From positions 1 to 50,018 of the forward strand of contig DUMU01000034.1 of the NCBI GenBank assembly GCA_012839805.1: a stretch of DNA of 50,018 nucleotides, written 5' to 3'. Origin of the DNA: Bacillota bacterium. Lineage in GTDB: Bacteria > Bacillota > Limnochordia > Limnochordales > DUMU01. The position numbers and the translations under genes were made by a program. Shown here in pieces: positions 1 to 50,018 of the stretch (the stretch's first letter is position 1; the number at the start of each line of letters is the position of its first letter). Below the pieces are notes generated by a model. It ran no database searches. It was not told where the DNA came from and saw only the letters and a list, made by a program, of their open reading frames with translations.

Positions 1-218
1 AGGAAGAACGAGGCAATGGGAACCGCGGAGTCCCCGCGCGCGGACGCGCGGGAACCCATCATGCAGGGGAGGAGGGCATAACTTAAAATGCCCCTACGCG
101 GTGCCCAAACGAAGGGGTCCACCCCCGTCATCGGGGTTTTCCACTATCTTGCCCCGTGCAAAACGGTGAGACCGAGGAAAGGTACTAATCCACCAAAACT
201 GCTCCTTGTCTCGACCTC
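1..218. other. Left-edge non-coding stretch with GC hairpin
   Basis: No gene is supported here. Positions 33-52 form a perfect 8-bp GC stem (CCCGCGCG / CGCGCGGG) with a CGGA loop, and TGGG/CCCA flanks could extend it. Positions 123-140 form a short stem (CCCCG / CGGGG) followed by TTTT, a weak candidate for a plus-strand terminator of a gene lying left of the window. Neither matches an RNA family I recognise. Confidence 0.3.
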
Positions 219-1045
219 CTAAAACAGGACTTCAAATCCGTACTTCTGCGCCAGCTTCTTCGCATAGTCAAGAACATCTCCGCGTTTCGGCTTCCTCCAC
301 TTACTGAAGAACAACTCCCTATCTCTATTGTAGGTTTGCTGCATTTCTGATGCTCCCTCGTCTTTATCCAGGCTCCAAAGATGGGGTTGTTGATGTCAAG
401 ACCCACTTCCGCAAAGTGCTTCTCGAATGCCTGTGGCAGAACATGGTGCGCTTGGAACTCAGCCATCTCCTTTGATGCCTTGTCTGTTACTTTCAAGAGG
501 TTGTGACGGAAGTTTTCTGCCGTCAGGGGCCTAGGCCCTGCGTTCCTAATGACGCGTGCTACGTCAGCCTTTCCCATGCTCTGCAGCGCCCGCAGAGCTA
601 CGTCATCGAGCACCTCGAATCCGCGGCGCAGCACGCTGGATGACGGTACGACGGGTAGCAGTCCTGCTGTGTCCAAGAGGGCCCACGCTGGGCTTAAAGG
701 GAAGGTGCTGCGATAAAAGGCTCCCAGCTCCGGCGGCGAAAACGAAGTCCAAGACACCCAAAACGCCTCGCCGTCAGGATCCACAAAACGCAGAGGGTTG
801 TCTGGCCCGTATGCCCACCAATTCAGCCCCTGTCGGGCCGGGTCAAGCTGGAGGAAGCGAGCCGTCACAGGGTCGTAATAGCGGGCGTTAAGTAATAGAA
901 CTCGATGGCGGCATCCTCGGGCTTTCCGGTGAACTTGTGGACCTCGCTACCCGCCAAAGGCCCCCGAACGGCTCATACTCAAACCTCGCCACCACCTGGC
1001 GTTTGTATTCACGAAGACCCGCGACTTCCTCCTATATCAATGCGA
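219..1045 (-). pseudogene. Decayed RHS-repeat protein with HNH-type (AHH-like) toxin tail
   Basis: Read on the minus strand, the conceptual protein contains the end of an RHS repeat (KRQVVARFEYEPFG), the RHS core (FTGKPEDAAIEFYY, then NARYYDPVTARFLQLDPAR, NWWAYGPDNPLRFVDPDGE) and a C-terminal domain with AHHVLPQAFEKHF, then GLDINNP, a histidine and YNRDRELFF. The AHH motif and following histidine resemble HNH/Endo VII-type polymorphic toxins (AHH or DUF2380-like). At least three frameshifts break it: near 965-975, near 890 (one base missing between FYY and NARYYDP) and near 345, where an A-run is one base short. Restoring that A joins REHQK to MQQTYNRD and gives a natural stop at 219. The upstream repeats and any immunity gene are absent. 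The RHS call is secure; the toxin subfamily is inferred. Confidence 0.8.
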
Positions 1046-1538
1046 AATGCGATTAGAAAAATAGACTTTTGGAGACCACAGGGCGCAGTAGCATGCTGAG
1101 CTACGCTATTGCCACCCCGCAATTGCAAGGTTCATCGCAGGAGGAAGGAGTCCTGAACTGCCGGGCCCTTCCTCCTAAGCACGGCGGGGGTAGCGTCGGG
1201 CGGTGTCTGAAGATCAGGCAAAGGCCTTGGCCGACCCGTACGTACGCCTCCCACGGTGCTGAACCCGACCGCTTGCCGGCCACTTCCCATGGACCCTACG
1301 GGAGACGGCATTTCTTCGCGTGGTATGACGTGTATTGTGACCACCCGGGAGGCTGGTTCTACCGCCGTAAGCGAGGAGAGGGCGAGCGCCGCTCAAGCCC
1401 GGCACAAGGCCGTATCCCGGGAGGCGCCCATCCCGATGGCCTTCAGGGACCAAATCAACGACGCAGCGTAACCAGGCGAAAGAGCCTACGGAAGGGCCTC
1501 ATGTAGTCGTGGGCGACGCTGCCCGCAACGGTGAGGCT
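1046..1538. other. Intergenic region with a possible small gene remnant
   Basis: No confident gene. On the plus strand, 1203-1260 reads VSEDQAKALADPYVRLP in one frame. After one frameshift, 1256-1471 continues (GTG start, ending AFRDQINDAA and TAA) with codon use like the surrounding genes. I do not recognise the roughly 90-residue product, and there is no clear ribosome binding site. It may be a relic or chance. Confidence 0.2.
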
Positions 1539-2246
1539 TCAGTCATAGGGCAGCCTTTCGTCGGGCACGACCCGGATCGAATTCCAAGTGTCGTAGGCAG
1601 CCATCGCTGATAGAAAGAGGAGTTTGGCGCCTGAGTAAGTGAGAACGTAGCGCTCACGGTCCCTGGCGATCATCCTGGCCTCTTCTAGCACGGTCAGGTG
1701 ATGGTATAGCTGGCCACCGACGAGGCCGGTGTGGAGAGTAAGCTCGCTGCTAGACAGAGGTCCCTTGAACAGTTCCTTTAGAATTTTGATGCGCCTGGGG
1801 TTAACGAAAGGTTCCAGAGTACTGGCGACCTGTTCTTCGGAAATCGCTTCGACTCCGGCTCCCGGGTTTCCGGTATGGTCTCTAACGCTGAAGCTGGTCT
1901 GCCAAGGAAGGGACTTGCCGTTCGGCAGCATGAAGCGCCCGATGGCGATAGCCTGGATCGGTGAATCGTTTAGGCGGGAAAGGAACTCGGCGTCGATCGC
2001 ATTAAACGCCTCATGTACCGCTCCTTTATAGAATCCGGACGTCTGCTGAGGCAGGGCAGTATCAGGGGCTCCATTCCGAGTCCGGGCCGGGTTACCGTCA
2101 ACCGAGGTCACTTCTTGCTGAACCACTGCTCCCGCGCCGGTCTCCCCAGCTTGCAAGTTCCGACTCTGTTTTAACCTTTCTACCTCTGCCTGTAGCTCGG
2201 AGAGCCTCCGGGACAACTCTGCCAGTTGAGAATCCCTACTTTCCAT
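1539..2246 (-). CDS. ArsR-like winged-helix regulator with N-terminal coiled coil
   Basis: Predicted DNA-binding repressor or activator of about 235 residues. The N-terminus (SQLAELSRRLSELQAEVERL) is a leucine-heptad coiled coil, probably for dimerisation. After a linker comes a middle domain, then a C-terminal winged helix (FVNPRRIKILKELFKGPLSS, SELTLHTGL, QLYHHLTVLEEARMI, RYVLTYSGAKLL) typical of ArsR/HTH_20-type proteins that read one target through a paired helix. I chose the second of two close ATGs (2246) because GGAGGG lies about 7 bases upstream of it; 2252 is the alternative. No metal-binding cysteine pair is visible, so the ligand is unknown. The inverted repeat at 2301-2335, just upstream, suggests autoregulation. 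The secreted GH76 gene is divergent and could be a target. Confidence 0.75.
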   Translation of the reverse strand: MESRDSQLAELSRRLSELQAEVERLKQSRNLQAGETGAGAVVQQEVTSVDGNPARTRNGAPDTALPQQTSGFYKGAVHEAFNAIDAEFLSRLNDSPIQAIAIGRFMLPNGKSLPWQTSFSVRDHTGNPGAGVEAISEEQVASTLEPFVNPRRIKILKELFKGPLSSSELTLHTGLVGGQLYHHLTVLEEARMIARDRERYVLTYSGAKLLFLSAMAAYDTWNSIRVVPDERLPYD

Positions 2247-2300
2247 GCCCATCCCTCCTTTGGTGGGTGGTTGAGTTCGGACCGCCATACCGGCAATGGC

Positions 2301-2335
2301 TACTATACACCGTAGCCCGGCTACAGTGTACTGTA
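2301..2335. promoter_or_regulatory. Large inverted repeat, likely operator of the adjacent ArsR-like gene
   Basis: Two 15-base arms (TACTATACACCGTAG and CTACAGTGTACTGTA) flank CCCGG and pair at 12 of 15 positions. The right arm also contains its own palindrome TACAGT-GT-ACTGTA (2322-2335). It lies about 55-90 bases upstream of the regulator's start and 145 bases before the GH76 gene, so it could control either or both. The operator role is inferred from symmetry and position. Confidence 0.5.
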
Positions 2336-2479
2336 CGGCACGGCTTCCTGTCAAGCAGGAGAGTGCTTGAAAAAGAAGGAGTTGCCGCAGCGCGCTACAT
2401 GACTCCTCCGCCGAGTCCGGCTCTCCCGCATGGCTGCGCAAAACCAAGGCGGAGCAGGGAGATCACCGTTGGGTAGCGA

Positions 2480-3769
2480 ATGTCGGAGGGTAAAGCGAAA
2501 AGCGGCTTCGTCTCACTGCCGAGAGAGAGAGAAGCCGGGGAAGCAAGGAGTTCACTAGAAAGAAGGGTGCTGGTGGTCGATATGTTTTCTGCTGCCGACG
2601 GTCTTTATTCCGCTGCCGGAGGCGCGGCTTTGGCCGGGCTGCTTTTTTTGACCGTAGCCGCACTGGCGGTAGCCCCGGTGCGGGCAAGCACGGCAACCCC
2701 AATGGAATCGCTGGCCGAAACGCTGAACCGCCGGGCGGACGAGGCCCTGGAGCGGATGATCGCCGTCTACTGGGACCCGGTTGAACTTCATTTCCACAAG
2801 TTCAGCGACCGGTCCGGCTGGACGGACTTCTGGTGGCTGGCCCAGGTTTGGGACGCAGTAATGGACGGAGTGGTACGAAGCCGCGAGCGGGGGCAGGTGA
2901 ATACCGAATGGCTCAGGCTTTTGGACTACGTGTATTCCGGGCAAGCTGCGAGGACCCCCACGTTTACGAACCAGTTTTACGACGACGAGGCCTGGTGGGC
3001 GCTGGCATCGCTACGGGCCTACGAGATAACCGGTAACCGGATCTACCTCCACCGGGCCGAAGCGCTCTGGGCCGACATCCGGACCGGGTGGTCGGATGAG
3101 CTCGGCGGTGGCATCTACTGGCGCAAGGATGAGCGCCGGACCAAGAATGCCTGTATCAACGGTCCGGCAGCCCTGCTGGCGGCCCGTCTCTATGCCATCG
3201 AGGGCCGCCCCGAGGATCTCCAGATGGCCGAACGCATTTTTGCCTGGCTCAAGGCCACGCTGGTCTCCCCGTGGGGCTTGGTCTGGGATAACGTAGCAGT
3301 GGTAGATGGGAGCATCGACAAGAGGACATTTACTTATAACCAGGGCACGTTCATAGGCGCCGCGGTCGCTTTGTACAAAGCGACGGGCAAGGCCGAGTAC
3401 CTGGCCGACGCCCGGCGGGTGGCCGACGCCACGCTGAGATACCTGGTCGATGAGAACGGCCTCCTGCGCAACGAGGGGACCGGTGACGGAGGCGGGTTCA
3501 AGGGCATCTTCGTCCGCTACCTCGTATCGCTCGTCGACGCCTTGCCTACCACCGACCCCTACCGGTCCGATCGGGAGCGCTACCTGGCCTTCCTCGTAAA
3601 GAACGCGTCGATGGCCTGGGAGAAGGCCCGCAACGCCCAGGGGCTCTTCGCCTCCAACTGGGCCGGCCCGCCCCGGCAGGAGCGGGTCGAAAGCCTGACC
3701 AATGCCTCCGGGGTCATGCTGCTGAACCTGACGGCGCTGGCAGTTTGGCGACACGGCTATGAACTCTGA
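2480..3769 (+). CDS. Secreted GH76 family alpha-1,6-mannanase
   Basis: Glycoside hydrolase of family GH76, whose known members cleave alpha-1,6-mannan backbones (endo-acting, retaining). The motif NQFYDDEAWWALASLRAYEIT carries the paired catalytic aspartates (D168, D169 counted from 2480), followed by the repeated helical hairpins of an (alpha/alpha)6 barrel (YLHRAEALWADI, GGGIYW, TKNACINGPAALLAARLY, TYNQGTFIGAAVALYKATGKAEYL). A hydrophobic signal segment lies at about residues 46-69, ending near VRAS. The start is uncertain: ATG 2480 leaves a long N-region, ATG 2582 would give a short signal peptide without basic residues, and none has a good ribosome binding site. It sits beside an ArsR-type regulator and about 23 kb from the GH38 alpha-mannosidase, consistent with alpha-mannoside use. 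Confidence 0.85.
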   Translation: MSEGKAKSGFVSLPREREAGEARSSLERRVLVVDMFSAADGLYSAAGGAALAGLLFLTVAALAVAPVRASTATPMESLAETLNRRADEALERMIAVYWDPVELHFHKFSDRSGWTDFWWLAQVWDAVMDGVVRSRERGQVNTEWLRLLDYVYSGQAARTPTFTNQFYDDEAWWALASLRAYEITGNRIYLHRAEALWADIRTGWSDELGGGIYWRKDERRTKNACINGPAALLAARLYAIEGRPEDLQMAERIFAWLKATLVSPWGLVWDNVAVVDGSIDKRTFTYNQGTFIGAAVALYKATGKAEYLADARRVADATLRYLVDENGLLRNEGTGDGGGFKGIFVRYLVSLVDALPTTDPYRSDRERYLAFLVKNASMAWEKARNAQGLFASNWAGPPRQERVESLTNASGVMLLNLTALAVWRHGYEL

Positions 3770-4053
3770 CCCGCGCCGTGAGGCTCTCCTGCGCCGAGAC
3801 CGGCACGTCTCGCCCAAGACTTCGGGGCAATCAGGGCCACCCGCCACGCTGTCGGCCGGGTGACCCTGCCCGGCCAGCCGGCCCGGGGATTGCCTCCGCG
3901 CTCAGCAGCCCCACACCGGGCTAGGGGTGGGCGGGGCCGGGCCACCGGCTCTGCCCGCAGGCTCTGGCAGCCAGCTTGGCCCGCAGGTTTGGCCTCAAGG
4001 CCCGGCCTGGTTCTTGGCTGGCGGTGGGCGCCGCCCCCAGTTGCCGCCTAGAG

Positions 4054-4815
4054 CTACTTGGCCCGCCAGCCGCCGTCCACCCGCAAGGCCTCTCCGGTAA
4101 TGTAGCTTGCCTCCTCGCTCACCAGGAAGAGTATCGCCCGGGCGATCTCTTCCGGCTGCGCCCATCGCCCCAGAGGAGTGGTTTGTTTCACCATCTCATC
4201 GACCCGGGGATCCTGCATCAGGTCCCTTGTCATACCCGTGACCACACCCCCGGGACAGACAGCGTTGACCCTTATGCCTCGAGAGGCATACTCACACGCG
4301 ACCTGCTGGGTGAGGCCGATCACGGCATGTTTGGACGTAGTGTAAGCCGTTCCCCCGGCCATTGCTCCGAGGCCCGCCACCGAGGCGACGTTGACGATGG
4401 CCCCGCCGCCTCCTTGCGCGAGGAACTGTTCAATAGCCCGCTTGCAGCCAAAAAAGACGCCTTTGACGTTGATACCGATGACCCGATCCCAAAGGGTCTC
4501 GTCGGTATCCAGGCAAGACGTGAAGCCATCGAACACGCCCGCGTTGTTGACCATGACGTCAAGCCGGCCCCAGCGGCTGACCGCCTCGCTTACCGCCCGG
4601 TCCACATCCTCCCATTTTGAAACGTCGCCGGGGACGGCTACCGCTTCTCCGCCTTCCCGGCGGATCAACTCCGCCGACTCCTCGGCGCTCGGGGCCACAT
4701 AATCCATGGCCACCACCTTAGCCCCCTCGCGGGCGAAGAGCAACGCGGTCGCCCGGCCGATTCCCGAGCCGGCTCCGGTAACGACCGCTACCCGACCCTC
4801 CAGTCTACCGGCCAT
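4054..4815 (-). CDS. Short-chain dehydrogenase/reductase (SDR, 3-oxoacyl-ACP reductase-like)
   Basis: Classical SDR of 253 residues, a cytosolic NAD(P)-dependent alcohol/ketone oxidoreductase. The cofactor motif TGAGSGIG is at residues 13-20 and NNAG at 90-93. The catalytic residues are S145, Y158 and K162 (YTTSK). The C-terminus SYITGEALRVDGGWRAK is typical of the family. An aspartate in VVAMDY after beta-strand 2 favours NAD over NADP. ATG at 4815 follows a GGGGAGAAGGAG stretch; an in-frame extension to 4971 lacks similarity and is not used. The substrate cannot be read from the sequence; a sugar or polyol is plausible given the neighbours. Confidence 0.88.
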   Translation of the reverse strand: MAGRLEGRVAVVTGAGSGIGRATALLFAREGAKVVAMDYVAPSAEESAELIRREGGEAVAVPGDVSKWEDVDRAVSEAVSRWGRLDVMVNNAGVFDGFTSCLDTDETLWDRVIGINVKGVFFGCKRAIEQFLAQGGGGAIVNVASVAGLGAMAGGTAYTTSKHAVIGLTQQVACEYASRGIRVNAVCPGGVVTGMTRDLMQDPRVDEMVKQTTPLGRWAQPEEIARAILFLVSEEASYITGEALRVDGGWRAK

Positions 4816-5163
4816 TCTCCTTCTCCCCTTTCTTGCGGGCTTGCGGCTTCGGACGTGCGGCGCCGCCTGCGCCAGCACCGTATCCCCTCTGCCGCCCCGC
4901 CCGACGGAGCACATAGATTCTCTCCCCGTACCAGTTTCCCCTTTCTGACCTTCTACGCCAACCAGCTGCACGTATCCGGTGAGTGCCCAACACCTGGCGT
5001 GCTGGATCGTTTTCCTGAGTGAACTCGCTTGTTTCCGGGACCGGTCTTGCCCTACCCGCCAGCGACGGCGGGGAGACCTGCCGCCAGGGCAGGAGCCTCG
5101 CCGGCCGGCAGACCGTCCGGGCGCAAGTCGAGCCCAACCGGAACCGGTAGGAGGAACGAACGA
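4816..5163. other. Divergent intergenic region between SDR and the ECF sigma operon
   Basis: About 350 bases separate two divergent genes and must hold promoters in both directions. I see no near-consensus -35/-10 pair and no strong dyad. Just before 5164 there is a strong AGGAGG ribosome binding site for the plus-strand gene. Confidence 0.4.
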
Positions 5164-5880
5164 ATGACCGACGCAGACGCTCGGGAACCGCAGGAGTCCA
5201 GTGGGTCACAGCCTTCGGGCGTGGTTCAGAACATGGCGGTACTCAACCTGACAGGGATCAAATCGGCCGACGAACTCAGACGCATCTCGGGGATCTCCAA
5301 CGTTGCCGTCGTATTGGTCCGCGCATCCCTGGAAGGAGTTTTGGCTCAAATTCCCATGCATAACGTCGCGATGATCGTACCGATTCCTGACGATGAAGGG
5401 ATAACCGTCAAGATGCAGACCGGACAGATGCGCATCTCGGGCTGGGCTCTCCAAAACCCCACCGGAAGCCCTTCGGACATACTGGTGGTCGTCGGCCAGC
5501 TGGTGCTTGATCCGCCGGTTAGTACGATCGGCTATAAGCTGGTCGTCATCGGACAACTGATTGCTCCCAAGGAGGTAGAAGCCGAGATATCCTCGAAGTT
5601 GGTCACGCTGGTGGGCCAAGCCGTATACTACCATGACCATCCGTACATCGTCTTTGGCTCAGAAAGCCTGGGTAAAGAGTTCTTTGAGCTGCTCGACCAT
5701 TCCATCGACCTCATCGTAATGGGCGAGTGCACGGTCAATAAGGATGTCTCCGTTGATCTTTTCCGGGAGAAGGTGACCGGCATCCATAACCTGGGCGAAC
5801 TGAAGGTGCCCAACCAGCTACTCGCCATTGCCCAGGCCAAAACAGTGTTCAACATGGGCATGATCCAAACGATGGATTAG
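5164..5880 (+). CDS. Conserved beta-rich protein of unknown function, possibly bactofilin-like
   Basis: 238 residues, starting at an ATG with AGGAGG eight bases upstream. No signal peptide or membrane segment. A polar N-terminus (1-25) is followed by short alternating beta-strands with recurring hydrophobic triplets (VAVVLVRASLEGVL, VAMIVPI, ISGWAL, DILVVVGQLVLD, YKLVVIGQLIAP, LVTLVGQAVYY, DLIVMGECTVN). This periodic pattern, with VVxGQL repeated three times at 20-25-residue spacing, suggests a beta-helix or solenoid, as in bactofilins, but I cannot assign a family. The ECF sigma gene starts 18 bases downstream, so the two are probably co-transcribed. The protein may be a structural target or a regulator of that sigma factor. 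Confidence 0.7.
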   Translation: MTDADAREPQESSGSQPSGVVQNMAVLNLTGIKSADELRRISGISNVAVVLVRASLEGVLAQIPMHNVAMIVPIPDDEGITVKMQTGQMRISGWALQNPTGSPSDILVVVGQLVLDPPVSTIGYKLVVIGQLIAPKEVEAEISSKLVTLVGQAVYYHDHPYIVFGSESLGKEFFELLDHSIDLIVMGECTVNKDVSVDLFREKVTGIHNLGELKVPNQLLAIAQAKTVFNMGMIQTMD

Positions 5881-5898
5881 AGCGGAAGCACGGCTGCA

Positions 5899-6690
5899 AT
5901 GGATGAAATGCACGGGATAGGCGGAAGGGAAGAGAACCGGCGCCTCACCCGGTCCCACCCGGCGACCGGGCGCGGACGTCCACCCGTTCACGCTCAGTCC
6001 TTGCCCGAGGTAGATACCGCCAAAGCCACCCTGGCCGGAGCTATCCCGCCCAGAGCTATCACGGACGAAGCTCGAACCTGTGCCGAAAGTAAGTTTGACG
6101 AGCTCTACCACCGTCACCGGGATGCCGTCTATGCTTACTTCTACAGCCGAACCGGCCAGCGGGAAGTCGCCCTGGACCTGCTACAGGAGCTGTTTCTACG
6201 AGTCTGGCAGCATCTCGCACTGCTGGGTCGCCAGGCCGCGGATCAACAACGCTACTGGATCTTCGCGGTAGCTCGGAATCTGGTAGCCGATCACTTCCGG
6301 CGGGAACGATCGGCTACCGCCTGGCGGCGGGCGAATCTCCGCGAGCCCGCCGCCGTCCACCTCCTGGAAACCCAAGAAGGTAACCCGGCCGCCCGGGCTG
6401 AGTTGCAGGAGGAACTCGCCGAACTGGTCCAGGCCCTGAAGCGGCTACCGGTCGAGCTGCGCACCGTGCTGTTCATGCGTTACCTCGGTAATATGACGAG
6501 CAGCGAGATCGGTCAAATCCTGGGCCAGCCGGCCGGTACCGTGCGCTATCACCTCTCCCGAGCCCGCCGGGAGCTTGCCAGGCAACTGAACCGAGGAGCG
6601 ATAGGACTAACGAGTGCTGCCGGGTATAATCAGAAAGGGTCAGGCGGATCAGGTCGGGGAGGTGGTATCGACGATGGGACCGATGAATGA
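5899..6690 (+). CDS. ECF-type RNA polymerase sigma factor
   Basis: Sigma-70 family ECF factor of 263 residues. Region 2 (FDELYHRHRDAVYAYFYSRTG to RYWIFAVARNLVADHFRRE) spans about residues 66-136. Region 4 (LVQALKRLPVELRTVLFMRYLGNMTSSEIGQILGQPAGTVRYHLSRARREL) spans about 177-226. A 60-residue polar N-terminal extension is longer than usual for ECFs; the true start may lie further in, since ATG 5899 has only a weak ribosome binding site. It follows the beta-rich gene by 18 bases, and its 3' end overlaps the next gene, which suggests coupling with a cognate regulator. Confidence 0.88.
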   Translation: MDEMHGIGGREENRRLTRSHPATGRGRPPVHAQSLPEVDTAKATLAGAIPPRAITDEARTCAESKFDELYHRHRDAVYAYFYSRTGQREVALDLLQELFLRVWQHLALLGRQAADQQRYWIFAVARNLVADHFRRERSATAWRRANLREPAAVHLLETQEGNPAARAELQEELAELVQALKRLPVELRTVLFMRYLGNMTSSEIGQILGQPAGTVRYHLSRARRELARQLNRGAIGLTSAAGYNQKGSGGSGRGGGIDDGTDE

Positions 6691-7156
6691 AATGGCCAAC
6701 GCCAAGCGAAGCCCCAAGAGACGGGCTACCCAGCGCGCCGGGAGCACCGCTACAAGCGGCCCTCGCAGCCTGGACCAGCTGCTCGCGGGTTGGGCCAGGG
6801 CTGAACGGCAAACGCTCCCTGACGCAGCCCAACTCCGAGCTGCTCTTGGCATCGGCGCAAAGGCCCCGGCTCGGAACGTTCACAGCGTCCCCGAACCCAT
6901 GGACGCCACCTGGTGGCAGAGGTTCTTCCGCCAGCTCTCTACCGCTTGGGCCTACGTCCGTCCACCCGCTCGCCTACTCGCGTCCAGCAAGCTATTCAAC
7001 TGGAGGGAGATCGCGCGCCTTCCCTCTGCGAACATCCCGCCGAGTGAGACAGCCGGAGTGGCGCTGGCCGGGGCTATGGGCCGGCCCAATGGAGAGCCCG
7101 GCGCACGGCCCGATCCCACTCCGAACACAGCCGGACCCGTTCCTCTTCGTCCATAA
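6674..7156 (+). CDS. Small soluble protein after the ECF sigma gene, possible anti-sigma partner
   Basis: 160 residues. The ATG at 6674 has GGGGAGG about 10 bases upstream and overlaps the sigma gene by 17 bases, a layout typical of sigma/anti-sigma pairs. A basic N-terminus is followed by helix-forming stretches ([44 protein letters not shown]), ending in a proline-rich tail. There is no transmembrane segment and no HxxxCxxC zinc motif, so it is not a classical membrane or ZAS anti-sigma factor. Its last 83 bases overlap the 3' end of the glycerol kinase gene on the other strand. The anti-sigma role rests on position only. Confidence 0.6.
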
Positions 7157-8804
7157 GCGGTTCAAAGCGCCGGTATGGCAATTGCCCGACAGAATCCCGG
7201 GCAACGGCCTCCGCCGGGCCCACGCCACCGGCTGCGGGCGCGGCGTCGGTCGGGCCCACGCCACCGGCTGCAGGCGCGGCCTCGGCCGGGCCCGTACCAC
7301 CTGCCGCGGGCGCGGCGTTGGCCATCGCCCCCGCCCGGGCGCCCGGAGCAAGCCCCGCCCCGATGCCGGCGAGCCGGGCCGCCCCCAGCGCCGTGAGCTC
7401 GGTCATGCGAGGCCGGAGTACCGGGCGTCCCAGGATGTCGGCCTGGAATTGCATGAGCAGGTCATTGACCGCCGCCCCGCCGTCGGCTCGCAGTTCACGA
7501 ACGGGTATGCCGGAAGCGTTCTCCATGGCCCGCAAGACGTCACGCACCTGGTAGGCTATGGCTTCCAGCGCCGCCCGGGCGATATGTCCCCGGCTCGTTC
7601 CCCGCGTGATCCCTATGATCATTCCCCTGGCGTACGGATCCCAGTGCGGCGCCCCGAGCCCGGTCAGCGCGGGCACGAAGTAGACCCCGCCGTTGTCCGG
7701 CACCGAGCGGGCCAGTGCCTCCACCTGGTCCGATCTCTCGATGATGCCCAGCCCGTCCCGTAGCCACTGAACCACCGCCCCTCCGATGAAAACCGACCCT
7801 TCTAGCGCATACACCGGCCCTTCGCCGGGAAGCTGCCAGCCGACGGTAGCGAGCAAACCGCCGGCCGGGCTTTTACCCGAAGAAGCAGCAGGGCCCGATA
7901 GCAGGCCGGCGGGGGGCTGACGACCGGCGTTCATCAGGAGAAAGCAGCCGGTTCCGTAGGTGTTCTTCGCCATTCCCGGTTCGAGGCAATCCTGCCCGAA
8001 GAGGGCGGCCTGCTGATCTCCGGCGACGCCGGTGATAGGGACGGGATAACCAAAAAGCTCGTCTTCCGTTGCGCCATAGGCCGACGCGGACGCCGACGGT
8101 TGAACTGCCGGCAGCATGTTGGCTGCCTCCGGTATCCCCAGCAACTCCAGCAGTTCTGTATCCCACTCCAGCGTGTGGATGTTAAGAAGAAGAGTCCGGG
8201 AAGCGTTACTTACATCGGTGGCGTGCACTCTGCCTCCGGTTAGCTTGTAGATGAGCCAGGAGTCGACCGTACCGAAGCAGAGTTCCCCCCGGGCCGCCCG
8301 CCGGCGCAGATCGGCAACATGATCAAACAGCCAGCGAAGTTTGGTACCGGAGAAGTACGGGTCAAGTAAAAGCCCGGTACGGGCCCGCACCAGCTCGGCC
8401 GTGGCCGGCTCTTTCCGGGCCAGCTCCTCGCAGAAAGCCGCCGTTCGCCGGTCCTGCCAGACGATCGCCCGGTGCACCGGTTTCCCCGTCGCCCGCTCCC
8501 ACACTATCGTGGTCTCCCGCTGGTTGGTGATCCCCAGCGCGATCAGCTGGCGAGCCGTGACGCCCGCCCGCTGCAATGCCTCCCGGGCCACCTGGAGCTG
8601 GGTGGCCCAGATCTCCTCCGGATCGTGTTCCACCCAACCCGGCTCGGGAAAACACTGTTGAATGGGCCGCTGCGCCACCCCGATCGGCCCGCGGTCGGCT
8701 CGCTCGAGATCAAAAAGCATCGCCCGGCTACTGGTCGTTCCCTGGTCCAGAGCGAGGACATAAGCCCCCTCGCCTGCTCGGCGGCGTTGATTGGCTCCGT
8801 TCAC
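7074..8804 (-). CDS. Glycerol kinase (FGGY family) with low-complexity insertions
   Basis: ATP-dependent kinase making sn-glycerol 3-phosphate from glycerol. FGGY hallmarks: [18 protein letters not shown] at the N-terminus, [86 protein letters not shown] and [21 protein letters not shown]. At 576 residues it is about 75 longer than usual. One alanine/glycine/serine/proline insertion follows LLMNAGRQP, and three tandem 12-residue repeats ([12 protein letters not shown] type) replace the region before the last helix. The start is GTG 8804 with a close GGGGAG. Its 3' end overlaps the convergent gene by 83 bases. FGGY enzymes vary in substrate, but the glycerol kinase motifs are strong. Confidence 0.88.
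7216..7323 (-). repeat. 36-bp coding minisatellite in the glycerol kinase gene
   Basis: Three tandem 36-base units (7216-7251, 7252-7287, 7288-7323), each encoding twelve residues of AAPAAGG(T/V)GP(A/T)(E/D). Units 1 and 2 differ at only a few bases; unit 3 is more diverged. The period is a multiple of three, so copy-number change would not break the frame. The units sit near the C-terminus, where other glycerol kinases have a short loop. Confidence 0.85.
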
Positions 8805-9007
8805 TCCCCTCAGGCCTCCCGCCCGTAACTTCGCCCCGCCTGCTGCCGGTCCTGCTGCCTCCTGCAGGCAGTCCTACTACCCGTGCGGACCCTTTGCAGC
8901 CGGTCCTGCCGCCGTCCGGGGCGGTCCTGCCGGCGGTCTCGCCGCCGGCCCAGATGGGCGCAGTCTGACGCTCACGCCGGGCCGGCTCCCGGGCGCCGGA
9001 CCACCTC

Positions 9008-9928
9008 TTAATACTCCCGGTGGCGTTTCCAGACCTCGAGGATGAGGAGATAGTTTTCCAGCGGCATGCCCTTGAACGCCACGTTGCTCGTGCAGAACAC
9101 GTAACCCCCGCCCGGTTTCCCGCGCGTGATGGCATACTCTGCACTCTGGATGATCTCATCGCGAGTACCCGTCTGCAGCAGAGCGCAGTTCACATTCCCC
9201 ATCAGCGCCACCCTGTCGCCGACCAGCCGCTTGACCTCGGCGATGTCTACGCCGGCCATGGGATCGAGGGAATGGAGGGCATGCGGTTCACAAGCGACCA
9301 GCTGGTCGAGGATGGGCATGATGTTGCCGTCGGTATGCTTGAAGACGTAGGCACCCATCTCTTTGAGCCGGCGGATGTTTTCCTCAAGATATGGAGTAAT
9401 GAACTCGGCAAACATGCGCGGGGACAAGAAGGGCCCTGAATTGAAGCAGTAGTCCGAACACAACCCGAAAAGATCGACTCCGGCATCGAACCAGACTTTG
9501 GCCCTCTCTATCGCCTCCCGTACCCGGCGCCTCGCCGTCTCCTTGGCTTCTTCAGGCTTGTCGGCAAGCCAGAAGACAAACTCCGTCATATGTTCACCAT
9601 CGGGAATGGCAAAAGTACCGTCGGCATGCGCCCATACCATGAAGCGGTCTCCGGTCAACTTTCGAAAGTAACGCACTGCTTCTGGTGAACCGAGAGCATG
9701 AGCATAAGCTATCGAGTATTCCAGTCGCTCGTATACCTCGATCCATAACTCGACATCCGACTTCATCATGGCTTCCTTTTCAGCTGCAGTCGCCCGGAGG
9801 TACTCTTCCCGATCGTGAGGCTTCTTACCGGTGAGTTCCTCGACCAGCTGGAACTCCAGTTCGAAGGTGGGCACCATGTCCGGCTGCTTCCGCTCGAGCG
9901 CGGCTACGACTCTTTCCCTGGGGGTCAA
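9008..9928 (-). CDS. URO-D fold methyltransferase homologue
   Basis: 306-residue member of the uroporphyrinogen decarboxylase/corrinoid methyltransferase superfamily. Family features are the N-terminus TPRERVVAALERKQPDMVP, the FGLCSDYCFNSGPFLSPRMFAEFITPYLEENIRRLKEMG region, FKHTDGNIMPILDQL, HSLDPMAGVDIAEVKRLVGDRVALMGNVNCALLQTGTRDEI and a glycine-rich C-terminus. True decarboxylases of heme synthesis differ; this variant is common in sugar-use loci, where its reaction is unknown and methyl transfer is suspected. The H-x-D-G motif with a later cysteine (NVNC) could bind zinc. The start is TTG 9928 with AAAGGAG nine bases upstream; a nearer ATG runs straight into a stop. Upstream is a solute-binding protein gene. 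Confidence 0.8.
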   Translation of the reverse strand: MTPRERVVAALERKQPDMVPTFELEFQLVEELTGKKPHDREEYLRATAAEKEAMMKSDVELWIEVYERLEYSIAYAHALGSPEAVRYFRKLTGDRFMVWAHADGTFAIPDGEHMTEFVFWLADKPEEAKETARRRVREAIERAKVWFDAGVDLFGLCSDYCFNSGPFLSPRMFAEFITPYLEENIRRLKEMGAYVFKHTDGNIMPILDQLVACEPHALHSLDPMAGVDIAEVKRLVGDRVALMGNVNCALLQTGTRDEIIQSAEYAITRGKPGGGYVFCTSNVAFKGMPLENYLLILEVWKRHREY

Positions 9929-9997
9929 ATCATGGATCTCCTTTCTATGCTCCGAGCCCCGCGCGGATGGTTACCGGGCGAGCCGCCGGCTGAGAGT

Positions 9998-10036
9998 GGC
10001 GGGCCGATGAACTCCCCTCGGGGTCATCGGCCCGCC
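9998..10036 (-). terminator. Strong hairpin between solute-binding protein and URO-D genes
   Basis: A perfect 13-bp stem (GGCGGGCCGATGA at 9998-10010, TCATCGGCCCGCC at 10024-10036) encloses a further CCCC-TC-GGGG mini-stem. It lies downstream of the solute-binding protein gene and upstream of the URO-D gene on the minus strand. There is no T-tract, so it may act as an mRNA stabiliser that raises binding-protein yield over the downstream gene rather than a true terminator. Confidence 0.55.
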
Positions 10037-10129
10037 GGCAACCTGCCGCGACGGCAACCGCCTCGCGGCCTGTCCAATACTCACCTGCGGTTCGGTCGTT
10101 GACGCGTGCTCGCGACGCCCGGAGTCTCA

Positions 10130-11497
10130 TTACTTCTTTCTGAGTATGGCCTCGAGTTCCTCCTGCGCCATGGTTAGCTCGTTGGCGGGTGACTTACCCA
10201 TCTGGAAGATGGCCTGGATGTGTTTGATCATGATGTCGTTCATCTCGGCGAAGGTGGGCCAGTACTGGAAGTTGCGAGCGTAGCCCGTGCCACCGTAGAG
10301 TTTCAGATGAACGAAAGCCACCACTTCCCGTTGCTTGCTCTCAGGCAAGAAATCAAGATACGACCGCCACAGCTGCTCGTCGAGGATGACGGGAGGAGCG
10401 ATCTTGTGACGGTTCAGGGCCGCCTGGCCTTCCGGCCCCGCCAGCCATTCGGCCAGTTTCCAGGCATCGTCCGGCCGCTTGCAGGTCGCGGCAATGGCCC
10501 ACATGTGACCCTGGGCAAAGTTATGCTGCCCGGAGGGACCGGCCGGATAAGGCTTGAGGGTAAAGTCGAGCGGGTTGGAGCCCCTGGCTTTCTTGAACGC
10601 GTCCCAGATCAGGTTCATGTAGCTGAACCAGCCTTCCCACATCGACTGGAAGCCGGCGAAGAAGTCCCCCTTGGCCTTGCCCGGAGGCAACGTCAAATCC
10701 TGCCTGGCCTTCAAAAACCAGTTGAACATATCGATTGCTTTCGGGTCGTTCACCAGAACCTTGGTGCGGGTTTCATCCAGCCACTCGTGGCCGGTCCAGT
10801 TGTGGTACCACTGGATGTTTGGTCCCCAGCCCCAGTCGATGGGAATGCCGGGACCGTTTATCCCTTTGACCGGGTCTAGCGTCTTGCGGGATACCGTCCG
10901 CATCTCTTCTACCGTCCAGTTGTCCGGGGGCACGGGAACGCCTGCTTCCTCCAGAAGGGTGCGGTTCACGAACCATACCATCGAGTTGAAGTCGTAGGGA
11001 ACTCCGTATAGCCTCCCGCGATAACGCACGGAGTCGACCGCAGCCGGGTAAAACTTGGTACCGGTCAGGATTTCGCTTTTTTCCCACCGGTCGGTCACGT
11101 CAAGGAGCAGGCCTTCCGTTACCCACTTGGGCTTGTATTGAGCCCAGGTCAAGAAGACATCGGGGGCGTTCCCGGTCGCGATCTGGGTGACGATCTTCGA
11201 CGGGTACTGGTCAAACACGGTCTCTTCGACTTTGACCGTGTACTCCGGATACCTTGCCGTGAAACCTTTGAGGACGTCGTCCCACTTATCGATGTCGCTC
11301 GAGTCACCGTAGGTAGCCAGGATCAGTTGTTTGGTGGGTTGTGAGGGGGCTTTGCCTGCGGCCGCCGCCTGCACCCCTAGGTTGCCGCCGGCGGCGAGTA
11401 CGACCAGCGGCCAAGCCGCGAGGAGAACGACGAGCCAGACTCCCATCGGCAAACGGCGAGGCGAGAACGACGACCTGGAACGAGCCATGCCTAACAT
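10130..11497 (-). CDS. Extracellular solute-binding protein (family 1 sugar type), no lipobox
   Basis: 455-residue ABC-importer substrate-binding protein. A basic N-region and a hydrophobic core (VWLVVLLAAWPLVVLAA) form a signal peptide with no cysteine near the cleavage site, so it should be a free exported protein rather than a lipoprotein. The mature domain shows the family pattern: LILATYGDSSDIDKWDDVLKGF, VTQIATGNAPDVFLTW, RGRLYGVPYDFNSMVWFVNR, HMWAIAATCKRPDDAWKLAEWLAG. ATG 11497 has GAGGAG about nine bases upstream. The secreted ADP-ribosylglycohydrolase-like gene is upstream and the URO-D gene downstream. No permease or ATPase gene is adjacent. Aromatic-rich stretches suggest a carbohydrate ligand, but its identity is unknown. 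Confidence 0.87.
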   Translation of the reverse strand: MLGMARSRSSFSPRRLPMGVWLVVLLAAWPLVVLAAGGNLGVQAAAAGKAPSQPTKQLILATYGDSSDIDKWDDVLKGFTARYPEYTVKVEETVFDQYPSKIVTQIATGNAPDVFLTWAQYKPKWVTEGLLLDVTDRWEKSEILTGTKFYPAAVDSVRYRGRLYGVPYDFNSMVWFVNRTLLEEAGVPVPPDNWTVEEMRTVSRKTLDPVKGINGPGIPIDWGWGPNIQWYHNWTGHEWLDETRTKVLVNDPKAIDMFNWFLKARQDLTLPPGKAKGDFFAGFQSMWEGWFSYMNLIWDAFKKARGSNPLDFTLKPYPAGPSGQHNFAQGHMWAIAATCKRPDDAWKLAEWLAGPEGQAALNRHKIAPPVILDEQLWRSYLDFLPESKQREVVAFVHLKLYGGTGYARNFQYWPTFAEMNDIMIKHIQAIFQMGKSPANELTMAQEELEAILRKK

Positions 11498-11541
11498 TTG
11501 GTGACACTCCTCTCTTTCACTTGCCGGGCCGGTAGCAGCCC

Positions 11542-11560
11542 GTGCATCTGAGACACCCGT
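11542..11560 (-). promoter_or_regulatory. Shared upstream motif, copy 1
   Basis: The minus strand carries ACGGGTGTCTCAGATGCAC 45-63 bases upstream of the solute-binding protein gene. The same 19 bases with only two or three changes recur at 30466-30484, upstream of the TIM-barrel isomerase gene on the same strand. Recurrence before two sugar genes suggests a common regulator site, but two copies cannot exclude chance. Confidence 0.3.
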
Positions 11561-11758
11561 ACGACACCCATACGGTTTGCCTCGGGGAGAACTTCGACAT
11601 GGTAACCCTGTTTCCTGCTTCAGCCGCGATCACTCGACAGCATACGATAAAAATCGCTAAGGTTCTGCAAGCGTCCTGCCTGCCGTCGCCGAGGCCTTGG
11701 CACCAGCCTGCCGGCAGGCGTCGCGCCTTGCTTTTGCCCTCGGCACGTCCCTGCCTGC

Positions 11759-13504
11759 TCACCCGCCGGAGCCCTCCGGGGTCGTACGGACCTCGGCGTG
11801 GGACCAGTAGCCCGCCTCGTAGTACCAGCCGTTCGCCTCGTTGAGCAGGCGAATGGTAACCTCCCGCCCCGCCCAGGGGGTGAGGTCGTAACTCAGGTCG
11901 TACCACTTCATGCGCCCTTGCTCCCGCCGGATAACTCGTTCGTCTAACAGTTGGTCATCGACGAAGACCTTCAGTACCCAATCACAGTCGGCGATCTGGT
12001 CGTAGTTAGTAACGCCTATCTCCAGAACCGTATGGCCCTGGGAGGGGATGCTCACGCGGGCGCGCAGTTCGGCCGGAATTCTGGTGCTCTTGGGATGGGT
12101 CACGAAGACGTTGGGACGGCCCGCATATTCCGTCCGCAGCCCGGGCCCCATGTCGAAACCGAGGCCGTACACTTCCCACAAGGGATTCCATGGGCGAGCC
12201 ATGTGCCGCACCACGTCTTCCTCCGGTACCGGCGGCTCGTAGGGCGCGACCGGGAGGGGCTCGACGGGTATTACCAGTTCACCCGCACCCGCTTCCTCTG
12301 CTCCGCCGTACCTCGCTACCACCTTCAAACCTATCTTCGCCATCCGTTCACTAACGTCATCAATCGAAAGGAATTGGGGAAACCCGCGCAACGTACGGTT
12401 GTAATAAGCCTCGCCCAGCGGCTCGACCCAACGGCGGGGAAGAGCCGAGAAACCGACCATCGTTCCCACGATCCCGCCGGCGGTGGCGGCATTACAGTCA
12501 TTGTCAAACCCCGCTTGAACTGCGATCTGTACCGTCCGCTCAAAATCGCCTCCCCCGTAGAGCAGCGCCAGCGTCACCATCGCCCCGTTGATGTCCGCCA
12601 GCACCCACCCGCTGTTCGGACCCCACCCGGGCTGGTAGAAACGCCGGGCTATCGCCTGGCGGGCCGGCCTCCAGTCGCCCGGGCTTTCTTTCCAGGCCGT
12701 CACCGCCGCCTGAATCGCCTGGGTATACCGGCTCTCCGGCGGCAGGGCGGCGAGCGCCTGAGTCACCAGCTTTTCCGGATCCCGTTCAAAGAAAGCCAGG
12801 CTGTAGAGGGTGGCAACGTAGACCGCGCCGAGGAGCCCATCCGATGAGTTGGTCAGCGACCCGAACCGCCGGGCATACTCCTGGGCGGCGGCCGGGAGCC
12901 CCGGCGCGATTAGCCCGTAGAGGTCGGACTCGATCTGAGCGTCTATGTAAAGGTAATAAATGTTATTTTCCGGCCGGCCCGAGTCCGGCGGCCAGATCTG
13001 CCGGTGGAAGTTCTCCAGGGCCGCGAAGTTGGCGCAGGCCACTGCCCCTCGGGGTATATGATCGACCCACTCGGCCGCAAGCTGCCGGGGCGTAGCGTCT
13101 ATACCATGCTCTTCCAGGGCGTGTAAGGCCACCAACTCAACGAAGGTGTCGTCATCCGAGAATGCGCCGGAGGGCACTTCTTTATAAAAGGTGATCGTCT
13201 TCGGACCGGAGAAAGTAGTGAACTGCCCCTCCCAGGGGATTCCGAAAAGGTTCCCGATGATCTGCCCGGCGAACCCGCCTTTGACCTTGTCCCGGTATTC
13301 GGTGATGGAAAGCCGGCGCACCTCCTGCGGGTCACCGGCTGATACCCTGCCCGATCCCACACCCACCGGCCATGCGGCCAGGACGACCAGGCTCATCAGG
13401 ATAGCCCGGCTAGCCGCCCTGACCCGCCTGCCCCGGACGGCCGTGCCGGCGAGGATGGCCCGCATGCCCGGGGCGCTCGCAACCACCCGCGTAACGATAC
13501 TCAT
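11759..13504 (-). CDS. Secreted ADP-ribosylglycohydrolase-fold protein with C-terminal beta domain
   Basis: 581 residues. A signal peptide (hydrophobic core ILMSLVVLAAWPVGVG, cleavage near VSAG) precedes an ADP-ribosylglycohydrolase (DraG/ARH) domain at about 65-400. The metal-binding aspartates are visible in FSDDDTFVE (D117-D119) and GFDNDCNAATAGGIVGTMVG (D334, D336); GGFAGQIIGNLFGIPWEG is the usual N-terminal family motif. About 430-575 is a separate beta-rich region (LRARVSIPSQGHTVLEIGVTN, WVLKVFVDDQLLDERVI, DLTPWAGREVTIRLLNEAN) resembling carbohydrate-binding beta-sandwiches. ATG 13504 has AGGAGGG seven bases upstream. Intracellular family members remove ADP-ribose from proteins; export together with a sugar-binding protein suggests an N- or O-glycosidase acting on extracellular glycans. 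That role is inferred. Confidence 0.8.
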   Translation of the reverse strand: MSIVTRVVASAPGMRAILAGTAVRGRRVRAASRAILMSLVVLAAWPVGVGSGRVSAGDPQEVRRLSITEYRDKVKGGFAGQIIGNLFGIPWEGQFTTFSGPKTITFYKEVPSGAFSDDDTFVELVALHALEEHGIDATPRQLAAEWVDHIPRGAVACANFAALENFHRQIWPPDSGRPENNIYYLYIDAQIESDLYGLIAPGLPAAAQEYARRFGSLTNSSDGLLGAVYVATLYSLAFFERDPEKLVTQALAALPPESRYTQAIQAAVTAWKESPGDWRPARQAIARRFYQPGWGPNSGWVLADINGAMVTLALLYGGGDFERTVQIAVQAGFDNDCNAATAGGIVGTMVGFSALPRRWVEPLGEAYYNRTLRGFPQFLSIDDVSERMAKIGLKVVARYGGAEEAGAGELVIPVEPLPVAPYEPPVPEEDVVRHMARPWNPLWEVYGLGFDMGPGLRTEYAGRPNVFVTHPKSTRIPAELRARVSIPSQGHTVLEIGVTNYDQIADCDWVLKVFVDDQLLDERVIRREQGRMKWYDLSYDLTPWAGREVTIRLLNEANGWYYEAGYWSHAEVRTTPEGSGG

Positions 13505-13567
13505 GCTGCTTCCCTCCTAGCGTTCTCCCTCCGGTGCCCTCCCGGCACCCCGGCCGGTATCGAGCTG

Positions 13568-13588
13568 TGTAGTGTATTAAACACTACA
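13568..13588. promoter_or_regulatory. Perfect palindrome upstream of ADP-ribosylglycohydrolase-like and satD genes
   Basis: Arms TGTAGTGT (13568-13575) and ACACTACA (13581-13588) are exact reverse complements around ATTAA. It lies 64 bases upstream of the minus-strand exported hydrolase gene and about 116 bases before the plus-strand SatD-like gene. An AT-rich dyad in a GC-rich setting is typical of a repressor operator, perhaps GntR- or TetR-type; the regulator is not identified. Confidence 0.55.
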
Positions 13589-13703
13589 TACGTGATTCCT
13601 GCCACTGCAAACGGAGGAAAGGGGCGGTGGCTGGCGAACCAGGGTTGTTGAAGGACGAACGCGGTCGGGGGACTAAGGTCCCGGTGGACGGGGGGCTCAT
13701 TCG

Positions 13704-14567
13704 TTGGACACCTTGGTGGACAGTGGGCCGAGCCCGGCCGGAGCGCCGCCCGGGCTGTGGCTCGTGGTGACGGCCGACGTCATCCGGTCCCGCAGGCTGG
13801 CGCCGCGAGGCGATATACAACGGCGGATCGAGGCGGCGCTGGAGCGCTTCAAACGGCTGGTGGCCGGAGAGGACGAAGCGCCCGGTGGGTGGCAGCCCTA
13901 TCTCACCCCGGGTCCCGGAGCGGCTGCAAGGGCCCGGGTGAGCTTCCTTGGTAGCCAGTTCACACTGGGGCGCGGAGACGAGCTCCAGGGTGTGCTCCGG
14001 GGGGACGCGCCACTGCTCCCCCTGTTACGCTACTTGCGGGGGCTGCTTCAACCGGTTACCCTCCGGATCGGCGTCGGGCTCGGGAGGCTCTCTACGCCCG
14101 TGGAAGTAGAAAACTCGTGGCGTATGGACGGGCCGGCGTTCCACCGCTCCCGGGCCGCGCTGGAAAGTCTCGGGCATACGATACTGCCACGAACCGTCTT
14201 TCGCAGCCACGATGGTCCCGCTGCCGGCCGTGGATCGGGCAACGGCGGCACGGGCAGCACGGGCTGCGGCCCGGCCAGTCCACACCTCGACCCCGACCAA
14301 CGGATCAACACGGTCCTCGCCCTGGTAGACGAGCTCATGCGGCGCTGGACGCCGGGGCAGTGGGAAGCAGTACAAACGGTCGAAGAGTTCGGGACGTACC
14401 GGGAGGCCGCCCGCAAGCTGGGGGTGGCACCGCAGAACATTCACAAGCGGGTGCAGGCGGCCGGTTGGTGGGCACTCAAACCAGCTGAACTGCTAGTTCA
14501 GCTGGAGATTCACAATATCATTACCCGACCTGCCCCGGTCCGGCTTTCGTCACCATTATGGGGGTGA
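13704..14567 (+). CDS. SatD family protein with C-terminal helix-turn-helix
   Basis: 287 residues. The N-terminal part (LWLVVTADVIRSRRLAPRGDIQRRIEAALERFKRL, ARVSFLGSQFTLGRGDELQGVLR, LRIGVGLGRLSTPVEVENSWRMDGPAFHRSRAALES) matches the SatD family, named from a stress-tolerance locus of streptococci. The C-terminus (EEFGTYREAARKLGVAPQNIHKRVQAAGW) is a clear helix-turn-helix. The linker between them (about 172-195) is glycine-rich. The start is probably TTG 13704 behind GGGGGG; a GTG slightly downstream is possible. The next gene encodes the small membrane protein that usually accompanies SatD. The role may be regulatory, but no mechanism is established for the family. Confidence 0.75.
   Translation: MDTLVDSGPSPAGAPPGLWLVVTADVIRSRRLAPRGDIQRRIEAALERFKRLVAGEDEAPGGWQPYLTPGPGAAARARVSFLGSQFTLGRGDELQGVLRGDAPLLPLLRYLRGLLQPVTLRIGVGLGRLSTPVEVENSWRMDGPAFHRSRAALESLGHTILPRTVFRSHDGPAAGRGSGNGGTGSTGCGPASPHLDPDQRINTVLALVDELMRRWTPGQWEAVQTVEEFGTYREAARKLGVAPQNIHKRVQAAGWWALKPAELLVQLEIHNIITRPAPVRLSSPLWG
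14481..14505. repeat. Perfect palindrome inside the satD-like gene
   Basis: Eleven-base arms (CCAGCTGAACT and AGTTCAGCTGG) flank GCT exactly, close to the 3' end of the gene and about 95 bases before the partner gene. It is coding (PAELLVQLE), so the symmetry could be accidental. It could also be an mRNA hairpin or an operator controlling the downstream gene. Confidence 0.4.
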
Positions 14568-14601
14568 TTATACTATTTAACCTGAGCAGAGGTGACGGCG
14601 G

Positions 14602-14895
14602 GTGACCGTCCAGGGAGTTCCTCCACGACTACAGCCTGACCTGCCGGGCCCGGATATTGCTCAGGCAGGCGTCTACATCGGGCTCCTCGAACGCTTCCTC
14701 ACCCTGGTCTTCTTGTTGGGCGGGCAGTACTCGGCCGTCGGTTTCATCTTCGCCGCCAAGTCCATTGCTCGTTATCGGGAACTCGAGAACCGTGACTTCG
14801 CCGAGTATTATCTGGTCGGCACTCTCCTTAGCCTCTCGCTCGCCGTGGTAGGGTATCTGTTACTGCAAGCGTTGGGAGCCGGGATGTTCAGATAA
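14602..14895 (+). CDS. Small membrane protein, SatD partner (resembles C-terminal part of DUF3307 proteins)
   Basis: 97 residues, GTG start with AGAGGTGA about nine bases upstream, 34 bases after the SatD-like gene. Two transmembrane helices flank a conserved loop: LLERFLTLVFLLGGQYSAVGFIFAAKSIARYRELENRDFAEYYLVGTLLSLSLAVVGYLL, given here in outline only. The block with FAAKSIARYRELE and RDFAEYYLVGTLLS is typical of the tail of DUF3307-type proteins. The usual longer N-terminal membrane part is missing, so this may be a natural short form or a truncated one. Function unknown. Confidence 0.65.
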   Translation: MTVQGVPPRLQPDLPGPDIAQAGVYIGLLERFLTLVFLLGGQYSAVGFIFAAKSIARYRELENRDFAEYYLVGTLLSLSLAVVGYLLLQALGAGMFR

Positions 14896-15151
14896 CGCAG
14901 GTTGCTGCCGGGCGACCCCGCCTTTCACGGGGATGACGGACGCCCGGCTGGGCCTGAACCGGGCGGAGGGGGGCGGTTCGAAGATGTCGAGCGCTCTTCT
15001 GAGAGTTGGTAGCGGCCGGTTGCCGGGGCGGCCTGGGCGTCAAATCCATGCTAGACTAAGAATACACAGGGAGGGCCGGTGATTCGATCGTCAACTAGCA
15101 GGGTGCCCGGCACCGCCAGCGGGGAAACGAAGGGGAGAGGAGGCTTCAGGC

Positions 15152-15760
15152 ATGGCTCTGGCCTCAAAGGAGATCGCCTGCTCCGGCCAAAGAGTATATA
15201 CGTACGAGGACTACCGCCAGCTTCCCGAAGGAGCTCCCTACCAGCTTATAGGAGGCCGTTTGGTGATGACACCCTCACCCACGCCCCGCCACCAGTTTGT
15301 CTCGGCTCGACTGGGGTTTCGCATCATGGCGTACGTCGAGGCAAAAGGACTGGGTGTGGTTGCCTACGCTCCTTTGGACGTCTATTTTGAGCCAACGGAG
15401 ACATTTCAGCCGGACGTAGTGTTCATCAGCCGGGATCGGTTGAACATCATTGAGTCTGACAAGATAAACGGCGCGCCGGATTTGGTAGTGGAGATTCTAT
15501 CGCCTGCCACTGCTTACTACGATCTCAAGAAGAAATTCCGCGTCTATGAAAAACACGGGGTTCGAGAGTACTGGGTTGTTGATCCCGAAGACAACTCCAT
15601 CCAGATTTACGTCCTGCAGGATCGCAAACTGAAGCTCTACCAAGAGGCTATCGGCCAAGGCAAGGTGCAATCTCAACTCCTCGCAGGCTTTAGTGTGGAT
15701 CTAGCGGACGTTTTCGATCAGCAGTGGCAGCCGGAGCGTCCGGCCCCACCCGCCGTTTAG
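15152..15760 (+). CDS. Uma2 family protein (DUF820, PD-(D/E)xK nuclease fold)
   Basis: 202 residues with the family's landmarks: TYEDYRQLPEGAPYQLIGGRLVM, PLDVYFEPTETFQPDVVFIS, GAPDLVVEILSPATAYYDLKKKFRVYEKHGVREYWVVDPEDNSIQIY and a C-terminal LLAGFSVDLADVF. The aspartate of QPDVVFI, the glutamate of VVEILSP and the following lysine-rich segment match the PD-(D/E)xK nuclease core. Uma2 proteins are abundant in thermophiles and cyanobacteria, often as orphans, and their biological role is unclear. It stands alone between spacers of about 250 and 145 bases. Confidence 0.85.
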   Translation: MALASKEIACSGQRVYTYEDYRQLPEGAPYQLIGGRLVMTPSPTPRHQFVSARLGFRIMAYVEAKGLGVVAYAPLDVYFEPTETFQPDVVFISRDRLNIIESDKINGAPDLVVEILSPATAYYDLKKKFRVYEKHGVREYWVVDPEDNSIQIYVLQDRKLKLYQEAIGQGKVQSQLLAGFSVDLADVFDQQWQPERPAPPAV

Positions 15761-15906
15761 ACTAGGTGAGACGAGATCAGGGCCGCGTCGCCAAGCCTGC
15801 GACCGCGCCCGGTATTACCGGGGCGACGCTCTACCCGGCCTCTCGCCAGCCGTGGTAGGATAAGGCTATCTTGTACTTCAAGCGCTGGGAGCTGGATGTT
15901 CAGGTA

Positions 15907-16767
15907 ATGAAGGTGGTTGGCGGCCGGTGTCCGGCACGGCCGCACGAAGAGCAGCTACGCCGTGTGAACCGGCTGCTTCCCCCCGGGTGTTCTGCCGGGT
16001 GCACCCGCGGGCTTAGGGATGCCTTGCCCATCGTTCTCGCCTATGTGCCGCTGGGCGCCGGGTTCGGGCTGCTCGCCCGGGTCATCGGCATGCCGTTATG
16101 GCTGGTAGGAGTCACTTCGCTCCTGCTCTTCGCCGGAGCGGGCCAGTACATGGTGGCCAGCATGCTGGCCTCGGGGGTCAGCCTGCCGGTCATCACTGCG
16201 TCGGTAATCCTGGTGAACTTGCGGCACCTCCTCTACTCCGCCTCTATCGGTGTCAAGCTGCGCGGCTGGCGAAGCGGGATAGCCCGCTGGGCAGCCGTTT
16301 TTGGCCTGACCGACGAGGTGTACGCAGTCTCCAGCACCGCCCCCGAGCCGGTGACCCCCGCCTATTTCTTTACCCTGGCGGTCGCGAGCCACCTGGCCTG
16401 GATCGGCGGGGGACTCGGCGGGGCGTGGCTCGGCGGCCTGCTCCCGGCGGCCGTGACCGAGGTCCTGACCTATAGCCTGACCGCACTCTTCCTCGCCCTG
16501 CTCCTGGGCACGGGCCGGCCCGGCACGCTAGCGAGCAGGCTCGTGGCTGCGGCCGTGGCCGGTAGCATCGCCCTGGCCGCCCGCCTCCGCGGCTGGGAGA
16601 GCGCGGGGCTCCTGGCCGGAGCAGTGGCCGGAACAACGGCCGGGTGGGCCTTGACCCGGCGCAAACAGGAATTGGAAGCGTGCGCGGCCAAATGGGCGGG
16701 CGCGTCGTCCGGCTGCGAGGGCAAATCGACCAGCTCGGGTAGCTCAGGGGGCGGATCGACCAGGTGA
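15907..16767 (+). CDS. AzlC family branched-chain amino acid exporter subunit
   Basis: Large subunit of the AzlCD exporter for branched-chain amino acids and their analogues. Family signatures: GLRDALPIVLAYVPLGAGFGLLAR, LLLFAGAGQYMVASMLASG, VNLRHLLYSASIGVKL, FGLTDEVYAVSS. It has about seven hydrophobic helices and a polar serine/glycine tail. ATG 15907 is the first methionine in frame but has a poor ribosome binding site; TTG 15871 is possible. The gene ends in a four-base GTGA overlap with azlD. Confidence 0.87.
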   Translation: MKVVGGRCPARPHEEQLRRVNRLLPPGCSAGCTRGLRDALPIVLAYVPLGAGFGLLARVIGMPLWLVGVTSLLLFAGAGQYMVASMLASGVSLPVITASVILVNLRHLLYSASIGVKLRGWRSGIARWAAVFGLTDEVYAVSSTAPEPVTPAYFFTLAVASHLAWIGGGLGGAWLGGLLPAAVTEVLTYSLTALFLALLLGTGRPGTLASRLVAAAVAGSIALAARLRGWESAGLLAGAVAGTTAGWALTRRKQELEACAAKWAGASSGCEGKSTSSGSSGGGSTR

Positions 16768-17135
16768 ACGGAACCACTTGGACCAATACCTCCCCATGGA
16801 CCGATGGCATGATCACGGCGTACCTCACGGCCCTGCTGGTCATGTCGCTTGGGACCTACCTCGCCCGGAGCCTGCCCATGGCGTTCACCAGCCGCAAGGC
16901 CTTGCCGCCAGGTCTCGTCCGCTGGCTCGACTCGGTCGCCCCGGCCGTCCTCGGCGCTCTGCTCGGGCCGGCGCTGTTCGCCCCCGGCGGCCAACTGCTT
17001 CCCCCCTGGCAAAACCCGGCGCTGCTGGCCGCCCTCCCGGCTGCCGTCGTAGCCCTCAAGAAACGCAACCTGGCCCTGACCCTGGTCGTGGGCGTAGGAG
17101 CGTATACAATTCTGATTACGGTCGTGCGTGATTAG
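16764..17135 (+). CDS. AzlD family branched-chain amino acid exporter subunit
   Basis: 123 residues, three to four transmembrane helices (AYLTALLVMSLGTYLARSLP, VAPAVLGALLGPALFA, LAALPAAVVALKKRNLALTLVVGVGAYTIL). Small partner of AzlC, translated from a GTG that overlaps the azlC stop, which implies fixed stoichiometry by coupling. Its stop codon overlaps the stop of the convergent GHL10 gene by three bases. Confidence 0.85.
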   Translation: MNGTTWTNTSPWTDGMITAYLTALLVMSLGTYLARSLPMAFTSRKALPPGLVRWLDSVAPAVLGALLGPALFAPGGQLLPPWQNPALLAALPAAVVALKKRNLALTLVVGVGAYTILITVVRD

Positions 17136-19678
17136 CGCATGCTGATGTTCCGTCTAGCAGCATCGGCGATGTAGGCAACCTGCTGCAGCAGCCAGTCAGC
17201 TGCTGCCCCTTGCTCCCGGGCAAGGGTGGCCAGAGCTGCCTGCAGCGCTTCTACCGCCTCCTTGAGCGTCTCCTGCGGGGCGCGGCACGACGACGTCCCT
17301 GCCTGTTTAGCCTGCCCTGCCGCCTCGACCAGGTTCGCCAGGGCCTGTCTGACCCGCGCAGCCGCTTCCGGATGGGCCTGGGCGGCCCGGTATAGCGGAT
17401 CGAGCTGATCTACTCCGGGTGGTACCTGCTCCGGGCAATTGCCAGGCTCGGGCTTCGGCTGATCTGTCCCTATCCCCGCTACCCCCTCTACCTGCGGCCG
17501 CTCGGGCCCAAGCCGCAGGTCCAGGCGCTTGGCCAGGGTCAAGGCCGCCCCGGCAACGTCATAGGGCGGCGCTGCCGGCAGCCGGAAGGGGCCAGCTTTC
17601 AGTTCCCGTAGTAGACCTCCGTCCGCGTAGTTGAAAGCGAACTGCACGACACCGGGGTTATTGGCGGATAGCACGGCCATAGTATGAGGTAGGGCGTAAG
17701 GCAGCGCTTCTTTCATAATCGTGATACCGGTAGCCGCAAAGGCTTTGGGGCTGGCAAGGGCGGCCGCGCTCCTGGCCTGATGCTCGACATACCCGGGGTC
17801 AAACTCGTTATAAGCCATTGGACAAATGAAATCGAGGTAACCTGCTTTCAACCAGGTAGGCCAGTCCTGTAACCGGCTGGAACGGGCCAGGGCAGGGTTA
17901 CTGATTACGGCCGCGCTCAGCTGAAGATTCGGGCGGATCTTTTTCAGACGTGAACTAGTTTCTGCGACAAACCGCGTGACCTGACCCATGCGCCATTCTG
18001 CCCACCGCCGCCACTCAGCCGGGTTCCGTGCCGGGCTCAACGAAGCAGGGTCGATTCCTGTTTCCGCCTGGAAGATCTGCCGCTCCGCCTCTCCCATGGC
18101 TATAGCTACGGGGTTATCTCCGGTGCCCGTCGGATAGCGAATGTAGTCGTACTGGAAACCGTCTAGCTCATACTTGGTGACGAGCTCGGCAAAGAGATCG
18201 CTCAGGAACCTCTGCACCTCGGGGTTGCCCGGGTCGACGAAAACATAGCCCGGCTCGAGGGCGGTCGTAATCATGCCGTCTGGGCGCCGCAATGCCCATT
18301 CGGGATGCGCATCCAGCAGCGTGCTTGCTCCCCCCGAGCCTACCTTGAACACGGACACACGAGCATGCAACTCGATCCCGCGCTTGTGAGCTTCCTCAAT
18401 CCAGACGGCCATGGGGTCCCAGCCATCATACTCAGCACGCTGCTTGCCGATTTCCGAGGGCCACAGGGTCTGGCCGTGCCAGAAGGTGTCCAGGAAAACG
18501 GCGTTGAAACCGGCGGCCTGGAAGCAATCGAGAATGGCCGCGATCTCCTCCGGCGAGGTGGGAGTAACTAAGCAATACCATGCGCCCCGCAATGAGACGC
18601 TAGCGGAGGGGTAAGCAAGGAGCCGTCCCCGGTCGGCCTCAGCCTGAGCCTGCAGAGCAGTGCTGACCACAGCTTTCACGGCCGAAGCTTGATCTTCGCT
18701 CCGAGCCCGACTTACACTGGCAACCCCGGCACCCATCTCCGCCAATTGCGCTCGGGCCCGACCTACCAACTCCCGGCCTTTTTCCAGCGCTTGCCGGGCA
18801 GGCGTGTAGGCGATGTCGGCCCAGGATGCCTCGGCGGCGGCCAGAGCCTGCTCAAGTTCGGCAAGCCTGCGCTCGGCCCGGATCACATACGTTTCGGCAT
18901 CAACTGTCAGAACCAAGTCGTACCCGTGGCTTTGTCCGTCACTACCGAGAATCTCTGCCCGCTGCCCAACCTGCACGTTTTCACTGATCCAGCTTTCCGG
19001 CGCCCCGTAGCCGGAAACCACAAATCCGTCGGGTGGAATAAGCTGGTTATTTCCCCCCACCGAGACTACCCGGCCATTCACCACCACCGCCTCAATCCCC
19101 CACTCGTTAGTAAGCGTGCGCGTGCGACCGGGGGCGGGACGATAAATAATCAGTTCATCAGTGCCACGGTTCCGGTTGAAACCGTCGATCCGGCGGCTGA
19201 CACTTGCTGCCATCCTTTCCAAGTTGTACAGGTCGAGTTTCACCGCTTTCCCTACCTTCACGCCTGCCCTCAGCACCGACATCATCATGCTGGGGGGGAC
19301 GCCAATGACGAAACCGTCGGCGGGGATAGGGCTATTGCCATGGGTGTTGATTCTCTCCACCACACCCTGGCGTACGATGACCTCCAGATTGCCGGGAGGC
19401 GCCAGGGTTGTCGCCGGCAGGACGGGATCTGGCAGGAACAGCACCAGTCCGGGCTGGCTGAGCCGTGACATACGATTAACCCAGGCAATCGACAGAGTCT
19501 CGACGAAAGCAGGATTAGTCTCACCCGGTTCGCTCACGGTAACCAGCGGCCTGACGAGCTCCAGGCTATCCTGAGCCCGAGTAGTCCTGCCAGACCCAGG
19601 TAGCGCTCCCAGCAGCACGCCAGACAGCAGGCCGGCTGCCAGGACGAGGGACATGGCGTTGGACTCAGCTCTACGCAC
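17132..19678 (-). CDS. Secreted GHL10 (family 10-like glycosyl hydrolase, DUF187) protein
   Basis: 848 residues. A signal peptide (MSLVLAAGLLSGVLLGALPG) is followed by two copies of a small beta domain (LEVIVRQGVVERIN to IPADGFVIGVPP at about 95-150; IEAVVVNGRVVSVGG to IPPDGFVVSGYG at about 195-230). Next comes an alanine/glutamate-rich helical segment (about 265-340), then the GHL10 TIM barrel (about 365-690: GAWYCLVTPTSPEEIAAIL, GFNAVFLDTFWHG, DGFQYDYIRYP, YLDFICPMAYNE). The aspartate in QYDYIRYP lies at the expected active site. The C-terminus is helical. The start is GTG 19678, with AAGGAGGG eight bases upstream. It is transcribed after two solute-binding protein genes, and a second GHL10 protein lies at 33.2-35.7 kb. 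The substrate is unknown; an extracellular polysaccharide is likely. Confidence 0.85.
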   Translation of the reverse strand: MRRAESNAMSLVLAAGLLSGVLLGALPGSGRTTRAQDSLELVRPLVTVSEPGETNPAFVETLSIAWVNRMSRLSQPGLVLFLPDPVLPATTLAPPGNLEVIVRQGVVERINTHGNSPIPADGFVIGVPPSMMMSVLRAGVKVGKAVKLDLYNLERMAASVSRRIDGFNRNRGTDELIIYRPAPGRTRTLTNEWGIEAVVVNGRVVSVGGNNQLIPPDGFVVSGYGAPESWISENVQVGQRAEILGSDGQSHGYDLVLTVDAETYVIRAERRLAELEQALAAAEASWADIAYTPARQALEKGRELVGRARAQLAEMGAGVASVSRARSEDQASAVKAVVSTALQAQAEADRGRLLAYPSASVSLRGAWYCLVTPTSPEEIAAILDCFQAAGFNAVFLDTFWHGQTLWPSEIGKQRAEYDGWDPMAVWIEEAHKRGIELHARVSVFKVGSGGASTLLDAHPEWALRRPDGMITTALEPGYVFVDPGNPEVQRFLSDLFAELVTKYELDGFQYDYIRYPTGTGDNPVAIAMGEAERQIFQAETGIDPASLSPARNPAEWRRWAEWRMGQVTRFVAETSSRLKKIRPNLQLSAAVISNPALARSSRLQDWPTWLKAGYLDFICPMAYNEFDPGYVEHQARSAAALASPKAFAATGITIMKEALPYALPHTMAVLSANNPGVVQFAFNYADGGLLRELKAGPFRLPAAPPYDVAGAALTLAKRLDLRLGPERPQVEGVAGIGTDQPKPEPGNCPEQVPPGVDQLDPLYRAAQAHPEAAARVRQALANLVEAAGQAKQAGTSSCRAPQETLKEAVEALQAALATLAREQGAAADWLLQQVAYIADAARRNISMR

Positions 19679-19886
19679 CGAGAACTCCCTCCTTAAGTTA
19701 CAGGCAGTTGCATACGCAACGTCTGCTCACCCCGCGTACCCGTTTCTCCTTCCACCGGCGACACACGTTGCTCTTTCCGCATCGCGACTTCGCAACCCTC
19801 GTCCCGCCACTCTCATTCCGTGCGGGTGAGCACCATTCCCCTGGAAAGCCGGCCCAGCCTCGGCAGCAGAGAGTTTTTGCGTCCGA

Positions 19887-21185
19887 CTACCGTTTGAGTT
19901 TGAGCGCCTTATCGAGCTCTCCTTGCACCCTCGCGGTCACCTCCGCCAACGCGGCCGTGGCAGTCTTCGTGCCAGGTAGCACTTCGTTTACCGCCCTCCG
20001 CAATTCATCCCAGTACAGGCCGCAGACGGGCAACACAGGACGGCTTTGTGCGTAAGGCAACAACCCGGCAAACACCTTCCGGTAGGGGTCACGAAGGAGG
20101 TAGTCCGATTTGAGCAGCGACGCAAGAGTTGGTAAGTGGTCGCCCAGGGTCATGAAAAGCTCTTGGCCGCGTCGCCCGGCCGCGAACTTCATGAACTCCC
20201 AGGCTTCCTCAGGATGTTTCGCACCGTCGGGGATGACAAACGCCCATCCACCTGACCAGGTGGTCATCCTGCCGCCTTCCTTGGGATAGGGAATGGGAGC
20301 AAGACTGAAGTCAAGCTCGGGAGCAAAGCGGCGGATGGTATCGAGACGCCAGTTTCCGTCAACCACCATGGCCACTTGGCCCACGAGGAAAGGCCAACGG
20401 GCACCGCTGCCGAACTGCCCGATCAGGTGCTGGATCTTGTTCCAGCCATACCGCTTGGCGAAATCCTGCATCCAGGCAAGAGCGGCCACTACCTGCGGAT
20501 GGTCAGCCGTGATCTTGCGGCGGGCCGGGTCATAGAAGCTGCCCCCGAAGGAAAGGCCCCAGGTGAACAGGTTACCCTCGGCTTGCCACGGGATTAGACC
20601 CAATCGTTGGTAACGCTCGTCCTTGACCGTCGTCAAGCGGCGCACCGCCACTTCCAGATCCTCTACGGTAGCGGGCGGGTGGCGAGAGTCGAGCCCTGCT
20701 TCATCAAAGAGGTCTGTCCGGTAGTACAGCACCCGGGTGTCAGTATCCAGGGGCAGGCCGTAGAGCTTCCCCTCCCAGGTCGCCTCCCGCAAGGCAAAGG
20801 GTAGATATTCGTCGAGATTCAGGCGGTCTCGGTCTACGAATTGGTCGAGCGGCTGGAGGATGCCGGCCAATGCGGTTTCAGCCACGGTGAACCGATCGAG
20901 CAGGTAGACGTCCGGCCCCGAGCCGCCGGCCATGGCGACCAGGAGCTTGGTTTTCTCCGTCGCCCCGCCAGGAACGAGTTCCACCTTGACCTGGATTCGA
21001 TTCTGACTGGCGTTGAACTCCTTCGCCATCTCTTCAAAAGCCTGACGGTCACCGACAGCGCTCATTACATGCCAGAACGTGACCGTCACTTTGTCGGCGG
21101 CTTCCGTCATCTGAGCCAGTATTCCGAATAAGAGTAAGTACAAAGCCAACGCTGGAATGGGCACCTTTCTGCCGAGCCACTTCAT
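19887..21185 (-). CDS. Extracellular solute-binding protein (family 1 sugar type), no lipobox
   Basis: 432 residues. The signal peptide (basic KWLGRK, core ALALYLLLFGILA, cleavage near TEAA) lacks a lipobox cysteine. The mature protein starts KVTVTFWHVMSAVGDRQAFEEM and shows the family pattern LLVAMAGGSGPDVYLLDRFTVAE, WEGKLYGLPLDTDTRVLYYR, GQVAMVVDGNW, SGGWAFVIPDGAKHPEEAWEFMKF. ATG 21185 has GGAAGGAG nine bases upstream. It follows another solute-binding protein gene (21365-22660) with a hairpin between, and precedes the GHL10 gene by about 210 bases. No permease genes are present, so the importer must be encoded elsewhere. Confidence 0.88.
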   Translation of the reverse strand: MKWLGRKVPIPALALYLLLFGILAQMTEAADKVTVTFWHVMSAVGDRQAFEEMAKEFNASQNRIQVKVELVPGGATEKTKLLVAMAGGSGPDVYLLDRFTVAETALAGILQPLDQFVDRDRLNLDEYLPFALREATWEGKLYGLPLDTDTRVLYYRTDLFDEAGLDSRHPPATVEDLEVAVRRLTTVKDERYQRLGLIPWQAEGNLFTWGLSFGGSFYDPARRKITADHPQVVAALAWMQDFAKRYGWNKIQHLIGQFGSGARWPFLVGQVAMVVDGNWRLDTIRRFAPELDFSLAPIPYPKEGGRMTTWSGGWAFVIPDGAKHPEEAWEFMKFAAGRRGQELFMTLGDHLPTLASLLKSDYLLRDPYRKVFAGLLPYAQSRPVLPVCGLYWDELRRAVNEVLPGTKTATAALAEVTARVQGELDKALKLKR

Positions 21186-21268
21186 TACGGCTCACTCCTT
21201 CCAACTTCTAGTTGCGGCTGTTCTGATCTCGCAACACTTCTTTTACCCGGTGCCACTACGTGATGAGT

Positions 21269-21302
21269 GGGAGGGCCCGCCGTCCAGCAACCCGGCCCTC
21301 CC
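21269..21302 (-). terminator. Hairpin between two solute-binding protein genes
   Basis: Nine-base arms (GGGAGGGCC at 21269-21277 and GGCCCTCCC at 21294-21302) pair perfectly around a 16-base loop, about 60 bases after the stop of the upstream gene on the minus strand. No T-tract follows, so termination would be weak; stabilisation of the upstream mRNA is an alternative. Confidence 0.45.
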
Positions 21303-21364
21303 GGGTGCTTTCTTCCCAGCTTGAGGGCTCCTGACACGCAACATATCACGGTCTTCTGCCTGCT

Positions 21365-22660
21365 CTATTTGCTCCGACTGTCTTCCTGTAGCAACTGCTT
21401 GAGTTTCTCCGCCGTTGTCTCTGTCATTTGAGCAACCGACATCTTACCCGCTATTAGGTCCGAGAACTGCCCGCGGATAATGTTGAGCATGTCGCGCCAC
21501 CGTGGAACCCCGGGCACCCAGCCCGCGCACGTCATCATTTTAACCAGGTTTATAGCGCTCGGCGGCACGGGGTTCTTCCCGACATACTCCTCCACGGCCA
21601 CCTTCTGCACGACAGGTACCCCTGCTCTGGTATTGACGATTACCTTTTGCACCTCTTCGTTCGTGATAAAGCTCACGAACTTCCAAGCGAGGTCCTTCTG
21701 CGGCGACGCACGGTTGATTGCCAGCGCGCTTCCCCCCAGGAAAGCTACGCGACCTTTCGGGCCCGACGGCATCGGTCCTACATCCCACCGAAACCCTGTG
21801 ATAGTGCGGTAGTTTTGCCGCACCCAGTCGCCCATGATGATCATTCCGTAGTTCCCTCTCTGGAATTCAAAGCCTTGACCTTCCCCCGGCTTAGGCGACG
21901 CGTGGTACTTCTGCGAAAGGTCTACATACAGCTGCAGCGCCTCTTGTGTGGGCCGGCTGCCGAAGACTACTTCCTTCTTCGCAGTATTGATAATCCCTCC
22001 CCCGTATGAATAGATCAGGGGAACCCACTGAGCCAGGTCAGAGTTACGTTGGAAACCAAACCGCTCAAAGATGCCATCACCATTGCTGTCTTGCGTGAGC
22101 TTGCTGCCGCGCACGGCTAGGTCCTGCCAGGACCACGTTTCATCGGGAGCCTTCAAGCCAGCTGACTCAAACATGTCGACGTTATAGAAAAGCCCGGAAA
22201 TGTTGAGGATGATGGGGATGCCGTAAAGGTTACCCTCATAGGTAAATGCTGATACCGCTGCAGGGAAAAGCGGACTGAGATCGAACTTCGTTTTGGCGAT
22301 ATAGCTATTGAGCGGCTCTAGCATGCCCACTGTAGCCCAATCGGCGAGATCCTCTACATAAGCGTTGACTACGTCCGGTGCCGAACCGCCGGCAAACATC
22401 GTCACAACCGTCTGGAGGTAGTTACTAATAGGAATCCACTTGAGATCAACATCAGGATAAGCTGCCTCAAAGAGCTGTTCGATTCCTCTGTATCTGTCTT
22501 CATACTGTGCACCCGGTATCACACCCCAGGTGAGTACCTGCTTGGCGGCCGTCGCGGGCAGAACGCCTACGCTCAGTATGTGTGTCGCTGTCAGTAAACC
22601 AACCACCCACATAATCCGGAGCACAGGTCCAATGCTGATCCTGAGATGACGGCTTCCCAT
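21365..22660 (-). CDS. Extracellular solute-binding protein (family 1 sugar type), no lipobox
   Basis: 431 residues. Signal peptide (VLRIMWVVGLLTATHILSVGVLP, cleavage near ATAA) without a cysteine. Mature features: VLTWGVIPGAQYEDRYRGIEQLFEAAYPDVDLKWIP, TVVTMFAGGSAPDVVNAYVEDLADW, YEGNLYGIPIILNISGLFYN, GNYGMIIMGDWVRQNYR, GGSALAINRASPQKDLAWKFVSFI. ATG 22660 has GAGGAGG eight bases upstream. It is the first gene after a 600-base gap downstream of the ROK repressor, so it probably has its own promoter. The ligand is likely an oligosaccharide; its sequence differs clearly from the neighbouring binding protein. Confidence 0.88.
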   Translation of the reverse strand: MGSRHLRISIGPVLRIMWVVGLLTATHILSVGVLPATAAKQVLTWGVIPGAQYEDRYRGIEQLFEAAYPDVDLKWIPISNYLQTVVTMFAGGSAPDVVNAYVEDLADWATVGMLEPLNSYIAKTKFDLSPLFPAAVSAFTYEGNLYGIPIILNISGLFYNVDMFESAGLKAPDETWSWQDLAVRGSKLTQDSNGDGIFERFGFQRNSDLAQWVPLIYSYGGGIINTAKKEVVFGSRPTQEALQLYVDLSQKYHASPKPGEGQGFEFQRGNYGMIIMGDWVRQNYRTITGFRWDVGPMPSGPKGRVAFLGGSALAINRASPQKDLAWKFVSFITNEEVQKVIVNTRAGVPVVQKVAVEEYVGKNPVPPSAINLVKMMTCAGWVPGVPRWRDMLNIIRGQFSDLIAGKMSVAQMTETTAEKLKQLLQEDSRSK

Positions 22661-23083
22661 GTTCCAAACCTCCTCTGTTCGTAGCTGTCACCCTGTACAT
22701 CTTCCGCGGTTACATCCTGCTCCTACACGCGCCTTACTGTTTACCATTTGTCGTTCCACTCGTCACCTAACCCTTCGTAGGAGAATGCCCCCACCTCCTT
22801 CGCGCCAGTGGTCGTGGCTGGCATTGGCATGCATGCCACTCTTCCGGGCTCCACTTGGGATCCTTACCAAGGAAGCAACATCGCAGCACTTTCCGCATAA
22901 CGCTAGCCTCAGATCGCTGAATAAGCAAATGCTACTGCATGCGACCCAACGTCGGGATTGGCTTGCTTGACAGTAGGCGCAATAGCCTCCACCGCGTTCG
23001 ATACCCGGATTGTATGCCATTCACCGAAGCGTTTCAGTACAGCATCACCGGCCCTTAACGGAGCTTCTGGCTATAGCTCGAGT
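22661..23083. other. Non-coding gap upstream of a solute-binding protein gene
   Basis: No reading frame here shows family similarity on either strand. It should contain the promoter of the 21365-22660 gene; GTGACG and TAAACA spaced by 17 bases near 22740-22770 on the minus strand are a weak candidate. The stretch following the relic leader at 23084-23217 shows no recognisable coding continuation. Confidence 0.35.
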
Positions 23084-23217
23084 CTTTGTCCTATCCCCCT
23101 TCAGCAATAGTCACTCTAAGAAGCAGCGCAGTTCTTTTTCGCCTGAGGACGAGGATATGTGCCGACGTGTGCTGACCCGTCCCCCCTTTCAAACACGTGG
23201 TGCGGTCGCCTTACCAC
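23084..23217 (-). repeat. Relic copy of a solute-binding protein promoter and leader
   Basis: Read on the minus strand, this block aligns over about 130 bases with 32415-32546, the promoter and leader of the intact binding-protein gene ending at 31038. Shared stretches include GTGGTAAGGCG, a TTGA element, CAGCA(C/T)ACGTC(G/C)GCA, TGCTTCT, CTATT(G/A)CTG and AAGGA-type ribosome binding bases. At the place of the ATG this copy reads AAG, and no open frame follows. It looks like the upstream end of a lost paralogous gene. Confidence 0.6.
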
Positions 23218-23256
23218 CTTCTGCAGAGAATGCCAATCGCTCTTGCATGGGCCCTG

Positions 23257-24522
23257 TTACGTTGCCTCGCCTGATGCCTCCGGAGACGTGGCCGCCCAAT
23301 GCTGCCAGTAGCGGGCCGGACAGGCGAAAACCTCGGCCATCAGGAGGGTAGCAGCACCCAACGCGGTTGCGTCGGTACCCAAGCGCCGGCCAACCAGATC
23401 CACTCTTCCGGCCGCCACCGCAAATGCACGTTGTTGCACTTCTGCCCGGATCTCTTCGAGCAGGGTAGGAGCGTTGTCCGAAGATATCGCTCCTGCATCC
23501 AACACCCGGCCGCCGAGGATGATCCGCTCCGGGTCGTATGCGTTGATGGCATTGATCACCCCGGCGCTCAGATACCGCACCGCATAATCCCGAAGAACCC
23601 TGGCTAAATCGGGATAACGAGTCACGTCGAAGAGCTCTTCTAGCTCCCGTTCGTAGACTTGGTCATTGCCCCAGAGAACTGCTGCCTGCCGGTATAGCCC
23701 GGGGATAGCCGCCATGATCTCTAAGCATCCTACGTTGCCGCACTCGCACCGGGGGCCGTTCGCGTCCACGGTGACGTGTCCGATCTCCCCTGCCAAATCG
23801 TGAACGCCTCTGTAGAGCTCTCCACCCAAGATCACTCCCGCGCCAATCCCCATGCCAACGGATACATACACAATGGACTCGAGACCCTGCCCCGCTCCAA
23901 ACCAGCTTTCGCCGAGTGCTGCCGCTTTGGCGTCGTCGTCAACGAAAACCGGCAGCTGAAACCGCTCTTCTACCCACCTGCGCAGCGGAAAGTCACGCCA
24001 ACCGGGGAAATTAGGGGGAGAAGTCACCACGCCCCGGGCAGTGTCAACAGGCCCCGGGATTCCAATACCGATCCCCAACACCGTCAACCCGAGCGTGTCC
24101 GCCCTTTGTCGAAGGCTTTCAATCTGCGAACCGGCCAACGCCAGCAGACGCTCCGGCCCTTCGCTTGCGCGACAGGGAGCACTGGCACGCTCCAGGATTC
24201 TGCCCGTAAGCTGCACCAGCAGAGATTGAACGTGGGTACGAGCAATGTCGACTCCGATCACCGCGAAGTGCCGATCGTCGATTGTAAGCTTCACTTGCTT
24301 CCGCCCGCTACCTGCGGCAGGCTTGACGCCCGACTCTCGCACCAGATGATGTTCGGCCAACTCCCTGATGATATTGGTCACCGCGCTGGGAGTAAGACGC
24401 GTAAGCTTCGTTAGTTCTGTCCGGGAGATTGCTCCGTGGCGACGGATCGCATCCAGTACCACCGCGAGGTTTGTGGCTCGCACATCACTCTGGTTCTCGC
24501 CGCGTTCTCTCAGCAGACGCAC
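23257..24522 (-). CDS. ROK family transcriptional repressor (XylR/NagC type)
   Basis: About 421 residues. The N-terminal winged helix (VRATNLAVVLDAIRRHGAISRTELTKLTRLTPSAVTNIIRELAEHHLV, given as domain outline) is fused to a ROK sugar-binding domain with DIARTH, GIGIPGPVD, VDDDAKAAALGESWFGAGQG, GEIGHV and the zinc motif CECGNVGCLE. In place of the catalytic END of ROK kinases it has DDD, consistent with sensing rather than phosphorylation. I start at GTG 24522, which has AGGAGGGG nine bases upstream; a TTG at 24558 lacks a site. It ends the isomerase-mannosidase-kinase-SIS gene row and precedes the solute-binding genes, so it probably represses both in the absence of a sugar or sugar phosphate. 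Confidence 0.87.
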   Translation of the reverse strand: MRLLRERGENQSDVRATNLAVVLDAIRRHGAISRTELTKLTRLTPSAVTNIIRELAEHHLVRESGVKPAAGSGRKQVKLTIDDRHFAVIGVDIARTHVQSLLVQLTGRILERASAPCRASEGPERLLALAGSQIESLRQRADTLGLTVLGIGIGIPGPVDTARGVVTSPPNFPGWRDFPLRRWVEERFQLPVFVDDDAKAAALGESWFGAGQGLESIVYVSVGMGIGAGVILGGELYRGVHDLAGEIGHVTVDANGPRCECGNVGCLEIMAAIPGLYRQAAVLWGNDQVYERELEELFDVTRYPDLARVLRDYAVRYLSAGVINAINAYDPERIILGGRVLDAGAISSDNAPTLLEEIRAEVQQRAFAVAAGRVDLVGRRLGTDATALGAATLLMAEVFACPARYWQHWAATSPEASGEAT

Positions 24523-24668
24523 CGACTGCCGCCCCTCCTGTGCCGTGGATTTATGCAAAGAAATAATTCACCGTGGCCCAGCAGTTCCCTTCCTCCTCCC
24601 GCACTTTTTCGCAAGGTTTTTCCGAGCCGCTCGCCTCCCCCTTGCGAAGGTCTCCCCGATCCCTGAGC

Positions 24669-25298
24669 CTAGTCAGGCCTGGGTTGCCGCATTGCCAGCC
24701 TCTCTATCCACTCGCAAAGCGTATGTATCACCAATATATGGAGCTCCTGGATGAGGCTGGTATCGGTCGCCGGCACTCGCAAGATCTCATCGGCATCTAC
24801 ATCTTGGGTACTACCTGTATGCTCACCGGTCAGCAGCACGGTGTACATTCCCAGCTCCCTGCCTCTTGCCAGCGCAGCCAGGATGTTTGCCGAACGGCCC
24901 GAGGTACTGATTGCAAGTAACCCATCGCCTGGTCGGGCGATTGCCTCAAGCTGGCGGGAGAATACGTCGCGGAACGAATAGTCGTTGCTGATTGCCGTCA
25001 TGACGACCCCGTCCGTGGTGAGGGCAAGCGCAGGCAGCCCGCGCCTATCCACTTTGAACCTCCCCACCAATTCCCCGGCGAAATGCTGCGCATCGGCGGC
25101 CGACCCGCCGTTGCCGCAGGCAAAGATTGTACGGCGCTGCTCGATGATCTGAGCGAACTGCCGCGCCACTCGCTCGAGGGACGGGGCAATGACCGACACG
25201 CGTAACGCGGCCTCGGCCAGCTCATTTGAGCGCAAGCGGAGCAGCTCGCCGACGGACAGTTCCGGATTGGTGTTCTTGCCTTCTTCCACGAAGTTCAC
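24669..25298 (-). CDS. SIS domain phosphosugar isomerase (GmhA-like)
   Basis: 209 residues, one SIS domain. The GmhA pattern is complete: CGNGGSAADAQHFAGE (61-76), ISTSGRSANI (130-139) and QELHILVIH (184-192). Residues H72, E76, Q184 and H192 match the zinc and catalytic site of sedoheptulose 7-phosphate isomerase. In a locus with a GH38 mannosidase and a ROK kinase it may instead interconvert a hexose phosphate; the sequence alone favours a heptose-type reaction. GTG 25298 is the first in-frame start but its ribosome binding site is weak. It lies 24 bases after the ROK kinase gene, in one operon. Confidence 0.82.
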   Translation of the reverse strand: MNFVEEGKNTNPELSVGELLRLRSNELAEAALRVSVIAPSLERVARQFAQIIEQRRTIFACGNGGSAADAQHFAGELVGRFKVDRRGLPALALTTDGVVMTAISNDYSFRDVFSRQLEAIARPGDGLLAISTSGRSANILAALARGRELGMYTVLLTGEHTGSTQDVDADEILRVPATDTSLIQELHILVIHTLCEWIERLAMRQPRPD

Positions 25299-25322
25299 TC
25301 GCTTTCCCGAGATCGGATCAGG

Positions 25323-26333
25323 TCAGATCACGTTGCCCACATTCATCACTCGCTGTTCAAGCCTGTCAAAAGCTACCGCCGCCGCTCCCAAGACGCCTAC
25401 CATCTCACCCAGGGATGCCGGGACGATATCGACCACTCGGGTCAGACGGGCGAAAGCCCTGGACAACGCAACCCGGCGGACAGGCGCAAAGAGTAGATCT
25501 CCCGCCTGGGTTAGGCCGCCCCCGAGAAGCACAAGCCGCGGATTGAAGATGTTGATTACGTTGGCTATTCCGACCCCGAGAACGAAGGTGGTCTCTTCCC
25601 ACACTCTTGTGGCCAGAGGATCTCCTTGCTTAACCGCCGCTACCACCGTTTCCGGCCTGATTGCCTCGACGCTACCCGCAAGTTTAAGCAGCAACGTATT
25701 GCCGTCCTTAGCCGCTGCCTCTCGGGCGCGCATAGCAACAGAGGGACCCGACGCGTATGCTTCCAGACAGCCCCGGCTACCGCAGTGGCATGGCCGCCCG
25801 TCATAAGCAACGCACATGTGCCCGATCTCGCCAGCATTACCATTCTCTCCTCGGTACAGTTTGCCGCCTATGACTATCCCACTGCCAATTCCCGTCGAAA
25901 TGGTGAGGTAAACGAAATTCTTGATTCCCCGGCCTCCTCCAAATCGAAGTTCACCCAAAGCGGCAGCGTTGGCGTCGTTTTCTACGTAGACGGGGTAGCC
26001 TAGCCTATCAGTAAGATCCTCCGCAAGATGTACCTCTTCCCACCCAGGCAGGTTGGGCGGCGCGTAGATAATGCCGCGCTCGGGATCAAGCGGACCACCG
26101 CAGCCTACTCCCACAGCTACGACCCGGTAGTTCCCAGCCTGACGCAACGTGGCAGCAAGTACGTCCTTGCACAGGTCTATAAGCAGGCTGAGAACCCTCT
26201 GCGGGCCTTCTCGAACGGGCGTAGACGCCCTCGCGGTCGCCAAAATTCGGCCCGACGCATCCACGCTACCTACGGCTAGTTTAGTCCCACCTATATCCAC
26301 ACCTAGCACAACAAGCTGCTCGTTCACACTCAC
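25323..26333 (-). CDS. ROK family sugar kinase (glucokinase-like)
   Basis: 336 residues. ATP-binding DIGGTK (13-18), GVGCGGPLDPERGII, the catalytic ENDANAAALGE, STGIGSGIVIGGKLYRGENGNAGEIGH and the zinc motif CHCGSRGCLE are all intact, so it should be an active hexose kinase for glucose, mannose, N-acetylmannosamine or similar. It starts at GTG 26333, overlapping the stop of the mannosidase gene (GTGA), or at GTG 26327, which is better spaced from TAGGA. The coupling suggests it phosphorylates the sugar released by the GH38 enzyme. Confidence 0.88.
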   Translation of the reverse strand: MSVNEQLVVLGVDIGGTKLAVGSVDASGRILATARASTPVREGPQRVLSLLIDLCKDVLAATLRQAGNYRVVAVGVGCGGPLDPERGIIYAPPNLPGWEEVHLAEDLTDRLGYPVYVENDANAAALGELRFGGGRGIKNFVYLTISTGIGSGIVIGGKLYRGENGNAGEIGHMCVAYDGRPCHCGSRGCLEAYASGPSVAMRAREAAAKDGNTLLLKLAGSVEAIRPETVVAAVKQGDPLATRVWEETTFVLGVGIANVINIFNPRLVLLGGGLTQAGDLLFAPVRRVALSRAFARLTRVVDIVPASLGEMVGVLGAAAVAFDRLEQRVMNVGNVI

Positions 26334-29107
26334 GGTCCTACCCCCGACGGCTGTTCCGAAAGCGGAAACTCACGGAGATCAACTGGTATGATAGGCTTAT
26401 CCGGGTCCTTTGGAACGAGAAGTGTCCGGATCTGCCAGGGACGAGCAGAAACGTGCACCTGTCGTTTCAGTGCGGGAATGAACCACCTACTTTCGAACGT
26501 ATCGCGGCCCTGTTCAGCCGTACCGCCATCGTCTCCCGCTTGCCCGGCCGGAGTCACTCGCTGCCAGCGCAGTACGTATCCTTCGCCGTCTTCGCTCCCC
26601 TTGAGCGCGTGGAGAATCCACTGACCTCCTTCCCCACGAGCCCGCCCTTCTTGCTCGCTGTGTTCACAAAGAAGAAACGAGTAACGGGGTGGGAGATCTC
26701 CCGCATGCAGATTCTCGTGTACGACTTCGCAGGGGGAAGCCATCTCCGCAGCCCAATGGAAGGGGGTGACACGATGTGAGGCCAAATGCGGGTAGAGTCT
26801 AATAATGAACCGGTGCTTGCCCAAGTCGACGTGCTCGTAATGACGCCCTTCCGTGAGCTGAGCCGGAGTATGGTGGGCAAAAACCGGAGTACGAAGGAGA
26901 GTGAGCCGCAACGTACCATCTACTAGGTCGGCCGCCCCCAGGTAGTCATTAACCACCGTCACTCCGACCCCTCTTGAATCGGTCACGTCCACCCAGCGCA
27001 AGAGGGGCTCTTCTACCGGCTTTTCTCCTTGGAAGCTACTGCGTGCTGGCCGGCGTCGCTGCCCAAATGCTTCTTCCACGATCCAAATCGGTGGGGCGGG
27101 ATCATGTTTGAACGCGAACGGCAAGACCAACTTCAAGGCAACTCCGGGCTCTGTCCACACCAAATCCAATACGAGCTCCAGGTAGGCTGCTTCAGGCGGT
27201 AGAGCCGGTCGGCCGAAGCTACGCAGCATAAGGTTGACGGTGCTTCCGTGCCACCGGCCGACCGTCAAGACGGACCAACGCAACGGGCCGTTCTCCACTA
27301 ACCACAACGGGCCGAATTCTACCCGGCCCACTTCGTCGGAGTAGCCGACCACTCCGTGCCCCCAGGTGTCGCCTTCGTCTTTCAACACCTGCAGAAAAGG
27401 CGCGCACTCCAGGAGCTCAAGTTCTTGGACAGGCCCCGGGTCATGTTCAACACCACCCGCCTGCCGGCCCGGCGGTCTCGGGTTCCATTTCCAGCTCACC
27501 CAACCCTGACCGGCGACGACCCGCACTTGCCCGGCCGCTCCGTCTATTTCGACGATATCTCTGGCCTCGGGCTTGAAAGGCACCGGCTGCAATCCGTGCG
27601 CCGCAGCGGGTGAAGCATCCTTCCCGCCCGCACGCGACATGTCTACCGCCCGTACTCGCACCAGCCGGTATCCAAGCGCTGGTGTAGTGCCGGAAACAAG
27701 TAACCTGAGCCGTCCGGAGGCAACCGATGACGGTGCTAAGACCTGGCAAGGTAGCGACCTGCCTGCGTCGTCCTCTACCGTGAACCTATCCCCTCCCCAT
27801 TGCAACTCAACTTCCTGGGGATCAAATCGTTGCCAGTTCAAATGGCTGAAAAGAAGCAGCGATGCTCCGTACTGACGCAGGTATTCCTTCTGGCTGAACG
27901 CCGCCTCCCCCTCCGGCTTCAGCCAAACCACGCCGGAGCCGGTTGAGACCGGCCCGGTACTATGAACATCTACCAGCCATTGCGGACGGGTATCCACCCG
28001 GGCAGCTATGGCTGCTACGGCTTGGGCAAGCTCTTCCCTCGCGACTGCATACGAGTATCCTTGCATTGCTCGGACGTCCTCGTAGGCCTCCGCGATCGAA
28101 GTACCAGCCAGGATGTCATGAAACTGGCAAAAAAGCAGTTTTTGCCAGGCCTCGGCGAACCTGGAGGTTGGCACCCCTCTCTTGGTTACCCAGTCGGCCA
28201 CTACCGACCAGGCTTCTGCAGCCAGTAGTGCGGCTTCCGTTCGGCGGTTCGCCGCCTTTATCGAAGCCATCAACGAATAAGTGCCCGGAGCATGGTGTTG
28301 CAGGTCATCCTGAACGGTAGGCAGCCGCGTTTGCCCCCGTCTCTCTTTTTGGAGCACCAAATCAAAGAACTGGCGAGGCCCGCCAGCCAGGATTTCGGTG
28401 GGCCGCTCTCGCCGCCAGCGTGCCAGGCTTTGTAAGTTGGTCCGGCTCGGCCCCCCTCCGTGATTGCCCACTCCGAAGAAGCCGAGGCGCGGCTCGTCGC
28501 CTGCCTCGGTGACATCGACGAGCAGCCTTTGGATCACGGGGTCGAGTTCACCGGCGTCACTGCTGTAGGAAAAAGGAATCTGGTAGGCGAGAACCCGGCT
28601 GCCATCGTCGCTCTGCCACCAAAAGAGACGGCCTGGCAGGTTTTTTTCGTGCTGGCCAGGCCGCATGAAAACGTAAGCATCCATTCCGCCCAATTGTAGG
28701 AGCTGCGGTAGCATTCCATTGTGTCCGAACGAGTCTGGATTGAACCCAACCGTCGCCGTTTGGCCGAATCGTGACTGGAAATACCGCTGAGCGTACAAGA
28801 TGTGCCGGGCAAATGATTCGCCCGAGGGGGCGTTGCAGTCCGGCTCCACCCACATCCCGCCTACCAGCTGCCAGCGGCCGCGCTGGACAAACTCTTTGAG
28901 TAGCTGGAAGCCGATCGGGTCCGACTCCTCGAACCACCGGTAGAAAGCTGCAGACGAGGCAACAAACACAAGATCTTCTGATTCGGAGAGTAGCTGCAAA
29001 AGAGAACGAAACGTAGATCTTACCTCGTCAAATCCTTCGGTCCATACCCACAACCAGACTGGATCTATATGTGCGTGACCCACCATGAAAAGCTTGATTT
29101 CCGACAA
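26330..29107 (-). CDS. GH38 family alpha-mannosidase
   Basis: 925 residues, no signal peptide, so cytosolic. GH38 motifs: HAHIDPVWLW with zinc ligands H13 and D15, NPDSFGHNG with the nucleophile D125, and FCQFHDILAGTSIAEA with zinc ligand H330 and neighbouring D331. The central helical bundle and the large C-terminal beta domains are complete. It hydrolyses terminal alpha-mannosides, probably imported oligosaccharides. The TTG start at 29107 has GGAGGAG six bases upstream. It is first in the mannosidase-kinase-SIS unit. The TIM-barrel isomerase gene lies 350 bases upstream. Confidence 0.93.
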   Translation of the reverse strand: MSEIKLFMVGHAHIDPVWLWVWTEGFDEVRSTFRSLLQLLSESEDLVFVASSAAFYRWFEESDPIGFQLLKEFVQRGRWQLVGGMWVEPDCNAPSGESFARHILYAQRYFQSRFGQTATVGFNPDSFGHNGMLPQLLQLGGMDAYVFMRPGQHEKNLPGRLFWWQSDDGSRVLAYQIPFSYSSDAGELDPVIQRLLVDVTEAGDEPRLGFFGVGNHGGGPSRTNLQSLARWRRERPTEILAGGPRQFFDLVLQKERRGQTRLPTVQDDLQHHAPGTYSLMASIKAANRRTEAALLAAEAWSVVADWVTKRGVPTSRFAEAWQKLLFCQFHDILAGTSIAEAYEDVRAMQGYSYAVAREELAQAVAAIAARVDTRPQWLVDVHSTGPVSTGSGVVWLKPEGEAAFSQKEYLRQYGASLLLFSHLNWQRFDPQEVELQWGGDRFTVEDDAGRSLPCQVLAPSSVASGRLRLLVSGTTPALGYRLVRVRAVDMSRAGGKDASPAAAHGLQPVPFKPEARDIVEIDGAAGQVRVVAGQGWVSWKWNPRPPGRQAGGVEHDPGPVQELELLECAPFLQVLKDEGDTWGHGVVGYSDEVGRVEFGPLWLVENGPLRWSVLTVGRWHGSTVNLMLRSFGRPALPPEAAYLELVLDLVWTEPGVALKLVLPFAFKHDPAPPIWIVEEAFGQRRRPARSSFQGEKPVEEPLLRWVDVTDSRGVGVTVVNDYLGAADLVDGTLRLTLLRTPVFAHHTPAQLTEGRHYEHVDLGKHRFIIRLYPHLASHRVTPFHWAAEMASPCEVVHENLHAGDLPPRYSFLLCEHSEQEGRARGEGGQWILHALKGSEDGEGYVLRWQRVTPAGQAGDDGGTAEQGRDTFESRWFIPALKRQVHVSARPWQIRTLLVPKDPDKPIIPVDLREFPLSEQPSGVGP

Positions 29108-29460
29108 CGGTCACTCCTCCCCGTCCTCCGTCGCCTGTCCCCTGTCTTGTTGAGGATGCCGTCCGCCGCAAGTGCCACGCGTTCTCGCCCGTCTATCGAT
29201 GGCCAGGTGCTCTTCAACTCTCACCCGGGTTTCTCTTTGCAAGCCCCCAGCACAGCTGGGGAAACGAGAAGGACAGGGCAGACAAAACGACCGGTGCTAC
29301 GGGTCGTCCTGCGCCCCTCCCCTGTCCAGCCTGGTTTTCATATTCGCAGCTGGCGATGGCTATCCTGCCCACCAGCGGAGATTTTTTTACTGCAGGAATA
29401 TATTTGACCCCCCAGGTCGCCCGTTCAACGACTGAAACCGCCATCGCTATCGATCCCGCC
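29108..29460. other. Spacer upstream of the mannosidase operon
   Basis: No gene. It contains a small palindromic stem (CCCCAG-CACAG-CTGGGG near 29246-29262) and an A/T-rich patch near 29385-29405 that looks like a promoter on the minus strand. The length suggests that the mannosidase operon has its own promoter separate from the TIM-barrel gene. Confidence 0.4.
29400..29428 (-). promoter_or_regulatory. Candidate promoter of the GH38 operon
   Basis: On the minus strand TTGAAC (29423-29428) is followed 17 bases later by AAATAT (29400-29405), with a T-rich stretch after it. It lies about 290 bases upstream of the mannosidase start. Match to consensus is moderate. Confidence 0.3.
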
Positions 29461-30297
29461 TCATCCGCAACAAGGCGTCGAAACTTGGCAGGCCAATTCC
29501 CGTTTGAGAGCGGTGAGGTAGCGGCCTTCTACCTCAGCGGTCTCCCAAGGGTCATGCCGGCCACCATGGTCAGGATGCTCAATAGAGACGTACCCGTCGA
29601 AGCCAAATCCCATCAGCCGCCTAAGGAACCGCGGATAGTTCAATTCACCGTCGGCGAGGAACGTGAGCTCTATTCGGCCCGACCGAACCACCCAGTTGTG
29701 AGCGTGCACGTGAACCGTGTACCTCCCCAGCCGCTCCAAGCTATACCAGGAGGCTTCGCCCTCCAGAGGAACTTGCAGGTTGACCCCCAAGTTCAGCCGG
29801 TTGACTCCCTGGAGTAGCCGCAACGTAGAGTCGCTTTGATCCATGAGCGAGCCCCTGTGGCATTCCAAAGCCAGCCGTACTCCGTGGGGAGCAGCAAGAT
29901 CGCACAGGTGCTGGATTCCCCGGATGGCGGCATCCCATTGCTCTTCGGTAGCATTGGCAGATCCAACGATGCTCTCGCCCCAGAGTTTCCCTGTGAAGAC
30001 CCGGATCAGCGGGCGTCCGAGAGTAATCGCCCAACGTAGATACCGTTCACCCACCTGTATGCTCTTCTCCCACGACTCCGGGCCGTCGACAAAGTCAAAG
30101 TAGGGACATATCTGAGCACAAGACAGCCCGCTGTGCCTCAGCAGGTCGGCCAGGTAGTTAATACCCCTGCGACGGTCTACCTCAGTCAGGAGGTCATCCC
30201 AAAACTCGACCCCGTCGTAACCCAGAGCGGCGAGTCGGGGAAGTGCGGTCTCCAGATCGTCGGGGCCAAACACGTAGCAGAAGCCCGCCTTGAACAC
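29461..30297 (-). CDS. Sugar phosphate isomerase/epimerase (xylose isomerase-like TIM barrel)
   Basis: 278 residues. The AP endonuclease 2/xylose isomerase-like fold is seen from YDGVEFWDDLL, LRHSGLSCAQICPYFDFVDG, VRLALECHRGSLMDQSDSTLRLL, VHVHAHNWVV and GYVSIEHPDHGG. Metal-binding glutamates and histidines appear in VEFW, LECH, HVHAHN and IEHP. Such proteins isomerise or epimerise free or oxidised sugars in catabolic loci. GTG 30297 has GAGGAGGG six bases upstream. It is the first gene of the minus-strand row that continues with GH38, ROK kinase and SIS. The substrate is unknown. Confidence 0.82.
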   Translation of the reverse strand: MFKAGFCYVFGPDDLETALPRLAALGYDGVEFWDDLLTEVDRRRGINYLADLLRHSGLSCAQICPYFDFVDGPESWEKSIQVGERYLRWAITLGRPLIRVFTGKLWGESIVGSANATEEQWDAAIRGIQHLCDLAAPHGVRLALECHRGSLMDQSDSTLRLLQGVNRLNLGVNLQVPLEGEASWYSLERLGRYTVHVHAHNWVVRSGRIELTFLADGELNYPRFLRRLMGFGFDGYVSIEHPDHGGRHDPWETAEVEGRYLTALKRELACQVSTPCCG

Positions 30298-30465
30298 GCA
30301 ACGCCCTCCTCTGAGTACCGGGTGCAGGGCCGCGGTAACAGGGCAATATTCAGGATTGGCTAAATCAGGCCGCTACTCCTGCTTTCCCCTGCTTCTCTCC
30401 GGTTCTCGTTACGTGCTGTCAAGATGGTCCGGCTTGGACCTGCTTTCGGGCATCCCGGGTATAAG

Positions 30466-30484
30466 GTACATCTGAGACAGCCGT
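30466..30484 (-). promoter_or_regulatory. Shared upstream motif, copy 2
   Basis: Minus-strand ACGGCTGTCTCAGATGTAC, followed directly by CTTATACC, which resembles a -10 element. It lies about 170 bases upstream of the TIM-barrel isomerase gene and matches the motif at 11542-11560. Confidence 0.3.
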
Positions 30485-30629
30485 GAGACTTGCCCATTTC
30501 GGAAACGGAGCGGAGGTCGAGGCCTTCTCGCTGCCTCCACGGCGAAGAGCGCTGGCAGTTTACGTACGAGTACGCAACGCAGTTAGTCAGCCGAACCCCA
30601 TTATCGAACATGCAAAGATCGGGACGATG

Positions 30630-30923
30630 TTCCGGTGGGGCGTCGGCCTGATCCCTTACAACGACAGGAACCTTAAGGCCAGGTCCACAGGTGTGGCGGT
30701 ACGCGGGTTTGGCTGGGGTTACTTGATTCCCAAGGGTCTTCCCAACGAGAAGCAAGAAGCTGCTATCACCCGTCAACTCACTGATCCTATCCTGAAGGGG
30801 TTGTCAGGTTCATGCTCTGGATCGCTGGCACCACGTGAAGCTGCGAAGAACGTGGCGACGACGGTTCAGAACCAACCGGATGAGTACTGGGCAAAACGGG
30901 CTCAGCACCGAACCAATCGCTAA
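30630..30923 (+). pseudogene. Inverted C-terminal remnant of a solute-binding protein
   Basis: Plus-strand reading gives RWGVGLIPYNDRNLKA, GFGWGYLIPKGLPNEKQEAA, ITRQLTDPILKG and, after a gap, DEYWAKR. These match the C-terminal half of the intact binding protein at 31038-32417 on the other strand (YGVALYPYNSRNPNAKPAG, FGWGYGIP, EEAAFLLIRWLTTSVKGAG, LDAYWAKQ). About 90 residues between the last two blocks are missing and no start or N-terminal domain remains. It is a decayed, internally deleted paralogue in inverted orientation. Confidence 0.75.
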
Positions 30924-30940
30924 TCGACCTCCAGCAAGGT

Positions 30941-31005
30941 GACGCCAATGCAAACCCGCACGTCCGGTGGTGTGAGAGGAGGGGGGTGAGACGCCCCCTC
31001 CTTCC
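30941..31005 (+). other. Possible group II intron 3'-end remnant (domain V/VI-like)
   Basis: The plus strand has AAACCCGCACGTCCGGT followed by GTGTGAGAGGAGGGGGG, a short loop and CGCCCCCTCCTTCC. This closely resembles the 3' strand of group II intron domain V and the domain VI hairpin that follows it. The 5' strand of domain V (expected GAGCCGGATGCGGG) is degraded to GACGCCAATGC, and no reverse transcriptase gene is nearby. The hairpin (stem 30978-30985 / 30994-31001) could equally serve as a terminator for the minus-strand gene ending at 31038. Confidence 0.4.
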
Positions 31006-31037
31006 AGATGCCTCTGCAATGCGACAGCATCACTCCA

Positions 31038-32417
31038 TCACTGCTTAGCCCAGTATGCATCCAACATGCGCTGCGCCTCGGCGGCCGCGTCCGCAAGTAC
31101 CGCTTTAGCACTCCTTTCCCGTGAGAACGCCGGCACCAGCGCCTTTTCAAGCGCTTTCATGATTTGACTGTGCACCGGCGTGACCGGAATCGCTATCTCA
31201 GCTTCGAGTTCTGCTAACACGACATTCCAATGTGGGTTGACCGCAAAGTACCCCTCGTGCTTGTTCAATCCCCGAATGGCCGACGGTCGACCCTGCATCA
31301 TTGGGAACCATCCTGCTCCTTTAACGCTTGTAGTCAACCACCGGATCAGCAAAAACGCCGCCTCCTCCTGGGCAGACGGCCTCTTCTTTTGTGGGATGCC
31401 ATACCCCCAGCCAAACACGAGGCCTGTAACCCCCGCTGGTTTCGCGTTTGGGTTGCGCGAATTGTACGGGTATAGCGCGACGCCATAATCAAGACGCGGT
31501 TCTTGCTTCGATAAAGCCGCAAAAAACGAGACACCTGAGAATCGAATGGCCTCCACTCCTTTATAGAACGCGTCGTTGCCCGGATATGGCCTATAGAAAG
31601 CCTGTGCCCGATCAAGCCCTCTGTTGACCTTCTCCGTGTACTCAACCATCCAGTCCAACGTCTCGATGCCCTCGGGTGAATGATATAGTATCCTTCTGGC
31701 ATCGTCACTAATCATCATGCCCGCGTTGTTGTAGAGCAATGTGACAAATCTGACAGCCGAGGGAGCCAGGTGGCATGCAATGGTCTTAATGCGCCCATCC
31801 GGGTAAAAGGTAGTAAGTTTTCTCCCTGCAGTTTCGATGTCTTGCCACGTACGCGGACCGGTCTGAGCATTAAGACCGGCCTCTTCAAAGAGATCTTTAT
31901 TGTAGAATACTATGCCGCTATTGCCACCAGACGATGGCATGGGTAACGCATATTGCTGACCCTTCCAGTTGAACGCGGTGACATCGGATTTGTAGAAGAT
32001 ATTTAGGTCAATGCCATGTTTTTGGATAAAATGATCCAACGGGAGGAGTGCCCCTTTATCTGCAAGCTCCACTGTTTCTGACTGCGTAATCATGGCCACG
32101 TCAGGCATGATTCCGGCAGCAAACTGAGCAAGCAACTTTTCCAGGTGTCCGGTGGTATCTAGAAGGGTTTGCTCCACTGTGATCCAAGGATACTGCTTCT
32201 GGAAGTCTTGAATCACTTCTTTCATCCATGGCTCTCGTTCACCGCCCCAGCAGTGCCAGAAGCTTATCGTGACCGGCTGCTGCGAGGTTGTTGCGGCGTA
32301 GATCCTAATCTGAGGAAGCGGGGAGAGTAATACCGTAGTTGTTACCGTAGCGACGAGAAGTAGTTCAATGCGCGGGGAGGCCTTGGGCACGTTCTTCAAG
32401 AAGAGGTTGTTGACCAT
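31038..32417 (-). CDS. Extracellular solute-binding protein (family 1 sugar type), no lipobox
   Basis: 459 residues. Signal peptide (IELLLVATVTTTVLLSPLPQI, cleavage near YAAT) without a cysteine. Mature features: VTISFWHCWGGEREPWMKEVIQDFQKQYPW, LLAQFAAGIMPDVAMITQSETVELADKG, WKGQQYALPMPSSGGNSGIVFYN, FGWGYGIPQKKRPSAQEEAAFLLIRWL. ATG 32417 has a GGAGAGGTGAAGGA site. It is flanked by two relics, an inverted fragment of a close paralogue downstream and an inverted piece of a Gfo/Idh gene upstream. The leader has a relic duplicate at 23.1 kb. The ligand is unknown; again no permease is adjacent. Confidence 0.88.
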   Translation of the reverse strand: MVNNLFLKNVPKASPRIELLLVATVTTTVLLSPLPQIRIYAATTSQQPVTISFWHCWGGEREPWMKEVIQDFQKQYPWITVEQTLLDTTGHLEKLLAQFAAGIMPDVAMITQSETVELADKGALLPLDHFIQKHGIDLNIFYKSDVTAFNWKGQQYALPMPSSGGNSGIVFYNKDLFEEAGLNAQTGPRTWQDIETAGRKLTTFYPDGRIKTIACHLAPSAVRFVTLLYNNAGMMISDDARRILYHSPEGIETLDWMVEYTEKVNRGLDRAQAFYRPYPGNDAFYKGVEAIRFSGVSFFAALSKQEPRLDYGVALYPYNSRNPNAKPAGVTGLVFGWGYGIPQKKRPSAQEEAAFLLIRWLTTSVKGAGWFPMMQGRPSAIRGLNKHEGYFAVNPHWNVVLAELEAEIAIPVTPVHSQIMKALEKALVPAFSRERSAKAVLADAAAEAQRMLDAYWAKQ

Positions 32418-32546
32418 GTTCCTTCACCTCTCCAGTAATAGACGCTTTTAGAAGCATCACAGCTCGCCTTCCCTTTAGCTGGATGTTTGCGGACGTATGC
32501 TGAAACAGGGAAAAAGGTCAACCGCGCGGCCCGACCGCCTTACCAC
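32418..32546 (-). promoter_or_regulatory. Promoter and leader of a solute-binding protein gene, duplicated at 23.1 kb
   Basis: The minus strand carries TTGACC (32516-32521) and TACGTC 18 bases downstream, then about 70 bases of leader ending in the ribosome binding site. The block aligns with the relic at 23084-23217; the longest conserved stretches are GTGGTAAGGCG and the region around CAGCATACGTCCGCAAACATCC-type bases. The duplication shows what travelled with the gene; it does not by itself prove function. Confidence 0.45.
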
Positions 32547-32587
32547 GGTCGAGCGAGGATATCGCATACATGCGCCTAACCCTCCTC

Positions 32588-32848
32588 TCCTTGTACTCCG
32601 CCCAATGCCTGCCCAAGCTGGTCGTGCCAAATAACCCGTAGCTCGCCCGTTCATCCTTCCGTTCAGACCTTCCGACTTTCGCCGGCTTGTGCTGTCCGGT
32701 TCGGGTGCCGAGCTCGCAGCAAGGCAACAGGCACAGCAGGCAGACTCGTTCTTTTTTAGGCTAGCACTCGTGGGAGCATCCTTCTTCACTTCAGCGGTAG
32801 TCACCAAACGGAGTGACCGCGGTGTTTCCCAATAAGAGAAGACCCGGG
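32588..32848 (-). pseudogene. Relic of a Gfo/Idh gene leader and first codons
   Basis: Read on the minus strand, this segment aligns over about 260 bases with 35855-36116, the leader and first codons of the intact Gfo/Idh gene on the plus strand. Shared stretches include GTCTTCTCTTATT, CCGCGGTC, GTTGCCT(C/T)GCTGC, CGAACCGG, GTCGGAAG and ACGGGTTA at the start of the coding part. The relic reads TGYLARPAWAGIG where the intact protein reads MGYPIRAGLAGIG, then similarity stops. The start codon is lost (ACG). It is a truncated, inverted duplicate. Confidence 0.65.
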
Positions 32849-33199
32849 CTCCGGGGCAGGCCACTTCGTTCGGGCATTCGGGCCAGGCCGGTATGTCACC
32901 ACCGGTTGCGGACCGACGCGGGATCGCCGGAAAAGAAATGACCTGCCCCTAGCGAAAGACACCCACCGCCTATCAGCCGGCCGGCTCGGAGGAAACACTA
33001 GGAGCCGGCAGAGCTTCAAGTGGTCACGATCACGGTGACCGCCAGCATGCTGCGCTGGCCCAGGCCGGAGAAAGGATCGAGTTCGCAGGGAACGGGCCAG
33101 CCGACTCTCCGGCCGACAAGGCAGTGCTGGGGCTGCTGCAACCCCCAAGGCAAGCCGACCCACCGCAAGAAGAGAAGACGCGGGCGACAGATGCCCCTG
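32849..33199. other. Non-coding gap downstream of the second GHL10 gene
   Basis: No supported gene. A 12-bp palindrome AGCCGGCCGGCT lies at 32975-32986 with GCCGGC repeated about 25 bases further on, a possible terminator for the minus-strand GHL10 gene. AAGAGAAGAC followed by CGGG near 33170 also occurs in the relic at 32.84 kb and, inverted, in the Gfo/Idh leader at 35.87 kb. Confidence 0.35.
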
Positions 33200-35740
33200 C
33201 TACTCGGTTCCCGGGCGACTCAGCCGCGCCGCGAGGGTTTTAGCCCAGCTCAGCAAGCGGGCGGCCAGACTCAGGTCACGCTCTAGCGATACTTCTGCCC
33301 GGTGCCGGTCAGTGGGGAACTGCCGGACATCGATGCTGCCGACAGTAACCGTCGGCTTGGTCGTAGCAAACCGTCGTGCTGCTTCCTCTTGCGTTGGAGA
33401 ACCGGCCATGGCCAACCACCCACGGATCAGGTCGCTGCGGCGCTCTCGCCAATTGGCCGCCGCCGCCTCATCTAGCGCTCCGACCTCTTGGTAGAAATCG
33501 ATCTTGGCCTCCAGGTTAGCAAGGAGGATTGCAGCCGCGCCCTCCGGGTCGGCCAACGGCGAGAGAGATGCCTCGCGGTAAAAGCTCCGTCTCAATGCGT
33601 CCCGACGGCTTTCGTCGAAATGAATTGTGGCGTAGAAGGCCTCGCCGGGGATCTTACGTGCATGAACCATGGCTACTTGTCGGACCAATGACTCAGGGCT
33701 GTTGGCCCAAACGGCAAGACCCGGGAAGACCAGGAGATCGGTTCCAGCGGCGGCATCAACCTCATTGAGGTATCGTTCAAAAAGCCGCTCGTTACTGGAA
33801 TAGGCCATGGTTACCACGAAATCCACATACCCTTCATCTAGCCAACGCTCCCAATCCTGCATGGCCGTATGGCGCGCGCGGGCCGTTTCGGGGATCACTG
33901 CGGCGGAGAGCAGGACCTCCGGGCGAACCGCCTGCAAGCTGTCGGCCAGTTCCCGAACGAAGCTGGTCACGTTGTCGCGCCGCCACTCATCCAGAAGAGC
34001 AGCCTGGGTGCTGCCCGGCGGAAGCGCTTGCAAGTCGATACCGTACTTCTCCCGGAAGGCGGCCAGCGAGGCCGCAGAGTAACCGAAGATGCTACTGGTG
34101 CTCTCTGGATAACGAATATAATCTAGATGAAGGCCGTCGACAGCGTAACGGGTGATGATCTCCAAGAATAGGCGCTTTAAGTAGGCCCGCACCTCCGGAT
34201 GCGCGGGGCTGAGCCATGACGACCCGGAAGGCGGGGCAAAAAGCTCGCCGCGTTGCGAAACCTCGCGCCAGTCCGGGTGGTCGTTGAGAATCGCCGGTGT
34301 TTTTTCCTGTGTACCGACCTGGAAGACGGACACGCACGGGTGTACTTGCATCCCGCGGGCATGAGCCTCTTCTACCAGTACCCGGAGTGGATCCTCGCTC
34401 CAGCAGGCTATGGCCGGATCGCGGTAGCCGACTTCGGTCCAGAATAGGCAGAGCCCCTCCAGCACCACTCTGGGGAAGAGCGTGTTTATTCCCATGGACT
34501 CCAGCTGGTCAAGTAGGTAGCAGACACCATTGCGCCCCCCCAGGCTCGCCAAATGGCCTGCAGGTATCCAGACCGCACATACCCCTACCGGCCGGACTTC
34601 ATGTGTCAGACTAACTACCAAGGCGGACCGGCATCTCGCCTCTGTAGCCAGGGAGCGGGCCTCTGCCGGTCGCCCGGCGTCCAGCTTGGCTTGGGCCTGA
34701 GCCAGAAGTTCCCGGGCCTCGGCAAGACCTTGATCGATCTGCTCGTACGGCACGAATGCAAGGTTCTCACGGGCGGCCTGAAGTGCTTGTTCTGCTTCGG
34801 CCACAGCCGCTCGGGCAGAGTTGATCTCCTGGCGGGCCTCCATGCCCAAAGCGTTACGGACGGTGTTGGCCAGCAACATCCGGGCCCGGGTTCGGGCAGC
34901 TTCCTGCCAAGCCTGTTCAAAAGCCAGTTGAGCAGTGTCGACGGCGAACACGGTACCCGCGGTGACGGTGCCGGCCGTTTCGGGGCCGATCCCTCCTTCC
35001 TCTCCGTGACCCGCAGAGGCGGCAGCCAAGAGGTTATAGCCTATGTAAAGCGCTTGCGGTGCGGCGACGACTGCTGCGTTGCGATCCTGGGGGGCGGGAC
35101 GGCTTATCCGGTCAGATGCGAGCCAACTAGCCATGGCTACGCCTTTACTTGTGGGCCCTGCCAACATGACAGGATCGGTGGTTACTACAGGCACAAGAGA
35201 CGGGAGGCCAGCGAAAAGAGCCGCGCCCTCCAGCGTGGCCTCCAGATATGCAAAGGAGGCCGCTCCACCGTCATCCACGGGATCCTGAGCACGGGGAGCG
35301 GGAGCTAACCCGAAGGTACGGACACATAGAACCTGTTCCAAAGCGTTGTGTTCTCGCAACTGGCCGGATTCGTCATACGCTCCGGTTTCCCAAAATGCTA
35401 GAACCCGGCCTCCGCGTTCAGTAAAACGTTGAACTGCCTCAGCCTCCTTTCCGGTTATCACCGGGTTCGTCGGAAAGATAAGGAGCACGCAGTCTCCCAG
35501 ATGTCCAGCCGCAAGCTCTTCATCATCAACATACCCATAGGCAACACCCTCCTGTTGTAGCGTCTCGGTCAGCACGCGGATCCAGGTCGCCCAGCGAGTC
35601 GGCCCGTACCACTCGGCAGCCCGGCCGCTGTTGACGATGCCAACCAAAGGCGCATCAGCTCCGGCCATTACCAACCGCGGCCGGTAAACCGTGAACAGTA
35701 GCAGAGCAAGGATTAATAGGCGCATCGCTGTCTTGGTCAT
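33200..35740 (-). CDS. Secreted GHL10 protein with N-terminal GATase-like domain
   Basis: 846 residues. Signal peptide (LLILALLLFTVY, cleavage near VMAG). Residues 30-225 resemble a class I glutamine-amidotransferase/ThuA-like flavodoxin fold (APLVGIVNSGRAAEWYG, CVLLIFPTNPVITGKEAEAVQRFTERGGRVLAFWETG). An alanine/glutamate-rich helical segment (about 285-370) leads into the GHL10 barrel (about 385-700: VCAVWIPAGHLASLGG, RGMQVHPCVSVFQVG, DGLHLDYIRYPES, YVDFVVTMAYSS). The aspartate of LHLDYIRYP is at the active site. ATG 35740 follows ATAGGAGC. It shares the barrel and helical linker with the protein at 17.1-19.7 kb but has a different N-terminus, suggesting different targeting or ligands. The substrate is unknown. 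Confidence 0.84.
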   Translation of the reverse strand: MTKTAMRLLILALLLFTVYRPRLVMAGADAPLVGIVNSGRAAEWYGPTRWATWIRVLTETLQQEGVAYGYVDDEELAAGHLGDCVLLIFPTNPVITGKEAEAVQRFTERGGRVLAFWETGAYDESGQLREHNALEQVLCVRTFGLAPAPRAQDPVDDGGAASFAYLEATLEGAALFAGLPSLVPVVTTDPVMLAGPTSKGVAMASWLASDRISRPAPQDRNAAVVAAPQALYIGYNLLAAASAGHGEEGGIGPETAGTVTAGTVFAVDTAQLAFEQAWQEAARTRARMLLANTVRNALGMEARQEINSARAAVAEAEQALQAARENLAFVPYEQIDQGLAEARELLAQAQAKLDAGRPAEARSLATEARCRSALVVSLTHEVRPVGVCAVWIPAGHLASLGGRNGVCYLLDQLESMGINTLFPRVVLEGLCLFWTEVGYRDPAIACWSEDPLRVLVEEAHARGMQVHPCVSVFQVGTQEKTPAILNDHPDWREVSQRGELFAPPSGSSWLSPAHPEVRAYLKRLFLEIITRYAVDGLHLDYIRYPESTSSIFGYSAASLAAFREKYGIDLQALPPGSTQAALLDEWRRDNVTSFVRELADSLQAVRPEVLLSAAVIPETARARHTAMQDWERWLDEGYVDFVVTMAYSSNERLFERYLNEVDAAAGTDLLVFPGLAVWANSPESLVRQVAMVHARKIPGEAFYATIHFDESRRDALRRSFYREASLSPLADPEGAAAILLANLEAKIDFYQEVGALDEAAAANWRERRSDLIRGWLAMAGSPTQEEAARRFATTKPTVTVGSIDVRQFPTDRHRAEVSLERDLSLAARLLSWAKTLAARLSRPGTE

Positions 35741-35854
35741 CCATCATCAGCTCCTATGAACGGCGTCTGTGACCTGGGGTTGCTCCGTCCCAGAGTCAAC
35801 CTGCGCCGCTTCTGCACTCGCCTTTTCCATGTCTCCTTTTCTAGTCTTTGGCGA

Positions 35855-36067
35855 ACCCCGAGTCTTCTCTTATTAGGAACCTCCGCGGTCGACCTTTCTG
35901 ACTTGATTGCCGCCAAAGCAAAGCAGAATACTCCCGCGAGTGATATCGTGGAGACGGGGCGAGGTTGCCTCACTCGTGTTGCCTCGCTGCCAACCCAGCC
36001 CCCGAACCGGGGCGGAACAAGCCAAAGAAGGTCGGAAGATCCAACCGAAAGGACGAACTGGCGAACC
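35855..36067 (+). promoter_or_regulatory. Long leader of the Gfo/Idh gene
   Basis: About 210 bases upstream of the ATG, partly preserved in the relic at 32588-32848. An open frame runs through it from 35756, but its translation is not conserved in the relic while many bases are, so I read it as untranslated leader. The AAAGGA nearest the ATG is about 14 bases away, longer than usual. No riboswitch family is recognised. Confidence 0.4.
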
Positions 36068-37315
36068 ATGGGTTACCCGATACGAGCAGGCTTGGCAGGA
36101 ATTGGTGGGTACGGAGTCACCCACGCACGCGCGTTGGAAACGCTGGAGCAGGAAGGGAAAGTCCGGTTCGTGGCCGCGGCCGACCCCCGCCTCGACGCCA
36201 ATCGAGAGATGGTCTCCCGCCTGCGGCAGGCGGGCGTCCGCGTTACGGATGACTGGCAGGCTCTCTTGGAAGAAGAGATCGACCTGCTGCTGATCGCCGC
36301 CCCGATTCATCTCCACGCCGAGATGGCCGTGGCTGCGCTTCGCCGCGGAATTCACGTCTTCTGCGAAAAACCCGCCGCCGTGACTATCCAGGACGTCGAG
36401 GCCATCTGCCAGGCCGAACGAGAAAGCGGAAAGAAGGTCGGGGTTGGCTTCCAGTATCTCACTGGTGAACTGCTGCCCGTTGCTGCTCAGTTGCTGGCCG
36501 GCGGACGCCTGGGAAAGGTCAAGCGGATCGTGGCCGTGGGCCTTTGGCAGCGAGGAGCCCGTTACTTCTCTCGCAACTCCTGGGCGGGGAAGCGGCGGGT
36601 CGACGGGCGATGGGTACTGGACGGTCCTATGAATAATGCCCTCATTCACCAGCTCAACAACGCTCTCTACCTGGCCGGTGCCATTGACTCGGGATGCTCA
36701 CCCGTTTTAGGCCAGCCTGTCACTATTGCTTCGCCCGCAGAAGTGCGGGCAGAGCTGTATCGGGCCTCCCCTTGGACTGAAATGGAGGACACCGCCACGC
36801 TTTTCCTGCGAACCGAGGAAGGTACCGCTGTATATTTCCTGGCCAGCTATTGCAGTCCCCGGTCTGAACCGGTTTGGATCGTGGTCCAGGGAGAACGGGG
36901 AAGGCTGACCTGGTCCGAAAAGCAGCTGGAAATCGAGGAGGTCGGGGGCCGCCGGGAAACCCGAGTCGGTCAACCCGGCGCTACCTCCATTTTGATACGC
37001 AATATGGTGGACGTGGCAGCGGGCCTGATCCCAAGCCCGCTCGTCCCGGTGGCCGAGTCCCGGAAGTTGGTCCGGGCCACTAATGGCGCCTATCTTTCGA
37101 CCGAACTCATCCATCCGATCGATGCCCGGTTCACCCAGGTCGTTGAGCCCCCTCCAGACCAGCCGCAGGCAGAGCGCCTGGTGGTGCTACCCGGCCTGAA
37201 TGAACTCTTCCGTTCGCTGGCGTCTGCTGGTAACCTGCCCTCCGATACCGGTGTCCCTTGGTCGGTTAGCACCCGTTTGGTCTCGGTGAGGGGGCTAACC
37301 CGCTTTGAGTGGTGA
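36068..37315 (+). CDS. Gfo/Idh/MocA family NAD(P)-dependent oxidoreductase
   Basis: 415 residues. Rossmann domain with GLAGIGGYGVTHARAL (degenerate G-x-G-x-x-G), VAAADPR, LLIAAPIHLHAEMAVAALRRGIHVFCEKPAA containing the catalytic EKP, then the C-terminal sheet domain (VGVGFQYLTGELLPVAAQLLAGGRLGKVKRI, WVLDGPMNNALIHQLNNALYLAG). These enzymes oxidise or reduce sugars, inositols or glycosides. ATG 36068 aligns with the family's N-terminus. It is the only plus-strand gene in this part and its 3' end overlaps the DapA-like gene on the other strand by 50 bases. It differs from the second Gfo/Idh protein at 38.8-39.9 kb. Confidence 0.87.
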   Translation: MGYPIRAGLAGIGGYGVTHARALETLEQEGKVRFVAAADPRLDANREMVSRLRQAGVRVTDDWQALLEEEIDLLLIAAPIHLHAEMAVAALRRGIHVFCEKPAAVTIQDVEAICQAERESGKKVGVGFQYLTGELLPVAAQLLAGGRLGKVKRIVAVGLWQRGARYFSRNSWAGKRRVDGRWVLDGPMNNALIHQLNNALYLAGAIDSGCSPVLGQPVTIASPAEVRAELYRASPWTEMEDTATLFLRTEEGTAVYFLASYCSPRSEPVWIVVQGERGRLTWSEKQLEIEEVGGRRETRVGQPGATSILIRNMVDVAAGLIPSPLVPVAESRKLVRATNGAYLSTELIHPIDARFTQVVEPPPDQPQAERLVVLPGLNELFRSLASAGNLPSDTGVPWSVSTRLVSVRGLTRFEW

Positions 37316-38285
37316 TCGACGCCATGGTCTCCTCCAGCCGTCGTAGGATCTCATCGAGTACTACTCGATCCGAGGTAGGTCGGCGGGGGCTGGCCGGGTG
37401 AGTCTCCTCAGTTCTGATCTGCCCCCGCAAGTACAGGAATTGCGCAGCGCTATGCTTGTAGGCAGGGGTCGGGCGGCGGAACGCGAACTGACCCAGGTAT
37501 TGCAGCAGGTCGTTCAGCTCGTAGAACGAAGCGTCCCCTTGCTCCCAAAGCGCGTCCCGCAAAGCAAAGGCATCGGGAGCAAAAGTGGACAATCCCAGGA
37601 GGTAATCACTGCCGTATACGACCATGTCGATGGCGAGGTCGTTACCGGTGTAGATCCGGAAGTCGGGCCGCACTTCGTCCCGCAAGGCCAGCCGCCTCCA
37701 CTCGGTCTCCCGGCGCAGCGACGAATGCTTGAGGCCCACGAACTCTGGGGTCTCGACGATCCCCCGGACCAGATCGTCACCGAAGATAAAGCCGAACGAA
37801 GCGAAGGCAGCTCCCAGTTCGAACGCCAGGAGCGGCCCTCCACAGGACCGGGCAACCGCCCGGTATACCGAAAGCTTTTCTCTGTCATCCAGGGCTTTCA
37901 GCCGGGAACACGGAAAAAGGATGGGTCTGCCGCCATACTTGCGGACCTCTTCAACTTGCCGGCCATAGGCGCCGGCCAGGTCACCCGTATCACCCTCCAC
38001 AAACGCCCCGGCAATGAACACCTGCCCGCGAGTTACCTGTTGGGCGATCGACAGAACCTGCCGGCGTTCGCCAGCTGTCAGGAGATTGACGTAACCGGTG
38101 TCCATGTTGACTGCCGGGGTGAGACCGGCCTGCAGGGTTCGTTCCACGTGGGCGGCGAAGCCCTCCCAGTCCGGCCTTCCCTCCGATCGGAAAGGAAGAA
38201 GGACAGCCGAGATCCCGTGGATTCGGCGTCGGAGAACGACGCGAGTATGCAAGGTCTCAGTGGTGAAATCGGTAGAACCTCTCAT
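37266..38285 (-). CDS. DapA-like (DHDPS/NAL superfamily) aldolase homologue lacking the usual tyrosine
   Basis: 339 residues from ATG 38285, which overlaps the cupin stop (ATGA). The (beta/alpha)8 barrel is seen in HGISAVLLPFRSEGRPDWEGFAAHVERTL, LLTAGERRQVLSIAQQV, VFIAGAFVEGDTGDLAGAYGRQVEEV and EFVGLKHSSLRRE, where K186 is the expected Schiff-base lysine. The usual YNxP motif is replaced by FPCS at about 124-127, so the conserved tyrosine is missing and classical dihydrodipicolinate synthesis is unlikely. It may act on a keto-sugar acid or be a lyase of another type. It is third in the Gfo/Idh-cupin-DapA-like operon. Confidence 0.82.
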   Translation of the reverse strand: MRGSTDFTTETLHTRVVLRRRIHGISAVLLPFRSEGRPDWEGFAAHVERTLQAGLTPAVNMDTGYVNLLTAGERRQVLSIAQQVTRGQVFIAGAFVEGDTGDLAGAYGRQVEEVRKYGGRPILFPCSRLKALDDREKLSVYRAVARSCGGPLLAFELGAAFASFGFIFGDDLVRGIVETPEFVGLKHSSLRRETEWRRLALRDEVRPDFRIYTGNDLAIDMVVYGSDYLLGLSTFAPDAFALRDALWEQGDASFYELNDLLQYLGQFAFRRPTPAYKHSAAQFLYLRGQIRTEETHPASPRRPTSDRVVLDEILRRLEETMASITTQSGLAPSPRPNGC

Positions 38286-38728
38286 GTCTGCTCGTCCTTG
38301 TTCTGGCGGGCAAGCGCGGCCGGCTCCCCGGCTGGGACTGCCTGGCCGGAAGACCGCAATCGCCCCGCCTGCTCCTCGGCCCAATGGGCTACGACACCGG
38401 CCGGAGCATAGACGAACACCATCACCATCTCTGTGTCCCCTGTATTGCGAAGCTCGTGGGGCGCCCCCGAGGGAATGTGAACCGCGGTCACCGGCTCGAC
38501 AGGTTCTACCTCTCCCCCAACCCGCATCATTCCACGGCCAGAGAGCACGAGATAGACTTCCTCCTGCTCATGAGCATGTAGGGGGACGGCCCCACCGGGG
38601 TGTACGGTGACGTACCCGAGAACAAACCGTTCTGCAGACACCGGGCTTCCCGGTCCGACCAGTACCCGGGTCCGGCGGCCGGCCGGAAATTCCTGGCCGG
38701 GGATATCCACCAACCGGATTTGCTCCAT
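38282..38728 (-). CDS. Single-domain cupin
   Basis: 148 residues. Cupin motif 1 is PGGAVPLHAHEQEEVYLVLSGRG, with metal ligands H, H and E, and motif 2 is IPSGAPHELRNTGDTEM with the third histidine. A polar C-terminal tail follows. Such small cupins are isomerases, lyases or metal-dependent sugar epimerases in catabolic operons. ATG 38728 follows AAGGGA. It starts 22 bases after the Gfo/Idh gene and overlaps the DapA-like gene by four bases, so it probably acts in the same pathway. The exact reaction is unknown. Confidence 0.85.
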   Translation of the reverse strand: MEQIRLVDIPGQEFPAGRRTRVLVGPGSPVSAERFVLGYVTVHPGGAVPLHAHEQEEVYLVLSGRGMMRVGGEVEPVEPVTAVHIPSGAPHELRNTGDTEMVMVFVYAPAGVVAHWAEEQAGRLRSSGQAVPAGEPAALARQNKDEQT

Positions 38729-38750
38729 CTCTCGTCCCTTCCCTTTGCCG

Positions 38751-39947
38751 CTACGTTATGCCTCTGGTTGTACCCCCCGGTCGACTCCCCCCCACCTGAA
38801 GGCTATACCTTCCGCCATTAGCGACCGAACGGAGAGACTTCCCGCGACACTGAGCGGAGGCATAAGCCCGCTCGATCAGCTGCTGGGTACGCACCGCATC
38901 ACTCCAGTCCGGGCGAACCGGCTGCCCTGTCAACACGCCTGCCAGGAACTGCCCGAGCTGCACTTCGAACGGATCGACCGGCACGAGGGGGATGTCCATC
39001 CAACCCGCCATCGCGTCCGGCTGGACGGCAGTAGGGTCGTATCGAAACAGCGGGGTTTGCTCTGCACGTTGGATCTTGAGCTGGTGAAAGCTGACCAGGA
39101 GGCTCCCTTGCTCGCCATCGATCTCAAAAAACGGAACTTCTTCATGTTTACGTCGCACCCAGCTGGCAAACAGGTCGCCAATCGCACCACTTTCAAACTC
39201 TACCAGGACTGCCGCGGCGTCCTCGACCTCAGACCGGAATGGCCGCCCATTCTCGTCCTCACGCTCGGGAAAATACGTGCCGGTTACGCAGTGAACATCC
39301 GCAATCGGCCCGATGAGGTCGCTCAGCAGGTCAAAAAAGTGAGCCATCATGTCATGAACAATCCCACCGCCGGCCTGCTCCCTGTCATAGAACCAGGCAG
39401 GTCGATTCTCCAGCCGCTTGGGAACGAAGTACCCGAATACGCCGCGTACGTGAAAGATCCGCCCCAACTCGCCGGCCCGGATAATCTCCCGTGCTCTGAC
39501 CAGCCCTGGCTCAAAGCGCATGTTCTGCACGATCCCATGATGGACTCCGCGGGAGCAGGCCAGCTGTAGGAGCGTCTCCGCCTCCTCCAACCGGTTGGTA
39601 AGCGGCTTCTCTGTAAATACATGCCATCCCCGGTCGATCGCCTGAGCCAATACCGGAAAGTGTAAGGAGTTAACCAGACAACAGTCGACCACCTGGACCT
39701 CGGGGTCCCGCCACAGCGACTCCAGATTCGTATACGTTCGTTGAACCGGAAACGCTCGAGCCAGCTGCTCCACCTTGGCCGGGTCGCGGCCATAAAGCAC
39801 GATTTGCAAACCGGTATCTCGCCCCGGGGGTGTACCGGGCAAGCCCTTCGCCTTCAAGGCGGTGAGGGCTTTGAGATGGATTTGGGCCATCCGGCCCGTG
39901 CCCAATACGGCTACAGTAAGCGACGAGGTACCCGTCAAGGGCGTCAC
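38751..39947 (-). CDS. Gfo/Idh/MocA family oxidoreductase, first gene of an AraC-linked operon
   Basis: 398 residues. VAVLGTGRMAQIHLKAL is the Rossmann motif, followed by LYGRDPAKV, VDCCLVNSLHFPVLAQAIDRGWHVFTEKPLTNRLEEAE with the EKP lysine, and HHGIVQNMRFEPGLVRAREII. The GGGIVHDMMAHFFDLLSDLIG segment carries the catalytic D-x-x-x-H pattern. The start is GTG 39947, with AGAAGGGG eight bases upstream. It is transcribed from a near-consensus promoter at 40046-40074 divergent from the AraC regulator, and leads the cupin and DapA-like genes. Likely a sugar or glycoside dehydrogenase. Confidence 0.9.
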   Translation of the reverse strand: MTPLTGTSSLTVAVLGTGRMAQIHLKALTALKAKGLPGTPPGRDTGLQIVLYGRDPAKVEQLARAFPVQRTYTNLESLWRDPEVQVVDCCLVNSLHFPVLAQAIDRGWHVFTEKPLTNRLEEAETLLQLACSRGVHHGIVQNMRFEPGLVRAREIIRAGELGRIFHVRGVFGYFVPKRLENRPAWFYDREQAGGGIVHDMMAHFFDLLSDLIGPIADVHCVTGTYFPEREDENGRPFRSEVEDAAAVLVEFESGAIGDLFASWVRRKHEEVPFFEIDGEQGSLLVSFHQLKIQRAEQTPLFRYDPTAVQPDAMAGWMDIPLVPVDPFEVQLGQFLAGVLTGQPVRPDWSDAVRTQQLIERAYASAQCRGKSLRSVANGGRYSLQVGGSRPGGTTRGIT

Positions 39948-40045
39948 GACGTCTACCCCTTCTGCCAGGTTGTGATTGGTTGCGAGGCAGAGGACCGGCG
40001 CGGTCTCTGCGCCAAATAGACATTACATGGTCGATTTCGGCGGGT

Positions 40046-40074
40046 CTTGTACGAAGCGGCAACCGCCTTGTCAA
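40046..40074 (-). promoter_or_regulatory. Promoter of the Gfo/Idh-cupin-DapA-like operon
   Basis: On the minus strand TTGACA (40069-40074) and TACAAG (40046-40051) are separated by exactly 17 bases. The -35 is perfect and the -10 matches TATAAT at four of six positions. Transcription would begin near 40038, about 90 bases upstream of the GTG start. The palindrome at 40080-40093 sits immediately upstream of the -35, a usual place for an activator. Confidence 0.65.
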
Positions 40075-40079
40075 TTTCG

Positions 40080-40093
40080 GAAACTGCAGTTTC
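40080..40093. promoter_or_regulatory. Perfect 14-bp palindrome, likely AraC-family operator
   Basis: GAAACTGCAGTTTC is exactly self-complementary. It is centred about 48 bases upstream of the predicted start of the divergent Gfo/Idh operon, next to its -35 box, and lies in the upstream region of the AraC gene itself. Binding by the AraC-family protein is inferred from position. Confidence 0.55.
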
Positions 40094-40145
40094 GTTCCGG
40101 GAACAGCGTAGATCAACGCCTAAACCCAACGCTTCTTTCCGGGAA

Positions 40146-40164
40146 GGAACGGCGCCTTCGTTCC
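40146..40164. promoter_or_regulatory. Second dyad upstream of the AraC-family gene
   Basis: GGAACG and CGTTCC arms flank seven bases. TTCGTTCC also occurs at 40091-40098, overlapping the end of the first palindrome, and TTCCGGGAA occurs twice (near 40095 and 40137). These repeated half-sites between the two divergent genes suggest a multi-site operator. Confidence 0.4.
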
Positions 40165-40226
40165 AGAATACCAGAATGTATTCCGATCTCTATCAACAAC
40201 TAGCCGCAAGGAGAGGAGCGAACCAG

Positions 40227-41114
40227 ATGGCCGCTTCTCAGCTGCGAGCGGAAGCTATCGCTATTCCCAAGCGGCGTCCCGACTTACCTTCGTCAGGCAT
40301 ACTCTGTTACGAAAACCGGCACGACGTCGGCGTTGCCAGCTCTACGCTGCACACCCACGACGTTCCGGAAATATTGTACATTCTGGAAGGAACTGGGCTG
40401 GCCGTACGAGAAACCCAGGGGGGCGGGCGGCGGCAGGAGGCGATTACCACTAACACGGTGATCCTCATCCCCCCCGGTATGCACCACCAACTGGTCGATC
40501 AACCTGATAAGTGGATGACCGTTTTCGTCCTGGCATTCCGGCCCGAAGTTTGTCTTCTGCCGACCGACATGGTGCGCGCGATTTGGGAGGAGCCTTTGGT
40601 TCTGCTCCCAGACCAGTCTCTTTTGCAGGTCATCCGGTCGCTCCCTCGCCGCATGCTTTATGAGCAAAGTCACTCCCTGTACGGAGCCGACGTTGTCCTT
40701 CGGCTCCTCCTCAACGAACTGCTCGTCCACCTCGTTCGTTGGAAGGCGAGACGAGAGGCGACCACAACTGCGAAGGACAGCAATACGGCTCGGGTGGCCA
40801 AAGTAAAACAGTTCCTGGACGAGCACTACTTCGAGCCCGTGACCCTTTCGCAGGTGGCGCAGATAACCAATGTTAGCGCCCGCCGCCTTCGCACCCTTTT
40901 CAAGGAAGCCACTGGCCTGACCATGGCCGAATACCTAAACCGGATACGCATCGAGCGAGCTAAAGAACTCCTTTTGACGACAGACATGTCCATTACGTCG
41001 ATCTGTTTCGAAGTCGGCTATGAAAACTTGTCTCATTTCTATCGTGTCTTTAAGGGCCATACCGGACTGACTCCCGGAGCGTTTCGCAGGTGTACGGTCG
41101 ATGCAGGGCCGTGA
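40227..41114 (+). CDS. AraC family transcriptional regulator with cupin sensor
   Basis: 295 residues from ATG 40227, which has AAGGAGAGGAG eight bases upstream (earlier in-frame starts lack one). The N-terminal cupin (STLHTHDVPEILYILEGTGLAVRE, TNTVILIPPGMHHQLV) binds the inducer. The C-terminal 100 residues hold two helix-turn-helices (VTLSQVAQITNVSARRLRTLFKEATGLTMAEYL; SITSICFEVGYENLSHFYRVFKGHTGLTPGAFRR, in outline). It is divergent from the Gfo/Idh-cupin-DapA-like operon, with palindromes between, so it probably activates that operon in response to its sugar substrate and controls its own synthesis. Confidence 0.9.
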   Translation: MAASQLRAEAIAIPKRRPDLPSSGILCYENRHDVGVASSTLHTHDVPEILYILEGTGLAVRETQGGGRRQEAITTNTVILIPPGMHHQLVDQPDKWMTVFVLAFRPEVCLLPTDMVRAIWEEPLVLLPDQSLLQVIRSLPRRMLYEQSHSLYGADVVLRLLLNELLVHLVRWKARREATTTAKDSNTARVAKVKQFLDEHYFEPVTLSQVAQITNVSARRLRTLFKEATGLTMAEYLNRIRIERAKELLLTTDMSITSICFEVGYENLSHFYRVFKGHTGLTPGAFRRCTVDAGP

Positions 41115-41178
41115 CGTTGTCCCGGGTTTGCCCTGTCAGTGCTCTGTCACCGTTCCGCGTGGCCTCATGTCTCATCTC

Positions 41179-42813
41179 CTAGTCTTCCTGGTCGTCGTCA
41201 TCGTCGTCGTTATCTTCTTCGACATCTTCTGCCTCGTCGTCATCCCGGGCCTCCGTGGGCCGCCGCGAGCCGACCACCTGGTAGCGCCGCATCATCTCGT
41301 GGTCCTCGTGTTCAAGGATGTGGCAATGCCAGACGAAATCTCCGGGATAATCACCGAACCGGGCGATCAGCCGCGTCACCTGGCCCGGGTTGGCGCGCAT
41401 GGTATCTTTTGGCCCTGCTTCCGTGGCTTCGGGTGGGCTGGCCGGGCCGGTGAATACCAGTTCACCGGTATCTACGAATCTCGATACGTCGAAAGGCTGG
41501 CGGTCGAGAATCAGGAAGCGTACGAGGTGCAGGTGGATCGGGTGGCTGTCTTCTGTGGTGTTTATGACCCGCCAGATCTCAACGGTGTTCAGCCGGGGTG
41601 CTTCCGTGACCGAATCTCCCCACCGGAGCGGGGATGGACGGCCGGAGAGGCCCCTGGAACCGAGCAGCGGGAGCACCCTTCCCTGGTGGTCTACCCGTTC
41701 ATTCAACGTCACATCTCGAGTGCGTACCGCCTGGCAGGGATCGAGAACGAGGCTGCGCGGAAGCTTGCTGGGTATATGACTCCGGTCCGGTCCGGACAGG
41801 GGTAGCACTACCCGGAACTGAATTACCTCGGACGTGTGCTCATCCGGCGGTTCTCCTCCCGGGTACGGGGCCGGGGCAGTGTTTCGGAGAGTGAAGGTCG
41901 CACCCTCCATTCCGGTGAAATCAACGATGACATCGGCTCGTTCAGCCGGAGCGAGCAGGAGGCTGGTGGTGCTCACCGGTCGCCGCAGGAAGCCGCCATC
42001 CACCCCGATCTGAACCACCGGCAGAACCGGTTCGAACTGCAGATCGTAGAATCGGGCGTTGGAACCGTTCAGGAAGCGCAAGCGATAGCGGCGGGGTTCA
42101 ACGTTGAGGAAGGGCCAGACCTTTCCGTTGACCAGGATCGTGTTGCCGAAGAACTCGGGTACGATCTCTTGCGGGTAGAAGAGCGAGCCGTCGCTGTTAA
42201 ACGTACGGTCTTGGATGACCAGGGGTATCTCGAAGGAACCGGAGGGTAGGCCCAACTGGCGTTCTGCTTCGGAGCGGATGAGGTAGAATCCGGCAAGGCC
42301 CGCATAAACGTTGAGCCGCGTTATCCCCACGGCGTGGTCGTGATACCAAAGGGTGGTGGACGGCTGGCGATTCGGGTACTCAAATACGTTGGTGGTAAAA
42401 CTTGGTCCGGCTTCCGCCAGGCCCGGCGCGAACCAGGCTTCGGGATGCCCGTCGAACTCCGGGGGAACGTTGCCTCCGTGCAAGTGAACCACTGTCCGCA
42501 CCTGCGGGCGGAAGGCTTCAGCACCATGTACGGAGGTATCCACGGGGAGCAGGTGCGCGGAGGGAAGCTCGTTCAGGTATTGAACCCTTATTGGGCGCCC
42601 GCGTCTCACCTCGAAGGTGGGGCCGGGGTAACGCCCTTCGTAACCCCATACCGTGGTCGGGGGAAAATCCCGGTGCAGTTGCTGCTGCACCTGTAGCATG
42701 CGAACCCGGAATAACGGCCTGCCGCGCTCCCAGCCCGCGGGCTGCAGGACTTCCGGAATCGGCAACGGATCGACAAACTTGGGAACGGTACCCGGAACAG
42801 CCGGATTTACCAT
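41179..42813 (-). CDS. CotA-like multicopper oxidase (laccase) with acidic tail
   Basis: 544 residues. All four copper-binding blocks are intact: HLHG (110-113), WYHDHA (157-161 region), HPIHLH (424-429) and HCHILEHEDHEM (496-507), with axial M507. The length, lack of signal peptide and the last block closely match CotA spore-coat laccase and bilirubin-oxidase-type enzymes that oxidise phenols or metals with O2. The last 22 residues are almost only aspartate and glutamate, not part of CotA, and are encoded by GTC/ATC-type repeats on the plus strand (41180-41240). ATG 42813 has AAGGAG nine bases upstream. Copper cluster neighbours at 47-49 kb make a metal-oxidase role possible as well. Confidence 0.9.
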   Translation of the reverse strand: MVNPAVPGTVPKFVDPLPIPEVLQPAGWERGRPLFRVRMLQVQQQLHRDFPPTTVWGYEGRYPGPTFEVRRGRPIRVQYLNELPSAHLLPVDTSVHGAEAFRPQVRTVVHLHGGNVPPEFDGHPEAWFAPGLAEAGPSFTTNVFEYPNRQPSTTLWYHDHAVGITRLNVYAGLAGFYLIRSEAERQLGLPSGSFEIPLVIQDRTFNSDGSLFYPQEIVPEFFGNTILVNGKVWPFLNVEPRRYRLRFLNGSNARFYDLQFEPVLPVVQIGVDGGFLRRPVSTTSLLLAPAERADVIVDFTGMEGATFTLRNTAPAPYPGGEPPDEHTSEVIQFRVVLPLSGPDRSHIPSKLPRSLVLDPCQAVRTRDVTLNERVDHQGRVLPLLGSRGLSGRPSPLRWGDSVTEAPRLNTVEIWRVINTTEDSHPIHLHLVRFLILDRQPFDVSRFVDTGELVFTGPASPPEATEAGPKDTMRANPGQVTRLIARFGDYPGDFVWHCHILEHEDHEMMRRYQVVGSRRPTEARDDDEAEDVEEDNDDDDDDQED

Positions 42814-43001
42814 GCGGGATCACTCCTTGAAAAGCCGAGTCACCCCCAGCCTATGAATGATCCCCCGCCGTAGCCATGCGATCCGGCACCCATTCCCCCT
42901 GCCTTGCGTGCCTAGCCGGCCTTGTGTGGAGCACCCCGTTGCGCAATAGAGCCCTCGGGCGGCCTCCTCGCACTCTTTGCAGCTGCCTCCCGGCATCTCA
43001 G

Positions 43002-45167
43002 TTACCTACGGCTCCATGCCTCTGCCTCAGTGAGAACAGTATCTCGCCCAGCAAAGCTATGAGGGTACTCCCCCCCCCCCGGTGCACTAATATTTTCCAT
43101 CTCTTCCAGCGGAATCCCCAGAAACGCCTCCACTACACGCGGGTCAAACTGCCGACCGGCGCACCGTCGCAGTTCCTCCCGGGCCTGCTCAACCCGGAGA
43201 GCCTCGCGGTACGGCCTAGCCGACGTCATCGCATCGTAAGCATCCGCCACCCGGATGATCCGCGCCAGAAGGGGGATCTCCTCCCCTATCAGGCCCGCAG
43301 GATAACCACCGCCGCCGTAGTCTTCGTGGTGGTGCCGCACTGCCTCAATTACCGCCGTCGGGAACCTCGCCGGTTCCAAAATCCTGGCCCCGACCACCGG
43401 GTGCAACTGCATCTCCTTCCTCTCTTCTTCATCAAGCCGTCCCGGCTTCAGCAAAATGTCTTCCCGCACACCGATCTTACCCAGATCGTGCAACAGCCCC
43501 GCCAGGTATACCTGCTCCTGCTCTTCGGCACCAAGCCCCAGCACGCGGGCGCAGGCCTGTGCCCATCGCGCCACCCGCACGGAATGCCCTCGCGTGTAAA
43601 CATCCTTGGCTTCCAGCGCCGCTGCCAGCGCCTGCACGGCACTCAAATAGTACTCCCGCAGCGACGAATACAGACGGGCATTCTGCAGTGCCAATCCCGT
43701 CTGGCTCGCAACAATCCCCAGATACCCGACTTCTTCCTCAGTCCACCGCCGCGGAACCGACGAGTAAATCTTCAGTGTCCCCAGAACCTTTCCGCCTGCC
43801 CGCACTGGCACCACGGCCAATGCACGTATTTCGGCTGAGTAGTATGGCAGATGCAGGCCCGACTCGCTGCCGGCCAGGTCTTCCACTACCACGGGCTCCC
43901 CCGTCTCCAGCACCTTCCCCAGCACGGTACCCTCGGGCCGCACGCGGCCGGCCCTGGCCTGCAGTTCCGCACCCATGCCAAGACTGCCCGTCAGCACCAG
44001 CTCGCCGGTTTCCTCATCAAGCAGCCGCAGGATACACCGCTCCGCTCCCAAGACATCCCTGACGCTAGCCAGAGCCGACTCCACCACCACATCCACGTCC
44101 AGGCTGCTCGAGACCACCCGCCCCACTTCGATCAACCGCTCCAGCATGGCCGCCCTTAACTTGAGCTCACGGAAAAGGCGGGCATTCTCAAGCGCCAGCA
44201 CCAGGCTCGTGCCCAGCGTGGTCAGAAACGCGGTCTCGTCTTCGGCAAATTCCGCTCCCTCCGGCCTGCCGGCTGCGGTCAGCACGCCCCTCACTCTGCC
44301 CCCAAACGTTAGGGGTATCGCTACGGCCGGCCGCCTTTCTTCCAGCGTCCTACCTCCGGGCCGGCTATTAAAGTGAACAGCACGCGTCTCTCGCTCAACA
44401 GCCGCGACCACTTCGCCCGACGGCACGACGCGAAACTCCTCACTGGATTCCGCGGTAGCCGCCACCTCCGAGGCCGCAACCCCAGGAGTATCGGAAAGCA
44501 TCACCACCGACCCGCTGGTGGCACCAGTTAATTCCAGCACCACTCCGAGTGCCCTCTGTGCGACCTCGGTCACGTCAAGGCTGCCGGAAACGGTCCGGCT
44601 GAACTCGAACAAAGCGGCAAGCTGGTCCGCCTTCCTGCCCAGTTCTTCTTTGGCATGGAGCAACTGAGCCACCGTCTCCGTTACCTTTCGCACTACCGCC
44701 GTCACCGTCCGGAGTCGCTCTTCCGTCCAGAGCGGCACCGCCCCGGCCGCCTCAAGAAGCCTTTTCAGATCAATGCCCGTCTCCCGGGCCAACCGCGTCA
44801 CCGCTTCCCGCGCGAGCGGCCGTAGAGCCACGTTGCCGCCAATCACCACCGCTACCGTTTCTCCGGCTACCTGCAGGGGAACCGCCACATGTACCAACCC
44901 GGCATGGCAGGTGTGAAGAACCTCCTCCCCCGACACCGCAGCAGCCCTTACCGAGGCCACACGCGAAGCTGCGCACCTCGCCCGCGCTTCCGGGCTGCTG
45001 TCGAGCAGGGCGCAGAAAGAGCAGAGGTTGGACGGCTGAGTCAGCGGGCGCCCGTCCGGGTAGGCAACCATTGCCGCCAACCCCAGGGCGCGGCTCATGC
45101 TCTCTTGAAGGTCGTGTAAACCTACCTGCTTGAGCTCTTCATAAAAAACGGACTTATCCTTCAGCAT
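43002..45167 (-). CDS. PocR-GAF-GAF-HD-GYP c-di-GMP phosphodiesterase
   Basis: About 721 residues. Order: PocR sensory domain (about 10-150: GLHDLQESMSRALGLAAMV, NLCSFCALLDSSPEARARC, HTCHAGLVHVAVPLQV, with several conserved cysteines), a helical linker, GAF 1 (about 190-330), GAF 2 (about 345-505) and HD-GYP (about 515-695). HD-GYP residues are present: HSVRVARWA, LLHDLGKIGV, HHEDYGGGGYPAGLIGEEIPLLARIIRVADAYDAM in outline. It should hydrolyse c-di-GMP. ATG 45167 overlaps the GGDEF stop (ATGCTGA); GTG 45191 is an alternative. The last 25 residues follow an 11-G tract in the coding strand. Confidence 0.87.
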   Translation of the reverse strand: MLKDKSVFYEELKQVGLHDLQESMSRALGLAAMVAYPDGRPLTQPSNLCSFCALLDSSPEARARCAASRVASVRAAAVSGEEVLHTCHAGLVHVAVPLQVAGETVAVVIGGNVALRPLAREAVTRLARETGIDLKRLLEAAGAVPLWTEERLRTVTAVVRKVTETVAQLLHAKEELGRKADQLAALFEFSRTVSGSLDVTEVAQRALGVVLELTGATSGSVVMLSDTPGVAASEVAATAESSEEFRVVPSGEVVAAVERETRAVHFNSRPGGRTLEERRPAVAIPLTFGGRVRGVLTAAGRPEGAEFAEDETAFLTTLGTSLVLALENARLFRELKLRAAMLERLIEVGRVVSSSLDVDVVVESALASVRDVLGAERCILRLLDEETGELVLTGSLGMGAELQARAGRVRPEGTVLGKVLETGEPVVVEDLAGSESGLHLPYYSAEIRALAVVPVRAGGKVLGTLKIYSSVPRRWTEEEVGYLGIVASQTGLALQNARLYSSLREYYLSAVQALAAALEAKDVYTRGHSVRVARWAQACARVLGLGAEEQEQVYLAGLLHDLGKIGVREDILLKPGRLDEEERKEMQLHPVVGARILEPARFPTAVIEAVRHHHEDYGGGGYPAGLIGEEIPLLARIIRVADAYDAMTSARPYREALRVEQAREELRRCAGRQFDPRVVEAFLGIPLEEMENISAPGGGEYPHSFAGRDTVLTEAEAWSRR
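43070..43080 (-). repeat. 11-base G homopolymer in the HD-GYP gene
   Basis: The plus strand has eleven C in a row. On the coding strand it encodes APGGG just after the HD-GYP domain. One base less would give a different 23-residue tail (ending HGAVGN); one base more would stop after APGGGGVPS. The catalytic domain is not affected in any frame. It could be a slippage site or a sequencing artefact. Confidence 0.75.
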
Positions 45168-46372
45168 GCCCGGCTCTGAGCGCTCGAGCACTCCTTCTCG
45201 CCGGCCGCCGCTCCTTGGGACCTGCCGTCACTGTGACCCAGCCCCAGGGGTTGCTCTGCCACCCGCCGCTCCGTGTCAGTCTCCGAAAGACACGGCTTGG
45301 AGGATCCCGCCTGGGCGAAACGCTGCGCACAAGGAATTTCCTGGTCTGAATCCACCCCCGACGGGGCATCCGGGTTCGGCCGCGTCCGGCCCTTCAACTC
45401 CTTTGCACGGTAAAGCCGCCGGTCGGCCGCCTGCAGAAGCTCCTCGCACGTGGCACCGTCCGCAGGCCACCCGGCAACTCCACCCGACAGGCCGGTGGCG
45501 ACTCCCATATCCCGGCTCACTCCTGCCACAGCCTCCTCAAGCCGCCGCATGACATGCTCACCCTCCTCCCGGCCACCCGGTACCACGACGGCGAATTCAT
45601 CCCCACCGTATCTGGCCACCGCATCTCCCCGCCGGACGGCACAGCGCATCGTCTCCGCCACCCGCTTGAGCACCTCGTCCCCGAACAGGTGGCCATGTTT
45701 GTCGTTCACTGCCTTGAACCCGTCCAGATCGACCAGTACCACCGCAAACTCTCGTCCTTCCGCGGCCAGATCCCCCACCAGCTTGTACAACGACCGCCGG
45801 TTGAGCAACCCCGTCAGCGGGTCGCGCTGGGCCAGCTGCATAAGCTCGTCCTGCTGCGCCGCTACATGCCCCACCACCAGGGATACAGCGCACGCCTCAA
45901 ACCACATGAGCCCGGCAACCACAGCAGGTCCCAGCAGGTGCGAGGCGGAAAAACCCTCCCTCAGCGAAGCCACACAGATAACAGCCAACGCCAGAGAATT
46001 GACCGCCGCCGACAGGTAGGCAGCCCGCGGTCCCGACCTGAAACCGTAAGTAAACACCGGAACCAGGAATAGGAAAACCAGCGGACCATCGGCGCCACCC
46101 GTGGCCACCACAAGGCCGCTTATCGCTCCGAGGCCGAACAGCATCGAGGCGAGTTCCACCAGCCTCTTGCGCTGCGGGCGGCACGCCAGCCCAGCAGTAT
46201 TCGCTACAATGAAGCCCGCCGCGAATAAACCGAGCAGCACAAGAAGCAACGGCTTGTGCTGCGGTACGGATACCAGGACAATAAGAACCATGCCCACGCC
46301 GAGACCGATCCTGAGGCGGCCGAGGGCACGCCAGACACCCTCCGACGGTTTCTTCCAATGCGAATCTATCAC
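45161..46372 (-). CDS. Membrane GGDEF diguanylate cyclase
   Basis: 403 residues. Six hydrophobic helices (about 20-190) precede a GGDEF domain (about 195-350) with RDPLTGLLNRRSLYKLV, DLDGFKAVNDKHGHLFGDEVL and an intact YGGDEF signature. An RRGD inhibitory-site motif (RxxD) lies five residues before the signature, so product inhibition by c-di-GMP is expected. A 55-residue polar tail follows. The start is GTG 46372 with only a weak ribosome binding site. Its stop overlaps the start of the HD-GYP protein, so synthesis and breakdown of c-di-GMP are coupled in one transcript. Confidence 0.88.
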   Translation of the reverse strand: MIDSHWKKPSEGVWRALGRLRIGLGVGMVLIVLVSVPQHKPLLLVLLGLFAAGFIVANTAGLACRPQRKRLVELASMLFGLGAISGLVVATGGADGPLVFLFLVPVFTYGFRSGPRAAYLSAAVNSLALAVICVASLREGFSASHLLGPAVVAGLMWFEACAVSLVVGHVAAQQDELMQLAQRDPLTGLLNRRSLYKLVGDLAAEGREFAVVLVDLDGFKAVNDKHGHLFGDEVLKRVAETMRCAVRRGDAVARYGGDEFAVVVPGGREEGEHVMRRLEEAVAGVSRDMGVATGLSGGVAGWPADGATCEELLQAADRRLYRAKELKGRTRPNPDAPSGVDSDQEIPCAQRFAQAGSSKPCLSETDTERRVAEQPLGLGHSDGRSQGAAAGEKECSSAQSRAC

Positions 46373-46533
46373 GTGCGTCTCTCAACCCTCTTTCGTGCTG
46401 CGGTTGCATTTTACCATACTGTCCGGGTTCTGGTGCACGCCGGCTCCCCGCATCAGGCCGGCCCTGGCCGGTAGTTCGCCGGTCGCCCCTTTCCTGGCTG
46501 GGAGGGTTTGCCCTGCCGCATTTTCGCTTTCCG

Positions 46534-47397
46534 TCAGTGGAGGCCCGCACCGACCCGCCAGTAATAGATAGCGGTGAGCAACAAGGGTGTGCCCACGTCT
46601 ACCGCTGCACGCAGATACCAGGCCATCCCTCGGGATGGCGTTTTCTGGGCGTTACTCTCTCTGCCTGCCACCCCCGCTCCCAAGGCGGGCTTGCGCCGTC
46701 TCTCCACAATCGCCAGCCCTGCCAGCCCGACCGCTCCAAGCAGCATTCCCACTAGGCTGGCCCATTGGCCGTCTGAGAAGAAACCGACCATAGTGCTGTT
46801 ACGGAAGAACTCGACCCAGAACCGTCCAAAAGAGGCCAGTAACAGGTAAAGGAAAAGGAGAGTACCTGCGGGTGCGGGGCGGCCTGCGGAACGACGGCTT
46901 AAGAAAACAAAGATAACCCAGTCGACCAACAACTCGTAGACCTGCTGGGGATGAACCCGCTGGCCGTTCACCAAAACGGCCCAGGGCAGAGTCGAAGATT
47001 TACCGAAGATATCGCAACCAACACGCCCGATGGCCTGGCCCAGGGCAAGGGCGGGAGCCACCAGATCCGCCGCGTGCAGAAAAGATACTCCGTGCCGGCG
47101 CGTTGCCACCCACACGCCGATCGCCCCGCCTATCAACCCTCCATGCCAGGCGAGACCGCCCTGTTGAAGCTGGAGGATCCGTTCGGGATTGGCTGCATAG
47201 GTCGGCCATTCGAGCACCACGTGAACTGCCCGAGCTCCAATAACACCGCCACCAGTCGCCCAGAGCGCCAGGTCATATACGAAGTCAGAGGAGATTCCCC
47301 TTCGAGCAGCAGCCTTCGCAACCCAGAGAAAAGCAGCGAGGAGCCCCGCCACGAAGGCCAGTCCATAAAACGTTAGGTGAAAAGGTCCGACAGACAT
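46534..47397 (-). CDS. Prolipoprotein diacylglyceryl transferase (Lgt)-like protein
   Basis: 287 residues, about seven transmembrane helices. Lgt landmarks: the N-terminal HLTFYGLAFVAGLLAAFLW, GGVIGARAVHVVLEWPTYAANPERILQLQQGGLAWHGGLIGG in outline, ALGQAIGRVGCDIFGKSS, HPQQVYELLVD and FGRFWVEFFR. Lgt adds diacylglycerol to the lipobox cysteine of lipoproteins. The clustering with YHS and small membrane proteins rather than housekeeping genes, and the absence of lipobox cysteines from all four solute-binding proteins here, suggest a specialised paralogue. ATG 47397 has GGGGAA eight bases upstream; an in-frame extension to 47700 is not supported. Confidence 0.83.
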   Translation of the reverse strand: MSVGPFHLTFYGLAFVAGLLAAFLWVAKAAARRGISSDFVYDLALWATGGGVIGARAVHVVLEWPTYAANPERILQLQQGGLAWHGGLIGGAIGVWVATRRHGVSFLHAADLVAPALALGQAIGRVGCDIFGKSSTLPWAVLVNGQRVHPQQVYELLVDWVIFVFLSRRSAGRPAPAGTLLFLYLLLASFGRFWVEFFRNSTMVGFFSDGQWASLVGMLLGAVGLAGLAIVERRRKPALGAGVAGRESNAQKTPSRGMAWYLRAAVDVGTPLLLTAIYYWRVGAGLH

Positions 47398-47456
47398 ATG
47401 CGATTCCCCGTCTCGCTCCAGTTTTCCCTCTAGCGACGGCACTCCAAGCGGCCATC

Positions 47457-47969
47457 TCAGTGGCAGGCACTCCTGGTCCTCTTCCCCGCCCCTGGCGCGC
47501 CATACCGCTGCAGGTCGCCGCCCCCGGTGACAACGAAGAGACGACCCCTCATACTGCGGATTTGGTAGAGCATAAAAACGATCCCGCCAAGGTTCATCGC
47601 CAATCCCACAAGGGCCAATGGCGTTTTGATCTCGTTCAGGAAGACGGCCCCGGCTGAGAGCCCCAGGATAGGGAGCACATCCGCCAGGTGGTGGGCGCAA
47701 CAGGCTAACATGGCCGTCGCGCTAACCCCCGTGCTGCCGGCGGTCACCGCCGAATGCAGCCGCCGCGATTGATGCAGCCGCCGCAGATGACTGAAGAGTC
47801 CTACCTGAACACCGAACCCTACCGTTACCGGTAGAACGAACCAGGAGTCGTCCTTGAATTGCTGGAAAGCGTGTCCGGCATCTTGGGCTAGAGCGATGAC
47901 TCCCAGGTAGAAGGCGAGCAACGCTACGCTTCCCAGGACTCCAGCCCTTGCCGGGCCAGCTGTTACCAT
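47457..47969 (-). CDS. Four-helix membrane protein with CCxHH motif
   Basis: 170 residues with four hydrophobic helices (VLGSVALLAFYLGVIALA, FVLPVTVGFGVQVGLFSHL, ATAMLACCAHHLADVLPILGLSAGAVFL, ALVGLAMNLGGIVFMLY). The ACCAHHLADVLP motif inside the third helix offers two cysteines and two histidines for metal binding. Similar proteins occur near copper and mercury genes, but no reaction is assigned. ATG 47969 has AAAGGAG 12 bases upstream. It lies 55 bases after the next upstream gene and 59 before Lgt, in one operon. Confidence 0.7.
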   Translation of the reverse strand: MVTAGPARAGVLGSVALLAFYLGVIALAQDAGHAFQQFKDDSWFVLPVTVGFGVQVGLFSHLRRLHQSRRLHSAVTAGSTGVSATAMLACCAHHLADVLPILGLSAGAVFLNEIKTPLALVGLAMNLGGIVFMLYQIRSMRGRLFVVTGGGDLQRYGAPGAGKRTRSACH

Positions 47970-48024
47970 GATAGTACTCGGCTCCTTTCGCCGCCCCGCT
48001 GCTGAGCCCCCGACTCGCTTGCGG

Positions 48025-48612
48025 CTACTTCGTCTTGGTCTCTTCCGCCTTCGCCGCTCGCTCCGAACCGGCGGCTAGCAGCTTCCACCGGAAAAGCCGC
48101 TCCGGCACCCCACCCACATCCTGGATCACCAATTCCAGCCTATCGCTGTTAGCAAGAAACCCTTCCGGAATCTCAAACGCCAGCTGGCCACTTACGTGGT
48201 GACCGCCCGTAGGGGCCTTCCATGACTTGGGATGGAGCTCTTCCCCCCGGTCGTTGCGTAGGGCCGCAAGACGCGTCAGGTCGTAGTTCAACTCGACGGT
48301 ATGGGTATTCATCGCTACCTGGAGAGTGAGAATCTCCGTATCATTTTGTTCGACAGTACGACCGTCCCAGCGGACCTCCACGGCAACCTGCCCGGCTTCG
48401 GAAATCTGGGTTCCACCAACGCCTGCTACCTTGCCTGCCTGCAAAGCGGTAGTATTGGCCTTCCCGGACTGCGTTGTATCCGCGCTGCCTGCGATGGCAC
48501 CTACCTCGCTACTTGGCCAATTCTTCCAAACAGCAAGTCCGCCTGCCACTAGAACTGCTCCTACCAGAATGACCCGGGCCAGCTGGCTCGCCAGGCGCCT
48601 TTCCTTCCGCAC
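48025..48612 (-). CDS. Membrane-anchored protein of unknown function with GGHH motif
   Basis: 195 residues. One N-terminal transmembrane anchor (VILVGAVLVAGGLAVW), a polar linker, then a beta-rich exported domain (about 80-180: VAVEVRWDGRTVEQNDTEILTLQVAMNTHTVELNYDL, WKAPTGGHHVSGQLAFEIPEG, LELVIQDVGGVPERLFRWKL, in outline). Histidines in NTHTVEL and GGHH could bind metal. I do not recognise the family. GTG 48612 has GGAG six bases upstream. It is the first gene of the minus-strand operon that includes the CCxHH protein and Lgt, and its promoter is shared with the YHS gene. Confidence 0.65.
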   Translation of the reverse strand: MRKERRLASQLARVILVGAVLVAGGLAVWKNWPSSEVGAIAGSADTTQSGKANTTALQAGKVAGVGGTQISEAGQVAVEVRWDGRTVEQNDTEILTLQVAMNTHTVELNYDLTRLAALRNDRGEELHPKSWKAPTGGHHVSGQLAFEIPEGFLANSDRLELVIQDVGGVPERLFRWKLLAAGSERAAKAEETKTK

Positions 48613-48670
48613 AGGCCTCTCCCCCGTTCACTGGATATCATTCTTATCATTTGGAGTGTGCACCATCTGC

Positions 48671-48698
48671 CTGAAGAGAAACTGAGACGAACCTGAGA
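48671..48698 (-). promoter_or_regulatory. Three 11-bp-phased direct repeats, minus-strand operator
   Basis: On the minus strand TCTCAG, TCTCAG and CTTCAG start exactly 11 bases apart (plus positions 48693-48698, 48682-48687, 48671-48676). They lie about 60-85 bases upstream of the membrane-protein operon, before an A/T-rich TGATAAGAAT stretch that could be its -10. Direct repeats at one helical turn are the usual target of OmpR/PhoB-type response regulators. Confidence 0.6.
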
Positions 48699-48768
48699 GC
48701 AAGCTTAAAACGTGTGGGCCGGTGCCAGACCGCCTATGACATAGCCAGACAGTTTATTATCAGCAATC

Positions 48769-48796
48769 TCTCAGCTCTTCCTCAGGCTCTTCTCAG
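48769..48796 (+). promoter_or_regulatory. Three 11-bp-phased direct repeats, plus-strand operator
   Basis: On the plus strand TCTCAG (48769-48774), CCTCAG (48780-48785) and TCTCAG (48791-48796) repeat every 11 bases, upstream of the YHS gene. They mirror the set at 48671-48698, so each divergent gene has three half-sites pointing towards it. GATACC near 48804 could be the -10. Confidence 0.6.
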
Positions 48797-48846
48797 GAAC
48801 GCGCGATACCCTGGCCTCAGAAAGAAACTCGCAGGAGGTGGGTTAA

Positions 48847-49029
48847 TTGGCGCAGGACCCCGTTTGCGGTATGCAAGTCAAGGAAGATCGGGCCGCTGCC
48901 AGAACCCAGCACATGGGCCAGACCTACTACTTTTGTTCAACGGCCTGCAAGGCTGAGTTCGAAAAGAACCCCGGCAAGTATGTCAAGCAACACCAAGGCC
49001 ACGAAGGCCATCAGCACAGCCACCGATAG
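48847..49029 (+). CDS. Small YHS domain protein with histidine-rich tail
   Basis: 60 residues. The TTG start at 48847 has AGGAGG eight bases upstream. DPVCGMQVKEDRA, then QHMGQTYYFCSTACKAEFEKNPGKYV in outline, is a complete YHS (TRASH-like) domain with three cysteines that bind soft metals such as copper. The tail HQGHEGHQHSHR adds five histidines. It probably buffers or delivers copper in the cytoplasm. It is divergent from a membrane-protein operon with a CCxHH protein and shares its operator array. Confidence 0.87.
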   Translation: MAQDPVCGMQVKEDRAAARTQHMGQTYYFCSTACKAEFEKNPGKYVKQHQGHEGHQHSHR

Positions 49030-49047
49030 GCGACTGCTCACTCCGAG

Positions 49048-49083
49048 TGACCCGGGAGGCCACTGCGGCCTCCCGGCGTCACG
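49048..49083 (+). terminator. Strong hairpin between YHS and methyltransferase-like genes
   Basis: GTGAC plus a ten-base arm CCGGGAGGCC pairs with GGCCTCCCGG and GTCAC, with a single bulged C and a five-base loop. There is no T-tract. Similar 13-base stretches (ATAGGCGACTGCT near 49027 and ATAGCGACTGCT near 49095) flank it as direct repeats. It could reduce read-through into the next gene, or be a small inserted element. Confidence 0.5.
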
Positions 49084-49122
49084 GCTGCCGATGAATAGCG
49101 ACTGCTGACGGAGGGTTTCGCC

Positions 49123-49800
49123 TTGGGGGAGTCGATTCATCCACAGTACGGGCTCTGGCCGCTGGTCGGGCTCAACCTGGCGTTGTTCGTGGGGTTTGCT
49201 ATCGGTTTCTTCCGGCCCCGTACCCGCACGGACTGGCGGACGCTGGGAGCGTTTGCCGCATTTTTGCTCGCCTTGTTTACCGAAATGTACGGCTTCCCGC
49301 TGACGTTATACCTGTTATGGTCGTGGTTCGGAAATCGCTTGCCTGGCCTCGATCCGTTATCTCACAATGCCGGTCATTTGTGGCAGGTTCTGTTGGGCTG
49401 GAAGGGCGACCCACACCTGAACGTTTTTCACTTCACGAGTGACTTACTGATCATTGGCGGCTTTGCCCTCCTTGCAGCCAGTTGGAAGGTGCTACACCGG
49501 GCCGTCCGGGAAGGGCACCTTGCCACGTCCGGGCCGTACCGCTGGATACGGCACCCTCAATATGCAGGGTTTATGGTGGTCATGGTCGGCTTTCTGGTGC
49601 AGTGGCCGACCTTCGCCACACTCTTGATGTTCCCAGTACTAGTACTTATGTACGTTAGGCTGGCGCGGCGAGAGGAACAGTCCCTGAAGGAACAGTTTGG
49701 CGCCGTATACGATCGATACGCGGACAGTACCCCCGCTTTCATCCCCGGGTGGGCTTCACTCGTGCAGATCTGGCGCTCGCGCGGTCCCAAGGAGAGTTAG
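49123..49800 (+). CDS. Isoprenylcysteine carboxyl methyltransferase-like membrane protein
   Basis: 225 residues, five to six transmembrane helices. The C-terminal region has the ICMT/NnrU-type signature GPYRWIRHPQYAGFMVVMVGFLV in outline and RREEQSLKEQFGAVYDRYADSTPAFIP, which binds S-adenosylmethionine and lipid substrate in related methyltransferases. Prokaryotes lack prenylated proteins of the eukaryotic type, so the substrate is unknown; bacterial homologues sit near metal-resistance genes. The TTG start at 49123 has GGAGGG seven bases upstream. It lies 93 bases after the YHS gene and is probably co-regulated with it. Confidence 0.8.
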   Translation: MGESIHPQYGLWPLVGLNLALFVGFAIGFFRPRTRTDWRTLGAFAAFLLALFTEMYGFPLTLYLLWSWFGNRLPGLDPLSHNAGHLWQVLLGWKGDPHLNVFHFTSDLLIIGGFALLAASWKVLHRAVREGHLATSGPYRWIRHPQYAGFMVVMVGFLVQWPTFATLLMFPVLVLMYVRLARREEQSLKEQFGAVYDRYADSTPAFIPGWASLVQIWRSRGPKES

Positions 49801-50018
49801 ATCTGGCGATTGACAACCGGCCTGCCCCCAACCGGGTAGCGGTACGGTTCTCTCATGGGCGAAGGGATGTCCCTACGGGTCACCCTCCTAAGAGAGCGCT
49901 GAACTAACAGCCCAGTGGACGGCCGACGGAGCCATTTGGTAAGCACTGGCGATGATTAGCCTTGGATCACGCACTCACCTATCCAGTCATGCGTAGGACT
50001 CCCTCCCATGTCAACCCG
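49801..50018. other. Right-edge non-coding stretch
   Basis: No gene or clear site is visible. TTGACA occurs at 49810 but no -10 follows at a suitable distance. Confidence 0.4.

Follow-up and report, generated by a model that had tools for sequence, protein, structure and literature searches.

The response regulator PhoP of Mycobacterium tuberculosis (PDB 5ED4) reads a TCACAGC-N4 direct repeat as a head-to-tail dimer. Its helix GDVNVVESYVSYLRRKID contacts TCACAGC through N212, V213, E215, S216, Y217, and Y220, and binding is tighter to tri- and tetra-repeats, with a Kd of 2.2 nM for tetra-repeats (PMC4832192). In Corynebacterium glutamicum, the OmpR-type copper regulator of the CopRS system acts on TGAAGATTTnnTGAAGATTT, a direct repeat of 11 bp within a single divergent intergenic region, and activates both sides of that region, including a Cu-ATPase (PMC3140484). 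For CutR of Streptomyces, the binding motif is TAWATAAA (PMC12802291).

In this study, a divergent promoter in the genome of a Bacillota bacterium of the class Limnochordia (2.78 Mb, 51 contigs, 96% complete) was analyzed. The window, that is, the whole stretch of DNA under analysis, is the entire contig C22 (50,018 bp). We established the architecture, rarity, and conservation of two box arrays in this promoter, their genomic link to a response regulator encoded on contig C7, and their position before metal-handling genes. Both arrays are very probably operators of this one OmpR/PhoB-family regulator, which is predicted to activate both flanking operons in response to a copper-type signal.

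Mirrored box arrays in the divergent promoter

The following elements were located between the two operons:
48671-48709, minus strand: array of four boxes, in transcription order TTTAAG (48704-48709), TCTCAG (48693-48698), TCTCAG (48682-48687), and CTTCAG (48671-48676)
48758-48796, plus strand: array of four boxes, TATCAG (48758-48763), TCTCAG (48769-48774), CCTCAG (48780-48785), and TCTCAG (48791-48796)
48710-48757, no strand: 48-bp spacer separating the mirrored arrays, delimited by the array ends
48655-48660, minus strand: -10-like hexamer CACACT, exactly 10 bp past the last minus box
48807-48812, plus strand: -10-like hexamer TACCCT (TACTCT in the congener), exactly 10 bp past the last plus box

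The period was exactly 11 bp across the four boxes of each array, and the arrays pointed outward, to opposite sides. A first-pass annotation of the window had listed three repeats per array; all six of its hexamers were present on the strand given and with exact 11-base spacing, but the number was corrected to four, as the outermost boxes, TTTAAG on the minus strand and TATCAG on the plus strand, had been overlooked. Direct repeats with a period of 10-11 bp are the hallmark of an OmpR/PhoB-type operator, and each side of the promoter carries four of them. A motif-free test, which accepted any hexamer that occurred three times at a constant period, with few mismatches allowed and with a common consensus on both strands within 150 bp, returned a single locus over the 50-kb window, namely the divergent promoter, and period 11 alone among periods 8-22.

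The arrays are flanked by two operons:
48847-49029, plus strand: YHS-domain protein of 60 aa, first gene of the plus operon (PF04945, E 3e-17), with a TTG start and GGAGG upstream
49123-49800, plus strand: membrane ICMT/PEMT-like methyltransferase, second gene of the plus operon (PF04140/PF04191)
48025-48612, minus strand: GGHH protein of 195 aa with an exported-looking domain, first gene of the minus operon
47457-47969, minus strand: ORF of the CCxHH membrane protein, 170 aa
46534-47700, minus strand: Lgt-type prolipoprotein diacylglyceryl transferase (PF01790, E 8e-55), whose true start is internal to the ORF

Neither the GGHH protein nor the CCxHH membrane protein had a match in Pfam or NCBIfam. 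Among 398 genomes of the phylum, 29 had homologues of the former, and alignment of the protein (positions 48028-48612) with 19 homologues (alignment A2) revealed invariant His104, Trp131, His138, His139, and Arg172, so that an exported metal-binding domain is a possible identity for the family. Downstream of the Lgt gene and on the same strand, positions 43002-46372 encode two proteins, one of the GGDEF and one of the GAF/HD-GYP-like type, which may be cyclic-di-GMP enzymes that belong to the regulated operon or lie beyond it.

Spacing between arrays and -10 hexamers

No sigma-70 -35/-10 pair was found in the promoter region, as expected if an activator replaces the -35. The last repeat lies about 10 bp upstream of the -10 without a -35, which is the placement of a class-II activator site. 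When arrays were selected by their boxes only, 14 of the 16 arrays from the order had the hexamer NANNNT at offset 10, as did 21 of 23 arrays near homologous regulators of other phyla, although these counts are not fully independent because some loci are close relatives (Streptomyces). At any other offset, it was seen in 0-4 arrays of the same two sets. Thus, a gap of exactly 10 bp between array and -10 marks this regulator clade in several phyla, although the search had not selected for it; such fixed spacing can serve to locate the targets of regulators that have yet to be studied.

The boxes overlap the -35 position, so the phosphorylated regulator could in principle block RNA polymerase by occlusion and act as a repressor. 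This mode is highly improbable: there is no -35 at that position to occlude, and 35 of the 39 arrays keep the 10-bp spacing to the -10, which suits a regulator that touches the polymerase.

Occurrence of the arrays in the genome

Genome-wide occurrences were counted by pattern searches. The exact sequence TCTCAG-N5-TCTCAG, which the first-pass annotation had suggested searching for, was present twice in the 2.78-Mb genome, in the divergent promoter and on C7. The full pattern (four boxes, N10, and -10, with up to 2 mismatches) gave five sites, two at the divergent promoter, two on C7, and one on C39, against none for the reversed pattern that served as control. Hence, the arrays are not equally common in random intergenic regions.

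Weaker matches at C20:70103, C6:17392, C27, and C43 of this genome, and on C12, C14, C17, and C20 of the congener G001 and C55 of G030, were set aside as chance or tandem repeats because the NANNNT hexamer was absent at offset 10. Simple tandem repeats with an 11-bp period and without a -10 occur in both species and mimic the operator in pattern searches:
C6:17392 (L060:6393-6420, contig C6 of this genome, G000): CCTCAGCATTA
G001:C20:85321 (L055:6322-6360, contig C20 of G001): CCTCAGCATTA

Such repeats give some substance to the notion that the arrays at the divergent promoter are themselves a product of chance or tandem repetition. We regard this as practically out of the question: mirror-image arrays were obtained in none of 60 dinucleotide shuffles under the motif-free test, the reversed pattern had no match, and the notion is refuted by conservation, in which spacers have diverged while boxes have been kept.

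Conservation in related genomes

The divergent promoter is kept in the congener G001, with the minus array at L050:8758-8796 and the plus array at L050:8843-8881; in the latter, 23 of 24 box positions are identical. Both C7 arrays are likewise kept there, and the CACACT hexamer recurs identically with its spacing in L013 and L050. Over the four orthologous array pairs, counted by hand, identity was 91/96 in boxes versus 39/60 in spacers (Fisher P 2.6e-6). The plus-side gene of the congener encodes a CopZ-N protein in place of the YHS protein; the promoter is nonetheless conserved. In the congener, the GGHH gene (L050:7851-8707) occupies two different frames, with the 3' part continuing into the CCxHH gene. 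A frameshift and a partial deletion thus seem to have affected this gene, whose promoter is intact.

Outside this family but within the order, arrays of G012 stand upstream of a gene for a YHS protein and one for a GGHH homologue (L059), and arrays of G008 upstream of SHOCT/PepSY-like genes (L204). YHS genes also lie downstream of arrays in L051. The earlier proposal that both operons are controlled together gains support from this promoter conservation and from the matching target families in other genera. In loci of about 3 kb around GGHH homologues from the rest of the phylum, no arrays were present; the array therefore belongs to the lineage of the regulator and not to the GGHH gene family.

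Further arrays were observed beside other genes. An array of G012 with a good -10, TAAGCT (L058:2328-2366), directly follows a mercuric-reductase-like flavoprotein gene and precedes a GAF/HisKA_3 kinase and a LuxR-type regulator. In other class genomes, AT-rich arrays with a -10 at offset 10 (L208:6355-6393, boxes TTTCAG x3/TTTCAT; L209:6566-6604, boxes TTTCAT x2/CTTCAT/CGTCAT) lie before other genes and are probably operators of related regulators.

The regulator encoded on C7

The second exact array lies in a cluster on C7 in which the genes follow each other on one strand: response regulator, histidine kinase, an array, cupredoxin-like, SHOCT, and PepSY-like proteins, a second array, and a small His-rich protein. 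The regulator is encoded as follows:
L013:12544-13260, minus strand: C7 response regulator (PF00072+PF00486)

Of only three OmpR-type regulators encoded in the genome, that of C7 is separated from the exact array by 3.3 kb and has two arrays within 4 kb, so that an OmpR-type regulator is encoded near sites of this type. The co-location of the regulator/kinase pair with arrays is in agreement with the OmpR/PhoB-type reading of the repeats made by the first-pass annotation, which had correctly placed the regulator outside the window; its suggestion to look for the gene just to the right of the window needs correction, as contig C22 ends with the window and the regulator is encoded on C7.

The internal C7 array (L013:10876-10914 and L051:10197-10235) is situated at the 3' end of the kinase reading frame, which places the promoter embedded between the kinase and cupredoxin genes. 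The small His-rich/YHS gene behind the other C7 array (L013:8804-9172 and L051:8504-9025, both minus strand) had no in-frame ATG, GTG, or TTG near its ribosome-binding site at either locus. In both species the reading frame begins with ATT or ATC (I-[AG]-I-D-W), pointing to a conserved start codon of an unusual kind.

Close orthologues of the C7 regulator, defined by at least 70% identity, were found in 4 of 73 class genomes (70-100% identity; next best, 53%). An orthologue was present in four of the five genomes with credible arrays versus none of the 68 others in the class (Fisher P 4.6e-6), and the four orthologues have a common recognition helix, GESNVLEVY[IV]GYLRRKLE. The fifth genome with arrays, G012, is congeneric with G008, and its assembly, fragmented into about 800 contigs, yielded no close orthologue. 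In G004, an array adjoins a different OmpR-type regulator, and the C7 orthologue lies about 34 kb away. These two cases, together with the 96% completeness of the assembly, leave some room for binding of the arrays by another OmpR-type regulator, encoded on C21 or C23 or missing from the assembly. We consider this improbable, since the C7 regulator tracks the arrays across genomes, whereas the C21 and C23 regulators have other reading helices (GDTRTIDVHVVRLRQKIE and GSDRTVDVHIKRLREKLE) and their relatives at similar distance occur in array-less genomes.

Across 80 loci with homologous regulators, the box-plus--10 model gave 29 matches versus 2 in reversed sequence. In Streptomyces, Paenibacillus, and one Clostridia MAG, the gene behind the array encodes a protease of the trypsin or trypsin/PDZ (HtrA-type) kind, and such regulators beside HtrA proteases presumably represent the MprA/CssR-type secretion-stress family. 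As arrays with protease targets extend across phyla, the operator type belongs to the regulator clade, and its use before metal genes is a feature of the present lineage.

Probable targets and signal

The C39 array precedes genes for a Cu-type P-ATPase (TIGR01511, 604 bits against a cut-off of 397) and a cupredoxin; on its other side, in divergent orientation, lies the gene for a CopZ-N-type 2Fe-2S protein. The cupredoxins match PF13473. With the C39 Cu-ATPase and the cupredoxins, the targets include a copper exporter and copper proteins, as is typical of a copper regulon. Most other Cu-ATPase genes of these genomes are without an array, and other Cu-ATPase and CsoR loci of the order showed no clear arrays apart from a weak one near a Cu-ATPase of G002. 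A CsoR-family repressor is also encoded in the genome and may share copper control.

Judging by the target genes only, a surplus of copper (or silver) at the cell surface is the most likely signal, on account of the Cu-ATPase above cut-off, the two cupredoxins, the YHS proteins, and the GGHH protein with its three invariant His residues. Envelope or secretion stress caused by misfolded exported protein, acting through the same operators and regulator, is a rather unlikely signal. Copper genes could respond to it because copper damages exported proteins, the homologous regulators of Streptomyces, Paenibacillus, and the Clostridia MAG have such boxes with an offset-10 -10 before HtrA-type protease genes, and Lgt and PepSY are envelope functions; however, none of the five sites in the genome precedes a protease gene, and the targets are a Cu-ATPase, cupredoxins, YHS proteins, and the three-His protein. 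As for the first-pass suggestion of copper or envelope stress, the metal theme held, on the Cu-ATPase and cupredoxin targets only, and envelope stress is the less likely signal, although those homologues have such boxes before protease genes.

Proposed mode of control

In the preferred reading, activation by the C7 regulator, the phosphorylated protein would occupy the four boxes on a single face of the DNA, in the form of two head-to-tail dimers. The proximal box would then lie about where a -35 would be, so that the regulator could recruit RNA polymerase as a class-II activator at two back-to-back promoters without a -35. The YHS/methyltransferase operon and the GGHH/CCxHH/Lgt operon would be switched on together, along with the cupredoxin/SHOCT/PepSY and His-rich genes on C7 and the Cu-ATPase/cupredoxin operon on C39.

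This reading ties two unknown families, GGHH and CCxHH, to probable copper handling. It also supplies a regulon and an operator that can be tested, in a class of Bacillota that has been little studied and is for the most part uncultivated. As a broader combination, which we put forward as possible though short of probable, the arrays may define an undescribed copper-homeostasis regulon of Limnochordia on four-box TCTCAG arrays, with the GGHH and CCxHH proteins as new copper-handling proteins and with a readable specificity step from PhoP (Ser216 to Val, box position 3 A to T).

Comparison with known systems

No use of TCTCAG as an operator was found in a literature search. The CutRS system of Streptomyces is also an OmpR-type two-component system, but the CutR motif differs from the TCTCAG boxes, as does the MprA motif of C. 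glutamicum according to the literature. With CusRS/CzcRS, the present system has in common the copper-type targets and the best NCBIfam match of its kinase (cztS_silS_copS); the C7 regulator and kinase stayed below the cut-offs of the regulator/sensor families TIGR01387/TIGR01386 (208.5 < 279.2 and 226.9 < 292.6 bits).

The MprA/CssR-type systems have homologous regulators (53-58% identity), TCTCAG/TTTAAG-type boxes, and a -10 at offset 10; the targets are proteases there and metal genes here. The CopRS system of C. glutamicum resembles the proposed system in activating two divergent operons by way of an 11-bp direct repeat. It has two repeats of another sequence at one site, whereas here each promoter has four boxes, each side has a separate array, and five sites are spread over three contigs.

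The nearest solved relative of the C7 regulator is M. tuberculosis PhoP (208 bits). The 11-bp period is alike, and the hexamer is TCACAG there and TCTCAG here. Five of the six base contacts (N212, V213, E215, Y217, and Y220) are kept in the C7 regulator, while S216 is replaced by Val and box position 3 is mostly T here and A in PhoP boxes. The pairing of these two changes is suggestive only; a strict rule that Val216 specifies T at box position 3 is not secure, because two Chloroflexi loci with Val or Ile mix TCACAG and TCTTGG/TCTCAG. The targets also differ, being metal genes here. In its proposed mode of action, the C7 regulator resembles class-II activators of the PhoP/PhoB type, and the divergent promoter is a new example of an already known kind of control system.
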